A stretch of 64,000 nt of DNA, from NCBI RefSeq assembly GCF_011762095.1, contig NZ_JAASQO010000007.1:124001-188000 (forward strand). Direction: 5' to 3'. Position numbers and translations under genes: made by a program. The notes beneath the pieces were generated by a model, which saw nothing but the letters and a program-made list of their open reading frames with translations, searched no databases and was not told the DNA's origin. This DNA is from Parvibaculum indicum. GTDB taxonomy: Bacteria; Pseudomonadota; Alphaproteobacteria; Parvibaculales; Parvibaculaceae. How positions within the stretch are numbered: position 1 is the stretch's first letter; each line of letters starts with the position of its first letter. Of this stretch, positions 1-64,000 are shown one piece after another.

Positions 1-218
1 CGATCGGCCTTGTCGGCCTCGTCGTGCTCCATTTGCTCGGCGCATCGATCTATGTCCTTCATGTCGTAGGCGTGTTGCTGACGGTCGGGCGTATCCTTCA
101 TGCCATCGGCGTGTCGCGCACCAGCGAAAGCTCGCCGCCCCGCCTGTTCGGCACGCTGTTCACCTGGATTTCGCAGCTCGTCGCCGCGGCGGCGTGTCTC
201 TACTACGCATTTCTCTGA
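1..218 (+). CDS. MAPEG family membrane protein, C-terminal fragment
   Basis: The reading frame is already open at the window edge and stops at TGA 216-218, so only about the last 71 residues are present. They hold two hydrophobic stretches with the pattern HLLGASIYVLHVVGVLLTVGRILHAIGVS, then a hydrophobic C-terminal helix. The R-x-L-H-A-x-G segment is typical of MAPEG proteins (membrane-associated glutathione and eicosanoid metabolism enzymes). The true start lies upstream of the window; the GTG at position 24 falls inside a helix and is unlikely to be used. The substrate cannot be inferred. Confidence 0.7.
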   Translation, partial: IGLVGLVVLHLLGASIYVLHVVGVLLTVGRILHAIGVSRTSESSPPRLFGTLFTWISQLVAAAACLYYAFL

Positions 219-306
219 ACGGTCTGTCATGTTGGACGGCAAGGAAGGACCTCTATAGAAAGAGGGACGTTCCTTGCCTCCTTTCGTTCAACGACAGTGT
301 TCATCC

Positions 307-1662
307 ATGGCCGATCAGACGACCCAGCAGACCACACTCGACATAGCCGATACTCTTGTCGAACGGGCCCTGAAAGCCGGGGCCGATGCCGCCGAAGCGA
401 TTGTCGTGGAAGGCACTTCCCTTGGCGTTTCCTGGCGGCTCGGCAATCTGGAAGATGTCGAACGCTCGGAAGGCAAGGATATCGGGCTCCGCGTTTTTTG
501 CGGCAAGCGGCAGGCTGTGGTTTCGTCCACCGATCTTTCCGATCAAGTCATTGCCCCTCTCGTCGAGCGCGCCGTGGCGATGGCGAAGGTCGCGCCGGAA
601 GATCCCTGGTGCGGGCTGGCCGATCCCGCTCGCATGGCGCATGACTGGCCGTCGCTCGACATTTCCGACGACGTCTCCCACCCCAGCGCCGAGGAACTGG
701 GCGAACGGGCCGCCGCGGCCGAAGAAGCGGCGCTCGCCATCGAAGGAGTCACCAATTCCGGCGGCGCGGGCGCAAGCTGGGGCAAGAGCGGGATCGCCCT
801 CGTCACCAGCGGCGGCTTTCGCGGCGGCTATTCCGGCACGTCGCATTCCGTGTCCGTTTCCGTTCTCGCGGGCGAAGGCACGGCGATGGAACGGGATTAC
901 GAATTTTCATCCGCCCGCCATCTCTCCGACCTCGACGCCCCGGCGCAGGTCGGCACGGAAGCCGGTCGCCGCGCCGTGCGCCGGCTGAACCCGCGCAAGG
1001 TAAAATCGCAATCCGTGCCGGTGGTCTATGCGCCGCGCGTTTCAAACAGCCTGCTCGGACATTTCGCGGGCGCCATCAACGGGGCCGCCATTGCGCGCGG
1101 TACGAGCTTTCTCAAATCCCGCATGGGAGAGGCAGTGTTCGCGCCGGGTATTGCCGTTCACGACGACCCGCATCGTCCGCGCGGCCTCAGATCCAAGCCT
1201 TTCGACGGCGAGGGCGTCGCCAATCGCGCGATGGCGCTGATAGAGGACGGCGTCCTGCAAAGCTGGCTGCTCGACAGTTCGACAGCGCGGCAGCTGGGTC
1301 TTGAAAACACCGGTCATGCGGCGCGCGGCACCAGCGGCCCACCCTCTCCTTCCGCGAGCAATCTTTATATGGCGCCGGGGACACTGCCGCCCGAGGAGCT
1401 GATCGCGGATATCAAGCAGGGTCTCTACCTCACCGAACTTATCGGCATGGGTGTCAATGGCGTTACCGGCGACTACAGCCGCGGTGCCTCGGGGTTCTGG
1501 ATCGAGAATGGCGAGATCGCCTATGCGGTCAGCGAAATCACCGTCGCCGGCAACCTCAAGGACATGTTCCGACGGATCACGCCCGCCAACGATCTGGAGT
1601 TCCGCTATGGCAGCAACGCGCCGACGCTTCGCGTGGAAGGCATGACCATTGCCGGCAGCTGA
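307..1662 (+). CDS. pmbA: TldE/PmbA-type metalloprotease homologue
   Basis: Predicted 451-residue soluble protein of the TldD/PmbA family. In enterobacteria TldE works with TldD in peptide processing (microcin maturation, CcdA degradation). The N-terminus has the family pattern LVERALKAGADAAEAIVVEG, and the C-terminus has GMGVNGVTGDYSRGASGFWIENGEI, characteristic of the TldE subunit; the catalytic HExxxH of TldD is not present. ATG 307 is preferred over an in-frame upstream codon at 274 because family similarity begins there. The cysQ-like gene overlaps its end by 14 bases, suggesting coupled translation. The tldE-cysQ-DUF4170 order recurs in alphaproteobacteria. Confidence 0.88.
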   Translation: MADQTTQQTTLDIADTLVERALKAGADAAEAIVVEGTSLGVSWRLGNLEDVERSEGKDIGLRVFCGKRQAVVSSTDLSDQVIAPLVERAVAMAKVAPEDPWCGLADPARMAHDWPSLDISDDVSHPSAEELGERAAAAEEAALAIEGVTNSGGAGASWGKSGIALVTSGGFRGGYSGTSHSVSVSVLAGEGTAMERDYEFSSARHLSDLDAPAQVGTEAGRRAVRRLNPRKVKSQSVPVVYAPRVSNSLLGHFAGAINGAAIARGTSFLKSRMGEAVFAPGIAVHDDPHRPRGLRSKPFDGEGVANRAMALIEDGVLQSWLLDSSTARQLGLENTGHAARGTSGPPSPSASNLYMAPGTLPPEELIADIKQGLYLTELIGMGVNGVTGDYSRGASGFWIENGEIAYAVSEITVAGNLKDMFRRITPANDLEFRYGSNAPTLRVEGMTIAGS

Positions 1663-2458
1663 TGGCGATGCGATTGCCGACGACCTTGCCCTGCTCAGGC
1701 AGGCCGTCCGAGAGGGCGGTGCGCTTGCGCTGAGCTTTTACAAGGGCGAATTCCGGAGCTGGACGAAAGGCGCCAACGACCCTGTCACGGAAGCCGATCT
1801 TGAAGTGAACGACCTTCTGCGCGACCGGCTGCGGGGCGCGCGGCCTGACTATGGCTGGCTGTCGGAAGAGACGGAAGACGACAAATCCCGTCTGAGCGCG
1901 CCGAAATTCTGGATCGTCGACCCCATCGACGGGACGCGGGCCTTCGCCAAAGGCAAACCGCATTTCGCCATTTCGGTGGCGCTCGTTTCCGGCGGAATGC
2001 CGCTGATCGGAATCGTATTCAACCCTGCCACCGACGAATTCTTCGAAGCCGCCCGGGGCCGGGGCGCATGGCTCAACGGCCAGCCGATTCGCGTCGCTAC
2101 GCGCCGGGAAATCGAAGGCTGCCGGATGGTGGCCCACCCGCCCATGTTCAAACACAAGGCATGGCCCGAACGCTGGCCGCCGATGGAATTCATAGAGCGG
2201 AATTCGGTCGCCTACCGGATCGCACTCGTCGCCTGTGGCGCCGCCGATGCCGTCATTGCCATGAGCGCCAAGAACGACTGGGATCTGGCCGCGGCCCACC
2301 TCATCCTGCAAGAAGCCGGAGGCCTTTTGACGGCGCATGACGGGAGCGAAATTCGCTATGACGGCGCCTCGACGCGCCAGCCGAGCCTTGTCGGCGCCAA
2401 CCCCGTCCTGCATGCCGCAATCATGTCGCGAACCGCCACGCTACGCCTGCCATCCTGA
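1649..2458 (+). CDS. cysQ: Inositol monophosphatase family protein, probable 3'(2'),5'-bisphosphate nucleotidase (CysQ-like)
   Basis: A 269-residue protein with the metal-binding motifs of the lithium-sensitive phosphatase superfamily: an early acidic segment (WLSEETEDD, about residues 69-77), WIVDPIDGTRAF (about 90-101) and a C-terminal WDLAAAHLILQEAGG. The family removes phosphate from PAP/PAPS or inositol phosphates using Mg2+; CysQ is the more likely role given the neighbours, but SuhB-type activity cannot be excluded. The start is a TTG inside the end of pmbA, with GGAAGG 8-10 bases upstream; no ATG lies in frame before the conserved region. Confidence 0.82.
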   Translation: MPAADGDAIADDLALLRQAVREGGALALSFYKGEFRSWTKGANDPVTEADLEVNDLLRDRLRGARPDYGWLSEETEDDKSRLSAPKFWIVDPIDGTRAFAKGKPHFAISVALVSGGMPLIGIVFNPATDEFFEAARGRGAWLNGQPIRVATRREIEGCRMVAHPPMFKHKAWPERWPPMEFIERNSVAYRIALVACGAADAVIAMSAKNDWDLAAAHLILQEAGGLLTAHDGSEIRYDGASTRQPSLVGANPVLHAAIMSRTATLRLPS

Positions 2459-2573
2459 CGAAAATGGCGTCCTTTAGTATGCTTCGCATCCGCACATGCT
2501 ATATTTTCCCCGAGGGAGGTCGTAGGCCCCATGTCACCTTTTCAGGTGTCTTCGGATCGGAGTAGGCAACTCT
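2459..2573 (+). other. Intergenic leader before the DUF4170 gene with small hairpins
   Basis: This 115-base gap holds a possible -10 element (TATATT, 2500-2505) and a CACCT-TTTC-AGGTG hairpin at 2535-2548. The purine-rich GAGGGAGG and the downstream GGAG could serve as ribosome contacts. A small RNA or leader structure is possible, but I cannot assign a known family. Confidence 0.3.
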
Positions 2574-2828
2574 ATGACCAAACAATTGCTGCACCTTGTG
2601 TTCGGCGGCGAACTTGCCGACCTGCAGGGTCATGATTTCAAGGATACGAGCAAACTGGATGTTGTCGGCATCTTTCCCGACTACCAGTCGGCGTATAATG
2701 CGTGGAAATCGGCTGCCCAGCGCACCGTCGACAATGCGCATATGAGATATTTCATCGTCCATCTGCATAAACTGCTGGACCCCGAAGATGATCCGGAGGG
2801 CAGGAATACAGGTACGCCCGAGGGATGA
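2574..2828 (+). CDS. DUF4170 domain-containing protein
   Basis: Small acidic 84-residue protein beginning MTKQLLHLVFGGEL, with the DUF4170 signature (VVGIFPDYQSAYNAWKSAAQ, then MRYFIVHLHKLLDPE). The function is unknown. It has no signal peptide or membrane segment and looks cytosolic. Its stop overlaps the tspO start as ATGA at 2825-2828, so the two are probably translationally coupled. In related alphaproteobacteria this family sits between a CysQ-type phosphatase and lipid A genes, as here. Confidence 0.8.
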   Translation: MTKQLLHLVFGGELADLQGHDFKDTSKLDVVGIFPDYQSAYNAWKSAAQRTVDNAHMRYFIVHLHKLLDPEDDPEGRNTGTPEG

Positions 2829-3382
2829 ACGACAGCACCCGCACAGGACAGGAAAAGGGCGGCGCTACTGGCAGTGCGGAGGGTGAGGATTATGAGACCC
2901 CGCGGACGGGCGTCAGCGTGTTCATGCTCTTCGCTGCGCTTGTCCTGGTGTTCGCCGTTGCCGGGGTCGGCGGCGGCATCACCGCCACCAGTGTGAACGA
3001 CTGGTATCCCTCGCTCATCAAGCCCGCCCTGACACCCCCGCCCTGGGCCTTCCCGGTCGTCTGGAATCTGCTCTATTTCCTGATTGCGCTGGCTGCCTGG
3101 CTGGTCTGGCTCAGGGTTGGCTCCCTTTCCGCGGCCGGGGCGGCGCTCTCGCTTTTCGGCAGCCAGCTCATGCTCAACCTGGGCTGGGCGGTCCTGTTTT
3201 TCGGTCTCAAGGCCCCGGGCTTCGCACTGGCCGAGATTCCGGTCCTGCTGATCGTGATTGTCCTGACGATCGTTGCATTTTGTCGGCACAGCCCGCTCGC
3301 AGGGATGCTGATGCTGCCCTATTTCTTCTGGGTCTGCTTCGCGACCTATCTGAATGCGGGGATCTGGCTACTCAACGGATAA
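2825..3382 (+). CDS. tspO: TspO/MBR family tryptophan-rich sensory protein
   Basis: A 185-residue integral membrane protein with five predicted helices. A hydrophilic extension of about 35 residues precedes the domain, longer than in many bacterial TspO proteins. The family signatures are visible: WYPSLIKPALTPPPWAFPVVWNLLYFLIALAAWLVW and later NLGWAVLFFGLKAPGFAL. TspO binds porphyrins and modulates tetrapyrrole and stress responses in alphaproteobacteria. The start ATG overlaps the upstream stop codon by four bases. Confidence 0.88.
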   Translation: MNDSTRTGQEKGGATGSAEGEDYETPRTGVSVFMLFAALVLVFAVAGVGGGITATSVNDWYPSLIKPALTPPPWAFPVVWNLLYFLIALAAWLVWLRVGSLSAAGAALSLFGSQLMLNLGWAVLFFGLKAPGFALAEIPVLLIVIVLTIVAFCRHSPLAGMLMLPYFFWVCFATYLNAGIWLLNG

Positions 3383-3523
3383 CCGGCGGGCAGGGAATAC
3401 GCTTCCGGGCGGCAATAGGTACGAAAAATCCCGTTATTCCAACAATTTACCCTCTCCCACCCGTATGGATTGGGCAACAACCCCATGGTATGGTCCGCCC
3501 GGATTACGCGAGCCTGAGGATTT

Positions 3524-5437
3524 ATGGTCAGCAAGAGCGAACAACCGGGCGGGACTGCGGCGCAGGACGATGGCCTTTCTCCTGCCATGCGCGCTGCCGC
3601 CGAGAATGCGCCGGCCCCCGAGGCGGCGCTCGAACTCGCCCGGGACATAAACACATGGTCCGTCGCCCGGCGGATGCTGGGCAGCTATCTGAAGCCGCTC
3701 TGGAAACTTGCCGCCTTCGCGCTCGTGCTGAACGCAATTGTGGGTGCAACGACCGGCGCCATTCCCTGGCTGCTCAAGACCGTGGTCGACGATGTCGTGA
3801 ACAATCCCAATCCGCCCGCCTGGCAGATCTGGGGCGTTCCGCTCGCCGCCGCCGTCATCATGTGCATCAAGTCGCTTGCCTCCTATGGCAGCACCGTCAC
3901 CATGAGTACGATCGGTCAGCGCATCGTCGAAGGCATTCAGACAAGGATGTTCGAGCGTCTCGTCCGCGCCGATCTCGCCTGGCTCTCCGCCACGCATTCC
4001 GGCCGTTTCGTGGCCAGTTTCATGGCCGATGTCGGGCGGCTGACCGGCACCATCACCACCTCGATGATCGATCAGGCCCGCAATCTTCTCTCGGTGATCG
4101 GGCTGCTTGGCGCCGTCTTCATCATGAACTGGAAACTTGCGCTGATCGCCACCTGCATCCTGCCGCTGGCAGCGCTTTTCCTGCGCCGGTTCGGCAAGAA
4201 GACCCGCAAGGCGGCGCGGCAAAGCCTTGAGGGAACGGGCGATCTTTCCACGCTCATTTCGGAAACCCTCAAGGGCATTCGCGTGGTCAAGGCCTATGGA
4301 CGCGAGGACCATGAACTCGGCCGCGCCAGGGTCATCGTCAGACAACTGGTGACGCAGGCCCTGATCGCGATCCGGATGAGAGCCGCATCCGGGCCCACCA
4401 CCGAAGCGCTTTCCGGTATCGGGATCGGCCTCGTCATCTATGTCAGCATCGTGCAGATCCAGGCCGGCAATCTGACGCTCGGCGAAATGACCGGTTTCAT
4501 CACCGCGCTCATGCTCGCCTATCAGCCGCTCAAGGCACTGGCCAACACGCAGACCACCATGCAGGAAGGCGTCGCCGCTGCGATCCGCCTCTTTCCGATC
4601 CTCGACACCGAACCGCAGGTGGTCTCGGCGCCGGACGCCCCGCCGCTTGCCGTCCGGCAAGGGACCGTGAAGTTCGAGAATGTCAGCTTCGAATATGCGG
4701 ACGGCACCCCGGCTCTCCACAATATTTCTCTCGACGTGCCAAAGGGGCATACCGTCGCCCTTGTCGGCCCTTCCGGCGCGGGCAAGAGCACCATTCTCAA
4801 TCTCGTGCCCCGTTTCTACGACCCGATCGAGGGCCGCGTCCTGATCGACGGACAGGATCTCAAGGACGTGACCGTCGACAGCGTCCGCGCCGTCAGTGCG
4901 CTGGTCACGCAGGAACCGTTCCTGTTCGACGACACCATCCGGGCGAATATCGCCTATGGCAGAGCCGATGCGACGGATGAGGAAATCAGGGAAGCGGCGC
5001 GCAATGCTGCCGCCGACGAGTTCATCTCCGAGCTTCCCAAAGGCTATGACACTCTCGTCGGAGAGGCCGGACAGAAACTTTCGGGCGGGCAGCGCCAACG
5101 CATCGCGATTGCACGGGCGATGCTGAAAGATGCGCCGATCCTGCTGCTCGACGAAGCGACCTCGGCACTCGACACGGCATCGGAACTGAAAGTCCAGAAC
5201 GCACTGGCGCGTCTGATGGTCGGTCGGACAACGCTCGTCATCGCGCATCGCCTTTCCACGATCAAACATGCGGATACGATCTATGTGATCGACGACGGCC
5301 GTGTGCTCGAACACGGAACGCATGACGAACTCATCATGAAGGGCGGCCTTTATGCAGAGCTGTCACGCTCCCAGTTTATCGAAGAGCCGGCGCAGGAAAG
5401 CCAGCAAGCGGAAGCAGCCGCGATCGCCGGAGAATGA
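3524..5437 (+). CDS. ABC transporter, fused permease and ATPase (MsbA-like exporter)
   Basis: A 637-residue half-transporter. An N-terminal hydrophilic stretch of about 55 residues precedes a six-helix type I exporter domain (about 60-350). The nucleotide-binding domain has Walker A GPSGAGKST (about 421-429), Q-loop TQEP, signature LSGGQRQRIAIARA, Walker B ILLLDEATSALD and switch histidine IAHRLST. The position directly before DUF374, waaA, lpxK and lpxL suggests lipid A-core flipping across the inner membrane, as for MsbA, but many type IV exporters share this architecture and the substrate is inferred from context only. Spacing to the next gene is 7 bases. Confidence 0.85.
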   Translation: MVSKSEQPGGTAAQDDGLSPAMRAAAENAPAPEAALELARDINTWSVARRMLGSYLKPLWKLAAFALVLNAIVGATTGAIPWLLKTVVDDVVNNPNPPAWQIWGVPLAAAVIMCIKSLASYGSTVTMSTIGQRIVEGIQTRMFERLVRADLAWLSATHSGRFVASFMADVGRLTGTITTSMIDQARNLLSVIGLLGAVFIMNWKLALIATCILPLAALFLRRFGKKTRKAARQSLEGTGDLSTLISETLKGIRVVKAYGREDHELGRARVIVRQLVTQALIAIRMRAASGPTTEALSGIGIGLVIYVSIVQIQAGNLTLGEMTGFITALMLAYQPLKALANTQTTMQEGVAAAIRLFPILDTEPQVVSAPDAPPLAVRQGTVKFENVSFEYADGTPALHNISLDVPKGHTVALVGPSGAGKSTILNLVPRFYDPIEGRVLIDGQDLKDVTVDSVRAVSALVTQEPFLFDDTIRANIAYGRADATDEEIREAARNAAADEFISELPKGYDTLVGEAGQKLSGGQRQRIAIARAMLKDAPILLLDEATSALDTASELKVQNALARLMVGRTTLVIAHRLSTIKHADTIYVIDDGRVLEHGTHDELIMKGGLYAELSRSQFIEEPAQESQQAEAAAIAGE

Positions 5438-5444
5438 GCGTTAG

Positions 5445-6191
5445 ATGTCGCGAGTGAAAAACATCGTCAAGAGCGAGACCTTTATGGACGGCGTCGCCTT
5501 TCTGGCGGCCCTGTTCATCCGTTTCGTGCGGCAGACGGGACGGTTCGAAATTCGCAGGTCTCATGTCGCGGCCCAGTTCTGGGCGGGCGACGAGCCTTTC
5601 ATCGTCGCCACATGGCACGGCCAGAACCTGCTCATCCCGACGCTGTGGCACAATTGGCGGGAAGTGCGCGTGCTGGTTTCGCGTCATGGCGACGGACAGA
5701 TCATCGCCAAGATCATGGCCAATCTGGGCTTCGGCACCATTCGCGGCTCGGGCGCGCCGAAGGGCGAACACCAGAGGCCGAAGCATCGTCAGAAAGGCGG
5801 CGCCAGTGCCCTGCGCGCGATGATACGCGCCCTCGGTGAAAATGTTTCGGTCGGACTGACCGCCGACTTTCCGCCCGGCCCCGGCCGCCGCGCGGGAGAG
5901 GGCATTGTCATGCTTGCCCGGCTCTCCGGGCGTCCCATCGTGCCGGTGGCGGCAACGACGCGGGCTCGCGTCCAGCTCAACAACTGGGACAGGTTCACGA
6001 TCAACCTCCCCTTTTCGCGCGGTGCGCTCGTCCTGGGCGATCCGATCTATGTTGCCCGCGACGCGGACGAGGAAGCGCTCGAGCAGGCCCGCCAGCATGT
6101 CGAGGAAGCTCTCAATGCGGTGACGGCCGAGGCGGACAGGATCGTCGGTCGGGCGCCGGCGCATAATGAGGCGGGAGCTGTGGTGCGTTGA
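5445..6191 (+). CDS. DUF374 lysophospholipid acyltransferase family protein
   Basis: A 248-residue membrane-associated protein with the DUF374 pattern: EPFIVATWHGQNLLIPTLW near residue 50, then VLVSRHGDGQIIAKIMANLGFGTIRGSG and GLTADFPPGPGRRAGEGIVMLARLSGRPIVPVA. DUF374 resembles glycerolipid and lipid A acyltransferases, with the histidine of TWHGQ as likely catalytic residue. It sits between an MsbA-like exporter and waaA, so a role in lipid A or core acylation is reasonable but unproven. Its stop overlaps the TTG start of waaA by four bases. Confidence 0.82.
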   Translation: MSRVKNIVKSETFMDGVAFLAALFIRFVRQTGRFEIRRSHVAAQFWAGDEPFIVATWHGQNLLIPTLWHNWREVRVLVSRHGDGQIIAKIMANLGFGTIRGSGAPKGEHQRPKHRQKGGASALRAMIRALGENVSVGLTADFPPGPGRRAGEGIVMLARLSGRPIVPVAATTRARVQLNNWDRFTINLPFSRGALVLGDPIYVARDADEEALEQARQHVEEALNAVTAEADRIVGRAPAHNEAGAVVR

Positions 6192-7498
6192 GCGGAACGG
6201 ATGCGAGGACAGTCCCCGCCCCTTCCCGCACGGGGCTTGCCGTTTACACCCTTGTGACGCGCCTCATGCGCCCTGTCGCTCCGCTGCTTCTCAAGGCGCG
6301 TTTGAAACGCGGCAAGGAAGATGCCGCCCGGCTTAGCGAGCGCTATGGCATAGCTTCCAGACCGAGACCCGAAGGCCATCTCGTCTGGTTTCATGCGGCG
6401 AGCATCGGGGAATCGCTTTCCATCCTCACCCTGATCCGACGGCTGATCGACGAAATGCCGGGCGTCAATGTGCTGGTGACGACGGGAACGCTGACATCGG
6501 CGGAATTGCTGGCGCAGAGACTGCCCAAGGAAGCGTTCCACCAGTTCGTTCCACTCGATCATCCCGCTTTCTGTGCGCGCTTTCTCGACCACTGGAAACC
6601 CGATATGGCGGTGTGGGTCGAGTCCGAATTCTGGCCCAATCTGATCGCCGAAACGGACCGGCGGCATATTCCGCTGGCGCTCATCAACGGGCGTATCACC
6701 GAAAAGTCCTTCCAGAGCTGGCAGAGGGCGCCCGGCATGATCGCCGATCTGGTCGGCCGGTTTTCCGTCGTGCTGGCCCAGAGCGCGGCAAGCGCGAACC
6801 GGCTGGAAGCACTGGGGGCCGCGCATACCGAACTTCCCGGCAACCTCAAACATGACGCGCCGGCGCCCTCGGCGGATCCGCATGCGTTGGGCCTTCTGCA
6901 GCACGCAGCCGGCAATCGTCCCGTCTGGGTGGCAACGAACACGCATGAAGGCGAAGAAGAGGCGGCGGCACAGGCACATCTTTCATTGTCGCAAACCCGC
7001 CCCGATCTCCTCACAATCATCGTGTTGCGCCATCCGGCGCGCGGCCCCCAACTCGCCAGAACGCTCTCCGACATGGGACTTTCCGTCATGATGCGTTCTT
7101 CCGGCGAGGTTCCCGAGGCACACACACAGGTCTATCTGGTCGATACGCTTGGCGAGGTCGGGCTGTTCTACCGCCTGTCCAATCTCGTCTTTGTCGGCGG
7201 CACCTTCGCGGATATGGGCGGACACAATCCGTTCGAGGCGGCACGGCTCGGTTGCGCTCTCATTGCCGGACCGAGCGATTTCAATTTTCAGGAGGCTTAT
7301 GCGGCCCTCGAAGAGGGCGGCGGCATGCTGCGTGTTCCAGATGCAGTGACCATGACGAGCTCCGTTGCAGCATTGCTCGACGACACCGAGAAGCGCATGA
7401 TGATGGGCGAAGCGGCAAGGCGCGTAGCCAGTGAGGATAGCGGCGCGACCGAGCGCACACTCGCAGTTCTTTTGCGCCTCCTCGCGCCCAAACCTTAA
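6188..7498 (+). CDS. waaA: 3-deoxy-D-manno-octulosonic acid (Kdo) transferase
   Basis: A 436-residue GT30 glycosyltransferase that adds Kdo from CMP-Kdo to lipid IVA at the inner membrane. Family motifs are present: VWFHAASIGESLSILTLIRRL, MAVWVESEFWPNLIAE, LALINGRITEKSFQSW and, in the C-terminal Rossmann half, LVFVGGTFADMGGHNPFEAARLG. The reading frame starts at TTG 6188, overlapping the upstream stop; no better in-frame ATG precedes the conserved region. It lies within an apparent lipid A operon ahead of lpxK. The number of Kdo units added cannot be read from the sequence. Confidence 0.93.
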   Translation: MSGTDARTVPAPSRTGLAVYTLVTRLMRPVAPLLLKARLKRGKEDAARLSERYGIASRPRPEGHLVWFHAASIGESLSILTLIRRLIDEMPGVNVLVTTGTLTSAELLAQRLPKEAFHQFVPLDHPAFCARFLDHWKPDMAVWVESEFWPNLIAETDRRHIPLALINGRITEKSFQSWQRAPGMIADLVGRFSVVLAQSAASANRLEALGAAHTELPGNLKHDAPAPSADPHALGLLQHAAGNRPVWVATNTHEGEEEAAAQAHLSLSQTRPDLLTIIVLRHPARGPQLARTLSDMGLSVMMRSSGEVPEAHTQVYLVDTLGEVGLFYRLSNLVFVGGTFADMGGHNPFEAARLGCALIAGPSDFNFQEAYAALEEGGGMLRVPDAVTMTSSVAALLDDTEKRMMMGEAARRVASEDSGATERTLAVLLRLLAPKP

Positions 7499-7521
7499 AT
7501 CTGACTGAAAGGCGACCTGGG

Positions 7522-8568
7522 ATGCGTGCACCGCGCTTCTGGTATCCCGCCCGGAAAAGGGGCATGCCGTTCATGGCACAGCTCCTGTCGCCCCTCGGTG
7601 CGTTTTACGGGCTGGCGGCCCGCATCAAAAGCAGGACGGCACAGGCGGAGCATATTTGCGTGCCCGTCGTCTGCATCGGCAATGTCACGATGGGCGGCGC
7701 GGGCAAGACACCGATCGCACTTGCCCTTGCCGAGCGCCTCATTGCGCAGGGCGAAAAAGTGCATTTCCTGTCGCGCGGCTACCGGCGTACCTCTCAGGGC
7801 ACGGTGAAGGTCGACCCCGCCGCCCATTCGGTAGCCGAAGTCGGCGACGAACCGCTCCTTCTTGCGCGCCTGGCGCCGACATGGGTGTCCGCAGACCGCG
7901 TGGCGGGCGCGAAGGCCGCCGCGGCCGCCGGGGCGAGCGTCATTATCATGGATGACGGATTCCAGAATCCGTATCTCGCGAAGGATTTTTCCATTCTCGT
8001 CATCGATGCGGGCGTGGGCACCGGCAATGGCCACGTTTTTCCGGCGGGGCCCTTGCGCGAGGAGGCCGGCGATGCGCTCAACCGGGCACAGGCGGTAATC
8101 CTGACCGGGCGCGGCCATGCGGGCGACGGCCTTGCCGCGCGGGCCATGGCGCGCGGTATCCCTGTCTATCGCTCCATCGCCAAGCCGGTTGCACAGGAGC
8201 CCTCTCTCGCCGGCGCCCAGGTTCTGGCCTTTTCGGGGATTGGCCGGCCTGAGAAATTTTACGAGACCCTGCGAGGGCTCGGCGCTGAAATCGTGGAAAC
8301 ACAGGATTTTCCCGATCATCACCTCTTCACCGACCGGGAGGCGTCCCGCCTGACGGTTCGGGCGCGCGAACTGGATGCCTGTCCCGTCACCACCGAAAAG
8401 GACGCTATCCGGCTTGCCCATGCGCCCGCCGGCAGCGCCCGGGCACAGCTTGCGAAGAACCTGCGAACCGTCCCGATCCGCGCCGTGATCACCGATATGG
8501 CGCAACTCGAGGCGCTGATCGGCGAAGCATTACGCCGCCACCGGCTCGCAAGGGAGCAAGCGGGCTGA
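7522..8568 (+). CDS. lpxK: Tetraacyldisaccharide 4'-kinase
   Basis: A 348-residue inner-membrane-associated kinase that phosphorylates the 4' position of the lipid A disaccharide. It has the P-loop GNVTMGGAGKTP (about residues 53-64), FLSRGYRR, DDGFQNPYLAKDFSILVIDAG and GDALNRAQAVILTGRG, all typical of LpxK, and an N-terminal amphipathic segment for membrane association. It follows waaA by 23 bases and precedes an lpxL-type acyltransferase by 36, consistent with one transcript for late lipid A assembly. Confidence 0.94.
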   Translation: MRAPRFWYPARKRGMPFMAQLLSPLGAFYGLAARIKSRTAQAEHICVPVVCIGNVTMGGAGKTPIALALAERLIAQGEKVHFLSRGYRRTSQGTVKVDPAAHSVAEVGDEPLLLARLAPTWVSADRVAGAKAAAAAGASVIIMDDGFQNPYLAKDFSILVIDAGVGTGNGHVFPAGPLREEAGDALNRAQAVILTGRGHAGDGLAARAMARGIPVYRSIAKPVAQEPSLAGAQVLAFSGIGRPEKFYETLRGLGAEIVETQDFPDHHLFTDREASRLTVRARELDACPVTTEKDAIRLAHAPAGSARAQLAKNLRTVPIRAVITDMAQLEALIGEALRRHRLAREQAG

Positions 8569-8604
8569 TATAAGCGGCCAGCAAAACAGATATCGCGCGC
8601 CCGG

Positions 8605-9504
8605 ATGTCCCGCAGAAACAGCCTCGTCAACCATATCGAATTCGCCGGCTTGCGCCTTGCCCTGGGGTTTTTCCGCCTCTGGGGGCTCGATCGCGCATCG
8701 GCGCTTGGCGGCCGCCTGGCCCGCTTTGTCGGACCGAAACTCGGCGTGACGCGGCGGGCCCGGCGAAACATCCGCGCTGCAATGCCCGACCTCCCCGCTG
8801 GGGAGCTCGAGCGGATTGTCGAGAACATGTGGGAAAATCTCGGCCGCACCATGGCCGAGTACGCCTATCTGGAAGATTTCGCATTTTCGGGCAGTGGCCG
8901 GATCGAATTCGAGAATACAGACGGGGTCGTCGAGCAGGCACAGGCAGGATCCGTCTTGCTCATCTCCGGCCATTTCGCCAATTGGGAACTCATGCCCATC
9001 GCCATGCAGCTTCTCGATATTCCCGGCGGCGACATCTACCGGCATGCCAACAACCCGTATGTAAACCAGTGGATGATCGACCTGCGGGAACGGGTAACGG
9101 GCTGCGTTCAGATTCCGAAAGGCGGCGAAGGCGCTCGAGTGCTGATGCGCGTTCTCAAGCGGGGCGAGGCCATCGCCATGCTGGCCGATCAGAAGATGAA
9201 TGACGGGATTGAATCCCGATTTTTCGGCATGCGGGCGATGACGCCGGCGGCGCCCGCCGGTCTGGCCGTGCGTTACGGCATCCCGATTATTCTTGCCGTG
9301 ATCGAACGCAATAACGGCGCGCATTTTACGCTGCGCTGTAGCGAACCGCTCAAGGCCGATCCGACGGCCGAGCGCGTGTCCGAGATCATGCGGCTGACAC
9401 AGGAGCTGAACGACCGCCTGGAAGCGCAGATCCGACGGCGGCCGCATGAATGGCTCTGGCTGCATAATCGCTGGCCGGAACAGGAAATCGCCGAACGGAA
9501 CTAG
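8605..9504 (+). CDS. lpxL: Lipid A late acyltransferase (LpxL/HtrB family)
   Basis: A 299-residue acyltransferase with an N-terminal hydrophobic segment and the HX4(D/E) catalytic motif as SGHFANWE near residue 122, followed by a typical conserved region (AMLADQKMNDGIESRFFGMRAMTPAAPAGLAVRYGIPI). The family transfers a secondary acyl chain to Kdo2-lipid A. It ends the lipid A block and faces the M23 peptidase gene, with only 15 bases between the two stop codons. Acyl-chain specificity (laurate, myristate or very-long-chain) cannot be told from sequence. Confidence 0.9.
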   Translation: MSRRNSLVNHIEFAGLRLALGFFRLWGLDRASALGGRLARFVGPKLGVTRRARRNIRAAMPDLPAGELERIVENMWENLGRTMAEYAYLEDFAFSGSGRIEFENTDGVVEQAQAGSVLLISGHFANWELMPIAMQLLDIPGGDIYRHANNPYVNQWMIDLRERVTGCVQIPKGGEGARVLMRVLKRGEAIAMLADQKMNDGIESRFFGMRAMTPAAPAGLAVRYGIPIILAVIERNNGAHFTLRCSEPLKADPTAERVSEIMRLTQELNDRLEAQIRRRPHEWLWLHNRWPEQEIAERN

Positions 9505-9519
9505 ACGACGGAGAGCCGT

Positions 9520-10344
9520 CTATTTCGGCATGGGACCGACAAGCGTTGCCGGATCGACATAGGTGCCGCGCCAGGTCATGCCCCAATGAACATGCGGCCC
9601 GGTCGAGCGACCCGTCTGCCCGATTTCGCCGATTTTCTGCCCACGCTTCACATGCTGGCCCGGCTTCACGTCGAGTTTCGACATATGCATGAAATAGCCG
9701 ATCAGGCCATGACCGTGATCGAGGAAGACGAGACCGCCCTCATAAAACATATCCGGTCGGGCAAGCGTCACGATGCCGTCCGCCGGGGCGACGATGGGCG
9801 TACCGCTGGGGGCCGCGACATCGACGCCATAATGCGGGCGTCGCGGTTTTCCGTTGAAAATACGCTGGCTGCCATAGACGCCGCTGATAACGCCTCTGGC
9901 GGGCCATTCGAATTTCCCGGCGAAATAGGTATCCGGCGTATCCTCGGGCCGGGCGGCGTCCTTGAGCTTGCGCTCGCGCGCGATGCGCTTCAGAACCTCG
10001 GGCGGCGGCGTCACATATTTCCGCTCCACACCATCGATACGCTGGATCTCGTAGTCGCGTTTGGCGATGGCGAGGGTGCGCGTTTCGGCGCGGCCATCCG
10101 CATGGGTCACTTGCAGCCTGGCCTGCGGATCGGCGTCGCGTCCGAACCCCATCACGAAATACCCATCAGGCGACACCATGACCGGCTTTCCGTCGAGCGA
10201 CACCTGCGCCCCGGGATCGACCTCGCCAACGATGACGGCGCCCTGTTCCAGCTTGCCGCGCAAATCGACCTCGGCCCATGCAAGGGAGGGCATCGCCGCA
10301 GAGGCAGCCACACCCATCGCCAAAGCCCAACGGCTTGCCCTCAT
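9520..10344 (-). CDS. Secreted M23 family metallopeptidase (LytM domain)
   Basis: A 274-residue protein starting MRASRWALAMGVAASAAM with a clear Sec signal peptide ending about SLAWA-EVD. A middle domain of beta-strand character is followed by a C-terminal LytM domain with the zinc ligands H-Y-G-V-D and HVHWG. All three ligands are visible, so it should be an active peptidoglycan endopeptidase rather than an EnvC-like activator. The chosen ATG 10344 lies just after the DUF2093 stop; the longer frame to 10473 would overlap that gene and lose the signal peptide. Confidence 0.88.
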   Translation of the reverse strand: MRASRWALAMGVAASAAMPSLAWAEVDLRGKLEQGAVIVGEVDPGAQVSLDGKPVMVSPDGYFVMGFGRDADPQARLQVTHADGRAETRTLAIAKRDYEIQRIDGVERKYVTPPPEVLKRIARERKLKDAARPEDTPDTYFAGKFEWPARGVISGVYGSQRIFNGKPRRPHYGVDVAAPSGTPIVAPADGIVTLARPDMFYEGGLVFLDHGHGLIGYFMHMSKLDVKPGQHVKRGQKIGEIGQTGRSTGPHVHWGMTWRGTYVDPATLVGPMPK

Positions 10345-10349
10345 GGGTT

Positions 10350-10562
10350 TCAGTCTTTCTGCGTTTCGCGGTAGCGCTGAAGCGAGGCTTCCGGCGTCGC
10401 ATAGGCTTCCTGCAGATCGACGCTCCAGTAACGGAGCCGGTCGAGAGGAATATTCTTGCCCGTTACCGCGCAAACCACATAGGAGCCCTGCTTCACGACG
10501 GAGTATTCCCCGTCGCCATACACAAGCCTGGCTTCGCCGCCCATATTGTCGAACCTGTTCAT
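10350..10562 (-). CDS. DUF2093 domain-containing protein
   Basis: A 70-residue protein (MNRFDNMGGEARLVYGDGEY...) matching DUF2093, a small alphaproteobacterial family of unknown function with the conserved segment VVCAVTGKNIPLDRLRYWSVDLQEAYATPEAS. It lies between xseA and the M23 peptidase gene on the same strand, 5 bases from the latter's start, so co-transcription is likely. No membrane segment or signal peptide is seen. ATG 10562 was chosen because similarity begins there. Confidence 0.82.
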   Translation of the reverse strand: MNRFDNMGGEARLVYGDGEYSVVKQGSYVVCAVTGKNIPLDRLRYWSVDLQEAYATPEASLQRYRETQKD

Positions 10563-10607
10563 GGCGCGCACCTTACAGCGGAGTGCGCGTTCGATCAAAG
10601 CCGCCCG

Positions 10608-12053
10608 CTAGAGGAGTTTGCCCTGCTTCGGCGCCGGGGTGCTTTTGGACTTCGAGGGGTGCGGCTTCGGCCGGGGCGTGCCGCCGCCATCGGCCACCAC
10701 GACGCCCAGCCGGTCCTTGCCGGCGAACTCCAGGTTCAACGCCTCGCCCGGCTTGCGCCCCTCGCTACCGCGCACCAGCTTGCCGTTTTCGTCCAGCACC
10801 ACGGCGAACCCACGCTCCAGCACGCCTTCATAGGAATAGGACTTCAGGAGCTTGGCGCTCGCATCGAGCCGCCGGGCAAGGTCGGCCAGGTGGCGCCGTT
10901 CCGCCCTTTCCGCCCGCGCGGCCACTTCCGTCACGCGGTCCCTTCTATCGCGGATACGCTGGCGGATGGGCCGCAGGCTCACCCGGCCTTCCAGCCGCTG
11001 GAGCTGCGCCCGCTTGACCTCCGTTGCGCGGATCAGGCCGCGCGCCAGCCGGTCGGCGGCACTGTCGAAACGCTGGCGCGGCAGGGCGATGAGTTCGGCG
11101 AGGCGCGGCAGCCCCCGGGCAAGACCCCTCAGATCGTTCTTTCCCTGCTCGATCAGGCGCGCCTCCGCCCGCGTCAGGCGACGGCTGCGGTCCATCACGG
11201 CATCCACCAGCTCCGCGCGCACGGGCACGGCGATCTCGGCCGCCGCCGTCGGCGTTGGGGCCCGGCGGTCGGAGACGAAATCGATCAGCGTCGTATCGGT
11301 CTCGTGGCCGACGGCGGAAATCAGCGGTATCTCGCTCTCCGCCGCCGCGCGCACGGCCACTTCCTCATTGAAACCCCAGAGATCCTCGATCGAGCCGCCG
11401 CCGCGCGCGACGATCAGCAAATCGGGCCTCGGCACGGGGCCGTCCTTTTTCATCGCGTTGAAGCCCCGAATGGCCGCGGCGACTTCGGCGGCGCTCGTTT
11501 CGCCCTGCACACGCACCGGCCAGACCAGAACATGGCGCGGGAAGCGGTCCTGCAACCGGTGGAGAATGTCGCGGATAACGGCGCCGGTCGGGCTCGTCAC
11601 CACGCCGATCACTTCCGGCAGATAGGGCAGTCGCTTCTTGCGCTCCTCGGCAAAAAGCCCTTCGGCGGCGAACTTCTTGCGCCGCTCCTCCAGCAGCGCC
11701 ATCAGCGCGCCCGCGCCGGCCGGCTCCAGCGCCTCGATCACGATCTGGTATTTCGACGAGCCGGGATAGGTGGTGAGCTTGCCGGTGGCGATGACCTCCA
11801 TTCCCTCTTCCGGCTTGAAGCGGAGCTTGGAAAACACGCCGCGCCAGATCACCGCGTCGATCCGGGCTTTCTCGTCCTTCAGGCTGAAATAACAATGTCC
11901 CGAGGAATGGGGCCCCCGATAGCCGGAGACCTCGCCGCGCAGCCGCACATGCCCGAACTCGCCCTCCACCACCTTCTTCAGGGCGAAGGAAATCTCGCTT
12001 ACGGAAAATTCATGTGCATTGCCAGTGCGCTGCGACGGTGCGGGAAGAGCCAT
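10608..12053 (-). CDS. xseA: Exodeoxyribonuclease VII large subunit
   Basis: A 481-residue protein with an N-terminal OB-fold ([56 protein letters not shown]) and the exonuclease VII core ([37 protein letters not shown], then [15 protein letters not shown] and [28 protein letters not shown]). A long charged coiled-coil region follows, ending in a basic Pro/Lys-rich tail. It degrades single-stranded DNA with XseB, which is not in this window. ATG 12053 gives the family N-terminus; it diverges from purD. Confidence 0.93.
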
Positions 12054-12222
12054 AGGCCGGAGAATCCTTTCTGCCCCCGGGCCAGTTGCGCCCGGGGCCG
12101 GTTTGCCGGAATCGGGGCCCATGTTACAAGAAATCCGCATCCTGCCGACAGGGCGGCCGGAGCAGGAATTTCGTGCCGCCGGCCATATCCGATATGGGGC
12201 GGAACCAGGGAAAGACAGCCTG

Positions 12223-13506
<1,284 letters not shown>

Positions 13507-13592
13507 CATATCGGCCGCGTCGGGGCAAACGTCCGGTTGGATTTTCAGAATGAAGAACCAGAAAACAAGAAAGCATTGAAGGGGAGGAGCGC

Positions 13593-14684
13593 ATGAGCGA
13601 GAGCGCAGAAAACCGGCAGGACATGTTTTCCGGCACCAAGGAAGTGGCCGAGACGCATAAGTTCGACGAAACGAAACTCGAACGATACATGCAGGCGCAT
13701 GTGGAGGGCTTCGAGGGACCGCTGGAGGTTCGCCAGTTCAAGGGCGGCCAATCGAACCCGACCTATCAGCTCGTCACGCCCGGCAGGAAATATGTGATGC
13801 GCCGCAAGCCGCCGGGAAAGCTGCTCCCCTCCGCCCATGCGGTGGACCGCGAATACAAGGTCATCACGGCGCTGCACTCCATCGGCTTTCCTGCGCCGAA
13901 GACCTATTGTCTGTGTGAGGACGAAGACGTCGTCGGCACCATGTTCTACATCATGGATATGGTGGAGGGCCGCGTTCTCTGGGATCCGATGCTGCCCGGC
14001 TTCGATCCGGAGACGCGCCGGAAGATGTACGAATCGCTCGCCCACACCATGGCCGACCTTCACATGGTCGATTACGAGAAGATCGGCCTCGGCGATTTCG
14101 GCAAGCCCGGCAACTATTTCGCCCGCCAGATTTCGCGCTGGTCGAAGCAGTATGTCGCCTCGGAAACCGAAACCATTCCGGAAATGAACAAATTGATGGA
14201 ATGGCTGCCCGAGCATGTGCCGGACGACAGCTCGACCAGCATCGTGCATGGTGATTACCGCATGGACAACACGGTGATGCATCCGACGCAGCCGCGTGTG
14301 GTCGCCGTCCTCGACTGGGAGCTTTCCACCCTCGGTCATCCGCTGGCGGATTTCACCTACTCCATGCTGCAATGGGTCATGCCGCAAATCGGCGACGGCG
14401 CCGGTGTCGCCACCATCGCGACCGCCGATCTGAAGTCGCTCGGCATTCCGACGCTGGAAGAATATGTGCAGCTCTACTGCGAGCGGACGAATCGTCCGGG
14501 TATCGACAATCTGGATTATTATTTCGCGTTCAATTTCTTCAAGCTCGCCGGCATCCTGCAAGGCATTGTCGGCCGCGTGCGCGACGGCACGGCGTCCAGC
14601 GCCCATGCCGAGGAACAGGCCGCGCGCGTCAAACCTCTTGCTCAAACGGCGTGGAAATTCGCTCAGCGGGCTGGCGCCGTGTGA
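13593..14684 (+). CDS. APH-family phosphotransferase (ACAD10-like, acyl-CoA catabolism associated)
   Basis: A 363-residue aminoglycoside phosphotransferase/choline kinase-fold protein. It has a lysine-containing ATP-site strand (KYVMRRKPPGKL), the Brenner motif IVHGDYRMDNTVMHP near residue 217, and the metal-binding VLDWELSTLGHPLADF. The subfamily resembles the phosphotransferase part of human ACAD10/11 and is usually found beside acyl-CoA dehydrogenases, where it is thought to phosphorylate hydroxyacyl substrates; antibiotic resistance is unlikely. A strong GGGGAGGAG precedes ATG 13593. A GNAT gene follows after 54 bases. Confidence 0.85.
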   Translation: MSESAENRQDMFSGTKEVAETHKFDETKLERYMQAHVEGFEGPLEVRQFKGGQSNPTYQLVTPGRKYVMRRKPPGKLLPSAHAVDREYKVITALHSIGFPAPKTYCLCEDEDVVGTMFYIMDMVEGRVLWDPMLPGFDPETRRKMYESLAHTMADLHMVDYEKIGLGDFGKPGNYFARQISRWSKQYVASETETIPEMNKLMEWLPEHVPDDSSTSIVHGDYRMDNTVMHPTQPRVVAVLDWELSTLGHPLADFTYSMLQWVMPQIGDGAGVATIATADLKSLGIPTLEEYVQLYCERTNRPGIDNLDYYFAFNFFKLAGILQGIVGRVRDGTASSAHAEEQAARVKPLAQTAWKFAQRAGAV

Positions 14685-14738
14685 TTCAGCGTGAAATAGT
14701 ATCGCTGCCGAATAACAAGAAACGAGTTCGTATATCTT

Positions 14739-15197
14739 ATGAGTAACGCAGAGTGGGTCCGCCGGGGATTCGAGATCAGCCTCGACAAGGAACGTCTGGA
14801 TCGCGAAGCGATCACGAAGATGCTGAAAGCCACCTACTGGGCCCATGACGTCCCGGAGACCGCGCTGTGGGACAGCATCATGAATTCGCGTGCCTACGGC
14901 CTTTTTTCCCCGGAAGGCGAACAGGCCGGTATCGGCCGCATGGTGACGGACCTTTCCCGCTTCGCATGGATGAGCGACGTCTATGTTCTCCCCGTTCACA
15001 GGGGGCAAGGTCTCGGGGAATGGCTTATCCACACCATGCTCAACGATCCGGCCATGGCCGGTGTCCGGCGCATCATGCTGAGTACGCATGACGCCCAGGA
15101 CCTCTACAAGCGTTTCGGGTTCGAAGCGGTTGCGGACGATAATGAAGAAGCCCGTCAGATGATGCAGCTTCAGCGCGCGGCCGAGGAGGAAGAGTGA
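14739..15197 (+). CDS. GNAT family N-acetyltransferase
   Basis: A 152-residue protein with the GNAT acetyl-CoA-binding region VYVLPVHRGQGLGEWLIHTMLN (R/Q-x-x-G-x-G/A motif, about residues 83-104) and the following LSTHDAQDLYKRFGFEAV. The substrate is unknown. It lies 54 bases after the phosphotransferase gene on the same strand and ends 7 bases from the convergent MscS gene. Confidence 0.85.
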   Translation: MSNAEWVRRGFEISLDKERLDREAITKMLKATYWAHDVPETALWDSIMNSRAYGLFSPEGEQAGIGRMVTDLSRFAWMSDVYVLPVHRGQGLGEWLIHTMLNDPAMAGVRRIMLSTHDAQDLYKRFGFEAVADDNEEARQMMQLQRAAEEEE

Positions 15198-15204
15198 AGA
15201 CGGT

Positions 15205-16551
15205 TCAGTCCGTTCCGCTCGTGCCCTTCAGACCTTCCGCCGACACAATATGAATATCGCGCTGCGGGAACGGAATTTCGATTCCGTTCTCGTGAAAGCG
15301 ATCCCAAACCTGCAGCAGCACATCGCTTCTTATGTTGACGGTGCCCTCTTCCGGGTCGTCCACCCAGAAGCGCAGCTCCAGATCGACGGAGCTGTCGCCG
15401 AAGCCGACCAGCCGCACGACCGGCGACGGCAGCCGCAGCACGCGCGGGCAGGCAAGCGCGGCTTCCTCGATCAGCTTCATCGCAAGCCTTACATCCGCAT
15501 GATAGGAAATGCCGATGGGAATATGCATCCGGACATTGCGGTCCGAATAAGACCAGTTCACCACCTGCTGCGTGATGAGGTCTTCGTTCGGGATCAGATA
15601 TTCCTTGCCGTCGCGCGTCACGATCGCCGCGTAACGCGCGCCGAGTTTGCGGATCCAGCCATAGGCATCTCCCACCTCGATCACGTCGCCCGGCTTGATG
15701 GAGCGGTCGAGCAGGAGAATGATGCCGCTGATGAGATTGGAGACGACCTTTTGCAGGCCGAAGCCGATCCCGACGCCCACCGCGCCTGAAAAGACCGCGA
15801 GCGCCGTAAAGTCGATCCCCACGCTGGTGAGCGCCACCAGCACGGCGACGGTAATGAGTGCAATGCGCAGGATCTTGCCGACCAGCACCTGGGCGGCCGG
15901 CGTGATCCCTTCGACATGGGCGAGCTGGGATTCGAGCAGTTTCGACAGCAGATTGGCCGCCCAGAGCAGCGCAACGAACAGCGCCGCCCCGGTCAGCAGC
16001 ATCAGCACGGAGATACGCAAACTCCCCGCCCGGATGGCGGCGGCGTCCAGCGCATGCATGACCGGCTGCAGCCAGCCCAGAATGGCGAGTGCCGCGATGA
16101 TCCAGACAATTGTCGAAAAGAGCGCCGACACGACCGCGCTGCCGATGAAGGCCCCCACGAAGCGGATCACCACCCAGGCGACGAGCAGGCTCGTGGCCAG
16201 GCCCAGCAGTTCCGACGTCTCACCGGCTGCCGTGAGAGCCGCCGCGGCGACCCAGAGCAGAATGAGCGCACTCAGCGCCGCGACCAGCGGGATCTGGTGT
16301 TCCAGTGTGCGGATCACCCAGCGGGGCAGCGAGGCGGTTCCGATCGCGCTGCGCAGTTTCGGTGCGACCCGTTTTCCGGTTTCGATGGCCGCAACGGCAA
16401 TGGCGAAAATGATCGCGAGTTCCACCAGCGCATGCCAGTTGAACAGGCTTGCCTCTATGCGGTTCCAGAGCGTCTCCAGCATTCGGACCGCGCTGCTCGC
16501 GAAATCCTGCACGCTGTCGGAGAGAACGGCTGCTTGTTCACCCTCGGCCAT
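15205..16551 (-). CDS. Mechanosensitive ion channel, MscS family
   Basis: A 448-residue integral membrane protein. Five or more hydrophobic helices precede the MscS pore helix and beta domain: GVGIGFGLQKVVSNLISGIILLLDRSIKPGDVIEVGDAYGWIRKLGARYAAIVTRDGKEYLIPNEDLI. The C-terminal alpha/beta domain is complete (PIGISYHADVRLAMKLIEEAAL, ending near WDRFHENGIEIPFPQRDIHI). It is longer than E. coli MscS (286) because of extra N-terminal helices, and should gate on membrane tension during osmotic downshock. ATG 16551 is used; a TTG four codons earlier is possible. Confidence 0.9.
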   Translation of the reverse strand: MAEGEQAAVLSDSVQDFASSAVRMLETLWNRIEASLFNWHALVELAIIFAIAVAAIETGKRVAPKLRSAIGTASLPRWVIRTLEHQIPLVAALSALILLWVAAAALTAAGETSELLGLATSLLVAWVVIRFVGAFIGSAVVSALFSTIVWIIAALAILGWLQPVMHALDAAAIRAGSLRISVLMLLTGAALFVALLWAANLLSKLLESQLAHVEGITPAAQVLVGKILRIALITVAVLVALTSVGIDFTALAVFSGAVGVGIGFGLQKVVSNLISGIILLLDRSIKPGDVIEVGDAYGWIRKLGARYAAIVTRDGKEYLIPNEDLITQQVVNWSYSDRNVRMHIPIGISYHADVRLAMKLIEEAALACPRVLRLPSPVVRLVGFGDSSVDLELRFWVDDPEEGTVNIRSDVLLQVWDRFHENGIEIPFPQRDIHIVSAEGLKGTSGTD

Positions 16552-16596
16552 GATGTAACTCAAGCATTCCGCAAGCGGAAAGTCGAGCCGGCGTCC

Positions 16597-17751
16597 TCAA
16601 TAAAGGAACATGGGCATGCCGGTCACCCTGGCGATGCGCGGACGATAGGCCTGCGTATCGTAAAGCGCGTCCACGTCCACCCGGCGCTGCCCCTTGATGC
16701 AGGTATCGCCCGGAACGGTGGTGTAATTGCCGTCGCGGATCGCCATCATCAGGCCGTGCTTGCCCTCGTCCAGAAGCTGGACCGCCATGGTGCCGTAGCT
16801 CTTGGCCACCATCAGGTCCAGCGCGTCCGGGGCGCCGGCCCGCATCATGTAGCCCAGCGACTGGCTGACGATGCCGACACCGGTGATGCGCTTGATTTCC
16901 TCGCCCAGGATCTCGCCGACACCGCCCAGCTTGCGGTGGCCATAGGCGTCGGCTTCGCCGCGCTCCACGATCTCCCCACCCTGCATCTGGGCGCCTTCGG
17001 AGACGACCACCATGGAATAGTTGGAGGGGTTGGCGGCGCGGTCCTTCAGCAATTGATCGGCAAGGCGGTTTACATCGAAGGGCACTTCCGCGATGAGCGC
17101 GCGATCCACGTCGGCCAGATAGCCTGCGATAAGCGCCGTCTCGCCTGAATTGCGCCCGAAGAGTTCGATCACCGCGATGCGTTCATGGCTGCCGGTGGAA
17201 GTGCGCAGCGAGGTGATATGCTCCACCGAGCGCGAGACGGCGGTGGAAAAGCCGATGCAGTAATCCGTACCGAAAACGTCGTTGTCCATCGTCTTCGGCA
17301 CGGCCATTACCTTCATGCCTTCCTGGTGGAGCCGCGCCCCATAGGACAGCGTGTCGTCACCGCCGATCGGCACCAGCGCGTCGACCTTCAGCGCCTCCAT
17401 CACGCGCAGCACATGAGGCGTGCAGTCGTATAGCCCCTTGTCGTTCTTTTCGAATTTCCCTTTCAGGAAATCGGGCAGGTCTTCTTCCTTCACCTTGCCG
17501 GGATTGGTACGCGAGGAATGCAGCACCGTACCGCCTGTGCGGTCGATGGTGCGCACCGCGTTCGGATCAAGCCGCATCAGGTGTTTCTCGCTGCCTTCGG
17601 GATCGTCCGGGTTCCACTCCAGCGGCCCCGCCCAGCCGCGCCGGAAGCCGACCACCTCCCAGCCGAGTTCGCTCGCCCGTCGCGTCACCGCCTTGATGCA
17701 GGGGTTGAGACCCGGCACGTCGCCACCGCCTGTGAGAATTCCGATCCGCAT
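16597..17751 (-). CDS. 6-phosphofructokinase, probably pyrophosphate-dependent
   Basis: A 384-residue PFK of the short group. It starts [21 protein letters not shown] and has GGDDTLSYG at residues 130-138 and PKTMDND at 152-158. The Asp at position 132 (where ATP enzymes have Gly in GGDGS) and the Lys in PKT are established markers of PPi-dependent enzymes, so reversible phosphorylation of fructose 6-phosphate with pyrophosphate is the best call. AAAGGAGAG lies 7 bases upstream of ATG 17751. It is flanked by an MscS gene and a repeat-containing gap, with no glycolytic partners nearby. Confidence 0.88.
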
Positions 17752-18059
17752 GACAGGCTCTCCTTTCGAGACAAGACAGGATAGTTTCGGTGTCACCTTA
17801 ACAAAGCCGAGCCCCGATCTCTTCCATGAGCGCGAATAAAAATATGACGGTCGCAGGAGGCCGCGTCAGGCCCGGCATGACGATATGAGAGGAGATCGGG
17901 CCTCCTCCTTCGAGACGAGCCTGACGGCTCTCCTCAGGACGAGGAACTTGCCCTGAATGAAATCCTCGTCCTGAGGAGCGAACGCAAGTTCGCGTCTCGA
18001 AGGGCGAGGCCACCGCACCGCCTTCCGGTTTCGATCCGGGACGGCGGTTTGAACAAAAC
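17752..18059. other. Intergenic gap without a gene, containing a palindromic repeat
   Basis: No coding frame here has a recognisable product. The only clear structure is the palindromic element described separately at 17907-18003. The left part must hold the promoter of the PFK gene on the minus strand; I could not pick confident -35/-10 boxes. Confidence 0.6.
17907..18003. repeat. Palindromic intergenic repeat element (Hyphomicrobiales type)
   Basis: A 97-base nested inverted repeat. The outer arms are CCTTCGAGACG (17907-17917) and CGTCTCGAAGG (17993-18003). The inner arms are CTCCTCAGGACGAGGA (17930-17945) and TCCTCGTCCTGAGGAG (17963-17978), a perfect 16-bp match. The wording (TTCGAGACG, CTCAGGACGAGGA, GCGAACGCAAGTTCGCG) resembles a highly repeated intergenic palindrome found across Hyphomicrobiales genomes. 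It lies between two genes on the minus strand and could form a strong RNA hairpin downstream of the D-threonine aldolase-like gene. Confidence 0.75.
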
Positions 18060-19226
18060 TCAGGCGCTCTTGCCGCGGGCCTCGATGGGCCAGATATCGA
18101 CCAGCGCATCGCCCTTCACGACGAAATAGGCGTCGTAGAGGTTCACGGTCGGGTCGCAATGCGGGGTGACGGCGGTGAGCGTCGCGCCCAATGGCAGCTT
18201 GGCCCCCTCGGGAAGCAGGATACCGCCCTGCTCGTCGCCGAAGAAAAAGTAACCGGCCCCTTCCGGCGCGCCGGCATGGAGCATGGGCGGCTCGGCGTCG
18301 GTGGAGAAGGCCTTGAAGCCCGCATCCGTCGTGGCCAGGTTCTTGGTGTTGTTGGAGACCACACTCATCTGCACAAAGAGCGACGTGTCGAAGGGCATGG
18401 GCGCGCCGCCTTCGATCGGCACGTCGTTATACTGCTTGTCCATGAAGATGTAGGAACCGCCCTGAAGCTCGGTCAGCACCTTCGCTTCCGGATCGATGTT
18501 GTAGCTGCCCGTGCCGCCGCCGCTCACAATGCCGCAAGGCAGGCCCGCCGCCTTCAGCCGGTCGCGCATCTCGCCCAGCACTTTCATGCAGGCCAACGAC
18601 TTCTCGCGGCGTTCCTCGAAATCCTCGATATGCATGAGGTGCCCGGCATAGGCCTGAAGCCCCATCAGCTCGAGAGAGTCGGCCGCGTCCACCAGCTCGG
18701 CCAGCTCGAAAGCGTCGTCGCCCGGCGCGATGCCGGTGCGGTGCAGGCCGACATCGAGATCGACGATGCATTTGAGCGCCTTGCCCCGGCCGTCGCTCAA
18801 CGCTTCCTGCGCGGCCGCGGCCAGCGCCCGCACATTCTCCGCATTGTCCACGGCGACGATCAGCTCCGGCATACGGGCATTGAGGTCGATCAGCCGCTCG
18901 ATCCCCTGCCCCGTCACCACGGGCGAAGTGAGCAGGATGCTCTCGATCGCTCCCTCGCCCGCCTCGAAAAGCGCTTCGGCCTCGCCGAGCTTGGCGCAGC
19001 AGATGCCGACCGCGCCCGCCTCGATCTGCCGTTTGGCGATGGATGCGCATTTATGCGTCTTGGCGTGGGGTCGAATGCCGAGACCGTTTTTCGCGCAATG
19101 CTCGGCCATGACGGTCATGTTCTTTTCCAGCGCCTCCAGATCGAGGATCAGGGCCGGCGTCGGAATCGCCTGTCGCGACCCCTGTTTGCCAATCATTTCA
19201 CGGGCGGTTTGCAGGGCGTTCGACAT
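18060..19226 (-). CDS. D-threonine aldolase-like PLP enzyme (DSD1 family, fold type III)
   Basis: A 388-residue alanine-racemase-fold enzyme. The PLP lysine is predicted at K56 in RPHAKTHKC. The C-terminal metal site reads PHCDPT with H356 and D358; an HxD pair matches D-threonine aldolases, whereas eukaryotic-type D-serine dehydratases use HxC. It therefore probably cleaves D-3-hydroxyamino acids to glycine and an aldehyde with a divalent metal, though D-serine or hydroxyaspartate dehydration remains possible. ATG 19226 has GGAGAG upstream; the longer frame to 19400 adds 58 unconserved residues. Confidence 0.82.
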   Translation of the reverse strand: MSNALQTAREMIGKQGSRQAIPTPALILDLEALEKNMTVMAEHCAKNGLGIRPHAKTHKCASIAKRQIEAGAVGICCAKLGEAEALFEAGEGAIESILLTSPVVTGQGIERLIDLNARMPELIVAVDNAENVRALAAAAQEALSDGRGKALKCIVDLDVGLHRTGIAPGDDAFELAELVDAADSLELMGLQAYAGHLMHIEDFEERREKSLACMKVLGEMRDRLKAAGLPCGIVSGGGTGSYNIDPEAKVLTELQGGSYIFMDKQYNDVPIEGGAPMPFDTSLFVQMSVVSNNTKNLATTDAGFKAFSTDAEPPMLHAGAPEGAGYFFFGDEQGGILLPEGAKLPLGATLTAVTPHCDPTVNLYDAYFVVKGDALVDIWPIEARGKSA

Positions 19227-19546
19227 GGTTACAGGCTCTCCGGATTGGCTGGTCGGCGCAGCGGCCGTCACTTTGGCGCGCCATCCTAAACACGCAGCGG
19301 GCGACGGCAAGGGCCGGCGGGCGCGACATGAAAATACATGCAAATTATTATCTTTTGTCCATGCGGAGGCGCATATCGACGCAGCGCCATGACAGCGCAT
19401 TCCCAGTGGTGTATGCGATAGGCAGACTTATCGTTATTGGCGTACGCGCTCTCCGGGGGGACTGGGTGTCAGAGAGCGGCGCAGGAGAGAGCTCGGGGGA
19501 GCACCCGTTGGCCGTGAAACAGCGTATGGCGGCCCCGAAAGGGGAC
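19227..19546. other. Divergent intergenic region between the PLP enzyme and TetR genes
   Basis: About 320 bases without a convincing gene. An AT-rich patch (19330-19365) may contain the leftward promoter. A CGATA-N8-TATCG inverted repeat at 19416-19433 could be a regulator site for the TetR gene at 19547, but the arms are only 5 bp, so this is weak. Confidence 0.4.
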
Positions 19547-20131
19547 ATGTCCAGGCAGACATCGAGCGACAAGCGCGAGACGATCATCGACGCCGCTTTC
19601 GATCTTTTTCGCCATTACGGCTATCGCCGCACCTCCATGGAGGATATCGCCCGGGCCGCCGGCGTCGCCAAGGGGACGCTTTATCTCTATTTCGCCAGCA
19701 AGGAAGAGCTCTTCGAGGCTATCGCCCGAATGCTGGCGACGCGCATGCTGGAGGCGGTCCGGGAGGCCGCCGCCCGCGACCTGCCCCTCGAGGAACAGTT
19801 TCTGGGCGTGCTGGACGCCAAGCTCGGCGCCGTCTGGCGGTGGATCTATTCGAGCCCCCATGCGGCGGAACTGCTGGATCCGCAGCACCAGCTCCCCGAC
19901 GATATTTTCACGGAGGTGGACACGACCTTCCGCGCCGTCATGGCAAGGCTGATCGAAAAGGGCATGGAGAGCGGGGAACTCGACCCGAAAGCTGCCGGGC
20001 TCACGGCGGAAACGGCAGCGGCGACGCTGGTCACGGCCGCCTATGGGGCCGAGAAAGCGCCGGACGAGGCGGAATTCCGCAAAACGCTCGCCAATATCGT
20101 CCGTCTGACGCTCAGGGGCCTCAGGGCCTGA
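19547..20131 (+). CDS. TetR/AcrR family transcriptional regulator
   Basis: A 194-residue repressor-type protein. The N-terminal helix-turn-helix is complete: KRETIIDAAFDLFRHYGYRRTSMEDIARAAGVAKGTLYLYFASKEELFEAIARM. A hydrophobic ligand and dimerisation domain of about 130 residues follows. The start is placed at ATG 19547 (AAAGGGGAC upstream); ATG 19526 is also possible. It is divergent from the D-threonine aldolase-like gene, but the long gap makes a regulatory link uncertain. The ligand is unknown. Confidence 0.85.
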   Translation: MSRQTSSDKRETIIDAAFDLFRHYGYRRTSMEDIARAAGVAKGTLYLYFASKEELFEAIARMLATRMLEAVREAAARDLPLEEQFLGVLDAKLGAVWRWIYSSPHAAELLDPQHQLPDDIFTEVDTTFRAVMARLIEKGMESGELDPKAAGLTAETAAATLVTAAYGAEKAPDEAEFRKTLANIVRLTLRGLRA

Positions 20132-20221
20132 CGGGCGCCGCCCCCCTCTCCAAGGGCCGAAACGCGTACCTTCCCGGGCCGAAAAACCCGAGTCGTTGCA
20201 GCGGTTTATCGCCACTCCACG

Positions 20222-20251
20222 CTTGACACTCCGCCGGCCCACTCCTATCTC
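20222..20251 (+). promoter_or_regulatory. groESL promoter (-35/-10)
   Basis: TTGACA at 20223-20228 and TATCTC at 20246-20251 are spaced by 17 bases, placing transcription start just before or inside the CIRCE element. The overlapping CTTGAC ... CCTATCT also resembles alphaproteobacterial heat-shock sigma-32 promoters, so both holoenzymes may use the site. Confidence 0.6.
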
Positions 20252-20263
20252 TCGCCGGAGCTA

Positions 20264-20290
20264 TTGGCACTCACTTTCCTCGAGTGCTAA
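20264..20290. promoter_or_regulatory. CIRCE element, HrcA operator
   Basis: TTGGCACTC (20264-20272), a 9-base spacer, then GAGTGCTAA (20282-20290). This matches the CIRCE consensus TTAGCACTC-N9-GAGTGCTAA with one mismatch. It lies 63 bases before groES and just after the promoter, where HrcA binding blocks transcription until heat stress. hrcA itself is not in the window. Confidence 0.95.
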
Positions 20291-20353
20291 CAGCTTCCAA
20301 AAAATCCAGGGTTTCCCGCCAGTTCGGCGGTTCCGAAACAGGAGACGCAAGAG

Positions 20354-20665
20354 ATGAAATTCCGTCCTTTGCATGACCGAGTTGTCGTGCGCCGGGTCGA
20401 GGAAGAGGCCAAGACTGCCGGTGGCATCATCATCCCCGAGACCGCTCAGGAAAAGCCCTCCCAGGGCGAGATCGTCGCGGTGGGCCAGGGCGCCCGCGGC
20501 GAAGACGGCAAGGTCGTGCCGCTCGACGTCAAGGTCGGCGACCGTGTGATTTTCGGCAAATGGTCGGGCACGGAAGTGAAGATCGACGGCGAAGACCTCC
20601 TCATCATGAAAGAGGCCGACGTCATGGGTGTGCTCGAAGGCAAATCCAAGAAGGCTGCTGAATAA
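20354..20665 (+). CDS. groES: Co-chaperonin GroES
   Basis: A 103-residue subunit of the heptameric lid of the GroEL chamber. It starts [35 protein letters not shown], with the mobile loop at GGIIIPETA and the typical [32 protein letters not shown]-terminal half. It is about 8 residues longer than E. coli GroES because of a lysine-rich tail (EGKSKKAAE). GGAGACGCAAGAG precedes the ATG. It is controlled by the CIRCE site and promoter just upstream and is co-directional with groEL. Confidence 0.97.
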
Positions 20666-20686
20666 GGCTCGCAAGTCCGATGTAAC

Positions 20687-20704
20687 GGCCCGCGGGCCTT
20701 TTTT
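20687..20704 (+). terminator. Terminator-like hairpin between groES and groEL
   Basis: GGCCCGCGGGCC (20687-20698) is self-complementary and is followed by six T residues (20699-20704). It resembles a short intrinsic terminator but has almost no loop. It could reduce read-through or act as an RNA processing point, giving different groES and groEL levels. Confidence 0.45.
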
Positions 20705-20731
20705 CGTTGCCCGCGCCGACAGGATCCATGA

Positions 20732-22414
<1,683 letters not shown>

Positions 22415-22453
22415 TCATCCCGACCCGTCCGGCCTCACAGCCGACGAGTTCAG

Positions 22454-22484
22454 AAGGGCCGGTGGCGACACCGGCCCTTTTTGT
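22454..22484 (+). terminator. Rho-independent terminator after groEL
   Basis: The left arm AAGGGCCGGTG (22454-22464), tetraloop GCGA and right arm CACCGGCCCTT (22469-22479) form a perfect 11-bp stem, followed by a T tract. It lies 40 bases after the groEL stop. Confidence 0.93.
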
Positions 22485-23100
22485 TGCCCCGTTTTCGGTC
22501 AGCGCGTTTCTCTCAGCGTCCGCTCGACCGCCGCTTTCGCATGGAGCGCGGTCGTATCGAAAAGCGGGACCGAACAATCGCCTTGCCTCCGGCCCGCCGT
22601 CGCGTTTCTCCCTCGCTCTTTTCCATGAGGATCGCGCAGGCATATCGTTCGGCACAAGGAGAGAAAAACTTATCCTCCCCCTCTCACGCACCCCCATATT
22701 GATGGAACCGGCCTTCATCGACGGGGCGCTGTTGGGTTGTCAGGCAGCGCGGAGGGCCGGGCGGCATCCGCAACCCGGGGCGTGACAAACCCCGGCTTCG
22801 CCGGACGCATGCGGGCTGAAAAAGTGCCTGCGTCGAAGCACGAGAAAATGCCGTGCGCGGGGTGGGACAAGCGCCGCCCCTACACATGCCACATGTCACA
22901 TGTAGGAACATGTGCGGTTCGAATTCTGCCCCGCGCCCCTTCTTCCGAAGGACAGCCGGCCAAACCTCCGAGGGCTACGCGCCTTGCGGGGTTGTCCGTG
23001 CTTCTTCCCACGCTTTCAGCCCATGGCGAGATGAAACGGCAGAGAGCCCTTGCCGCTCGCATGCGCGCGCCGACGGATCGTTTCCCTGTCGACGTGCTTT
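22485..23100. other. Long intergenic region without a recognisable gene
   Basis: Between the convergent groEL and metE terminators lie about 600 bases. Several short frames are open on both strands, but none shows a ribosome site plus a plausible protein. The only structure is three exact ACATGT copies at 22891-22896, 22898-22903 and 22908-22913, the last two forming a perfect CACATGT-AGGA-ACATGTG hairpin (22897-22914). It may be decayed sequence. Confidence 0.5.
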
Positions 23101-23103
23101 AAA

Positions 23104-23130
23104 GAGGACGGTCCATCGGACCGCCCTCTC
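23104..23130 (-). terminator. Rho-independent terminator after metE
   Basis: Read on the minus strand, GAGGGCGGTCC, a GAT loop and GGACCGTCCTC form a stem with one mismatch, followed by TTT. It begins a few bases beyond the metE stop at 23137. Confidence 0.8.
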
Positions 23131-23136
23131 CCGATG

Positions 23137-25440
23137 TTACTCGGCGGCGACGCCGAGTTCTGCTCTGAGGCTCCTTGCCGCCTCGACCATGGTGCCCAGC
23201 GCGGCTTCGGTTTCCGGCCAGCCGCGCGTCTTCAACCCGCAATCCGGATTGACCCAGATATGTTCGGCCGGCAGGCGGCTTGTCGCCAGCCGGAGCAGGT
23301 CTGCCATCTCCTCGGTCTTCGGTACGCGGGGCGAATGGATGTCATAGACGCCCGGCCCGATTTCGTTGGGGTACTCGTAGTTCACGAAAGCATCGAGAAG
23401 CTCCATGCGCGAGCGCGATGTCTCGATGGAAATCACATCCGCATCCAGCGACGCAATCGCCTCGATGATATCGTTGAACTCCGAATAGCACATATGAGTG
23501 TGGATCTGCGTCTCGTCCTTCACGCCGGAGGCGGAAAGACGGAAGCACTCCGACGCCCAGTCGAGATATTCGTTCCAGCGTGAGCGGCGCAGGGGCAGCC
23601 CTTCGCGCAAGGCCGGTTCGTCGATCTGGATCATGCCGATCCCCGCCGCCTCCAGATCGTTCACCTCGTCGCGGATGGCGAGCGCAATCTGGCGGCACGT
23701 CTCCGAGCGCGGCTGATCGTTGCGCACGAAGGACCATTGCAGGATCGTCACCGGCCCGGTCAGCATGCCTTTCACCGGCTTTTCGGTCAGCGACTGGGCG
23801 TAGGCCGACCATTCCACTGTCATCGGATGCGGCCGCGATACGTCGCCGAAGATGATCGGCGGCTTCACGCAACGCGAGCCGTAACTCTGCACCCAGCCGA
23901 ATTTGGTGAAGGCAAAGCCGTCCAGCATCTCGCCGAAATATTCCACCATGTCGGTGCGCTCGAACTCCCCATGCACCAGCACGTCGAGGCCGAGCTTTTC
24001 CTGCACGCGAATACCGCGTTCGGTTTCGGCCTTCAGGAACTCTTCATAGGCTTCGCCGGTCATCTCACCCTTGCGGAACTTCGCACGGGCCTGGCGTACC
24101 TCTTTCGTCTGCGGGAAGGAACCGATGGTCGTCGTCGGCAGCTTCGGCAATGCGAAATGCGCCAACTGCGTCCTACGCCGCATAGCGAAGGCGCTTTTGC
24201 GATGCGCCATATCTGGCGTTATGGCCGCCATGCGTTCGCGTACCTTCGGATTGTGCGTCCGCTCCGAGGCAAAGCGCGTGCGCTGCGCCTTTGCAGACGC
24301 TTCGAAAACATCCGCGACGGCGGCACGGCCTTCGTTCATCGCCCGTGTCAGCGCTTCGATTTCGCCGAGCTTTTCCTGCGCAAAAGCGAGCCAGCTTTTG
24401 AGTTCGTCATCCAGCCCGCTTTCGAGCTCCAGGCTATAGGGGACATGGAGAAGCGAACAGGAGGTCGAGAGGATCAGCCTGTCGTCGCCCATCCGCGCCA
24501 GCGCATGCTGTGCCAGCTTGTGCGCCGCCTCGAGATCGGCCCGCCAGATATTCCGCCCGTCGATCAGGCCGAGCGACAATGTCTTGTCGGAGGGAAAGGC
24601 GTCGATGGCGCTTTCGATCGTTTCAGCGCCACGCACGGCGTCGAGATGGATTGCAGCCACCGGCAATGCGAAGGCCATATCGCGATTGTCCACCGGCAGT
24701 TCGTCGAAATAAGCAGTGAGGTGAATTGACAGTTCCGGCACCTCCCGGGCGATCCGCTCGAACGTCTCACGGTAGATGGCCCGCTCGCGGTCGGAGAGTT
24801 CCAGCGTGAGGCAGGGCTCGTCGAGCTGCACACATTCCGCGCCCTGGGCCGCGAGCCCCTTCAGCACCTCCAGATAGACCGGCAACAGCGCGGGCAAAAG
24901 TTCCGATGGCGCAAAGCCGTCCTGCGTCGCCTTGCCGAGCATCAGGAAGGAGACCGGCCCCAGCAGCACGGGACGCGTCGCATAGCCCAGCGATTTCGCC
25001 TCGGCGAATTCATCGAAGGGTTTGCGCGAGGCGATGCGAAAACTCGTCTGCGGCGAGAGTTCCGGCACGATGTAGTGATAGTTCGTATCGAACCATTTCG
25101 TCATTTCCATCGCAGCGACGTCACGCTTGCCGTCCTGCGCACCCCGGGCCATGGCGAAATAGGTCGCGAGATCGACATCGCCGTCCACGCGCCCGAAACG
25201 CTCGGGGATCGCGCCGAGAAGGCAGCACATGTCGAGCACCTGATCGTAGAGCGAAAAGTCGTTGCTCGGAATGTAGTCGATGCCATGGCTTTTCTGCGTA
25301 GCCCATGCGGCGGCGCGCATGGCAGCGGCTGTTTCCTGAAGCGCCTGCGTGTCGCCATCCGACCAATAGGTCTCCAGCGCTTTCTTGAGTTCGCGCCTCG
25401 GGCCGATACGGGGATAGCCGAGTGTGGCTGATCTGGTCAT
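23137..25440 (-). CDS. metE: Cobalamin-independent methionine synthase
   Basis: A 767-residue enzyme transferring methyl from 5-methyltetrahydropteroyltri-glutamate to homocysteine. Both barrels are present: N-terminal [20 protein letters not shown], and C-terminal zinc ligands H649 and C651 (HTHMC), E673 (ISIETS) and C734 ([11 protein letters not shown]), matching H641, C643, E665 and C726 of E. coli MetE with an offset of 8. AAAGAGGA precedes the ATG. It lies 108 bases downstream of the thioesterase gene on the same strand, and both lie below a cobalamin riboswitch, fitting repression of MetE when B12 allows MetH to work. Confidence 0.96.
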
Positions 25441-25548
25441 GATTCCTCTTTCTGTGTGTCGCGGCGGTGCAGATGAAGGAAGGGGCGCGACGCCGGGCTC
25501 ACCGGCACCGCCACTTGCGATGATCCGTCGTTCCGCGCCCCGATCCGG

Positions 25549-26349
25549 TCAATCGAGACGCGGCGGCACCTGAGCCGGACGGCCCTTGTCGTCCAGTGCG
25601 ACCATGGTAAAGCGTCCCACGGCGCTGGAGCGGACATCGCCCGTCATCGGATCCTCGACATCGAGATCGACGCCGACGCGAATGGAACTCTTGCCCGTCA
25701 TGAGGATGCGCGCAGTGAGAATGGCGAACTCGCCCACTTTCACGGGGCAGCGGAACTCAACCTCTTCCGAGGCGGCCATCACCACGGTCATGCGGCAATG
25801 GCGCGTCGCAGCGACGAAGGCGGCCTTGCCCATCATCGACAGCGCTTCCCCGCCGAACAGGATATCGCGGTGATTGCTGGTGTCGGGAAAGACGACTTCC
25901 ACGAACTGCGTGAGATTGTCGTCAGGCGGCGGCGAAGCGACGGCCGACGGCGGCGGCATTGGCGCTTCCGCTTCGCCAATCGATGCCATCACCATGCGCC
26001 CGCTCACGGCCCTCTGCCGGTCGCCGGTCAACAGGTCTTCGGCGACAAGCTCGCACATCACGTCGCAGCTGTTCCGGCCCGTTTTCACGATATGGGCGGA
26101 CAGTTCGGCAAGCTGCCCTGGCAGCACGGGCTTACCGAAAGCGACATCATTGATGGCAGCCGTCACCATGCGCCGGCGCGTGAACCGCGTGGCGGCGATA
26201 TAGCCTGCCCTGTCCATCAGGGCGAGCGAGGCGCCGCCGAACAACGTGCCGTGGTGATTGGTCTGCTCGGGAAAGACGAGTTCGGCTATTCGCGTAAAGG
26301 GGATGGCCGGCATGGGTGCCGGCGCGCAGAGGCCCAAAGGGATTTCCAT
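25549..26349 (-). CDS. Tandem-hotdog acyl-CoA thioesterase
   Basis: A 266-residue protein with two 4HBT hotdog domains (about 15-125 and 145-255) joined by a Pro-rich linker (MPPPSAVASPPPDD). Domain 1 has PEQTNHHGTLFGGASLALMD with the catalytic-type Asp at residue 46. Domain 2 has PDTSNHRDILFGGEALSMMG, where that Asp is replaced by Gly174, so only one half keeps the acid. Such asymmetry is known in double-hotdog thioesterases like ACOT7. It should hydrolyse acyl-CoA to free acid. ATG 26349 (AGGACA upstream) is preferred over GTG 26394. It lies between the cobalamin riboswitch and metE. Confidence 0.82.
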   Translation of the reverse strand: MEIPLGLCAPAPMPAIPFTRIAELVFPEQTNHHGTLFGGASLALMDRAGYIAATRFTRRRMVTAAINDVAFGKPVLPGQLAELSAHIVKTGRNSCDVMCELVAEDLLTGDRQRAVSGRMVMASIGEAEAPMPPPSAVASPPPDDNLTQFVEVVFPDTSNHRDILFGGEALSMMGKAAFVAATRHCRMTVVMAASEEVEFRCPVKVGEFAILTARILMTGKSSIRVGVDLDVEDPMTGDVRSSAVGRFTMVALDDKGRPAQVPPRLD

Positions 26350-26468
26350 GATTGTGTCCTGTCTGAAGCAACGAAATACGCCGCCAGCGGACACAGTCGG
26401 ATGGATGCAACCGGTTCGTCGTTTTGTGTTTGCCGGTTATGACACCGGCGGGTCTTTGTGTTCTGCAT
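26286..26468 (-). CDS. Possible 60-codon leader ORF below the cobalamin riboswitch
   Basis: ATG 26468 has the best Shine-Dalgarno in this leader (GGAGG, 5 bases upstream) and is the first start codon after the riboswitch. It would encode a basic, Arg/Gln-rich 60-residue peptide (MQNTKTRRCHNRQTQNDEPV...) with no recognisable domain. It ends 63 bases inside the thioesterase gene, in a different frame. It could be a regulatory leader peptide or a chance frame; composition gives no support for a stable protein. Confidence 0.3.
   Translation of the reverse strand: MQNTKTRRCHNRQTQNDEPVASIRLCPLAAYFVASDRTQSWKSLWASARRHPCRPSPLRE
26432..26449 (-). promoter_or_regulatory. Leader hairpin upstream of the thioesterase gene
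   Basis: GCCGGT (26432-26437), a 6-base loop and ACCGGC (26444-26449) form a perfect 6-bp stem in the transcript leader, between the ATG at 26468 and the thioesterase start at 26349. There is no T tract on the minus strand, so it is not an obvious terminator. Confidence 0.45.
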
Positions 26469-26472
26469 CTTT

Positions 26473-26499
26473 TCCTCCAGGGTACACCCCGCCCCTTGG
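26473..26499 (-). promoter_or_regulatory. Riboswitch expression-platform hairpin touching a Shine-Dalgarno
   Basis: On the minus strand CCAAGGG (26499-26493) can pair with CCCTGG (26482-26477) with one bulged base. The 3' arm runs directly into AGGA of the ribosome site (26476-26473) before ATG 26468. This suggests translational control by cobalamin, though the alternative pairing was not computed. Confidence 0.5.
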
Positions 26500-26516
26500 T
26501 TCGCGTTGACGGCGTA

Positions 26517-26700
26517 ATGGCAGGTCTCCTGGCTCACAGGTCTCCGATCTTCCCGGCCTTCCCGGCATCCTGCGGCGGACGCCAGTGGCAATTGAGGTCG
26601 ATCTCTCTGCTTACAGTTGCGGGGGCAGCCGCGGCTTTGAACCGCGTTCCCTTTTCATCCACTGGCGTTACCCGGCGGAACCACTACACGCGGAAGACTA
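26517..26700 (-). ncRNA. Cobalamin riboswitch
   Basis: Read on the minus strand, the conserved blocks appear in order: GTGGTTCCGCCGGG near the 5' side, GATGAAAAGGGAA, a CGCGG-TTCAAAG-CCGCG hairpin, CTGCCCCCGCAACTGTAAGC, GCCACTGGCG (the B12-box region) and the 3' element AGCCAGGAGACCTGCC (26534-26519). The domain is complete. It is followed on the same strand by the thioesterase gene and metE. Adenosylcobalamin binding should turn expression off, saving the costly MetE enzyme. Confidence 0.94.
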
Positions 26701-26754
26701 TGCGGCGGACGATCGGGGTGCAACCCCTCCCGGTCCGACCGTCTTTGCGTCACA

Positions 26755-27381
26755 TCAGATGCCGTCCGGAAGAAACGCCTCGTATTCCAGTCGCAGCATG
26801 CGTCCGTATTCGGCGACGAGGCGGTCGCCCTCCTTGCGGTCCACGGCGATAGCCAGGCGCACCGCCGCGCCGGTGAGCTGCATCAACAGGAAACAGACCG
26901 TATCGAGGCGGGCATGTTCCTTCTTCGGCACGAAGGGCTTCAGCGCACCCGCCACGATGCGGGCATTCTCGCGGCTGTCCTCGATGTCCATGTCCTGAAT
27001 GTCCTTGTCGGACTGCGTGCCCGACCAGATGTCCCGCGTCACCGGCTCCATGAGGAACATCGCGTAGTAGCCTTCCAGCAGATTGTCGAGACGGCCGAGC
27101 GCATCCTCCACGCTTTCGACATCGGCAAGACTTTCCCGCAGTCCTTCGCGCACGCGCAGCATGATGCGCTCGGCCAGCGTGCGAACGATCGAGGCCTTGT
27201 CGGGAAAATACTGGTAGAGCGAACCGATGGGCACGCCGGCCCGCGCCGCGATCTCGCTCATGCGCAGCTGGTCCGATCCCGTCCGCTCGATGAGTTCGGT
27301 CGCCGCCGTCAGAATTTTCTCTACCCGCGCCCGCGCTCTTGCCTGTGTCGGCTGACGCCGGACCGCCGTGTTTTCGGTCAT
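26755..27381 (-). CDS. TetR/AcrR family transcriptional regulator
   Basis: A 208-residue regulator with the N-terminal helix-turn-helix RARARVEKILTAATELIERTGSDQLRMSEIAARAGVPIGSLYQYFPDKASIVRTLAERI. ATG 27381 has CAGGGAAA upstream and is preferred to ATG 27411, whose only AGGA lies one base from the codon. It is divergent from the FMO-SDR pair, and a TCACATTT-TAC-AAATGTGA palindrome lies between them, so it probably represses that operon and itself. The inducer is unknown. Confidence 0.85.
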   Translation of the reverse strand: MTENTAVRRQPTQARARARVEKILTAATELIERTGSDQLRMSEIAARAGVPIGSLYQYFPDKASIVRTLAERIMLRVREGLRESLADVESVEDALGRLDNLLEGYYAMFLMEPVTRDIWSGTQSDKDIQDMDIEDSRENARIVAGALKPFVPKKEHARLDTVCFLLMQLTGAAVRLAIAVDRKEGDRLVAEYGRMLRLEYEAFLPDGI

Positions 27382-27430
27382 TTTCCCTGCCGTTTCGGAA
27401 TCGACTTGCATTCCTAAATATGAGGCTTTA

Positions 27431-27449
27431 TCACATTTTACAAATGTGA
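27431..27449. promoter_or_regulatory. Probable TetR operator between the TetR and FMO genes
   Basis: A perfect inverted repeat with 8-bp arms, TCACATTT (27431-27438) and AAATGTGA (27442-27449), and a 3-base centre. It is 31 bases upstream of the FMO start and 50 upstream of the TetR start, ideally placed to control both promoters. Confidence 0.7.
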
Positions 27450-27479
27450 GGGATATTCATATTCGAAAGGGAGAAGAAT

Positions 27480-28841
27480 ATGGCTGCGACCAAGGCGGGA
27501 AAAGTCTGCATTGTGGGCGGCGGACCGGCGGGGCTCAGCCTCGTTCGGACATTCCTGCGCTACGGCATTCCCTTCGACTGTTTCGAACGGCACAGCGATG
27601 TGGGCGGGCTCTGGGACCAGAGCAATCCGGGCTCGCCGGTCTATGACACGGCGCATTTCATCTCGTCGAAAACGCAGTCGCATTATCACGACTTCGACAT
27701 GCCGGCGGATTATCCGGACTACCCGTCGAACCGGGACATCCTGAACTACATGCGCAGCTTCGCCGATGCCTATGGCCTGCGCGAGCACATCACCTTCAAC
27801 ACCTCCGTCGACAAGGCGGAGATGCAGGAAGACGGAAGCTGGCGCGTGACGCTGTCCAATGGCGAAACGCGAGACTATGCCTCGCTGGTCTGCGCGAACG
27901 GCACCAACTGGCATCCGGTCATGCCGGACTATCCGGGCGAGTTCACCGGCGAAATGCGCCATGCCGTCACCTATCGCAACGCAGAGGAATTCAAAGGCAA
28001 GCGCGTCATGGTCATCGGCGCGGGCAATTCAGGCTGCGATATCGCCTGCGACGCAGCCTTCGGCGCGGACAAGGCCTTCATCAGCCTGCGGCGCGGCTAT
28101 CACTTCGTGCCGAAGCGGCTTTTCGGCGTCCCCGCCGATGTGATCGCCGCTTCCGGCCCTGCCCTGCCGATGTGGCTGGAACAGCGCGTGTTCGGTCTCA
28201 TGCTCAAGGTGCTGAACGGCGATCTGACGCGGCTCGGCCTGCAGGCGCCGGATCATCGCGTGTTCGAGTCCCATCCGATCGTCAACGACCAGCTTCTCCA
28301 CTATCTCGCGCATGGCGACATCCGGGCAAAACCCGATGTGGAGCGCTTCGAGGGCAAGACAGTCCATTTCAAGGATGGCACGTCGGAAGAGATCGACCTC
28401 ATCATCTGTGCCACGGGATATGAGTGGAAGGTGCCTTATGTCGATCCCTCCCTCTTCACCTGGAAATCGGGACGGCCGGATTTCTACATGAACCTCTTCA
28501 GCCGCGAGCATCCGAGCCTCTATTCGCTGGGCATGATGGAAACCAATGGCGGCGCCTACAAGCTCTTCGACCAGATGGCCGACCTTATTGCGCATAGCAT
28601 CATGATCCGTGCGGAAGGCGGTAAGAAATCGAAGGCCTTCGACCGGTTCGTCGCAACCGACAAACCGGACCTGACGGGCGGCATCCGTTTCGTCGGCTCG
28701 GCACGACATGCGACCTATGTGGAGATCGCGGCCTATCGCAAGCACATGAAAAAGGTGCGCCGCAAATTCGGCTGGAGCGACCTTGAGGATGGCTGCTTCG
28801 AGAGCCTGCGTCGCGACACCCCCGTCAAAGAGGCCGCCTGA
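27480..28841 (+). CDS. Flavin-containing monooxygenase
   Basis: A 453-residue class B flavoprotein monooxygenase. The FAD Rossmann motif is GGGPAG (13-18), the FMO fingerprint is FTGEMRHAVTY (155-165, FxGxxxHxxxY form), and the NADPH site is VIGAGNSG (178-185). The terminal Tyr rather than Trp of the fingerprint points to FMO-type N/S oxygenation or type II Baeyer-Villiger activity. AAAGGGAGAAG precedes the ATG. Its stop overlaps the start of the SDR gene, so the pair forms an operon, probably under the divergent TetR regulator. Confidence 0.9.
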   Translation: MAATKAGKVCIVGGGPAGLSLVRTFLRYGIPFDCFERHSDVGGLWDQSNPGSPVYDTAHFISSKTQSHYHDFDMPADYPDYPSNRDILNYMRSFADAYGLREHITFNTSVDKAEMQEDGSWRVTLSNGETRDYASLVCANGTNWHPVMPDYPGEFTGEMRHAVTYRNAEEFKGKRVMVIGAGNSGCDIACDAAFGADKAFISLRRGYHFVPKRLFGVPADVIAASGPALPMWLEQRVFGLMLKVLNGDLTRLGLQAPDHRVFESHPIVNDQLLHYLAHGDIRAKPDVERFEGKTVHFKDGTSEEIDLIICATGYEWKVPYVDPSLFTWKSGRPDFYMNLFSREHPSLYSLGMMETNGGAYKLFDQMADLIAHSIMIRAEGGKKSKAFDRFVATDKPDLTGGIRFVGSARHATYVEIAAYRKHMKKVRRKFGWSDLEDGCFESLRRDTPVKEAA

Positions 28842-29665
28842 TGCCGGGAGACCATCTCGCGGGCCGCAAGGCGCTGGTAACGGGCGCGGCAGGCGGCATC
28901 GGTCAGGCCGTCGCGCGCCTGCTCGACCGGCAGGGCATGAAACTCATTCTGGTGGACCGGAACGAGGAGGCCGTCCGTAACACGGTTTCATCCCTCCTCA
29001 CCTCGCCGGAGATCATTGCCTGCGACCTGTCGGATCGCGACGATGTGGAGCGGCTCTGCGCGCATATCGCGCGGGCACATTCCGACCTCCATGCGCTGGT
29101 GAACAATGCCGGTATCGGACTGCCCGGGCCGGTCAATGCCCTTGAGATGGACGTTATCGACGCTCATCTCGAGATCAATCTGCGGGCGCCCGTCCGGCTC
29201 ATGCGCGCCGTTGCGCCGCTGATGGAGGCGCGCGGCGACGGTGCCATGGTCGCCACGGTTTCTCTGGGCGGCGTCTTGGCGCTGAAGGACAGCGCGCCCT
29301 ATTCCGCTTCCAAATTCGGCCTTCGCGGTTTCCTCTGCGGCCTTCATCAGGAGCTGCATCCGAAAGGGGTGAAAGTGTCGGGGATCTATCCGGCCGCAGT
29401 CGATACCCCCATGCTGCATCACGAGGCGACGCATGGCGGCTCCGTCCTCAATTTTGTGGACAAGGTGATGACGCCGGAGGATGTGGCGCAAGCCCTCCTC
29501 AAAGGCATCGAAACCGGCAAGCTCGAAATCTATGTGCCTTACAGCGCCAGCGTGACGGCGCGTATCGCCGCCGCCTTCCCATGGATGATCCGCCCTCTCC
29601 TGCCGACGCTTGAAAAGATCGGCGAGGCGGGCCGAAAGAAATTCGTCGCCCGGAAAGGCTTATAA
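28841..29665 (+). CDS. Short-chain dehydrogenase/reductase
   Basis: A 274-residue classical SDR. The cofactor motif is TGAAGGIG (about 14-21), NNAG follows near residue 88, and the catalytic Tyr-Lys is in YSASK near residue 152 with a preceding serine in ATVSLGG. It likely oxidises an alcohol or reduces a carbonyl of the substrate handled by the FMO, with whose stop its start overlaps (TGATG). Its last 6 bases overlap the convergent TSUP gene. Confidence 0.9.
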   Translation: MPGDHLAGRKALVTGAAGGIGQAVARLLDRQGMKLILVDRNEEAVRNTVSSLLTSPEIIACDLSDRDDVERLCAHIARAHSDLHALVNNAGIGLPGPVNALEMDVIDAHLEINLRAPVRLMRAVAPLMEARGDGAMVATVSLGGVLALKDSAPYSASKFGLRGFLCGLHQELHPKGVKVSGIYPAAVDTPMLHHEATHGGSVLNFVDKVMTPEDVAQALLKGIETGKLEIYVPYSASVTARIAAAFPWMIRPLLPTLEKIGEAGRKKFVARKGL

Positions 29666-30409
29666 ACCGGTCACGAGCATCAGGCCGCGCACAATCAATA
29701 TGCTGCCGATCGCATAGAGGAGCCAGCGGCTCCAGCGCTTGAACTGGGTATCGTCCATACGGTCGAGCAGCATCTTGCCCAGCGTCGTCCCCAGCATGGC
29801 AAGCGGGGCGACCATCGCATAGATCCACCAGGGCAGGTCGGCGGGCGGGAGGAGATGCGAGGCCAGCACGCCGAAATAGAGCAGTTTCGTCAGGTGCTGG
29901 ATCGTCTGCGACACGGCCTTGGTCGCCACGATCTCATGGCGCGCCAGCGGGCTCCTGACGAAGAAGACGTCGAGGATCGGCCCCGCCACGCCCGCGACCA
30001 GCGTGAGGGCCGTCACCACGAAACCGCATAGCGGCGCGATGAAGGGCTGCGTGATGTCGAGGTTCCAGGTCTTCGGGATCGAGAACCCGACAAAGGGAAT
30101 GAGACCGAGGATCAGGAAGACGGTCGCCTTGTCCGGCACGAAACGCACCGCCATGAAGAGACCGAGGGCTACCGCGCTCCCCGCCACGATTTCCAGCACC
30201 AGACGCCAGCGAATGGCATCCCTGTTGATGATCGCGCGATAGCCGTTGGAGACGGCTTGCGTGACCCCGTGCAGCATCATCGCCGCGCCGACCGTGAAGG
30301 CGACTGTCAGATAGCCCATCAGGATCATCCCGCCCGCCATGCCGAAAATGCCGGACAGCGTAGCGGTCACGACCACCACGACGGCAAGGATGAGGGGGGA
30401 TGAAAGCAT
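29660..30409 (-). CDS. TSUP (TauE/SafE) family membrane transporter
   Basis: A 249-residue protein with about eight hydrophobic helices. It carries the duplicated TSUP motif near the N-terminus (LSGIFGMAGGMILMG) and a second half after residue 120. The family exports sulfite, sulfoacetate or related organic anions; the substrate here is unknown. It starts 5 bases after hisG and may be co-transcribed with the his genes, which is an odd pairing for this family. Confidence 0.85.
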   Translation of the reverse strand: MLSSPLILAVVVVVTATLSGIFGMAGGMILMGYLTVAFTVGAAMMLHGVTQAVSNGYRAIINRDAIRWRLVLEIVAGSAVALGLFMAVRFVPDKATVFLILGLIPFVGFSIPKTWNLDITQPFIAPLCGFVVTALTLVAGVAGPILDVFFVRSPLARHEIVATKAVSQTIQHLTKLLYFGVLASHLLPPADLPWWIYAMVAPLAMLGTTLGKMLLDRMDDTQFKRWSRWLLYAIGSILIVRGLMLVTGL

Positions 30410-30414
30410 GGTAT

Positions 30415-31398
30415 TCAGACCTTGCGGCCGAGCCTTTCGCTCAGGCGGGTGCGCAACGGATTTGCCGCATCGAAGATATAGCCTGCGCGGCTTGCCGTGA
30501 CGCGGTCCTTGCCTTTCTCGTGCAGGAACGCCGTCAGCGCGTAGAGCTTCGCATCGGCGACATGCACGATACGGATGGGCGACCCCGCGCCCGCACCGAA
30601 AGGCACGACCGCGCCGAAACGCTCGCCCAACTCGCTCAGGAAGGCGTCATCGCCTTCGCCGCCCGCGAAACGCACTTCCACCGTTGCGGCGGCGCGCGCT
30701 TTCGCATCCACCCGGTCGAGAATTTCTCCGGTGGCGGCAAGCGCCTTGTCCGACCAGTCCGCATTGAGGCTTGCCACGAGGTTCGCCTGACTGCGCAGCA
30801 TCACGCCGTCATCCAGCACCTTGAGGTTGTTCGCCGCGAGCGTGGTGCCGGTCGTGGTGATGTCGACGATCGCTTCCGCGGTGCCTGCCGCCGGGGCGCC
30901 TTCCGTCGCGCCCGCGCTTTCCACGATGCGATAATCCATCAGCCCGTGTTCGGCGAAGAAGCCGCGCGTCAGGTTCAGATATTTGGTCGCGATGCGAATG
31001 CGCCGTCCGTGACGGCGATGAAAGGCGAGCGCCACATCGTCGAAATCGGCCATGGTGGAAACGTCGATCCAGCTCTGCGGCACGGCCACCACGACGTCGG
31101 CAAAGCCGAAGCCCAGCGGCAGCACGAGCTCCACCTTGTTTTCCGGCTCGGCGATCCGCTCTCGGATGAGATCCTCGCCCGTCACGCCGAGATGGATGGA
31201 TCCCTCTTCCAGACGCAGTGCGATTTCGGAAGCGGAGAGAAAAGCGATGTGGACATTATCCACGCCCTTCAGGCGCCCCACATATTCACGCCCGCCGCCC
31301 GACTGTTTCACCTTCATGCCCGCATCGGCGAAGAAGGCGTTGGCGTTTTCCTGAAGCCGTCCCTTGGAAGGGATACCGATGATGAGTTCGCCGCTCAT
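30415..31398 (-). CDS. hisG: ATP phosphoribosyltransferase catalytic subunit
   Basis: A 327-residue enzyme for the first step of histidine synthesis (ATP + PRPP). Core signatures are IGIPSKGRLQENANAFFADAG, LGVTGEDLI and the PRPP loop AGTAEAIVDITTTGTTLAANNLKV. HisZ-dependent HisG proteins are usually about 210-230 residues; here roughly 100 extra residues follow the core and do not show the usual regulatory ACT-like pattern of long HisG. ATG 31398 overlaps the hisZ stop (ATGA), so the subunits are translationally coupled. Confidence 0.93.
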   Translation of the reverse strand: MSGELIIGIPSKGRLQENANAFFADAGMKVKQSGGGREYVGRLKGVDNVHIAFLSASEIALRLEEGSIHLGVTGEDLIRERIAEPENKVELVLPLGFGFADVVVAVPQSWIDVSTMADFDDVALAFHRRHGRRIRIATKYLNLTRGFFAEHGLMDYRIVESAGATEGAPAAGTAEAIVDITTTGTTLAANNLKVLDDGVMLRSQANLVASLNADWSDKALAATGEILDRVDAKARAAATVEVRFAGGEGDDAFLSELGERFGAVVPFGAGAGSPIRIVHVADAKLYALTAFLHEKGKDRVTASRAGYIFDAANPLRTRLSERLGRKV

Positions 31399-32582
31399 TT
31401 CGTTACTCCCTTCGATTTCAGGGCACGGGCCAGACGCTCCACCGTGAAGGCGCAACCGACGGCCGGTACGGATTGCACAGCACCGAGACTCTTCAGCAGG
31501 CCGTCATAACGCCCGCCGCCCGCGATCACTTTTTCCGGCCCAAGCTCGGGCACCTGAAGCTCGAAGACGAAGCCCGTGTAATATTCGAGCCGCCGCCCGA
31601 AGCCTGCCTGGAAGCGCGCCTTCGACAGGTCGAAGCCCTTCGCCTCGATGGCGGCGAGACGCTTCTCCAGCGCCTCGAGCCGCGGCTCGATGGAAATTCC
31701 TGCACTCGCCGTCAGTTCGCGAATGCGCGGCGCAACGTCTTTCGGGGCGAGTGTGAGGCCGAGGAAATCGTCGATCAGCTTCACGATTTCCGGGGAGAGC
31801 GGCGCGGCGCTGGCGTCCGCCGCCTGCTCCAGCAGGCGCTCGGCGATCTCGCCCGTGCTGCGCCCGCCGACCGGTGAAATACTGGCGAGCTTCAGCACAT
31901 CCTCGATCACGCTTTTGGCGCTCTTCTCATCCAGCGCGTTGAGCGCGGCGAGAAGCCCCTCCTGCTCACTGCCCGCCTCGGCATTGCCGCTTGCAAGGCG
32001 CTGCACGAGTTCCCGGAAATAGTCCGGCCGCCAGAACTGACGCTTCAGGCGCGACCGCCAGCCCGGCGCGATGTCGAGCGCATCGACCAGCGCATCGAAA
32101 AGCGAGAGGTCGCCCATCTCGACCTCGAAATCATCAAGCCTGGCCGCCTTGCAGCCATTGACTGCCAGCGCGAAGGCTTCCGCATCCGCCGCCTCGCGGT
32201 CGGCAGCGCCCAGCAATTCGGCGCCGGCCTGCAGCACTTCATTGGGTTTGGGCGATCCTTGCGGCTGGAAACGATATACCGGCCCCGAATAGGAAAGCCG
32301 CGCCTCGCTGCCATCGCCCGCCCGCTCCAGAAACAGGCGGCAGGTGGGGATGGTCAGATCCGGCCTCAGGCAAAGCTCCGTCCCGCCCGGATCGGTGAAC
32401 ATATAGAGCCGGCGGCGGATATCCTCGCCGGACCGGTCGAGGAAGACATCGGCGGGCTGCAGCACGGAAGGTTCCACGCGCTCGCATCCGGCCGTCTTGA
32501 AGACGGACCGCAATTCCCCCGTCAGCGTCTCCCGCAGGGTGCGGATTTCGACCTCGTCGGAGGTCTGGACTGTTTTCGGCAT
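31395..32582 (-). CDS. hisZ: ATP phosphoribosyltransferase regulatory subunit
   Basis: A 395-residue paralogue of histidyl-tRNA synthetase lacking the C-terminal anticodon domain. It shows FLDRSGEDIRRRLYMFTDPGGTELCLRPDLTIPTCR (motif 2 region) and GRRLEYYTGFVFELQVPELG with the late GGGRYDGLLKSLG. HisZ binds HisG into an octamer and mediates histidine feedback. It lies between hisS and hisG on the minus strand, 92 bases after hisS. AAGAGG precedes ATG 32582. Confidence 0.92.
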   Translation of the reverse strand: MPKTVQTSDEVEIRTLRETLTGELRSVFKTAGCERVEPSVLQPADVFLDRSGEDIRRRLYMFTDPGGTELCLRPDLTIPTCRLFLERAGDGSEARLSYSGPVYRFQPQGSPKPNEVLQAGAELLGAADREAADAEAFALAVNGCKAARLDDFEVEMGDLSLFDALVDALDIAPGWRSRLKRQFWRPDYFRELVQRLASGNAEAGSEQEGLLAALNALDEKSAKSVIEDVLKLASISPVGGRSTGEIAERLLEQAADASAAPLSPEIVKLIDDFLGLTLAPKDVAPRIRELTASAGISIEPRLEALEKRLAAIEAKGFDLSKARFQAGFGRRLEYYTGFVFELQVPELGPEKVIAGGGRYDGLLKSLGAVQSVPAVGCAFTVERLARALKSKGVTK

Positions 32583-32674
32583 GATGTGCCTCTTTATCGC
32601 GCGATGCCTCGTTTTCCGGCGCGCGCCCTGTCTAGCATAAATTCGATAAATTTCGGGAAAGGATGGAATACGGC

Positions 32675-34198
32675 CTACCGGCCGTGATGGCCCGCATGGG
32701 AGCTATGGCGGGCGAGCATCTTCTCGACTTCCTCGACAAGATTTGCGCGCGGGATAGATACCTGGGCGGGCTGGCCCTCGCGCCATTCCGCATTGTCCTC
32801 GATTTCCTTGGACATCTCCGCGCCGAGAATGAGGTCCTTGAGCGTAACCTCGCCCCGGGCTCGTTCATCCTCGCCCTCGATCACGGCAATCGGAGCGCCG
32901 CGCCTGTCGGCATATTTCATCTGGGCGCGCATGCCGGAGCCGCCGAGATACATCTCGGCCCGGATACCCGCCTCGCGCAGTTCCCGCGTCATGGCCTGGG
33001 AATCCGCCATGCGGTCGGCGTCCAGCGTCAGCACGACGACCGGGGCGGACTGCGCTTCGTCTTCCAGCTTGCCGAGAAGCTCCAGCGCGGCCAGCAGGCG
33101 GCTCACGCCGATGGAAAAGCCCGTCGCGGGCACTTTCACGCCCTTGAAGCGCTCTACCAGGCCGTCATAGCGCCCGCCCGAGCCCACCGAGCCGAAGCGC
33201 ACCGGATTGCCCTTCTCGTCCTTCACCTCGAACAGAAGATCGGATTCGAAAACCGGGCCGGTGTAGTAGCCGAGGCCGCGCACGATCCAGCTGTTGAATT
33301 CGATCCGGTCCGAGCCGTATCCCGCGGCGGTGAAGAGTGCGTCCATCTCGGCGAGTTCTTCCACGCCCTCAAGGCCGATTTCGGACTTGCCGACGACTTT
33401 GCGCCAGCCATCCAGCGTGGCCTTGCGGTCGCTCTCTTCCGTACCGACACCGGACTCCACATAGTCCATCACGCGCGCGATCTGATCGGGCTCAAGCCCC
33501 GCGCCCTTGGTGAAGTCGCCGGATTCGTCCTTGCGGCCCGGTCCCAGCAAAAGCTCCACGCCCTGGCGGCCCAGACGGTCATATTTGTCGATCGCGCGCA
33601 GCACTGTCATGTGGACAACGCTACCGGGTTCGCCTGCAATGCCGATCTCTTCCATCAGGCCGTCCAGCACCTTGCGGTTGCTGGCGCGCAGCCGATAGGA
33701 GCCGCGCGGGATCCCCACCGCCTCGAAGCAGTCGCAGGCCAGCATCACCATCTCGGCATCGGCGGCGACCGTCGGCGCGCCGACAGTATCGGCGTCGAAC
33801 TGGGTGAACTGACGGAAACGGCCCGGCCCCGGCTTCTCGTTGCGCCAGACGGGACCGGTCTGATAGCGGCGGAAGGGCTTGGGCAGGCCGTCATAATTCT
33901 CGGCCACATAGCGGGCGAGCGGCGCCGTCAGATCGTAGCGCAGCGCCATCCATTGCTCGTCATCGTCCTGGAAGGCGAAAACGCCTTCATTCGGCCGGTC
34001 CTCGTCGGGCAGGAATTTGCCCAGCGCATCGGCATATTCGATGGCGGAGGTTTCCAGCGGGTCGAAGCCATAACGCTCATAGACCTCGCGAATGCGCGCA
34101 AGCATGCGCGCTTCCGACCGCAATAGCGGGCCCGAAATGTCGCGAACCCCCTTCGGCACACGCGCCTTGGGGCGGAATGTCTTTTCTTTCTTGGCCAT
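32675..34198 (-). CDS. hisS: Histidyl-tRNA synthetase
   Basis: A 507-residue class II synthetase. It starts [21 protein letters not shown] and has motif 2 ([32 protein letters not shown]), the histidine-A region ([11 protein letters not shown]) and motif 3 ([10 protein letters not shown]). A C-terminal anticodon-binding domain begins about residue 400 and ends in a His/Gly tail. It is the first gene of a hisS-hisZ-hisG run. The ATG at 34198 was chosen by family N-terminus; the ribosome site is weak. Confidence 0.95.
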
Positions 34199-34665
34199 GA
34201 CCGGAGACTGAATGAGCCGGAACGCTGAAATCGGGCGCATTCCTAGCCTATCGGGGTAGGCATAACAAGCTGCCGGGGCCGCGGGGCCCGCCGCCACGAA
34301 TCAATATGGCCGGCAGGATGTGCAGATCCGGCTCTCTCTCGTCCGCAAACCGCTGAATTCCGCGCCTTTTCGCGAAAAAATTTCTCAGCCTTTCAGGGCT
34401 TGCTCACACGGGAGCGGGCTGAGTCATGCCTTTGGTTTGACTCACCTTTTCATACCGCCCCTGCATCCCCTTCTTGTGGGTGTTCGGCAAACTATCCACA
34501 ACATGCTGGGGACATTAACACCCCATTTACCTGTCGAATCGATTGTCGAGAAAGAACGGCGCGCAAATCGCCAGTCGCGTTTACCATGCTCTTGTGTGAA
34601 TGGGCTGGATAGCCGGGTTGGCGGCTATGGGCGGGCGTACCGGATCGGCAAGGGACACAAGGTCG
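34199..34665. promoter_or_regulatory. Divergent promoter region between hisS and the histidine kinase gene
   Basis: About 470 bases without a gene. It holds three GANTC sites (34421-34425, 34439-34443, 34536-34540), a CtrA-like TTAA-N7-TTTA (34515-34529), and two overlapping inverted repeats: CTCAGCC/GGCTGAG (34384-34390, 34417-34423) and TGAGTCA/TGACTCA (34420-34426, 34438-34444). A lone DnaA-box-like CTATCCACA is at 34492-34500. These suggest cell-cycle-linked control, by inference only. Confidence 0.45.
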
Positions 34666-36213
34666 ATGGGACAGCAAGCCATCTCGTTCCACAGCGATGC
34701 TGCGCGGTGGACAGAGGACATTCACGACGAAAACCGCTCCGGCGCAGATGTGCTGCGGCATTTGACCGTGCATACGATCACCCGTTCCGCCGCATTGAAG
34801 CGCGGCCTCGCAGACCTCGCGGCGGATGCCGGCGCGGGACCATGCCAGTTCAGCTTTTCCGGAATCGAGCATGGGCTCGAACCGCTGATGGCCCCGGGGA
34901 TCGACGCGATCATCATCGATATCGGGTCTGGCGCGCCGACGGAAATCTCCTTTCTCCGTCGCGTGGTAACGATCGGCCCCGATGCCCCCGTCATCGCCAT
35001 CGGCTTCGACGACCCCACCCTTCAGACCGAAGCGATGAAAGCGGGCGCCGACGATTGCATCGGCGTCACCGACGATGCCCCTCGCAGGGTCGCCATGGCC
35101 GTCCGCAGGGCGGTCATTCGGCGCAACCGGAACGACGAACACTGCGCTGCGCCGGTTACCGACGCGCCGGGCCTTACCCTGGTTCAGGAATCGGCGGAAG
35201 CCATCGTGATCCTCGATTCCGACGGGCTGGTTCAGTTCATGAATGATGCGGCCGAGGAAATTCTCGGCTGCAGGGCCGTCGACCTGCAGGGCAAGCCTTT
35301 CGACCTGCCGTCGGAACCCGGCGAACACGATGTCAAAGTGAACCGGCCGGACGGCGATCTGCGTTTTGCGGAAATGCGCGTCGTCGACACGCAATGGGGC
35401 GGCGTACCCGCCCGCGTGGCCGCGCTTACCGATACGACCGTGCGCCGCGCACTGCAGCACACGCTGAAATCGGCGGAAGAGGAAACGAAAGACGTGCTGC
35501 GCCGCAATCAAAGTTTCTTCTCCAACGTCAATCACGACCTGCGGACCCCGCTTACCCACATCATCGGCTTTTCGGAACTGATGAAGAACGAGCAGCTCGG
35601 TCCGCTCGGCGAAGGGCGCTATCGCGAATACGCGCAGGACATCCATTCCTCCGGCACCATGCTGCTCGACATGATCGAGGATCTGCTGGGCATCGCGGAG
35701 GCGGAAACCGATCGCATCGATCTGACCGACGAGATTTGCAGCGTCGCACAACTCGTCGAAATCGCCATGACGAGCCAGCGAAGCAATGCCAGAGCCGAAG
35801 GCGTGACGCTGGAGCTGGAAACCGCCGCGCGCCTGCCCGGCCTGCGCGGCGATCAGAAACGCCTTCGCCAGGGCTTCTTCAGGCTGATTTCAGAAGCCGT
35901 CCATTGCGCCCATCGCGGCGCAACGCTGCATATGCGCATCGCCGAGTCCGACAAGGGACTGGACGTCGTTCTCGAGGAGAAACACGACTGGCCCGGTCAG
36001 GGCCGCTTCAGCGAGCTTGAGAGTGGCGACGATCCGTTTGTGAGCGCCGAAGACAGTAGCGCCCCGCGCCCCGAAAGCCTTGCCCTCTCGCTGACCCGCA
36101 AGGTGATGGAAATGCATGATGGCAGCCTGCATGTCGATGGCGGACGCGGTCTCGACGGGGAACAGCGGCTCATGCGGATCGTCCTGACCTTCCCGCCCGA
36201 CAGGCTGATCTGA
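34666..36213 (+). CDS. Histidine kinase-like protein with a degenerate ATP-binding domain
   Basis: A 515-residue soluble protein. Residues 45-150 resemble a receiver domain with a possible acceptor Asp at 85 (AIIIDIGSG), but the conserved Lys is missing. Residues 170-260 look like a PAS domain. A HisKA domain follows with an intact H-box NVNHDLRTPLTHIIGF (His290). The expected N-box Asn is replaced by Glu410 (FFRLISEAVH), and no DxGxG or GxGLGL box can be found. It may act as phosphatase, scaffold or phosphotransfer protein. ATG 34666 (AAGG upstream) is preferred over 34600. Confidence 0.8.
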   Translation: MGQQAISFHSDAARWTEDIHDENRSGADVLRHLTVHTITRSAALKRGLADLAADAGAGPCQFSFSGIEHGLEPLMAPGIDAIIIDIGSGAPTEISFLRRVVTIGPDAPVIAIGFDDPTLQTEAMKAGADDCIGVTDDAPRRVAMAVRRAVIRRNRNDEHCAAPVTDAPGLTLVQESAEAIVILDSDGLVQFMNDAAEEILGCRAVDLQGKPFDLPSEPGEHDVKVNRPDGDLRFAEMRVVDTQWGGVPARVAALTDTTVRRALQHTLKSAEEETKDVLRRNQSFFSNVNHDLRTPLTHIIGFSELMKNEQLGPLGEGRYREYAQDIHSSGTMLLDMIEDLLGIAEAETDRIDLTDEICSVAQLVEIAMTSQRSNARAEGVTLELETAARLPGLRGDQKRLRQGFFRLISEAVHCAHRGATLHMRIAESDKGLDVVLEEKHDWPGQGRFSELESGDDPFVSAEDSSAPRPESLALSLTRKVMEMHDGSLHVDGGRGLDGEQRLMRIVLTFPPDRLI

Positions 36214-36257
36214 TAGCTCGCGTTTCTGACAAAGGCGCATTCCCGAATTGCTGCGCC

Positions 36258-36291
36258 GCGTCAAAATGCGCTGCGTCAGATTGTGTCAATC
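36258..36291. promoter_or_regulatory. Repeated GYGTCA motifs upstream of the bd oxidase operon
   Basis: GCGTCA occurs at 36258-36263 and 36273-36278, and GTGTCA at 36283-36288; the last is part of a GATTG-TGT-CAATC inverted repeat (36279-36291). They lie 78-111 bases before cydA. A redox regulator such as RegA/ActR is possible, but the match to its consensus is loose. Confidence 0.3.
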
Positions 36292-36368
36292 GAGAGAGGC
36301 GGGCTTCTCTCACCAACGCAGAGGTGTATGGTTCACCGGTCGCACGTGCTCATGTCATGAGGTGATCG

Positions 36369-37754
36369 ATGCCCCCCATAGATCCCGAAATACTCGGCAG
36401 GCTGCAATTCGCGTTTACCGTTTCATTTCATATCCTGTTCCCGACTCTCACCATCGGTCTTGCCGGCTATCTCACATTCCTTGAATGGCGATGGCTGCGC
36501 ACCAGGGACGACACCTTCCTGCGGCTCTACAAATTCTGGGTCAAGATTTTCGCGCTGGCCTTCGGCATGGGCGTGGTTTCCGGCCTCGTTCTCTCCTACC
36601 AGTTCGGCACCAACTGGTCGGAATTTTCACGCATCACGGGGCCCGTGCTCGGGCCGCTCCTCGGCTTCGAGGTACTGACCGCCTTTTTCCTGGAAGCAGG
36701 CTTTCTCGGCATCATGCTTTTCGGCTGGGACAAGGTCGGCGAAAAACTCCATTTCCTCGCCACATCCCTCGTCGCTTTCGGCACGGCACTCTCTGCCTTC
36801 TGGATTCTTTCCGCAAACAGCTGGATGCAGACGCCGGCGGGCGCTTCCATCGTGGACGGACATTTCGTGGTGGATGACTGGCTCGCCGTCATTTTCAATC
36901 CGTCCTTCGTCTATCGCTTCCTCCACATGACGACCGCGTCTTACCTCACGACGTCGCTCGTCATTTCCGGTATTTCCGCCTTCTACATTCTGCGCGGCGA
37001 CACGACCGGCACCGCGCGGCGGGCCTTTTCCATCGCCATGTGGGGGGTGCTCGTTCTTGCCCCGCTGCAGGTTCTGCTCGGAGACCAGCATGGGCTCAAC
37101 ACGCTCGAACACCAGCCGATCAAGGTCGCGGCGATGGAAGGCAACTGGAACACGGAATCCAACGTGCCCTTGCTTCTCTTTGCCATTCCGGATCAGGCCG
37201 AGGAGACCAACCATCTGGAGGTCGGCATACCGAACGGCGCCAGCCTCATTCTCCGACACAGCGCGGACGGCGTTGTCCCCGGCCTCAAGGAGGTTCCCAA
37301 GGCGGATCGCCCGCCCGTGGGTATCGTCTTCTGGTCGTTCCGCCTGATGGTTGGGCTCGGATTCCTGTTCGTCGCGCTCGGCCTCTGGGGCCTGTGGGCG
37401 CGCTGGCGCGGCCGGCTCTACGACACGCGCCCGCTCAAATGGCTGGCCGTCGCACTCACGCCGACAGGCTTCGTTGCGACGCTGGCAGGCTGGTTCGTCA
37501 CGGAGGTGGGCCGCCAGCCCTATACCGTCTACGGCTTGTTACGCACCGCTGACAGCACCTCGCCCAGCGTGGCGGCCAGTGCGATCGCGACGACGCTGAC
37601 GATTTTCCTCATCGTCTATGGCGGGCTCTTCGGCGCTTTCCTCTACTATTTGGGCAAGCTCATCCGCCAGGGCCCGTCCGAACCGGAAACAACCGGCGAA
37701 ACGCCCGAGGCCATGCGCGGCGCGCGTCCCGGCCTTGTAGTTCCCGCGGAATAG
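36369..37754 (+). CDS. cydA: Cyanide-insensitive cytochrome bd-type ubiquinol oxidase subunit I
   Basis: A 461-residue multi-helix protein. His21 (VSFHILFP) is the haem-d/b595-side ligand, RFLHMTTASY carries the haem b558 His, and GRQPYTVYGLLRT is the quinol-site block (GRQPY form). The Q-loop between helices 6 and 7 is short, the hallmark of the CioA type that resists cyanide. It reduces O2 with quinol electrons without pumping protons. It forms an operon with subunit II 12 bases downstream and a small third subunit. Confidence 0.95.
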   Translation: MPPIDPEILGRLQFAFTVSFHILFPTLTIGLAGYLTFLEWRWLRTRDDTFLRLYKFWVKIFALAFGMGVVSGLVLSYQFGTNWSEFSRITGPVLGPLLGFEVLTAFFLEAGFLGIMLFGWDKVGEKLHFLATSLVAFGTALSAFWILSANSWMQTPAGASIVDGHFVVDDWLAVIFNPSFVYRFLHMTTASYLTTSLVISGISAFYILRGDTTGTARRAFSIAMWGVLVLAPLQVLLGDQHGLNTLEHQPIKVAAMEGNWNTESNVPLLLFAIPDQAEETNHLEVGIPNGASLILRHSADGVVPGLKEVPKADRPPVGIVFWSFRLMVGLGFLFVALGLWGLWARWRGRLYDTRPLKWLAVALTPTGFVATLAGWFVTEVGRQPYTVYGLLRTADSTSPSVAASAIATTLTIFLIVYGGLFGAFLYYLGKLIRQGPSEPETTGETPEAMRGARPGLVVPAE

Positions 37755-37766
37755 GAGGCAGTTCCC

Positions 37767-38774
37767 ATGGAAATTCTCGCTCTCATATCCGCCGGCATCA
37801 TCGCCGCCGCCATTCTGGCCTATGTGCTGCTGGACGGTTTCGATCTCGGCACGGGTATTCTTTTCCCCTTCGCGCCGGATAGCCGGTCGCGCAACATCAT
37901 GATGAACTCCGTCGCGCCCGTCTGGGACGGCAACGAGACCTGGCTCGTACTCGGCGGCGGCGGGCTGATGGTTTTCTTCCCGCTCGTTTATTCGGTCGCG
38001 CTATCGGCCTTCTATATCCCCGTCATGCTGATGCTCTTTGCCCTGATCTTCCGGGGCGTCGCTTTCGAATTCCGTCACCAAGCCGATACGAGCACCCATT
38101 TGTGGAGCGCGAGTTTCTTCGGTGGCTCGCTGATCGCGGCTTTCATGCAAGGTGTGCTGGTCGGCGCGCTTGTACAGGGCGTCCGCGTCGAAGGCCTTCA
38201 CTATGCGGGCGGCATGTTCGACTGGTTCTCACCCTTCACCGTGTTGACCGGTCTCGGCACGGTGGTCGGTTACGGGCTGCTGGGGGCGACCTGGCTCATC
38301 CTGAAAACGGAGGACGACCTTCAGGCCTGGGCCAGACGCTCAGCGCTGGTTCTGGCGGGCGGCGTGCTTATCGCCATGGCGGCGGTCAGCGTATTGACGC
38401 CCTTCCTCCGGCCCGCGATCGCCGATCGCTGGTTCGGCGGCATCAATCTCGTCTTCCTGTTCCCGATCCCGGTTCTCACGGCTCTTCTGGCCGCATGGCT
38501 TTTCTACACCATCCTGTCGGACCGGGAGCTCGCACCGTTCCTCTCTTCGATCGGGCTCTTCGTTCTCGGCTTTGCAGGGATCGGCATTTCCCTCTATCCG
38601 CACATCATCCCGCCCGACATCACGATCTATGACGCTGTCGCACCGCGTTCCAGCGTGATCTTCGCGATGGTGGGCGTGGCGCTCGTCCTGCCGATGGTGC
38701 TTGGCTACACCTGGTACGCCTATAGCGTGTTCAGAGGCAAGGCGACGGAGCATGGGGGCTATGGCGGAGAATAA
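37767..38774 (+). CDS. cydB: Cyanide-insensitive cytochrome bd-type ubiquinol oxidase subunit II
   Basis: A 335-residue membrane protein with about eight helices. It starts MEILALISAGIIAAAILAYVLLDGFDLGTGILFPF and has the conserved APVWDGNETWLVLGGGGLMVFFPLVYSV and FRGVAFEFRHQ segments of CydB/CioB. It binds subunit I and is needed for a stable oxidase. GGAGGCAG precedes ATG 37767. Its end overlaps the small DUF2474-like gene. Confidence 0.95.
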   Translation: MEILALISAGIIAAAILAYVLLDGFDLGTGILFPFAPDSRSRNIMMNSVAPVWDGNETWLVLGGGGLMVFFPLVYSVALSAFYIPVMLMLFALIFRGVAFEFRHQADTSTHLWSASFFGGSLIAAFMQGVLVGALVQGVRVEGLHYAGGMFDWFSPFTVLTGLGTVVGYGLLGATWLILKTEDDLQAWARRSALVLAGGVLIAMAAVSVLTPFLRPAIADRWFGGINLVFLFPIPVLTALLAAWLFYTILSDRELAPFLSSIGLFVLGFAGIGISLYPHIIPPDITIYDAVAPRSSVIFAMVGVALVLPMVLGYTWYAYSVFRGKATEHGGYGGE

Positions 38775-38892
38775 CCATCGCAACGCTTCCGACGCCCGCA
38801 AGCGGCTCTTCTGGTTTGCGGGTATCTGGCTTGCCGGCGTCGTGGCGCTGGCAGCCTTCGCCTATGGCGCGCGGGCGCTGATGGGGCTCTGA
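38752..38892 (+). CDS. Small single-helix protein of the bd oxidase operon (DUF2474-like)
   Basis: A 46-residue protein (MGAMAENNHRNASDARKRLFWFAGIWLAGVVALAAFAYGARALMGL) with a basic N-terminal half and one transmembrane helix. Size, RKRLFWF-W-AGV pattern and position at the end of cioAB match DUF2474, the cyanide-insensitive counterpart of CydX. It overlaps the end of cydB by 23 bases (14 if ATG 38761 is the start), so coupled translation is likely. It probably stabilises the oxidase. Confidence 0.75.
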   Translation: MGAMAENNHRNASDARKRLFWFAGIWLAGVVALAAFAYGARALMGL

Positions 38893-38896
38893 AGCG

Positions 38897-40357
38897 CTAT
38901 TCGCCTGCCTCCCGCTCTTCCATCACAGGCACCCCGAAAGGCGAAACACCGCGCACATGGTCGTCCACACGCAAGCGGTGCTTCAGCGGCGGGAAGGCAC
39001 GCTGCGAACAGTCGAGCCGTTCGCAGAGCCGGCAGTTGACGCCGATGGGCATGGCGCCGCGCTCGTCGTCGAGATCGTATCCCTGGCTATATATAAGTTT
39101 GCGCGCATGGGCGATGTCGCAACCGAGCCCCACCACATACTGGTCGCCCGGCACGCCTATCCCCGACCCTGCCCGGCTCACCGTGCGGGCGATCGAGAAA
39201 TAGCGCGTACCGTCTTCCATCTGCACGATCTGGGAATAGACCTGCCCCGGCACACGAAAGGCGTCATGCACGTTCCATCGCGGGCAGGTGCCGCCGAAGC
39301 GCGCGAAGTGGAACCCCGCAGCCGAGAAACGTTTGGAGACATTGCCCGCATTGTCCACACGGATGAGAAAGAAGGGGATACCTTTCGCCCCGGGCCGCTG
39401 CAGCGTCGTCAGGCGATGGCAGACCTGCTCGAAGCTCGTGCCGAAACGGCGGCCCAGCAGCCGGATATCGTAATTGGTCTGCTCCGCCGTCCTGAGAAAG
39501 GCGTCGTAGGGCATGAGGAGCGCCGCCGCGAAATAATTCGCCAGCGCGACACGCATGAGACGGCAGGCCTCATCGCTGTCGAGACCGGAACTCTCGACGA
39601 TATCCTCGATGGTCCGGGATTGTTCAAAATAGCCGAGCTGATAGGCAAGCTGGAAAGAACGGCCCGGTTGATCGAGAAGTTCGGAGAGGAAGATCGTCTG
39701 GCGGTGACGGTCATAGCGGCGCAACTCGCCCGACATGATGTCGGCGGGCGCGATCCGGGTCGAGACGCCATGCTTGTCGCGCAGCGCATTGCGCAGGCTG
39801 ACATAAGGCTCGTCCGCGCTGATGCGCGCGCTCTCGTAAAGTTCCTCCGCTGCGGCATCGAGGGCGGGAAAATGGTTCTTGCGGCTGTTGATGAAGTCCC
39901 GCACCTCCTCCAGCGGCAGGCCGGGCGTATCGCTCGCATCGTCGATATCGCGATCGGCAAGGCGCTCGGCCAGCATGGCGCCGCTGGTCATGGATTCCTG
40001 ATAGGAGCGATAGAGCGTCGACACCGCATCGGCGAAGGCGGGGCTCGCCGCGGCGACCTCCTGCAGGTCCTGGATGGATAGCCCGGCATCGCGAAAGACG
40101 GGATCGGCGAAGATTTCGCGCAGCACGGTGAGAGCCCGGGCCTCGTCGTCGCCGCCCAGCGTCCTGAGGTCGACATCGAAGACTTCGGCGAGCTTCAGCA
40201 GAATCTGTACGGAAACGGGTCTCTGATTGCGTTCGATCAGATTCAGATAGCTCGCGGAGATGCCGAGATTCTCCGCCATGCGGGCCTGGGTAAGTTTCCG
40301 TTCGCGGCGAAGGCGCCTGATGCGCGGGCCGGCAAAAACCTTCTTTTCGGCTGCCAT
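38897..40357 (-). CDS. ScfR/RamB-family short-chain fatty acyl transcriptional regulator
   Basis: A 486-residue regulator. An N-terminal XRE helix-turn-helix (FAGPRIRRLRRERKLTQARMAENLGISASYLNLIERNQRPVSVQILLKLAEVFDVD) is followed by an IrrE/DUF955-like central domain and a DUF2083 C-terminus with a cysteine cluster NCRLCERLDCSQRAFP. Members sense acyl-CoA or short-chain fatty acid status and control glyoxylate-shunt or propionyl-CoA genes. Placement divergent from malate synthase and isocitrate lyase fits control of that pathway. ATG 40357 begins MAAEKKVFAG. Confidence 0.9.
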   Translation of the reverse strand: MAAEKKVFAGPRIRRLRRERKLTQARMAENLGISASYLNLIERNQRPVSVQILLKLAEVFDVDLRTLGGDDEARALTVLREIFADPVFRDAGLSIQDLQEVAAASPAFADAVSTLYRSYQESMTSGAMLAERLADRDIDDASDTPGLPLEEVRDFINSRKNHFPALDAAAEELYESARISADEPYVSLRNALRDKHGVSTRIAPADIMSGELRRYDRHRQTIFLSELLDQPGRSFQLAYQLGYFEQSRTIEDIVESSGLDSDEACRLMRVALANYFAAALLMPYDAFLRTAEQTNYDIRLLGRRFGTSFEQVCHRLTTLQRPGAKGIPFFLIRVDNAGNVSKRFSAAGFHFARFGGTCPRWNVHDAFRVPGQVYSQIVQMEDGTRYFSIARTVSRAGSGIGVPGDQYVVGLGCDIAHARKLIYSQGYDLDDERGAMPIGVNCRLCERLDCSQRAFPPLKHRLRVDDHVRGVSPFGVPVMEEREAGE

Positions 40358-40380
40358 GTGACTGACTCTCTTACAGGAAT

Positions 40381-40400
40381 CCGGATCCCGAACGATCCGG
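40381..40400. promoter_or_regulatory. Inverted repeat in the ScfR-like gene leader
   Basis: CCGGATC (40381-40387) and GATCCGG (40394-40400) are perfect 7-bp arms around a 6-base loop, 24 bases before the regulator's ATG on the minus strand. It may be a 5' UTR hairpin or an operator. Confidence 0.45.
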
Positions 40401-40403
40401 CTC

Positions 40404-40445
40404 CGCTGAAAATAATTTACAAAATTTACATTTTCAACAAAAACG
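40404..40445. promoter_or_regulatory. AT-rich divergent promoter with a TTTACAAA site
   Basis: This AT island between the regulator and malate synthase genes holds TTTACAAA (40416-40423) and a following TTTACA (40425-40430). TTTACAAA resembles the TTTGCAAA element reported for ScfR/PccR-type regulators. On the minus strand TTGTTG and AATTAT are spaced 17 bases apart as a possible regulator promoter. Autoregulation is inferred. Confidence 0.4.
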
Positions 40446-40586
40446 ACAGCGAATCTTGTCAACAACTTTACTTCAATCTTTTCAATAGCTTAGGAAATGG
40501 ACCCTCGGTCATGGACATTCGGCTGTCGTCAATGTATGACCGCCGCAAATCCAGAACCCGAGAACGGCCAGCGGAGGCGAGCAAGC

Positions 40587-42203
<1,617 letters not shown>

Positions 42204-42249
42204 AACCGGGCCCCCTCACCCCTCCCCTCCGATTACGAGGAATGAAAAC

Positions 42250-43542
42250 ATGAGCAAGACTTTCTACGACCTCATTCCCGGCGCACCCAAGGGCCGGTTC
42301 GACAATGTTGAGCGCAACTACAGCGTCGAAGACGTTGAAAAGCTGCGCGGCTCCTTCCCCATCGAGTACACGCTTGCCACGCGCGGCGCGAACAAGCTCT
42401 GGGAAGGCCTGCACACGGAAGACTACATCCACTCGCTCGGCGCCCTTTCCGGCAACCAGGCGATGCAGATGGTCCGTGCCGGCCTGAAGGCGATCTATCT
42501 CTCCGGCTGGCAGGTTGCCGCCGATGCGAACACCGCCTCCGCCATGTATCCCGACCAGAGCCTCTACCCGGCCAATGCCGGCCCGGAGCTCGCCCGCCGC
42601 ATCAACCGCACGCTGAAGCGCGCGGACGAGATCGAGCATTCCGAAGGTGGCGCGAAGCGCGACTGGTTCGTGCCGATCGTGGCCGACGCCGAAGCCGGCT
42701 TCGGTGGCCCGCTCAACTGCTTCGAAATCATGAAGGCCTACATCGAGGCCGGTGCCGCTGGCGTCCACTATGAAGACCAGCTCGCTTCCGAGAAGAAGTG
42801 TGGTCATCTGGGCGGCAAGGTGCTGATCCCGACCAAGCAGCACGTCCGCAACCTCAACGCCGCGCGCCTCGCCGCCGACGTGATGGGCACGCCGACCCTC
42901 ATCATGGCTCGCACGGACGCTGAGTCCGCGAAGCTCATCACTTCCGACATCGACGAATACGATCACGACTTCATCGACTTCGATGCGGGCCGCACGGCTG
43001 AAGGCTTCTACCGCCTGAAGGACGGCACGGGCGTCGATCATTGCATCAATCGCGGCCTGGCCTTCGCGCCTTACGCCGACCTGCTGTGGTGGGAAACGTC
43101 AGTTCCGAACCTCGACGACGCCAAGCGCTTCGCCGAAGCGGTCAAGAAGAAGTACCCGGACCAGATGCTGGCCTACAACTGCTCGCCGAGCTTCAACTGG
43201 GAAGCCAACCTGGACAAGGACACGATTGCCAAGTTCCAGCGCGAAATCGCAGCCATGGGCTACAAGTACCAGTTCGTGACGCTGGCCGGCTTCCATCAGC
43301 TCAACTACGGCATGTTCGAGCTGGCTCGCGGCTACAAGGATCGCGGCATGGCCGCCTATTCCGAGCTGCAGCAGGCCGAATTCGGCGCCGAAGGCGACGG
43401 CTACACCGCCACGCGCCATCAGCGCGAAGTGGGCACGGGCTATTTCGACATGGTGTCGGTTGCCTCCGCCGGCGGCCAGAGCTCCACGACGGCTCTCGGC
43501 GACAGCACGGAAAGCGCGCAGTTCAAGAAGTCGGCCGACTAA
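42250..43542 (+). CDS. aceA: Isocitrate lyase
   Basis: A 430-residue enzyme that splits isocitrate to glyoxylate and succinate. It shows the catalytic signature KKCGH at residues 182-186, [11 protein letters not shown] at about 84-94, [10 protein letters not shown] at 144-153 and [14 protein letters not shown] in the active-site region. Length matches the bacterial ~430-residue type. GAGGAATG precedes the ATG. The 46-base spacer after malate synthase is C-rich and may influence relative translation. A strong terminator follows. Confidence 0.97.
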
Positions 43543-43571
43543 TCCGGTCGCCAGAACTTCGGACAAAAGCG

Positions 43572-43603
43572 AAGGCCGCGGGATTTCTCCCGCGGCCTTT
43601 TTT
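43572..43603 (+). terminator. Rho-independent terminator after isocitrate lyase
   Basis: AAGGCCGCGGGA (43572-43583), loop TTTC and TCCCGCGGCCTT (43588-43599) form a perfect 12-bp stem with six T residues. The stop codon of the convergent membrane protein gene lies in the T tract, so it may terminate both ways. Confidence 0.95.
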
Positions 43604-44003
43604 ATTTGCCCCGGCGGGCCAGGATCTGGAGTTCGGTGAAGATCGCCACGGCGAGCGCCTGCCCTGCGACGAAGACATAGCCGAGCGCCGTCATCTCCAC
43701 CCAACCGCCCAGCCACGCACCGAGCATCAATGCACCGCTTGCCACGATCCAGGCAATGTTGATTTCCACGACGATGGAAACGAGCGTTTCATTGATCGGT
43801 ACGCGGCGGCCCATGAGGACGAGCGCCACCATCCAGGGGATGAAAGCGACGCCAACCCAGAAAAGGGCTGCGGCGGGCAGACCGAACAACCCCGACAGCG
43901 GATCGGAGGCCGCCATCATCAGCGTTCCCATCAAACCGCTTGCCACACCGTCGAGGTAGAGCGCATTGCGCAGGGTGAACGTATTGGAAAGTACGATAGC
44001 CAT
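43602..44003 (-). CDS. Hypothetical four-helix membrane protein
   Basis: A 133-residue protein with four predicted transmembrane helices: about 12-32, 42-60, 72-95 and 103-125. It starts MAIVLSNTFTLRNALYLDGVASGLMG; the opening LRNALYLDGVASGLMG pattern recurs in small uncharacterised alphaproteobacterial membrane proteins. AGGAGA precedes the ATG. It is divergent from the XRE regulator at 44117, which may control it. No function can be assigned. Confidence 0.7.
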   Translation of the reverse strand: MAIVLSNTFTLRNALYLDGVASGLMGTLMMAASDPLSGLFGLPAAALFWVGVAFIPWMVALVLMGRRVPINETLVSIVVEINIAWIVASGALMLGAWLGGWVEMTALGYVFVAGQALAVAIFTELQILARRGK

Positions 44004-44116
44004 TTCAGGATCTCCTTCTCGCCTGTAATGAGACGATCCTTCCATCGGCTAGCGCCGCGGGTCGATTACGCGGGAGGTAATTGTTTGCTTTCCCGAGCCG
44101 GACTAGCCTTTCGGAC

Positions 44117-44917
44117 ATGGACAGGCAGACGACATCGGTGGGCGAGATGCTTCGGGACTGGCGGCAGCGCCGCCGGATGAGCCAGCTCGCCTTCGCGTGC
44201 GATGCGGAAATATCTGCCCGCCATCTGAGCTTCCTCGAGACGGGCCGCTCCATGCCCAGCCGGCAGATGCTGCTTCACCTGTCGGAACTGCTGGGGATTC
44301 CCCTGCGGGAACGGAATGCCCTGCTGATTGCGGCAGGCTTCGCGCCCATCTTTTCCGAGACGCGGCTCGACAGTCCGGATGCCGGCGCGGCGCGGCGCGC
44401 CATCGATCTCATGCTCGCCGCACATGAGCCGTTCCCCGCGCTCGCCGTCGACCGGCACTGGAACCTCGTCGCCGCCAATTCGGGCATCCCGCTCCTTCTG
44501 GCAGGCGTTTCCACCGAACTGCTGGAGCCGCCGGTTAATGTGCTGCGCCTTAGCCTGCATCCTGACGGTCTCGCACCAAGCATCGAGAATCTGGGCGAAT
44601 GGCGAGCGCATGTCTTTTCCCGCCTGCAGCAACAGTTGGAGCTGGCTCATGGCGAGGGATTGGCCACGCTGATCGCCGAGCTGGAGGCTTATCCGGGCGG
44701 CAGGAAACCGGTCGAGAATTACGATGCCGAGTTCGGCGGGCTCATCGTGCCGCTGAAGTTCCGAAGCGAGGCGGGTACGCTTTCGTTCTTCAGTGCGACC
44801 ACGGTCTTCACGACGGCCGTGGATATCACCTTTTCCGAACTGATCATCGAGACCTTTATGCCCGCCGACGATTTCACGGCAGCGGCGGTGCGCGAGATGG
44901 CGGAGCGCGCAGAGTGA
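44117..44917 (+). CDS. XRE family regulator with MmyB-like ligand-binding domain
   Basis: A 266-residue regulator. The helix-turn-helix is at residues 7-60 (GEMLRDWRQRRRMSQLAFACDAEISARHLSFLETGRSMPSRQMLLHLSELLGIP). A PAS-like C-terminal domain of the MmyB type follows (FPALAVDRHWNLVAANSGI, then LRLSLHPDGLAPSIENLGEW). Such proteins often sense fatty acids and control the adjacent divergent gene, here the small membrane protein; the downstream esterase is another candidate target. ATG 44117 was chosen over 44081. Confidence 0.88.
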   Translation: MDRQTTSVGEMLRDWRQRRRMSQLAFACDAEISARHLSFLETGRSMPSRQMLLHLSELLGIPLRERNALLIAAGFAPIFSETRLDSPDAGAARRAIDLMLAAHEPFPALAVDRHWNLVAANSGIPLLLAGVSTELLEPPVNVLRLSLHPDGLAPSIENLGEWRAHVFSRLQQQLELAHGEGLATLIAELEAYPGGRKPVENYDAEFGGLIVPLKFRSEAGTLSFFSATTVFTTAVDITFSELIIETFMPADDFTAAAVREMAERAE

Positions 44918-44963
44918 GGCAAGGTCCGATTTCGCCTACGTAAACGCTCCCTTTGCCGATAAG

Positions 44964-44991
44964 CTCTTCCCAACAAGACAAGAGGGAGGAG
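44964..44991 (+). promoter_or_regulatory. Shine-Dalgarno-sequestering hairpin in the esterase leader
   Basis: CTCTTCCC (44964-44971) can pair with GGGAGGAG (44984-44991), eight pairs including one G-U, around a 12-base loop. The 3' arm is the ribosome site for ATG 44995. A similar CCCAACAAGA string occurs in the hairpin at 63494. Confidence 0.5.
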
Positions 44992-44994
44992 AAC

Positions 44995-46140
44995 ATGTCG
45001 GACAGCAACACCGTCGATATTCAGGGAAATGTCGCGCCCGGCTTCGAGGCCGTGCGCGACGCCTTTGCAGCCAATTTTACCGAACGGGGCGATGTCGGCG
45101 CTTCCTTTGCGATCTGGAAGGATGGCGACTATCTGGTCGATCTGTGGGGCGGCCATTCAGACGCAGCGCGCACGAAACCCTGGCAGAGGGATACGCTGCC
45201 CAATGTCTGGTCGACGACCAAGGCCGTCGCCGCGCTCTGCCTCGCCCGTCTGGTGGAACGGGGAGAACTCTCCTATGACGACCCCATGGTCCGGTACTGG
45301 CCGGAATTCGGCACACATGGCAAGGACCGCCTTACCGTCGGACAGGCCATTTCGCATCAGGCCGGCCTTTCCACGCTGCGCGAGCCGCTCACGGCAGAAA
45401 ACCTCTACGACCATGACGACATGGCTGCCCGCATGGCGGCGGCCGAGCCTCTCTGGGAGCCCGGCACGCGGTCCGGTTACCACGCACTCACTTATGCCTT
45501 TATCACCGGTGAACTCGTCAAGCGCATCACCGGCAAGACAATCGGCCAGTTTCTGCGGGACGAAATCGCCGGTCCTTGGGAGGTCGACTTCTTCATCGGC
45601 CTGCCGGAGAGCGAAGAACCCCGGATCGCCGAAATGATCGCCGCGCCGAACGCGCAACCGCTCGATGCCGCCAACCTCAACGACATACAGAAACTGACCT
45701 TCGCGAACCCTGCGCCTTCCGCGACCGCGCCCAATGAACGCGCCTGGCGGGCGGCCGAGATATCCTCCGCCAATGGACGGGGTACGGCGAGCGCGCTCGC
45801 GAAGCTGTTCGGCGCCGTCGCTGCCGGCGGCACGCTCAACGGCACGACGCTTGTCGGCAAGGAGACACTTGCCCGCATGTCCGCCGAGCAGATTTCCAAC
45901 GAGGACCTTGTTCTGGGGCTTCAGGGAAGCTGGGGGGCGGGCGTCTTGCGCAATGCGGGCGGCATTCTCTATGGCCCCAATGAGCCGACAATCGGCCATT
46001 CCGGCTGGGGCGGTTCCTTCGTGGCCTGCGACCCTGTCGCCGGCATCGGTATTTCCTACGTCATGAACCAGATGGGGCCGGACCTTGCCGGGGATCCGCG
46101 CGCCATGTCGCTCCTGGCTGCATCCTACGACGCTCTTTGA
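44995..46140 (+). CDS. Serine hydrolase of the beta-lactamase/class VIII esterase family
   Basis: A 381-residue protein with the S-x-x-K nucleophile motif STTK at residues 73-76 (PNVWSTTKAVAALC) and a Tyr-containing second motif near GYHALTYAFITGEL (162-175). The C-terminal HSGWGGSFVACDP occupies the KTG-box position with His-Ser-Gly-Trp. There is no signal peptide, so it is cytosolic and more likely an esterase than a beta-lactamase. A strong GGGAGGAG precedes ATG 44995 and can be paired into a hairpin. Confidence 0.88.
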   Translation: MSDSNTVDIQGNVAPGFEAVRDAFAANFTERGDVGASFAIWKDGDYLVDLWGGHSDAARTKPWQRDTLPNVWSTTKAVAALCLARLVERGELSYDDPMVRYWPEFGTHGKDRLTVGQAISHQAGLSTLREPLTAENLYDHDDMAARMAAAEPLWEPGTRSGYHALTYAFITGELVKRITGKTIGQFLRDEIAGPWEVDFFIGLPESEEPRIAEMIAAPNAQPLDAANLNDIQKLTFANPAPSATAPNERAWRAAEISSANGRGTASALAKLFGAVAAGGTLNGTTLVGKETLARMSAEQISNEDLVLGLQGSWGAGVLRNAGGILYGPNEPTIGHSGWGGSFVACDPVAGIGISYVMNQMGPDLAGDPRAMSLLAASYDAL

Positions 46141-46182
46141 AGGCGTCGGCGGCGCCGTGCTTCACGAGCGCCGCCGGACCTC

Positions 46183-47715
46183 CTATTCCGCCGCGGCGAT
46201 GGATGCAGGCTTCCCCGTTTCCACGTTCCGGCCACCGGCGTCCAGCCGCGCCCTGGAATTGTACTCGGCGAAGTCGGGGTGCCGCGTCTCCCACCAGTAA
46301 CGGAAGGTGTAGTTCGCCCAGTTGTTGGTGACCCGCCCGCTCTCGGTCTTGTACCAGCTGGTGCAGCCGCTGGCGAAAACGGAGTTCTCGTTGTCCGCCT
46401 GAACGCGGTCGTTATAGCGCTTCTGCGCCTCCGCTTTCACGTCCAGATAGACCAGGTCGTCTTCCTGCAGCTTTTCTACGAGCCGGGTGATGTAATTCGC
46501 CTGGCACTCGATCATGAAGATGATCGAGTTGTGCCCGAGATTGGTATTGGGTCCATAGAGCATGTAGAAGTTGGGAAAGCCTGACACGCCCATGCCGTAA
46601 TGAGCCTGTGCCCCATCATGCCAGGCCTCCTTCAGATCGCGGCCGCCAAGCCCCGTTACCTTCATCGGCCCAAGGAAATGGGTCGTATCGAAGCCGGTGC
46701 CATAAACGATGGCATCGAGCGTGATCTCCGAGCCGTCCTTCAAGCGGATGCCGTTTTCGGTGATACGCTCGACGGGTTCCGTGATCACATCCACATTGTC
46801 GCGCGCCATGGCCGGCCACCACTCGTCGGAAAAGAGCACACGCTTGCAGCCCGGCTCATAGTCCGGCGTGAGCTTTGCCTGTTTTTCCGGGTCGGTGACG
46901 TGCTCCTTCATGGCCTCAATGGCGGCTTCCTTGATCTTTTCCGCGCCCTTGTGAAAGGTCAGCCACAGGAGTTCGCCCTGCCAGTAAACTTTCCAGCGCT
47001 GCAATTTCATCAGCGGCGGCATGACGCGGTAGAGCGCCTTTTCCCAACCGGCAAATTCGCGCTGCGGACGCGGCAGCACCCAGGCGGCGGAGCGCTGGAA
47101 CATGCTTACCTTCCCGGCCGTCCTGGCGATTTCCGGCACGAACTGAATGGCGCTGGCCCCGGTGCCGATGACGCCGATATGTTTCCCGGCGAGATCGTAG
47201 TCATGGTTCCACTTCGCCGAGTGCCAGCTTTCTCCCTTGAAGTCCTCCCGGCCCGGAATATTCGGATAAAGGGGGTGATGGAGCTGCCCCGATCCGGCAA
47301 CGAACACGTTGGCCTCGAACTCACGGTCGCCGCTCTTCAGGCGCCAGAGCCCCGCCCGCTCGTCGAAACGAGCCTCGTCGATTTCCGTATTGAGGCTCAG
47401 ATGCGGGCGCAGGCCGAATTCATCCACCACACGTTCCAGATAGGTCTTGAGGTCGGTAGAGCGCACATATTTCTTTTCCCAGTCCGGCTCCATCGCAAAG
47501 GAGAACTGGTACATGTGCAAAGGCACGTCGCAGGAGCAACCGGGATAGGTGTTCTCCCGCCAGGTCCCGCCGATCTCGCCGGCCTTCTCATAGATGGTGA
47601 AGTCGTTGAAGCCTGCCTGCTTCAGCTTGATGCCCATACAGATGCCGGCCACACCGGCACCCAATATGGCGATACGCGGCGCAGGCGCCGCTTCGATCTT
47701 TTCCGCTACCGACAT
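46183..47715 (-). CDS. Baeyer-Villiger type flavin monooxygenase
   Basis: A 510-residue class B monooxygenase. The first Rossmann motif is GAGVAG (19-24), the BVMO fingerprint is FKGESWHSAKW (159-169, FxGxxxHxxxW form) and the NADPH motif is GTGASA (184-189). It should insert oxygen beside a ketone using FAD, NADPH and O2, fitting ketone or cyclic-ketone degradation. ATG 47715 is preceded by GGGAGGG; an upstream in-frame ATG at 47727 is less likely. It is divergent from the RraA-like gene, with a long palindrome between. Confidence 0.92.
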   Translation of the reverse strand: MSVAEKIEAAPAPRIAILGAGVAGICMGIKLKQAGFNDFTIYEKAGEIGGTWRENTYPGCSCDVPLHMYQFSFAMEPDWEKKYVRSTDLKTYLERVVDEFGLRPHLSLNTEIDEARFDERAGLWRLKSGDREFEANVFVAGSGQLHHPLYPNIPGREDFKGESWHSAKWNHDYDLAGKHIGVIGTGASAIQFVPEIARTAGKVSMFQRSAAWVLPRPQREFAGWEKALYRVMPPLMKLQRWKVYWQGELLWLTFHKGAEKIKEAAIEAMKEHVTDPEKQAKLTPDYEPGCKRVLFSDEWWPAMARDNVDVITEPVERITENGIRLKDGSEITLDAIVYGTGFDTTHFLGPMKVTGLGGRDLKEAWHDGAQAHYGMGVSGFPNFYMLYGPNTNLGHNSIIFMIECQANYITRLVEKLQEDDLVYLDVKAEAQKRYNDRVQADNENSVFASGCTSWYKTESGRVTNNWANYTFRYWWETRHPDFAEYNSRARLDAGGRNVETGKPASIAAAE

Positions 47716-47822
47716 TTTCCCTCCCACCCGGCGCAGTGCCGGGGTCGTATGAAATGCAGGCAGGATATGGCCGCTTTTTCTTCGCGCCGCGGCCTATTCC
47801 GGCCGGTCTTCTGATATTAGTA

Positions 47823-47845
47823 GCAAAAAGCGTATCGCCTTTTGC
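47823..47845. promoter_or_regulatory. 23-bp palindrome between the BVMO and RraA-like genes
   Basis: GCAAAAAGCG (47823-47832), TAT, CGCCTTTTGC (47836-47845): 9 of 10 arm positions match. It sits between two divergent genes and could be an operator or a leader hairpin for the plus-strand gene. Confidence 0.5.
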
Positions 47846-47886
47846 GGTGAGCGCAACCGCGCAACTCCAGAAGCAGAGGACACCCC

Positions 47887-48390
47887 ATGGCAACCGGCCC
47901 CGACGCAACGTCAGCACCCGCCACCACAGACCTTTCCGACGAGTTTTCCGACCGGCTTCAATATGCCGAACCGGTTTTTGCCGATTTCGGCGGCGTGCTG
48001 GCTTTTTGCGGCGAGATCGTCACGCTGGCCGCTTTCGAGGACAATACGAAAGTCCGCGAGGCCGTGGAAAGGGAAGGCAAGGGCCGTGTGCTCGTGGTGG
48101 ATGGCGGCGGGTCCATGCGCTGCGCCCTTTTCGGCGGCAATCTCGGCGAGCTGGCGGAGCAAAACGGCTGGGCCGGGGTAATCGTCAATGGCTGCATACG
48201 CGACACCGCCGAGCTCGAAGACTGCGCGATCGGCATCAAGGCCCTGGCGGCGCATCCGCGCAAGAGCGAGAAGCGGGGCCTCGGCGAATTTGGAAAAGCG
48301 TTTCGGTTCGCGGGCGTGACTTTCCGCCCGGGCGCATGGGTCTATGCGGACGGAGACGGCATTGTCGTCGCCGACGAGAAGCTCGCCTGA
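47887..48390 (+). CDS. rraA: RraA family protein (RNase E activity regulator-like)
   Basis: A 167-residue protein. It contains the family core [55 protein letters not shown]. RraA trimers inhibit RNase E; the related class II HMG/CHA aldolases use an Asp plus an Arg-Asp (D-x20-R-D) for metal. Here Arg-Asp is present in GCIRD, but the position 20 residues before is Gly, so aldolase activity is doubtful and the RraA call is preferred. N-terminal [22 protein letters not shown] is typical. It is divergent from the BVMO. Confidence 0.85.
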
Positions 48391-48412
48391 GGCACCGGAC
48401 TCCCGGCGGGCG

Positions 48413-48589
48413 TCAGAAAATCAGGTCTTTAAGCTTCCACAACGCCAGTACGACCGTCGCCGCCGAGAGCAGCATTCCGCCGCTGACGAATATCACGTCA
48501 ACCGGCCGAAGAGGTTCCATCTCGTCGAAGTCGCCTTGCCCATCGCGCTGATCGAGACTTTTGACCGGCCGCACACCCATTTGCCGCAT
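48413..48589 (-). CDS. Small single-pass membrane protein
   Basis: ATG 48589 to TGA 48413 encodes 58 residues. The N-terminal half is hydrophilic (MRQMGVRPVKSLDQRDGQGD, then FDEMEPLRP). One hydrophobic helix follows (VDVIFVSGGMLLSAATVVLALW) and a charged end, KLKDLIF. The ribosome site is strong: GGAGG followed by AGGG within 14 bases of the ATG. It is convergent with the RraA-like gene. I do not recognise a family; the clear start signal and helix argue it is real. Confidence 0.6.
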   Translation of the reverse strand: MRQMGVRPVKSLDQRDGQGDFDEMEPLRPVDVIFVSGGMLLSAATVVLALWKLKDLIF

Positions 48590-48847
48590 GTCACCCTATC
48601 CTCCGAAAACATCCCCACCCCCGGGGACATGCCCTACATCGTGCCAGAAGAAATGCGCAGGGACTTTATGACAGGAAAATAACATCCGGCATGGTTACCA
48701 ATCCATTCGAATTGGTGTTCAAAGTAAAAAAAGGGCAAACAAGTGGGGCTCCCGCTATTCCGCACCGTGGCAGCCTGTCCCGGCGGAGGAATATTGCGGG
48801 CTCTTTCCGGGGACATTAAGGCGAATCACCCTCACACCCCGGTCTAC

Positions 48848-49729
48848 TCAGCGGCCACCCGTAATCTTCGACACGTAACCCGGCAAAGCGAACGCCGCCT
48901 TGTGGACCTCGGGCGTGTAATATTGCGTCGAAAGCCCCGCGGCTTCATAGCGGTTGACGAGTTCCTCGACGGACACGTCCAGCAGGGACGCATTGTCGGT
49001 GCCCCAGCCCATCGCCATCGGCCCACCGACATAGGTCGGAATGGTCGCGAGATAGCAGGTGCCCATTGCAAAAATCCGGCGGAACTTTTCCATGGTGCCG
49101 GCCAGCTCTTCCGATTGCATGAAGGGCACGCCGTTCTGGGTGACGACGACGCCTCCTTCATTCATGCATCCGGCACAGGCCCGGTAGAATTCCTCACGAA
49201 ACAGCACCTCGCCGGGACCGATCGGGTCCGTCGAATCCACGATGATGACGTCATAGCGGTCTTCGGTCTCTTCCACGAATTTCGCACCGTCGGCGAAAAC
49301 GAGGTTGAGACGCGGGTCGTCGAATGCGCCGTTGGAGACTTCGGCCAGGTGCTTCTTTGCAAACTCCGTCACCGAAGGGTCGATCTCGACCATGGTGACG
49401 TGCTCGACCGTCTTGTGCCGCGTCACCTCGCGCAGGATACCGCCATCGCCGCCGCCGATGATGAGCACACGCTTTGCGCCGCCATGCGCAAGGATCGGCA
49501 CATGGGTCATCATCTCGTGATAGATGAACTCGTCGCGCATGGTGAGCTGGGTTACGCCGTCAAGCGCCATCATCCGGCCGAACAAGGCATTCTCGAAGAT
49601 CACCAGGGATTGCTGTCCCGTCGTTTCTTCATAAATGACCTTGTCCGCGCGAAAGGTGCAGACGAAACCCTCCTCTTCATAGAGGGTTTCGTCGATCCAG
49701 CGTCCGCCTTTGTCGTCCTTGAACGGCAT
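48848..49729 (-). CDS. speE: Spermidine synthase
   Basis: A 293-residue aminopropyltransferase. Motifs are GQQSLVIFENALFGRMMALDGVTQLTMRDEFIYHEMMTHVP, the decarboxylated-SAM site VLIIGGGDGGILREVTRH and the catalytic DSTDPIGPGEVLF. It makes spermidine from putrescine and the product of SpeD. Its ATG overlaps the speD stop as TGATG at 49731-49727, so the two are translationally coupled. The longer frame to 49834 overlaps speD and is rejected. No clear terminator follows. Confidence 0.95.
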   Translation of the reverse strand: MPFKDDKGGRWIDETLYEEEGFVCTFRADKVIYEETTGQQSLVIFENALFGRMMALDGVTQLTMRDEFIYHEMMTHVPILAHGGAKRVLIIGGGDGGILREVTRHKTVEHVTMVEIDPSVTEFAKKHLAEVSNGAFDDPRLNLVFADGAKFVEETEDRYDVIIVDSTDPIGPGEVLFREEFYRACAGCMNEGGVVVTQNGVPFMQSEELAGTMEKFRRIFAMGTCYLATIPTYVGGPMAMGWGTDNASLLDVSVEELVNRYEAAGLSTQYYTPEVHKAAFALPGYVSKITGGR

Positions 49730-50265
49730 CAGACCATATCCTGTCCGCGCAGGTGTTCGCCGACACGAATGTCGGACGGGCTGAAGGCTTCGCGCAGCAC
49801 TTCGATGGCGTTGTGGGGCTCGGCTTCGCCGCACATGAACACGTCGAGCGCGGCATAATCCGCCTCGGGCCAGCTATGGATGGAGATATGGCTCTCCGAC
49901 AGCACGGCCACGCCCGACACGCCGCCATTCGGCGTGAAGTGATGCAGATGGATATGCAGCAGCGTCGCCTTGGACACTTCCACGCAGCGCCTCAGCGCCT
50001 TCTCGATATGCTCGATGTCGTCCAGACGGCTCGCGCCGACCAGATCGATAATCAGATGCGTACCGGCATAGCGAACACCGTCGCGCTCGATAAAGAAATC
50101 GGTGCGCTCGTCGGACGACGTGTAGGGCCCGGCTTCGACGGTATCGGCCTTTTCGGCCTCTTCCGACGGCGCCTGAACAGGAAACTCGAGTACTTCCGCC
50201 TGGGTGCTGCTTGAATCGCGGTTCAAGTCGATCCCCAATTGGAAGAGGGCATTGGATTCGGTCAT
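49729..50265 (-). CDS. speD: S-adenosylmethionine decarboxylase proenzyme
   Basis: A 178-residue pyruvoyl enzyme. The self-cleavage site is Glu124-Ser125 in LSESHISIHSWPE, which yields the pyruvoyl group; GTHLIIDLVGAS and HHFTPNGGVSGVAVL flank it. Bacterial class 1b SpeD is usually about 120-140 residues; this one has an extra acidic, low-complexity N-terminus of about 55 residues (SSSTQAEVLEFPVQAPSEEAE). It makes decarboxylated SAM for SpeE, encoded directly downstream. ATG 50265 is preferred over 50322. Confidence 0.94.
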   Translation of the reverse strand: MTESNALFQLGIDLNRDSSSTQAEVLEFPVQAPSEEAEKADTVEAGPYTSSDERTDFFIERDGVRYAGTHLIIDLVGASRLDDIEHIEKALRRCVEVSKATLLHIHLHHFTPNGGVSGVAVLSESHISIHSWPEADYAALDVFMCGEAEPHNAIEVLREAFSPSDIRVGEHLRGQDMV

Positions 50266-50754
50266 AGTGCCTCTCCCCAACCAGTAGATGGACCTTGGCT
50301 TGCCGGACGCCGCCCCACGCAACCATTGCCTGTATGGGATCGCCCGCCGGGGCCTTGGATAAATTATTACGATTTCGCGGATGAAACGCGCTCACGCCCC
50401 TCGCTCGGGGCTATGTCCGGGTGCGAGGCCGAATGCACCTCGCTTCAACAGTCATGAGCTTGTCGGAGTTTCCGAACGTATCGCCCTGACGGATGACCCG
50501 GTTGATCCGGGGCGTCAGCCCCTCGGTCTTGAACCGGCCATATGCAATCTCCCTCGAAACCCGGCGGGTGGCCCGAAACGGTCGGCGCCGCCGAAATTGT
50601 CCAAAGAGACGCGTACGCCGTTACTTAACCGTGTGGTGGCCAGTGGCACGTGCGATTGCGTTCGAGCGGAGAAATAATGGTCATGAACAGCGCTGTCAAT
50701 CGGCGTTGCGCCCGGGAAGCGAAATTTCACAATGTGACACTCACACCCACCGCT
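50266..50754. other. Leader/intergenic region upstream of speD
   Basis: About 490 bases without a credible gene. A two-tier inverted repeat lies at 50486-50518: CTGACG (50486-50491) pairs with CGTCAG (50513-50518), enclosing CCCGG-TTGAT-CCGGG (50497-50511). It is about 220 bases before speD and could form in a long 5' UTR. The promoter could not be fixed. Confidence 0.45.
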
Positions 50755-52116
50755 TCAGCGCGGCAGCTGCCGCGTAACCTCCCGGGCGGCGCGAATGCCG
50801 GACTGAAGGGCGCCGTCCATGTAGCCGGCCCATTCGGTCGCCGTTTCGGTGCCCGCCCAGTGGAGGCGGCCGACAGGTGCGCGCAGCGCCTCGCCGAAGC
50901 GCGTCAACACGCCGGGCGCCATATGAGCGACATAGCACCCCCTGCTCCACTCCTCCGCCGTCCAGTCCTGGTCGACATAGTCGATGGGCTCGCGTGCCTC
51001 GGGGCCGAAATAGTCGGTGAGGGCCTTCACGACCTCGTTGCGACGGATGTTATCCCCCATCGAACTCATCGCGGTAGCATGGTCGCCATCGATGAAGCCG
51101 ACCAGTATGCCGACAGATTCATCCTCCGGCGTCTGATCGAAAACGACATTGAAGGCATGAGCATCGCTGACCGCCATGCCTGCCAGGCCATTCTTGCGCC
51201 AGAAGGGTTTGTCATAGGCAACATGCACCTTGATAACCGAGCCCATGGGCATGCGTTGCATGAGCCCGTCGCGCAGCGAGGGCAGCGGCGCGTCGTAATG
51301 GATGCGGGAGGCGAGCGTCGGCGGGATGGCGATGATCGCGCGGGTGGCACGGAACGCCCCCTTGTCGGTCCGGAGTTCCACGCCGTCATCGTCCTGACGG
51401 ATCGCGCGCACCGGCGTCTCGAATTGGACGGGCGATCTGAGACCGTCGGCCATTTTCCGGGCAATGGAGTGAGCGCCGCCAAGGAATTTCGCCTCCTGCG
51501 CGCCGCCTTTCACGCCGATCAAATCCTCGACGCCGTGACCGCCGCGCAAATATTCCAGGAAAAAGAGATAGGACATCTGCTCCGGCTCGGCGCAGAAGAC
51601 GGCGCGGCAGACGATGCGGGCGAAGGTCCGCGCGCCTTCGGTCCGAATGTTCTTCCGGATCCAGCTCTCAAGCGTCTGTCCGTCCCAGTCCATGGCGTTG
51701 GGCGCCGTCCAGGGCGCGTCGGCGGGCAATGTCATCATTTCCCGGTCCCAGCGCTTCTGGACCAGGCCGAGTTCCAGCAGGGCGTGAAGCGGCAGAGCGG
51801 GGATATCGCCCGAATAGGTTCGGTGCTTGCCCTTGTAGTGCAGCACCTGCTTGCCCTTGTCGTACTGGAGATAGGTTTTCACGCCCTGGGCTTCGGCCTC
51901 GGCCAGAAGCAGCTTCTGGGTCGGACCGACCCATTGCCCGCCACGATCGATCGTCTGGCCGGCAATCTCGCCCGGCATGAGGCGTCCGCCGACACGGTCC
52001 CGCGCTTCCAGAACGATGACGGATCGCCCTTGCGCTTCCAGTTCCATCGCCGCCTTGAGGCCTGCCATGCCCGCCCCGACCACGATGACATCCGCGCTCT
52101 TGCTCTCACCCGTCAT
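50755..52116 (-). CDS. Flavin-dependent amine oxidase (monoamine oxidase-like)
   Basis: A 453-residue flavoprotein. The N-terminal FAD motif is VIVVGAGMAGLKAAMELEAQGRSVIVLEARDRVGGRL, with TIDRGGQWVGPTQ, and the C-terminal flavin motif is LHWAGTETATEWAGYMDGALQSGIRAAREV. It oxidises an amine, possibly a polyamine given the nearby speDE, but the substrate is not evident. GGAGGGG lies just upstream of ATG 52116. It is divergent from a TetR gene with a small palindrome between, a likely repressor-target pair. Confidence 0.9.
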   Translation of the reverse strand: MTGESKSADVIVVGAGMAGLKAAMELEAQGRSVIVLEARDRVGGRLMPGEIAGQTIDRGGQWVGPTQKLLLAEAEAQGVKTYLQYDKGKQVLHYKGKHRTYSGDIPALPLHALLELGLVQKRWDREMMTLPADAPWTAPNAMDWDGQTLESWIRKNIRTEGARTFARIVCRAVFCAEPEQMSYLFFLEYLRGGHGVEDLIGVKGGAQEAKFLGGAHSIARKMADGLRSPVQFETPVRAIRQDDDGVELRTDKGAFRATRAIIAIPPTLASRIHYDAPLPSLRDGLMQRMPMGSVIKVHVAYDKPFWRKNGLAGMAVSDAHAFNVVFDQTPEDESVGILVGFIDGDHATAMSSMGDNIRRNEVVKALTDYFGPEAREPIDYVDQDWTAEEWSRGCYVAHMAPGVLTRFGEALRAPVGRLHWAGTETATEWAGYMDGALQSGIRAAREVTRQLPR

Positions 52117-52170
52117 AGCCCCTCCTTCATTGCGCGGCCGCCGCCGCGAACCGGCTTGCAAATATTTTTA

Positions 52171-52182
52171 TGAACGTGTTCA
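52171..52182. promoter_or_regulatory. Possible TetR operator
   Basis: TGAAC-GT-GTTCA at 52171-52182, an inverted repeat with 5-bp arms, lies in the AT-rich gap between the divergent amine oxidase and TetR genes. Short but well placed. Confidence 0.45.
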
Positions 52183-52209
52183 ATTAATTCAAGCAGAAAA
52201 TCGGTGACG

Positions 52210-52845
52210 ATGCCAGCGACCCAGAAAACAAGCCGGGGCCGGCCCCGGAAAAGCGAGGCCGAAGAGGCCGCCCTCAGAGCGCGGGTGATCGAGGTGGCGC
52301 GCGATCTCTTTGCCCGTGGCGGCTATGAGGGTGTCTCGATGCGCCGCGTGGCGGAGGCCACGGGGTGCTCGGCGGGACAGCTTTACACGCTGTTCGGCGG
52401 CAAACGGGATCTGTTGCGCCATATCTGGGAGGACGCCTTTTCGGAACTCGCCGACAGGCTTCGCGAGGCCTCGGCCGAGCGCGATCCGCTGCGGCGCCTT
52501 CGCGCCCTGGGCGATGCATGGTGCCGCTACTGGCTTGCCAATCCCGATCACTATCGCTCGATCTTCCTGATCGAAGACCGTGTCAGCGAACCGGGCGAGC
52601 GCTATTTCGTGGAGACGAGCGAGAGCCTCGGCGCGCTGGACCTCATCGCCGAAGCCGTTTCCCAGAGTATGGAGGCCAGGCTGCTCGCGCCCGGCGATGA
52701 GGCACTGGTATCGCAGCTCTTCCTGTGCGGTTTGCAGGGCGTGGTGTTCAACCTCATCACGATTCCCGAGTTTCCCTGGACGGCGAAAGAGCAGATGGCC
52801 GCCCGCATGATTACGGCACTTATCGGCGGTCTTTCCCCGGATTGA
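52210..52845 (+). CDS. TetR/AcrR family transcriptional regulator
   Basis: A 211-residue regulator. A basic tail (SRGRPRKSEAEE) precedes the helix-turn-helix ARVIEVARDLFARGGYEGVSMRRVAEATGCSAGQLYTLFGGKRDLLRHIWEDAF. The C-terminal domain is about 140 residues with a WCRYWLANPDHYRSIF segment seen in TetR_C subfamilies. ATG 52210 is chosen; GTG 52204 is also possible. It is divergent from the amine oxidase gene and probably controls it. The ligand is unknown. Confidence 0.85.
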   Translation: MPATQKTSRGRPRKSEAEEAALRARVIEVARDLFARGGYEGVSMRRVAEATGCSAGQLYTLFGGKRDLLRHIWEDAFSELADRLREASAERDPLRRLRALGDAWCRYWLANPDHYRSIFLIEDRVSEPGERYFVETSESLGALDLIAEAVSQSMEARLLAPGDEALVSQLFLCGLQGVVFNLITIPEFPWTAKEQMAARMITALIGGLSPD

Positions 52846-52887
52846 GGCCGCAGGACCGGCCCGCGCGGGCGGTCGCATCGTTTCTTG

Positions 52888-52910
52888 TTGCGAGTCATTA
52901 TCAGTTGCAA
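52888..52910. promoter_or_regulatory. Fur-like near-palindrome
   Basis: A 23-base imperfect palindrome begins TTGC and ends GCAA, with CATTATCA in the centre (52896-52903). Eight of 11 symmetric pairs match. The core resembles Fur boxes (GATAAT/ATTATC). It lies 28 bases before the gene at 52938, in promoter position. Confidence 0.5.
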
Positions 52911-52937
52911 TACGGTTTCCGGATCAGCCACCGCGTC

Positions 52938-53444
52938 ATGCAGGAGCCCGGAATGAAGCCGCTGGACCGCCCTCTCCAACCTTCCCGCCAAAGCCGTCAG
53001 GCGCCGCCCTACCACGCTGCGCAATCGATGAACGATCTGGGGTTCTGCGAGCAATTCACGGTATGGGCCGTGCGGACGCAATGGCCGCATGGCGAGGCGG
53101 CCGAGGAAACGCGGCTGATCGACGATGCCTTCGCGGCGCTGGACCTGCCGGAAGGATGCCATCTCGTGGCGGACTTCACGAAGGCGCTGAGGCAAACGAT
53201 CAGCCGGCCGCTCGGCATTCCCGATCCGACCACGCCCCGGCTGACGGATGACGAGGCGCAGATGCTTCGTTTTCTGGCGGGATTGCAGGGCCTTGCCCGC
53301 TGCGAAGGCTCGCCCTGCCTTGCCTCGCCGGCCTGGCGGCCCGCGCTGCGGCTCGTCATCGCGCTGAACGCGGCGGGCCTTCATTTCGGTGGACGCTGGT
53401 ATGAGAGCGCCTCGTTCCCCGAGGCGCTCCCTCAATTGCACTGA
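52938..53444 (+). CDS. Uncharacterised protein below a Fur-like site
   Basis: A 168-residue soluble protein (MQEPGMKPLDRPLQPSRQ...) with no family I recognise. It has a disordered Pro/Gln-rich start, then a helical body with LGFCEQFTVWAVRTQW, DFTKALRQTISRPLGIP and MLRFLAGLQGLARCEGSPCLASPAWRPALRLVIALN. Two Cys (GLARCEGSPC) are close together. No signal peptide or membrane helix is seen. ATG 52938 or 52953 may be the start. The near-palindrome upstream suggests iron-dependent expression. Confidence 0.6.
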   Translation: MQEPGMKPLDRPLQPSRQSRQAPPYHAAQSMNDLGFCEQFTVWAVRTQWPHGEAAEETRLIDDAFAALDLPEGCHLVADFTKALRQTISRPLGIPDPTTPRLTDDEAQMLRFLAGLQGLARCEGSPCLASPAWRPALRLVIALNAAGLHFGGRWYESASFPEALPQLH

Positions 53445-53491
53445 GAAAGAACCATGGTTGGGGCAAGAAAGAACAGAGGTTCGGGCAAGAT

Positions 53492-54433
53492 TCAACCGAA
53501 GGTGCGCGCAGACGCCATGGCCCCCATGCGGCCCGCGATCTCGAAGAACTCGGCGACGGTCTCCTCGATGATTTCCCCGGCCGATTTCACCTCCGAAATG
53601 AGTCCCGCGGTCTGACCGGCCAGACCGACGGCGGCCTCCATGTCGCCGCCGAAATAGAGATCGAGAATCCGCGTGAAGGTCTCGGGCGGCATCAGACCGT
53701 CTTCGTGAATCTTCGCCGTGCGTTCGGTCTTCAGGGCACGGATGCAGGGCGTGGATTTCTTGTTGAGGACATAGGTGCCCGTTTCCTTCGCCTCGACGAT
53801 GGCGGTCTTGTAGTTCCGGTGGACGGGGCTTTCCTTCGCGCTCACGAAGCGGGTGCCCATCTGCACGGCTTCCGCGCCCAGCGCGAAGGCCGCCGCCATG
53901 CCCTTGCCGTCGCAGATGCCGCCCGCGGCGACGAGCGGAATATCCGTGCGCTGCCGGATCGCCTGCAGGAGGACCATGGTGCCGACTTCCTCGGGGTTCT
54001 TGAAGCCGCCGCCCTCCGAACCTTCGACGACGAGACCGTCGATACCCGCCTCGACGCATTTCATCGCGGCGTCGACGGTCGGGACCGCGTGATAGACGGT
54101 TATCCCCGCCTCATGCAGCGGGCCGATGAATTTCGCCGGACTGCCCGCCGAGGTGGTGACGAATTTCACGCCGGACTCCTCGCAGACGAAACGCATGATG
54201 GCGTCGTCCTTCAGGAAGCGGATCGGCAGATTGACGCCGAAGGGCGCGGCGGTGAGATCGCGCATCTTCAGGATCTCGGCCTTGCAGGCTTCCGTCTCGC
54301 CGGACGAGGTTTCGATGATGCCGAGCCCGCCGGCCTCGCAGACGGCAGCGGCGAGCTGCGAGCGGGCGATCCAGCCCATGGGCGCCTGGATGATCGGATA
54401 TTTCGCGCCCGTATGGGCGAGTACGCGGTTCAT
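53492..54433 (-). CDS. Nitronate monooxygenase family flavoprotein (NPD-like)
   Basis: A 313-residue FMN TIM-barrel protein. It starts MNRVLAHTGAKYPIIQAPMGWIARSQLAAAVCEAGGLGIIETSSG and carries IDGLVVEGSEGGGF, IPLVAAGGICDGKGMAAAFALGAEAVQMGTRF, the 2-nitropropane dioxygenase pattern. In degradative bacteria such proteins may oxidise nitronates or act as enoyl reductases; the histidine-containing segment of canonical class I enzymes (EAGGHR) is replaced by EGSEGGG, so the reaction is uncertain. The leader before ATG 54433 can pair with the ribosome site. Confidence 0.85.
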   Translation of the reverse strand: MNRVLAHTGAKYPIIQAPMGWIARSQLAAAVCEAGGLGIIETSSGETEACKAEILKMRDLTAAPFGVNLPIRFLKDDAIMRFVCEESGVKFVTTSAGSPAKFIGPLHEAGITVYHAVPTVDAAMKCVEAGIDGLVVEGSEGGGFKNPEEVGTMVLLQAIRQRTDIPLVAAGGICDGKGMAAAFALGAEAVQMGTRFVSAKESPVHRNYKTAIVEAKETGTYVLNKKSTPCIRALKTERTAKIHEDGLMPPETFTRILDLYFGGDMEAAVGLAGQTAGLISEVKSAGEIIEETVAEFFEIAGRMGAMASARTFG

Positions 54434-54437
54434 GACT

Positions 54438-54467
54438 TCCTCCCTTTATTGAATTCGTTTGGGAGGA
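54438..54467 (-). promoter_or_regulatory. Shine-Dalgarno-sequestering repeat before the NPD-like gene
   Basis: On the minus strand TCCTCCC (54467-54461) can pair with GGGAGGA (54444-54438), a perfect 7-bp match around a 16-base loop. GGGAGGA is the ribosome site for ATG 54433, so folding would hide it. Confidence 0.5.
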
Positions 54468-54548
54468 GTAAGCCCGATCGGGCCGCAAATGAAAAGCGGG
54501 ACGCCCCTGGAGGAGCGCCCCGCCTTTGCCTGTCAGCGTTGCGACCGC

Positions 54549-54595
54549 TTATTTGAAGCGGCCATAGGCCCTGTTACTTGAAACGGCCATAGGCC
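54549..54595. repeat. Tandem duplication of a 22-base gene end
   Basis: Two 22-base copies, 54549-54570 and 54574-54595, match at 20 positions. The second is the 3' end of the histone-like gene (encoding AYGRFK-stop); the first repeats the same codons in another frame after the stop. Confidence 0.7.
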
Positions 54596-55200
54596 TTGGA
54601 TACGGCCTCGTAGAGATCCTTGGCCGCGCTTTCGACACCGCCACGCACATCGTCGAATGCGCCTTCGCCCTGCTGTGCGAGAACGCCGAGGCGCTTTTTC
54701 AGCCGGTCGCGGTCGACGCGGAGCTGCTTGAGCACCCGGCGATAATCGCGTTCGGTCTCCCTGAGTGCCCTGGCGGCATCCTTCTCCGCCTTGTCCACCT
54801 GTTTGGAGAGCTGCTGGACCTGCTTTTCGAGATCCTTTTTCAACTGCCGCTTTTCGACCGACAGGCTGGGCGCAGGCTTTTTCGCAGCGGTCTTGCGCGC
54901 CGCGGGCTTCTTCGCCGCGCTCTTCGCCTTGTTCGCAGCGGGCTTTTTTGCCGCGGTCGCCTTTGCCCCGGAAGCGGGCTTCTTTGCCGTCGACGCCTTT
55001 GCAGCGGCCGGTTTCTTCGCCGCAGGCTTCTTGGCCGCGGAGGTTTTCTTCGCCGCCGCGGTCTTGCCGGTGGCGGGCTTCTTGGCCGCCGTCGTCTTGC
55101 GGGCGGCCGCCGTGCGTGTCGTGGCGCTACGCCCCGACGTGCGCCGCGCAGCCGAAGTGCGGCCCGCCGTCGCCGCTCGCTTCCTTCGTGTATCCGTCAT
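54574..55200 (-). CDS. Histone H1-like lysine/alanine-rich DNA-binding protein
   Basis: A 208-residue highly basic protein. Residues 1-110 are a low-complexity region of repeated AAKKP/AAKKT units, typical of eukaryotic-H1-like bacterial proteins (Hc1/AlgP type) that bind DNA without sequence specificity. Residues 110-185 form a charged coiled-coil (LSVEKRQLKKDLEKQVQQLSKQVDKAEKDAARAL) and the end is GGVESAAKDLYEAVSKAYGRFK. It may be a nucleoid-associated regulator. The 3' end is duplicated just downstream. Repeat number probably varies between strains. Confidence 0.75.
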   Translation of the reverse strand: MTDTRRKRAATAGRTSAARRTSGRSATTRTAAARKTTAAKKPATGKTAAAKKTSAAKKPAAKKPAAAKASTAKKPASGAKATAAKKPAANKAKSAAKKPAARKTAAKKPAPSLSVEKRQLKKDLEKQVQQLSKQVDKAEKDAARALRETERDYRRVLKQLRVDRDRLKKRLGVLAQQGEGAFDDVRGGVESAAKDLYEAVSKAYGRFK

Positions 55201-55320
55201 GAGTCCCTGCCTCTTGTCACTGATGTCCAGCCCGCAAGCGCACGCATTCCTTCCGCGTACACTCCGACGACAAGAGAGTGACGCGAATGCGAAACCCGTT
55301 CAAGCACGGACAACGAGCAA

Positions 55321-55351
55321 GGGCCACTTTTGCATATGGCAAAAGCGGCCC
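55321..55351. terminator. Hairpin downstream of the amidohydrolase gene
   Basis: GGGCCACTTTTGC (55321-55333), loop ATATG and GCAAAAGCGGCCC (55339-55351): 12 of 13 arm pairs match. It lies 39 bases beyond the amidohydrolase stop on the minus strand. There is no terminal T tract, so termination is plausible but unproven. Confidence 0.45.
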
Positions 55352-55389
55352 GATGCGACCGACGCCGCCAACAGGAAGCGAACGGAATG

Positions 55390-57126
55390 TCAGTCGGCGG
55401 CCAAAGCGGACGGCGCATGCTTTTCGCCGCGCACCAGACGGCCCGGCAGTTCGCCGGTCGCTTCGCCGTGCCGGTAGACGATCTTGCCGGAGACGATGGT
55501 GGCGTCATAGCCGTCCGCTTCCTGCATCAGGCGGCGCGCGCCGGACGGCAGGTCATAGACCATGCGGGGCTGGCGAAGCTGCAACCGGTCGAAATCGATG
55601 ACGTTGAGATCCGCCTTGTAGCCGGGCGCGACGACGCCGCGATCCCTGAGCCCCACGGCTTCCGCCGTATCCTTCGTCTGGCTCCTGATGACGAAGGACA
55701 GGTCGAGCCGCTCGCCCCGGCTGCGGTCGCGGCACCAATGGGTGAGCATGTAGGTCGGCACGGAGACGTCGCAGATCGCCCCCACATGGGCACCGCCGTC
55801 GGACAGGCCGAAGATCGTGTTGGGGTTGCGGATCATGGTCAGGCAATTGTCGAGATTGCCTTCGGTGTAGTTGTGCATGGCGAAGAAGATGAGCGCCCGG
55901 CCGTCCTCCTCCATCATCATGTCGTAGACGATCTCGTCGGGATTGCGGCCCTCGCGCTTGGCCTGCGCGGCAATGCTCTTTTCCGGCCCGGGCTCGTAAT
56001 CGGGCGGCGTGCCGAGCTCGAACATCTTGTGATAGGCGCCGGCAAGCGAGTTCACGAAGGGATGGCCCTTTTCCGGCGGCTCCGCGATGAGGCGCGCCCG
56101 GAAGGCCGGATCGCGCATGATCGCCACGCGCTCGTCGAGCGGCTTGTCGGCAATGGCCATATAGCTCGGGCGGGTGATGAAGGGATGCACCGAGCCCTGC
56201 AGGCCCATCATGATGCCCACCGGACGGCCCTGAACCTGCGCCTTGATCGGCAGGCCGCGCCCGGCCGCGGCATCGAGGCGCGTCATCAACTGACGCCACT
56301 GGTCCGGGATCACATCCGCCTGCACCATGGAAAAGCTCAAGGGACGGCCCGACACCTCGATCAGCTTCTCGACCAGCGAGAATTCGTGATCCATCTGCTG
56401 GAAGTCGGACACCCATTGCAGGACGCCGCTGCCCGCATCGCGCAGGCCCTCGGCAATGGCGATCATCTCGGCGTCGGCCGCGCCGACGGTCGGCGTCAGG
56501 TCGCCATCCGCCGTCCGGTGCACCATGGTCCGGGTGGTGGAGAAGCCCAGCGCGCCGGCCCGGATCGCGTCCGCGGTCAGTTCCTTCATGCGCGCGATCT
56601 CTTCCGCGGTCGCCGGCTCGCGATGCGCGCCCCGCTCGCCCATCACATAGACGCGCAACGCGCCATGCGGCAATTGCGCGGCCACGTCGATGTCGTGCGG
56701 CAGGCGCTCGATGGCGTCCATATAGTCGCCGAAACTTTCCCACTCCCAGGAAAGACCTTCATGCAGCGCCGCGCCGGGAATGTCCTCGACGCCTTCCATG
56801 AGGCGGATCAGCGTTTCATGGTCGCTCTTGCGCACCGGCGCGAAGCCGACGCCGCAATTGCCCATCACCACCGTGGTGGACCCGTGATAAGCGGAGGGCG
56901 TTACGCGGCTTTCCCAGGTGACCTGACCGTCGTAATGCGTGTGCACATCGACCCAGCCCGGCGTGACGATGCGGCCCTTCGCATCGATTTCCTCCGCGCC
57001 CGAGGCGCTCACCTCGCCGACTTCGGTAATCACCCCGTCGCTGACGGCAATGTCGGCCTCACGGGGATTGCCGCCCGTACCGTCGAACAGAACTCCGCCG
57101 CGAATAACCAGATCCGGCCGCGTCAT
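55390..57126 (-). CDS. Amidohydrolase, N-acyl-D-amino-acid deacylase family
   Basis: A 578-residue metal-dependent hydrolase. The metal site is [13 protein letters not shown] (about 56-68), and the family pattern GNCGVGFAP with [10 protein letters not shown] follows; later parts include [17 protein letters not shown] with a conserved Asp and [17 protein letters not shown]. Members cut acyl-D-amino acids or related amides. Its N-terminal 150 residues closely resemble the partial gene at 63535 (about 60 percent by eye). GGAGG lies before ATG 57126, and CTCCC 15 bases upstream of it could pair. Confidence 0.88.
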
Positions 57127-57132
57127 GACATC

Positions 57133-57156
57133 CTCCCTCATATGTTTTTTCGGGAG
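57133..57156 (-). promoter_or_regulatory. Weak anti-Shine-Dalgarno leader of the amidohydrolase gene
   Basis: On the minus strand CTCCC (57156-57152) can pair with GGGAG (57137-57133) of the ribosome site, a 5-bp match around a 14-base loop. TTGCCC and TAGACT, 17 bases apart, lie just upstream as a possible promoter, giving a leader of about 30 bases. Confidence 0.35.
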
Positions 57157-57261
57157 TCTAGGTCCGGGGTCTTCCGGGGGCAAGGCAGAGCGCGGGCGCG
57201 GCGGAAACGGCCGGGTTTCGAGGGATGCCGGTTTCGAGCTGTGCGTTTCAGGGCGCAGGTT

Positions 57262-58452
57262 TCACGGGCGCCGCGCGACCAGATGCACCGCGACGGCGCC
57301 CATGCTCATCAGCAGGATCACCGCCGCCATCGGCCATGCCGTCCCGTCGTTCAGGGCGCTGACGAGCGCGCCGGCAAGCCCGGCCAGCGAGAACTGGATG
57401 ATGCCGGTCAGGGCGGCGCCCGCCCCGATATAACCGCCGGCCCGGGCCATGGCGATGGCCGTTGCGTTGGAAATGATGAAGCCGAGGCTCGCGATCATGC
57501 AGAAGAGCGGCACCATCAGCCCGGCCAGACCGCCGAGGGAAAACCAGACGCACAGGGCCAGCGCGAGCGATGTCGCCAGATGAACGCGCAGGGCGACGCG
57601 CAGCAGATCGCGCGGCGCAAAACGCGACAGAAGGAACGCATTCGCCTGCGACGCGGCGATGATCCCGGCGGCATTCATCGCGAATATGAGGCTGAAGGTT
57701 TCCGGCGACACGCCCACCAGATCGATGAAGACGAATGGCGAGCCGGCGATATAGGCGAACATTGCCGACATGGCGAGGCCGCCAACCAGCGAAAACCCGG
57801 TAAACTGCCGGTCGAGCGCCAGCGACTGAAAGCCCCGCAGGACATAGACGAAGCCGCCCGAGGAACGGTCTTCCTCCGCCAGCGTCTCTCCCAGGCCGAA
57901 CAGCACGGCCAGAAAGCAAGCGACGCCGAAACTGGCGAGGAACCAGAAAATCGCCTGCCAGCCCCATGCCGCGACGAGGAAACCGCCGCCGACCGGCGCC
58001 AGTATGGGCGCGACGCCCATGACCAGCATCAGCATGGAATAGACCCTGGCGGATTCGCGCTCGTCGAAAAGATCCCGCACCATGGCGCGTGCGACGACCA
58101 CGCCCGCGCAGCCGCCCAGCGCCTGCACGAAGCGGGCGGCCGTCAGCATTTCGATGCTGTCCGCCTGCGCGGCGACCAGCGACGCGGCGATGTAGACGGC
58201 AATGCCGCCCAGAAGGGGTTTCAGCCGCCCGTAGCGGTCGGAAAGCGGCCCCAGCACGGGCTGCCCCACCGCCATGCCCAGGAAGAAGACCGCCAATGTG
58301 CGCTGGACGGCGCCGGCGGTGGTTTGCAGGTCGTCCTTGATCGCCGGAAAGGCCGGCAGATACATGTCGATCGACAGCGCGCCGAATGCCGTCAGGGCGC
58401 CGAGGATGACGACGAAAAGCAGCATGTTATGCCGGGCGTCGGGGCCGCTCAT
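57262..58452 (-). CDS. MFS transporter, Bcr/CflA drug-resistance type
   Basis: A 396-residue protein with 12 predicted helices. The N-terminus ALTAFGALSIDMYLPAFPAIKDDLQTTAGAVQRTLAVFFLGMAVGQPVLGPLSDRYGR carries the DHA1 motif A and the SIDMYLPAFP pattern of the Bcr/CflA subfamily; AGCAGVVVARAMVRDLFDERESAR is the second subfamily mark. It should export small hydrophobic compounds, driven by protons. It lies on the same strand as the amidohydrolase, 135 bases before its start. The substrate is unknown. Confidence 0.9.
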   Translation of the reverse strand: MSGPDARHNMLLFVVILGALTAFGALSIDMYLPAFPAIKDDLQTTAGAVQRTLAVFFLGMAVGQPVLGPLSDRYGRLKPLLGGIAVYIAASLVAAQADSIEMLTAARFVQALGGCAGVVVARAMVRDLFDERESARVYSMLMLVMGVAPILAPVGGGFLVAAWGWQAIFWFLASFGVACFLAVLFGLGETLAEEDRSSGGFVYVLRGFQSLALDRQFTGFSLVGGLAMSAMFAYIAGSPFVFIDLVGVSPETFSLIFAMNAAGIIAASQANAFLLSRFAPRDLLRVALRVHLATSLALALCVWFSLGGLAGLMVPLFCMIASLGFIISNATAIAMARAGGYIGAGAALTGIIQFSLAGLAGALVSALNDGTAWPMAAVILLMSMGAVAVHLVARRP

Positions 58453-58506
58453 GCGCGGCGCTCATTTTCGGGAGGGGTCATTCGGGACAACGCATTTGCT
58501 GAACAC

Positions 58507-58538
58507 AAAGGGCATGACGGAAAACCGCCATGCCCTTT
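58507..58538 (-). terminator. Rho-independent terminator after the acyl-CoA synthetase gene
   Basis: AAAGGGCATGACGG (58507-58520), AAAA, CCGCCATGCCCTTT (58525-58538): 13 of 14 arm positions pair. On the minus strand the 3' arm ends CCCTTTGTGTT, a weak T run. It lies 55 bases after the stop at 58593. Confidence 0.7.
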
Positions 58539-58592
58539 CATAATGCAGATGAGGCGTCGAAGCGACTGCCGGGACCGATATTCCCCGGATCC

Positions 58593-60170
58593 CTAGATCT
58601 TCTTGGCGCCCTGCCAGTAGCCGTCGCGGATGACGCGGCGGAGTACCTTGCCGGAGGGCATGCGGGGCAGCTCTTCCACGAAGTCGATGCTGCGCGGGCG
58701 CTTGTAGCCGGGGAGGTTCTCGGCGGCGAAGGCGAGGAGTTCGGCGCGCATCGCATCGTCGGCGGCGAAGCCTTCATTGAGCTGGACGACGGCTTTCACC
58801 TCTTCGCCCCATTCCTCGTTCGGCGCGCCGACCACGGCGGCGTCCGCGATTGCCGCGTGTTTCAGCAGTTCCTGGTCGATTTCGGCCGGGTAGATGTTCA
58901 CGCCGCCGGAAATGATGACCTCCGCGCTGCGGCCGGTGAGGAAGAGATAGCCGTCGCTGTCGAAATAGCCCATATCGCCCATGGTGTAGTAATTGCCGCG
59001 ATAGGCGCTGTCGGTCTTTTCGGGCGCCTTGAAATATTCGAAGCGGCCGTCCTCCGGCGCCTTGAAATAGACGGTGCCCACTTCATCCGCCGGCAGAGGA
59101 TTTCCGTCCTCGTCCTGGATCTGCACCTCGACGCCGGGCAGCGGCCGCCCGCAGGACCCTTTCCGTTCGAGCCATTCTTCCGACGCGATGAAGATGCCGC
59201 CGCCTTCCGTCGCCGCGTAATATTCAAAGACGACCGGACCGAACCAGTCGATCGCGCCTTCCTTCACATGGACCGGGCATGGCGCCGCGCCGTGCAGGAT
59301 CCAGCGCAGGGAGGAGGTATCGTATTTCGCCTTCGCCTCGTCGGGCAGTTGCAACATGCGGTGAAGCATGGTGGGCACGACATGGGTGTGGGTGATGCGA
59401 TGTTCCTGGATGAGGCGCAGCGTTTCCTCCGCGTCCCATTTGTCCATCAGCACGACGCCGATGCCGTTATTGAGCGGAAAGCTCATGTTCAGGGCCAGCG
59501 GCGCGGCGTGATAGAGCGGGCCGGTGACGAGCGCCATGTCGCCTTCCGGGCGGAAGGCCGCCGTCTCCGTCAGCTTGACGACCAGAGGCGCCGCGCCCGG
59601 GGCCTGCCGCCGGTAGACGCCTTTGGGATGGCCGGTCGTGCCGGAGGTGTAGAGCATCTGGGAGCCGAGGACGGGGTCTTCGATGTCGTGACCGTCTTCC
59701 GCCGCGAGCGCCGCGTCATAGGCGTCGAAGCCCTCGACGGGGCCGCCCACCGCGAGCTTTGCGACCAGCATGGACGACATGGCCGCCGCTTCCTGCGCGC
59801 TGCCGGCAAAGCGCGTATCGGCGATGAAGGCCTTCGCCTCGCAGTTTTCCACGATGTAACCGACCTCGCCGCCGGACAGGTGCCAGTTGATGGGCGTGAC
59901 GCGGAAGCCGCCGCGCTGGCAGGCCACCATGACCTCGATGAATTCCGGGCGGTTGGAACAGAGCAGCGCGACCGCGTCGCCCGCTCCGAGGCCGGCCCGC
60001 CGCAGCGCGCGGACGAGCCGGTTCGCCTGTGCGTTCAGCTCGCCGAATGTACGGCTTCCCATTTCGGAGACGACCGCCATCCGGTCGGGCGCCTGCGCCG
60101 CGTGCCAGGCAACGACCATCCCGTTCGCCGCCGCTTCCTCGCGCGACGGCACGGTTTGCGTCATATTCAT
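58593..60170 (-). CDS. AMP-dependent acyl-CoA synthetase/ligase
   Basis: A 525-residue ANL-family ligase. The P-loop-like motif is LYTSGTTGHPKGV (about 169-181); YYAATEGGG and the hinge region GYLFLTGRSAEVIISGGVNIYPAEID follow, with the acylating lysine in MPSGKVLRRVIRDGY near the C-terminus. It activates a carboxylic acid, probably a medium, long-chain or aromatic acid, to its CoA ester with ATP. GGAGG lies 8 bases before ATG 60170. It is divergent from the LpxR-like gene. Confidence 0.92.
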   Translation of the reverse strand: MNMTQTVPSREEAAANGMVVAWHAAQAPDRMAVVSEMGSRTFGELNAQANRLVRALRRAGLGAGDAVALLCSNRPEFIEVMVACQRGGFRVTPINWHLSGGEVGYIVENCEAKAFIADTRFAGSAQEAAAMSSMLVAKLAVGGPVEGFDAYDAALAAEDGHDIEDPVLGSQMLYTSGTTGHPKGVYRRQAPGAAPLVVKLTETAAFRPEGDMALVTGPLYHAAPLALNMSFPLNNGIGVVLMDKWDAEETLRLIQEHRITHTHVVPTMLHRMLQLPDEAKAKYDTSSLRWILHGAAPCPVHVKEGAIDWFGPVVFEYYAATEGGGIFIASEEWLERKGSCGRPLPGVEVQIQDEDGNPLPADEVGTVYFKAPEDGRFEYFKAPEKTDSAYRGNYYTMGDMGYFDSDGYLFLTGRSAEVIISGGVNIYPAEIDQELLKHAAIADAAVVGAPNEEWGEEVKAVVQLNEGFAADDAMRAELLAFAAENLPGYKRPRSIDFVEELPRMPSGKVLRRVIRDGYWQGAKKI

Positions 60171-60194
60171 GTCCCATTCCTCCCGTTTATCCCC

Positions 60195-60211
60195 GTGGCG
60201 ATTGTCGCCAC
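60195..60211. promoter_or_regulatory. Perfect 17-bp palindrome in a divergent promoter
   Basis: GTGGCGA-TTG-TCGCCAC at 60195-60211 lies 25 bases before the acyl-CoA synthetase start and 105 before the LpxR-like start. It may be an operator or a 5' UTR hairpin. Confidence 0.5.
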
Positions 60212-60315
60212 TATTCTTGGTTTTGGTTTTGCTTGAGGGTATTGGACAGGCGGCCTTGCCGTTAGGTCAAGCCGTTTTGCGTAACCCTTGTCCGTAATTG
60301 TAACCGGAGCGTTCG

Positions 60316-61359
60316 ATGCGCCTTTCCGTTCTCGCCAGCCTTGTCCTTGCCGCCCTGGCCGGCGCACAGGCTCTTCCGGCCCGCGCCGCCGAAGACAACG
60401 GGTTCGTTTCCTTTCAGTCGGACAATGATTTCTATCTCTTCATCGGCAGCGACAGGCACTATACGAACGGCGTTCGGGCTTCCTGGCTGTCGGCGCCGCG
60501 CCGCGACCTGCCGAACTGGCTGAAAGGCGTTTCCGCGCCGCCGGTCATCCATGGGGAAGTGGATACCGAAAAGACGCGCCACCGCGTCGGGATCGGGCTC
60601 AGCCAGGCAATCTTCACGCCGGAAGACACCGAAACGGCGCTGCCCGTGCCCAATGACCGGCCCTATGCGGGCTGGCTGCACCTGACCTTCCTGCTGCAGA
60701 GCGAGCGAACCATGAAGAACGACCGCCATGAGGCGTTCCAGGATCGCTGGCAGCTCGACCTCGGCGTGGTCGGCCCGGCCGCGTTCGGCGAGGCGGTACA
60801 AAACGGCTGGCACAGGGCGTTCGGCTTCCGCCATATCAATGGCTGGGGCAACCAGCTCAAGAACGAACCCGGCGTGAACCTGACCTTCGAGCGCGCCTGG
60901 CGTTCGCCGCTGCTTTCCACGCCGCGCGTGATCGGCTTTGCGACGGACCTCATCCCCTATGGCACGCTGGCGCTCGGCAATGTCAGCACCTATGCCGGCG
61001 CCGGGGCGACCTTCCGCATCGGGCCGACGCTGCCCGACGATTTCGGCCCGACGGGCATCTATCCCAATGACGGCGGATCGGACTGGTTCGAGAGCAGCGC
61101 ACCCGGCATTTTCGACTGGTATCTCTTCGCAGGCGGCAATGTGCGCGCCGTCGGCCACAATATCTTTCTCGACGGCAACAGCTTCCAGGACAGCCTGAGC
61201 GTGGACAAGAAGCCGGTGGTGGCCGACCTCAAGGTGGGGGCGGTGGCGGTGTTTCAGGGCGTCCGGATCAGCCTGACCAATGTCTATCGCACGAAGGAAT
61301 TCTACGGCCAGCGCAAGGCGGACCAGTTCGGCTCGCTTTCGGTGACATTCGGCCTCTGA
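60316..61359 (+). CDS. LpxR-like outer membrane lipid A deacylase (DUF2219)
   Basis: A 347-residue predicted outer-membrane beta-barrel. A signal peptide (MRLSVLASLVLAALAGAQALPARA, cut before AEDN) is followed by FQSDNDFYLFIGSDRHYTNGVR, NDRPYAGWLHLTF and HRAFGFRHINGWGNQLKNEPG, matching the LpxR family. LpxR removes the 3'-acyloxyacyl chain of lipid A; the Asn, Asp and Thr of the first block and the His of the third are candidate active-site residues. The C-terminal QFGSLSVTFGL is a barrel end. Many such proteins are uncharacterised outside gammaproteobacteria. Confidence 0.82.
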   Translation: MRLSVLASLVLAALAGAQALPARAAEDNGFVSFQSDNDFYLFIGSDRHYTNGVRASWLSAPRRDLPNWLKGVSAPPVIHGEVDTEKTRHRVGIGLSQAIFTPEDTETALPVPNDRPYAGWLHLTFLLQSERTMKNDRHEAFQDRWQLDLGVVGPAAFGEAVQNGWHRAFGFRHINGWGNQLKNEPGVNLTFERAWRSPLLSTPRVIGFATDLIPYGTLALGNVSTYAGAGATFRIGPTLPDDFGPTGIYPNDGGSDWFESSAPGIFDWYLFAGGNVRAVGHNIFLDGNSFQDSLSVDKKPVVADLKVGAVAVFQGVRISLTNVYRTKEFYGQRKADQFGSLSVTFGL

Positions 61360-61441
61360 AGGAAACGCGCACCCCCCGCGCACATGACGCCGCGCCCCGA
61401 TGGTGCTAGTCAGGTAGCGGAGTGCTTACCGGGGGATCGTC

Positions 61442-62584
61442 ATGTCATTGCCGCTTATTTCAGCCGACAACACATTCGGCCTGCTTTTCGTCTTTCTGGG
61501 GCTTGCCGCTTTCGGCTTCTGGGCGGAGAAGACGCGGCTCGGGCAATGGATCTCGGGCGTCATCCTGACGATCCTGGCCGGCATGGCGCTTTCCAATCTG
61601 CGCATCGTGCCGTTCGGCTCGCCGGTTCACGACGCGGTGTGGGGCATCGTGGTGCCGATGGCGATCCCGCTGCTGCTCTTTCGGGCCGACCTCAAACGCA
61701 TTCTGCCGGAAGCGGGACATCTCACCATCGCCTTCGCGATCTGCGTGCTGGCGACGGTGGCGGGCGTCTTCGCAGGCTTTGCGCTCATCGATATGGGACC
61801 GCAGGGTAATCTCGTCGCCGCATCGCTGGGCGCAAGCTGGATCGGCGGCTCGATGAATTTCGCCGCCGTCTCGCAGGCCACCGGCCTTTCGCAGAACGGC
61901 GCGCTGACGGCGGCCTCCGCCGCCGCCGACAATGTGGTGGCCACGCTCTTCATCACACTGCTGCTCGTCCTGCCGGGCTGGCACTGGCTGGTGCGGCGCA
62001 TCCCCTCCAAGATCATCGAGGCGGAAGAGTATGAGGAAGAGCATGAGGAGGAAACGAAGCGGCCCGAACTCGACATGGGTGCGCTTTCCATACAGCTCTT
62101 CATCGCCGCGGCCTGCTGTTTCGTCGGCTTCCAGACGGCGGCGCTTCTGGGCATCGCGCAATATGGCGTGCTCTTCGTCACCATCAATGCGCTCCTCGTC
62201 GCCAATCTCTTTTCCGGGCCGATGCACAGGCTGGAAGGCGGCTTCGATCTCGGCATGTTCTTCATGTATCTCTTTTTCGGCATTATCGGGTCGGGCGCCG
62301 ATGTGATGCTGATGATCGAGACGGCGCTGCCCATCTTCGCCTTCGTGGTCGTCATGGCGGGCGTGCATCTCGCCATCGTGCTGGCGGGCGCAAAGCTCCT
62401 GCGGATCGACCTGGCGGAAATGCTGGTGATTTCCAACGCGGTGACGCTGGGTCCAGCGACCGCGGCGGCCATGGCGGCGGGACGGCGCTGGCGGCAGCTC
62501 GTCATGCCCGGCGTGATGCTGGGCGTACTCGGCTATGCGGTGGCGAATTTCATCGGCGTCGGGCTCGCCGGCATATTGGGCTAG
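61442..62584 (+). CDS. DUF819 family membrane protein
   Basis: A 380-residue polytopic protein with about ten helices. It matches DUF819 (YjcL-like) with LGASWIGGSMNFAAVSQATGLSQN and AASAAADNVVATLFITLLLVLPGW. A hydrophilic acidic loop (EAEEYEEEHEEETKRPE) separates the two halves at about residue 197-213. The family may transport solutes, but its substrate is unknown. The ribosome site GGGGGAT precedes ATG 61442. It follows the LpxR-like gene by 82 bases and precedes the enoyl-CoA hydratase. Confidence 0.85.
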   Translation: MSLPLISADNTFGLLFVFLGLAAFGFWAEKTRLGQWISGVILTILAGMALSNLRIVPFGSPVHDAVWGIVVPMAIPLLLFRADLKRILPEAGHLTIAFAICVLATVAGVFAGFALIDMGPQGNLVAASLGASWIGGSMNFAAVSQATGLSQNGALTAASAAADNVVATLFITLLLVLPGWHWLVRRIPSKIIEAEEYEEEHEEETKRPELDMGALSIQLFIAAACCFVGFQTAALLGIAQYGVLFVTINALLVANLFSGPMHRLEGGFDLGMFFMYLFFGIIGSGADVMLMIETALPIFAFVVVMAGVHLAIVLAGAKLLRIDLAEMLVISNAVTLGPATAAAMAAGRRWRQLVMPGVMLGVLGYAVANFIGVGLAGILG

Positions 62585-62653
62585 CTTCGTTGCCCGTCCG
62601 ATAGCGCGCTGCTACACAGGCGGGAACCAGAAACACATTCGAGGGAGAACCCC

Positions 62654-63436
62654 ATGTCCGAGCCCGTCATTCTCGTCGAGAAGGAAGGCGAAACCGCCAT
62701 CGTCACGCTGAACCGCCCCAATGCGATGAACGCGCTGTCGCGGGAGCTGCGCGAGGCCATCGCCGAGACCTTCGAGAAGCTGGAAGCGGACCCGGAGGTC
62801 CGGGTCGCCATCCTGACCGGCGCGGGCAAGGCGTTCTGCGCGGGCCTCGACCTCAAGGAACTGGGCGGCGAAGGCGGAGAAGGCGGCGTCAACGCGACCG
62901 TCAACGACAAGGACCCGGTGACCTCCATCGGCAAGTTCTCCGGCCCCGTGATCGGCGCCATCAACGGCGTGGCGATCACCGGCGGCTTCGAGCTGGCACT
63001 GGCCTGCGACGTGCTGGTCTGCTCCAGCAATGCGCGCTTTGCCGACACCCATGCCCGCGTCGGCATCCTGCCGGGCTGGGGCCTCAGCCAGAAGCTGTCG
63101 CGCGCCATCGGCATCTACCGCGCGAAGGAACTCTCTCTCACCGGCAATTTCCTCTCCGCCGAACAGGCCGATGAATGGGGGCTCATCAACCGCGTCGTGG
63201 CGCCGGAAGAATTGCTGCCAGTTTGCAAGCAATTGGCCTCGGACATGCTCTCCGTCGTGCCGGAATGCCTGTCGGGCTACAAGGCGTTGATCGACCAGGG
63301 CTTCGGCGAACCCTTCGCCGACGCGCTGAAGACGGAGCGGAAAGTCTCCTCCGCCGCCAACAAGTCGGTCGGCGCGGACGCCATCGCCGAGCGCCGCAAG
63401 GGCATCCAGGAGCGCGGGAAACAGCAGACAAGCTGA
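62654..63436 (+). CDS. Enoyl-CoA hydratase/isomerase family protein
   Basis: A 260-residue crotonase-fold enzyme. It shows [28 protein letters not shown] and the oxyanion-hole [20 protein letters not shown], with the [24 protein letters not shown] region. The glutamates expected for hydration are partly retained (GGFELAL), so hydratase activity in beta-oxidation is likely, though substrate length is unknown. GAGGGAGAA lies before ATG 62654, and GCTACACA upstream resembles the -10 region of the following gene. Confidence 0.9.
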
Positions 63437-63493
63437 GGTTTTCCCGTCCCCTTTTCCCTCCCCTTTTTCTTTTGGGGCCCGTTTCCGCTACAC

Positions 63494-63527
63494 TTCCTCC
63501 CAACAAGAACATTCTTTTTGGGAGGAA
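63494..63527 (+). promoter_or_regulatory. Long Shine-Dalgarno-sequestering hairpin
   Basis: TTCCTCCCAA (63494-63503) pairs perfectly with TTGGGAGGAA (63518-63527). Inside, AAGA (63505-63508) pairs with TCTT (63513-63516) around ACAT, with a single C/T mismatch between the two stems. The 3' arm contains GGGAGGA, the main ribosome site for ATG 63535. A TACACT -10-like box (63489-63494) just before it implies the leader is nearly all hairpin. Confidence 0.65.
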
Positions 63528-63534
63528 AGAGGCC

Positions 63535-64000
63535 ATGCACGATCTCGTGATCAGGAATGGCACCGTCTATGACGGGCTGGGCGGCAAGCCCTTCGAGGGC
63601 GACGTCGCCATCGACAATGGCGTCATCACCGAAGTCGGTACGGTGAGCAATAGCGGGCGCGAGGAAGTCGACGCGCGCGGCAAGATCGTCACGCCGGGCT
63701 TTGTGGACATTCACACCCATTATGACGGCCAGGTCACCTGGGACCCCTATCTCCAGCCCTCCACCTTTCACGGCGTGACCACCGCCGTGCTCGGCAATTG
63801 CGGCGTGGGCTTCGCGCCCTGCAAGGCGGAGCGGCATGACTGGCTGATCGGCCTGATGGAAGGCGTGGAAGATATTCCGGGTACAGCGCTTGTCGAAGGC
63901 ATCAAGTGGAACTGGGAGAGCTTTCCCGACTACATGGATGCCGTGGAAGCCTCGCCGCTGGCGCTCGATGTGGGCCTGCAGGTGCCGCATGCGGCGCTGC
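63535..64000 (+). CDS. Amidohydrolase, N-acyl-D-amino-acid deacylase family (cut by window end)
   Basis: The first 155 residues of a second D-aminoacylase-type amidohydrolase; the gene runs past position 64000. It has [19 protein letters not shown], the metal-site [32 protein letters not shown] and [32 protein letters not shown], closely parallel to the complete paralogue at 55390-57126. It lies 98 bases after the enoyl-CoA hydratase gene. The ribosome site GGGAGGAAAGAGG is covered by a hairpin. Substrate is unknown. Confidence 0.88.

Follow-up and report, generated by a model that had tools for sequence, protein, structure and literature searches.

The window (the whole 64,000-nt stretch of DNA that was analysed, from Parvibaculum indicum) displayed on its minus strand, in this order, a TetR-type regulator, a cobalamin riboswitch, a hairpin P13, a GGAGG ribosome site, a leader ORF, an acyl-CoA thioesterase gene and metE. 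The individual features are the following:

27411-26755, minus strand: TetR-type regulator, 5' of the riboswitch
26502-26700, minus strand: cobalamin riboswitch aptamer RF00174, complete (129.3 bits, E 3.3e-32, model 1-189)
26619-26624, minus strand: L5 loop segment CCCCGC, complementary to L13 (read from the sequence, invariant in five loci)
26477-26499, minus strand: P13 hairpin CCAAGGG-GCGGGGTGTA-CCCTGG, with L13 GCGGGG at 26492-26487 (read from the sequence)
26474-26478, minus strand: leader Shine-Dalgarno (SD) GGAGG, 5 nt upstream of the ATG (invariant in all five loci)
26286-26468, minus strand: putative leader ORF, 60 codons plus stop, overlapping the thioesterase gene by 64 nt out of frame
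26464-26469, minus strand: 5' strand GAUGCA of a tentative helix A, covering the leader start codon
26432-26449, minus strand: hairpin C, GCCGGU/ACCGGC (from folds)
26404-26409, minus strand: 3' strand UGCAUC of the tentative helix A
26353-26395, minus strand: hairpin B, UGUGUCC.../...GGACACA, over the thioesterase SD (from predicted folds)
26355-26360, minus strand: thioesterase SD AGGACA (SD-like AGGA at 26360-26357, read from the sequence)
26346-26349, minus strand: thioesterase start AUGG, pairing with CCGA 26400-26397 in the consensus fold (three of the four pairs in the window)
25549-26349, minus strand: acyl-CoA thioesterase, 266 aa with two 4HBT (hotdog) stretches (PF03061), ATG at 26349
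23137-25440, minus strand: metE, cobalamin-independent methionine synthase (TIGR01371, 1112 bits, cut-off 930)

The best solved relative of the thioesterase was 2gvh (AGR_L_2016p). The riboswitch had been called complete in a preliminary description of this DNA, and the match to the full RF00174 model confirmed it; its score, like those of its counterparts in four relatives (128-132 bits), exceeded the gathering score of 31.5. The own genome (4.02 Mb) displayed six RF00174 matches. A weak cobalamin riboswitch of 33 bits was recorded there (L006, C8:53299-53432), followed by a 32-codon ORF with SD and ATG that ends in HDRRHALTLLCR, similar to the C-termini of CbtB-like ORFs; it is perhaps a shortened CbtB.

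Matches to the thioesterase occurred in seven of 40 genomes of the family. Five of these were close: the own genome (G000) and G014, G011, G003 and G006, with 63-66% identity. Weaker matches (31-35% identity) were found in G004, in G007 and as a second copy in G003. Leaders were compared over the five close loci, two of which (G014 and G011) are nearly identical, so that four distinct leaders were available; for G003, the thioesterase start was taken as a TTG that matches the position of the G006 ATG in the alignment, an alternative ATG lying 21 nt upstream. RF00174 was present upstream of the thioesterase gene in all five loci. Since metE accompanied it in only three of these genomes (G000, G014 and G011), the unit appears to consist of riboswitch, leader and thioesterase, with metE as an optional member. 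Behind the thioesterase gene of G003 and G006 lay a convergent gene that we take to encode a serine hydroxymethyltransferase, with a ZMP/ZTP riboswitch upstream of it (L041 3597-3684 and L042 3596-3681, minus strand). Among the 27 genomes of the genus, the MetH domain PF02965 was found in 27 and the methylmalonyl-CoA mutase domain PF01642 in 26, which leaves B12-dependent enzymes available to be replaced or relieved; one might guess that the thioesterase clears acyl-CoA that B12 enzymes cannot process.

Searching named genomes for the thioesterase returned one locus, in a Parvibaculum sp. MAG, and a scan of the class at E 1e-20 matched 10 of 385 genomes, eight of them beyond this genus. Among their loci (L162-L169), only L165 displayed RF00174, and there downstream of the thioesterase. 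One genome of another family (G408, L163/L174) carries, in this order, a riboswitch, metE and a thioesterase relative with the junction TGAGATG, its riboswitch sitting before metE and outside L163; another (G302, L165/L175), also from a different family, has the order half-length thioesterase match, riboswitch, metE.

Conservation was high where the riboswitch meets the leader. The CCAAGGG/CCCTGG hairpin was present as first described, leading into the GGAGG (26478-26474) that serves the ATG at 26468, and the first GG of this SD is part of the hairpin's 3' strand. We drew and named it P13 on the assumption that it follows class-I cobalamin riboswitch anatomy. L5 and L13 were complementary and invariant in all five loci, GGAGG began 8 nt 3' of L13, and the arrangement GGAGG-N4/5-ATG stood right behind P13 in each of them, while the spacer between SD and ATG varied by one base in length and by two substitutions. 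Between CCGTCAACGCGAACC and GATGCA, a span that takes in the P13 element and CCCTGGAGGAA, the five loci were nearly identical. The 15 bases of CCGTCAACGCGAACC (26512-26498, minus strand), which run from the end of the aptamer match into P13, showed no difference among the five loci and are similar to GTCACGCGCGAAC, which occupies the equivalent place in L012 and L030; no partner was found for them.

Folding gave a less uniform picture of P13. As drawn, it was absent from the lowest-energy fold of the long stretch, where unconstrained folding prefers other pairings, and the consensus fold put CGGGG/CCCUG in its place. When P13 was forced and both loops were occupied, predicted access to the leader SD went down in three loci (0.594 to 0.354, 0.387 to 0.305 and 0.298 to 0.181) and up in G014 (0.205 to 0.518) and G011 (0.026 to 0.084). 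An intrinsic terminator was ruled out as the expression platform: none was found on the riboswitch strand between 25400 and 27500, and the two terminator-like sites both lay on the opposite strand.

A second conserved structure covers the ribosome site of the thioesterase gene itself. Hairpin B (UGUCC/GGACA, -14.5 to -20.3 kcal/mol) takes its 5' arm from the conserved UGUCCGCUGGCGG block inside the leader ORF. The preliminary description did not list it and had reported another hairpin between the two starts, which was recovered as hairpin C at 26449-26432 and is weaker than hairpin B; the relatives displayed a hairpin of different sequence at about that position. Folding by itself left hairpin B closed, since each of the five loci had it in its lowest-energy fold, whether the short stretch was folded or a longer one that took in P13 plus 40 nt of gene sequence, and the predicted unpaired probability of GGA in the thioesterase SD was 0.001. 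It surpassed dinucleotide shuffles in each locus (p 0.007-0.042); for the variable part alone, p was under 0.05 in G000 and G006, 0.06 in G003, 0.12 in G014 and 0.18 in G011. Ranked by energy among 44 gene starts of the window, it came 3rd in G000 (itself counted), then 3rd, 3rd, 12th (G003) and 5th, and the mean access of the thioesterase SD over positions -14 to -6 ranked 7, 2, 2, 26 and 17 of 44. Hairpin B is strong, yet short of extreme when set against the gene starts of the window.

Without prompting, helix A and hairpins B and C emerged from the consensus fold of the alignment, together with a short stem that covers the thioesterase start. This fold paired 87.6% of the alignment cells, as against 25-49% when the alignment was slid, a level reached by 6 of 500 shuffles. 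Covariation alone was weak, since the three pairs changed on both sides were matched by 49 of 500 shuffles. One of these is a C-G for G-C in the SD stem of G003 and another, CCAA/UUGG against CCAU/AUGG, affects the start codon of the same locus, if TTG is its start; the third falls in hairpin C, a part in which the alignment has lost register and 76% of cells were paired. Whole-leader z-scores were weak in G003 (-0.44) and G006 (-1.27). The UGCAUC-GAUGCA pairing of helix A was possible in all five loci, with one G-U in two of them, and appeared in four of the five short folds (leader start to thioesterase start). It was missing from all five folds once P13 and 40 nt of gene sequence were taken in, and forcing it cost 0.1, 8.6, 9.0, 4.1 and 1.7 kcal/mol in G000, G014, G011, G003 and G006, respectively, for which reasons helix A is considered tentative.

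What could open hairpin B was approached by folding. Opening the stretch from thioesterase SD to start was predicted to cost 9.3-15.0 kcal/mol, and 8.4-14.7 kcal/mol with L13 unavailable. Occupying L13 shifted this cost by -2.2 to +0.8 kcal/mol, and by -0.7 to +0.8 kcal/mol for a slightly different open stretch in four loci (leaving out G011, nearly identical to G014). Since the cost barely changed, the state of the aptamer alone is predicted not to open the hairpin. This bears on the usual logic of translational B12 riboswitches, direct sequestration, according to which L13 or the 5' strand of P13 would, without B12, pair with the anti-SD arm (GGCGGG with UCCGCU, for example) and free the thioesterase SD; with B12 bound, the kissing loop would withdraw L13 and hairpin B would close, the leader ORF being incidental or secondary. 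Such a switch is consistent with the invariance of both UCCGC and GCGGGG in the five loci, as well as with the B12-metE leaders of other families (see below), where a putative metE SD hairpin was present in six of six and an occupied L13 made opening dearer by 0 to 5 kcal/mol. In the thioesterase loci, however, the small shift just mentioned argues against it. Moreover, the duplex between P13 and the arm was no better than with shuffled arms in the five loci (p 0.31-0.64), L13 alone did no better in four (p 0.54-0.82), and the invariant GGAGG and ATG would be left unexplained. We hold direct sequestration to be unlikely; that it keeps this much credit, in a co-transcriptional form, is due to nearest-neighbour folding, which ignores pseudoknots and kinetics. 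A ribosome modelled on the 5' arm raised predicted access to the thioesterase SD from 0.001-0.004 to 0.23-0.54 in four loci; in G003, access went from 0.165 to 0.02, against the simple picture.

The ATG, the GGAGG and the open frame of the leader ORF were found in all four same-genus genomes with a close thioesterase copy, which was the check first proposed for the ORF. The frames measured 60, 64, 64, 54 and 61 codons in G000, G014, G011, G003 and G006, respectively, and stopped 64, 64, 64, 49 and 71 nt beyond the thioesterase start; the 60-codon ORF thus lies out of frame within the gene as first reported, with an overlap of 64 nt instead of 63. Openness beyond the thioesterase start was therefore observed in five of five loci, against a per-locus chance of 0.34-0.53. 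Over the four distinct loci, which are only partly independent, the product is 0.435 x 0.488 x 0.345 x 0.48 = ~0.035, and frame conservation may be taken as moderate evidence for a leader ORF. The interval from ATGCA to TGCAT was at chance identity in G000, G003 and G006 (0.24, 0.20 and 0.30). Its lengths, 54 nt in these three and 66 nt in G014 and G011, are all multiples of three, an argument that amounts to one visible 12-nt indel. Silent and replacement differences before the thioesterase start stood at 2:2 by eye between the two close relatives, too few for the comparison to have any power.

The peptide itself was hardly conserved beyond MQ and a segment A-S/F-x-x-x-C-P-L-A/T. At the DNA level this segment is TGCAT...TGTCCGCTGGCGG, and because it was kept almost without silent change the constraint points to RNA rather than to peptide; likewise, the conserved blocks within the leader ORF are the arms of predicted RNA helices. 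Several other roles were considered and rejected. A known small protein was one of them, for which the leader displayed no Pfam match at E 0.001; in other genomes, sequences that we read as CbtB come after the hairpin. Amino-acid attenuation was discarded for want of any single-residue run in the leader peptides (by eye), and a programmed frameshift fusing leader and thioesterase because the two frames do not keep one relation to each other (offset modulo 3 of 2 in four loci and of 1 in G006). A repeated motif was excluded as well, TGTCCGCTGGCGG being present once in the own genome.

The frame could also have arisen by chance in GC-rich DNA, with GGAGG and AUG playing a structural part and the riboswitch acting through transcript stability or Rho. 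The lack of an intrinsic terminator on the riboswitch strand and a peptide hardly conserved outside helix arms would fit, and so would the abundance of overlapping open frames. Among the 44 long ORFs of the window (retained by a composition filter, each started at its first ATG), 10 had an out-of-frame ATG ORF overlapping their start, and long out-of-frame frames also followed P13 in five of the six B12-metE leaders. The frame alone is therefore unremarkable, and it is the SD that sets this leader apart: an overlapping leader with a 5-base SD occurred at one of the 44 ORFs, and it is the leader starting at 26468. Together with the retention of SD and ATG in all five loci while the spacer varied, this makes an untranslated leader improbable.

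We propose, with a probability of about 0.5, that a translational OFF cobalamin riboswitch acts on the leader ORF and that translational coupling carries the signal from this ORF to the thioesterase gene, and to metE where present. With B12 bound, L5 would kiss L13, P13 would be kept in place and the leader SD covered; as long as ribosomes are absent from the leader, hairpin B would stay closed over the thioesterase SD and the operon would be off. Rho or decay may also remove the untranslated mRNA. When B12 is lacking, ribosomes would start at ATG 26468, traverse the 5' arm of hairpin B and pass the thioesterase start, and we infer that a second ribosome could bind the exposed thioesterase SD during this passage. 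The preliminary description had expected the leader to interfere with the downstream start or to couple to it; the coupling half now has a basis, a thioesterase SD in a conserved hairpin with its 5' arm in the putative leader. A stricter version, to which we would give rather less than even odds, has the riboswitch control leader initiation only. Passage of the leader ribosome would then be the obligatory opener of the lock (hairpin B, perhaps with the start clamp and helix A), the ribosome being the moving part of an expression platform that five Parvibaculum-type genomes have kept, with the peptide free to drift.

Interference would have the opposite outcome: a leader translated without B12 could occlude the thioesterase start, so that the thioesterase is dampened or metE is controlled through transcript level and Rho only. 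Leader ribosomes running 49-71 nt past that start would cover it and could hinder initiation there, and in M. tuberculosis MetE is suppressed by a uORF that belongs to the metE riboswitch, as outlined in PMC11260477. Inhibition, however, would be the reverse of the OFF behaviour that B12 riboswitches usually show, and this at a gene preceding metE. In addition, the hairpin over the thioesterase SD already silences the gene in prediction, which calls for an opener rather than a blocker. An inhibitory leader thus seems to us very improbable, and coupling through the leader ribosome the better account.

How common is this layout? The exact P13-SD-ATG pattern was found in three of 385 class genomes (own, G011 and G237), a count that is too low because the pattern needs an exact loop and the draw omitted most of the genus; the match in G237 opens on a gene that we read as CobW-like. 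From 90 genomes, 134 B12 riboswitch places were listed and 115 analysed, 16 of the 19 omitted being among the 18 lowest-scoring. A regular expression for the B12 box matched only two of the 115, most likely because the stretches were cut inside the box, and a recognised L13 motif was absent in 20. With a loose list of SD sequences, an SD-like site followed by ATG or GTG lay within 50 nt after the L13 motif in 25 of 115 places, including the five thioesterase loci. In other alphaproteobacterial B12 riboswitches, the hairpin-SD-ATG layout opened directly on genes that by sequence reading are presumably CbtB-like (56-66 codons) or CobW-like, and one of the translated sequences read as a copper-chaperone-like gene with an N-terminal extension. 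L134 (G089:C3:327855-328087) displayed a B12 riboswitch and a hairpin, then AGGAG, ATGATG and an ORF of 29 codons, well upstream of what seems to be the structural gene, and is possibly a second case of a riboswitch-leader ORF.

The metE scan gave 42 matches in 41 genomes, of which 30 were made into loci and the 28 new ones checked for riboswitches. RF00174 was present in six of these 28, all from other families (L183, L175, L174, L185, L178 and L182), with the metE start 98-215 nt after the aptamer. In these six leaders, the 45 nt before the metE start folded with energies between -14.2 and -25.1 kcal/mol, and these folds paired the putative SD (in G352 only in large part), the hairpin often displaying CCUUUGCCCCCA...UGGGG. 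The long frames after P13 mentioned above start with GTG or ATG and come without a good SD; in G408, metE has an alternative start in an in-frame ATG that immediately follows P13. As all six leaders have a gene-SD hairpin without a good leader SD, such a hairpin by itself demands no leader ORF.

If the proposed relay is true, these leaders raise the general question of how the B12 signal reaches a distant metE SD hairpin in other alphaproteobacteria, and an acyl-CoA thioesterase would be tied to B12 starvation beside metE. The PMC literature on cobalamin riboswitches with uORFs, leader peptides, translational coupling, metE or thioesterase was not found to name the locus, and no paper was found in that on Parvibaculum riboswitches.

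Compared with known systems, the locus shares with the B12-metE leaders of other alphaproteobacteria a metE under RF00174 and a putative gene SD in a local hairpin. Those leaders differ by the absence of a good SD-ATG after P13 and of an intervening thioesterase, and by their arm sequences. Direct translational cobalamin riboswitches are of the E. coli btuB type. With these (btuB and the CbtB and CobW-like relatives), the present leader has in common the aptamer, the L5-L13 complementarity and a hairpin beside SD and ATG, but in the direct type SD and ATG start the structural gene, whereas here they start the leader ORF.

A close likeness is to M. tuberculosis, where a B12 riboswitch controls uPPE2, whose translation PPE2 requires (Kipkorir et al. 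2024, PMC11260477). The layout had been called unusual at first, and it is, although uPPE2 provides a precedent. As that system is outlined there, a short, out-of-frame uORF has its SD covered by a riboswitch hairpin bearing L13, as proposed here. The SD adjoining this hairpin likewise belongs to the uORF and not to the gene, and the downstream gene is reached through the uORF, as we propose here from sequence and folding. The junctions differ: uPPE2 has an AUGA overlap and acts mainly by termination-reinitiation, while AUGA is absent here and the ORF stops 49-71 nt beyond the gene start. According to the same outline, ppe2 has no obvious SD, whereas the thioesterase has its own, in a hairpin with its 5' arm inside the leader ORF. 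Gene, phylum and riboswitch subtype are also different, and the present case is a prediction from sequence and folding.

This second half of the leader recalls Salmonella mgtQ-mgtB (PMC8092293), where translating a small ORF releases the downstream gene's ribosome site from a stem-loop that inhibits it. In the present loci, the gene SD is predicted to lie in a stem with its 5' arm in the ORF, hairpin B being predicted in five of five. Yet mgtQ is an 8-codon ORF between two genes that needs ribosome-destabilising codons, and its abstract names no riboswitch controlling its start. A relay from riboswitch to uORF is already known from uPPE2, and what would be new is a different coupling geometry. 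If true, the locus would be a further B12 riboswitch signalling through a leader ORF, after M. tuberculosis uPPE2, and would unite the uPPE2 and mgtQ ideas within one leader.
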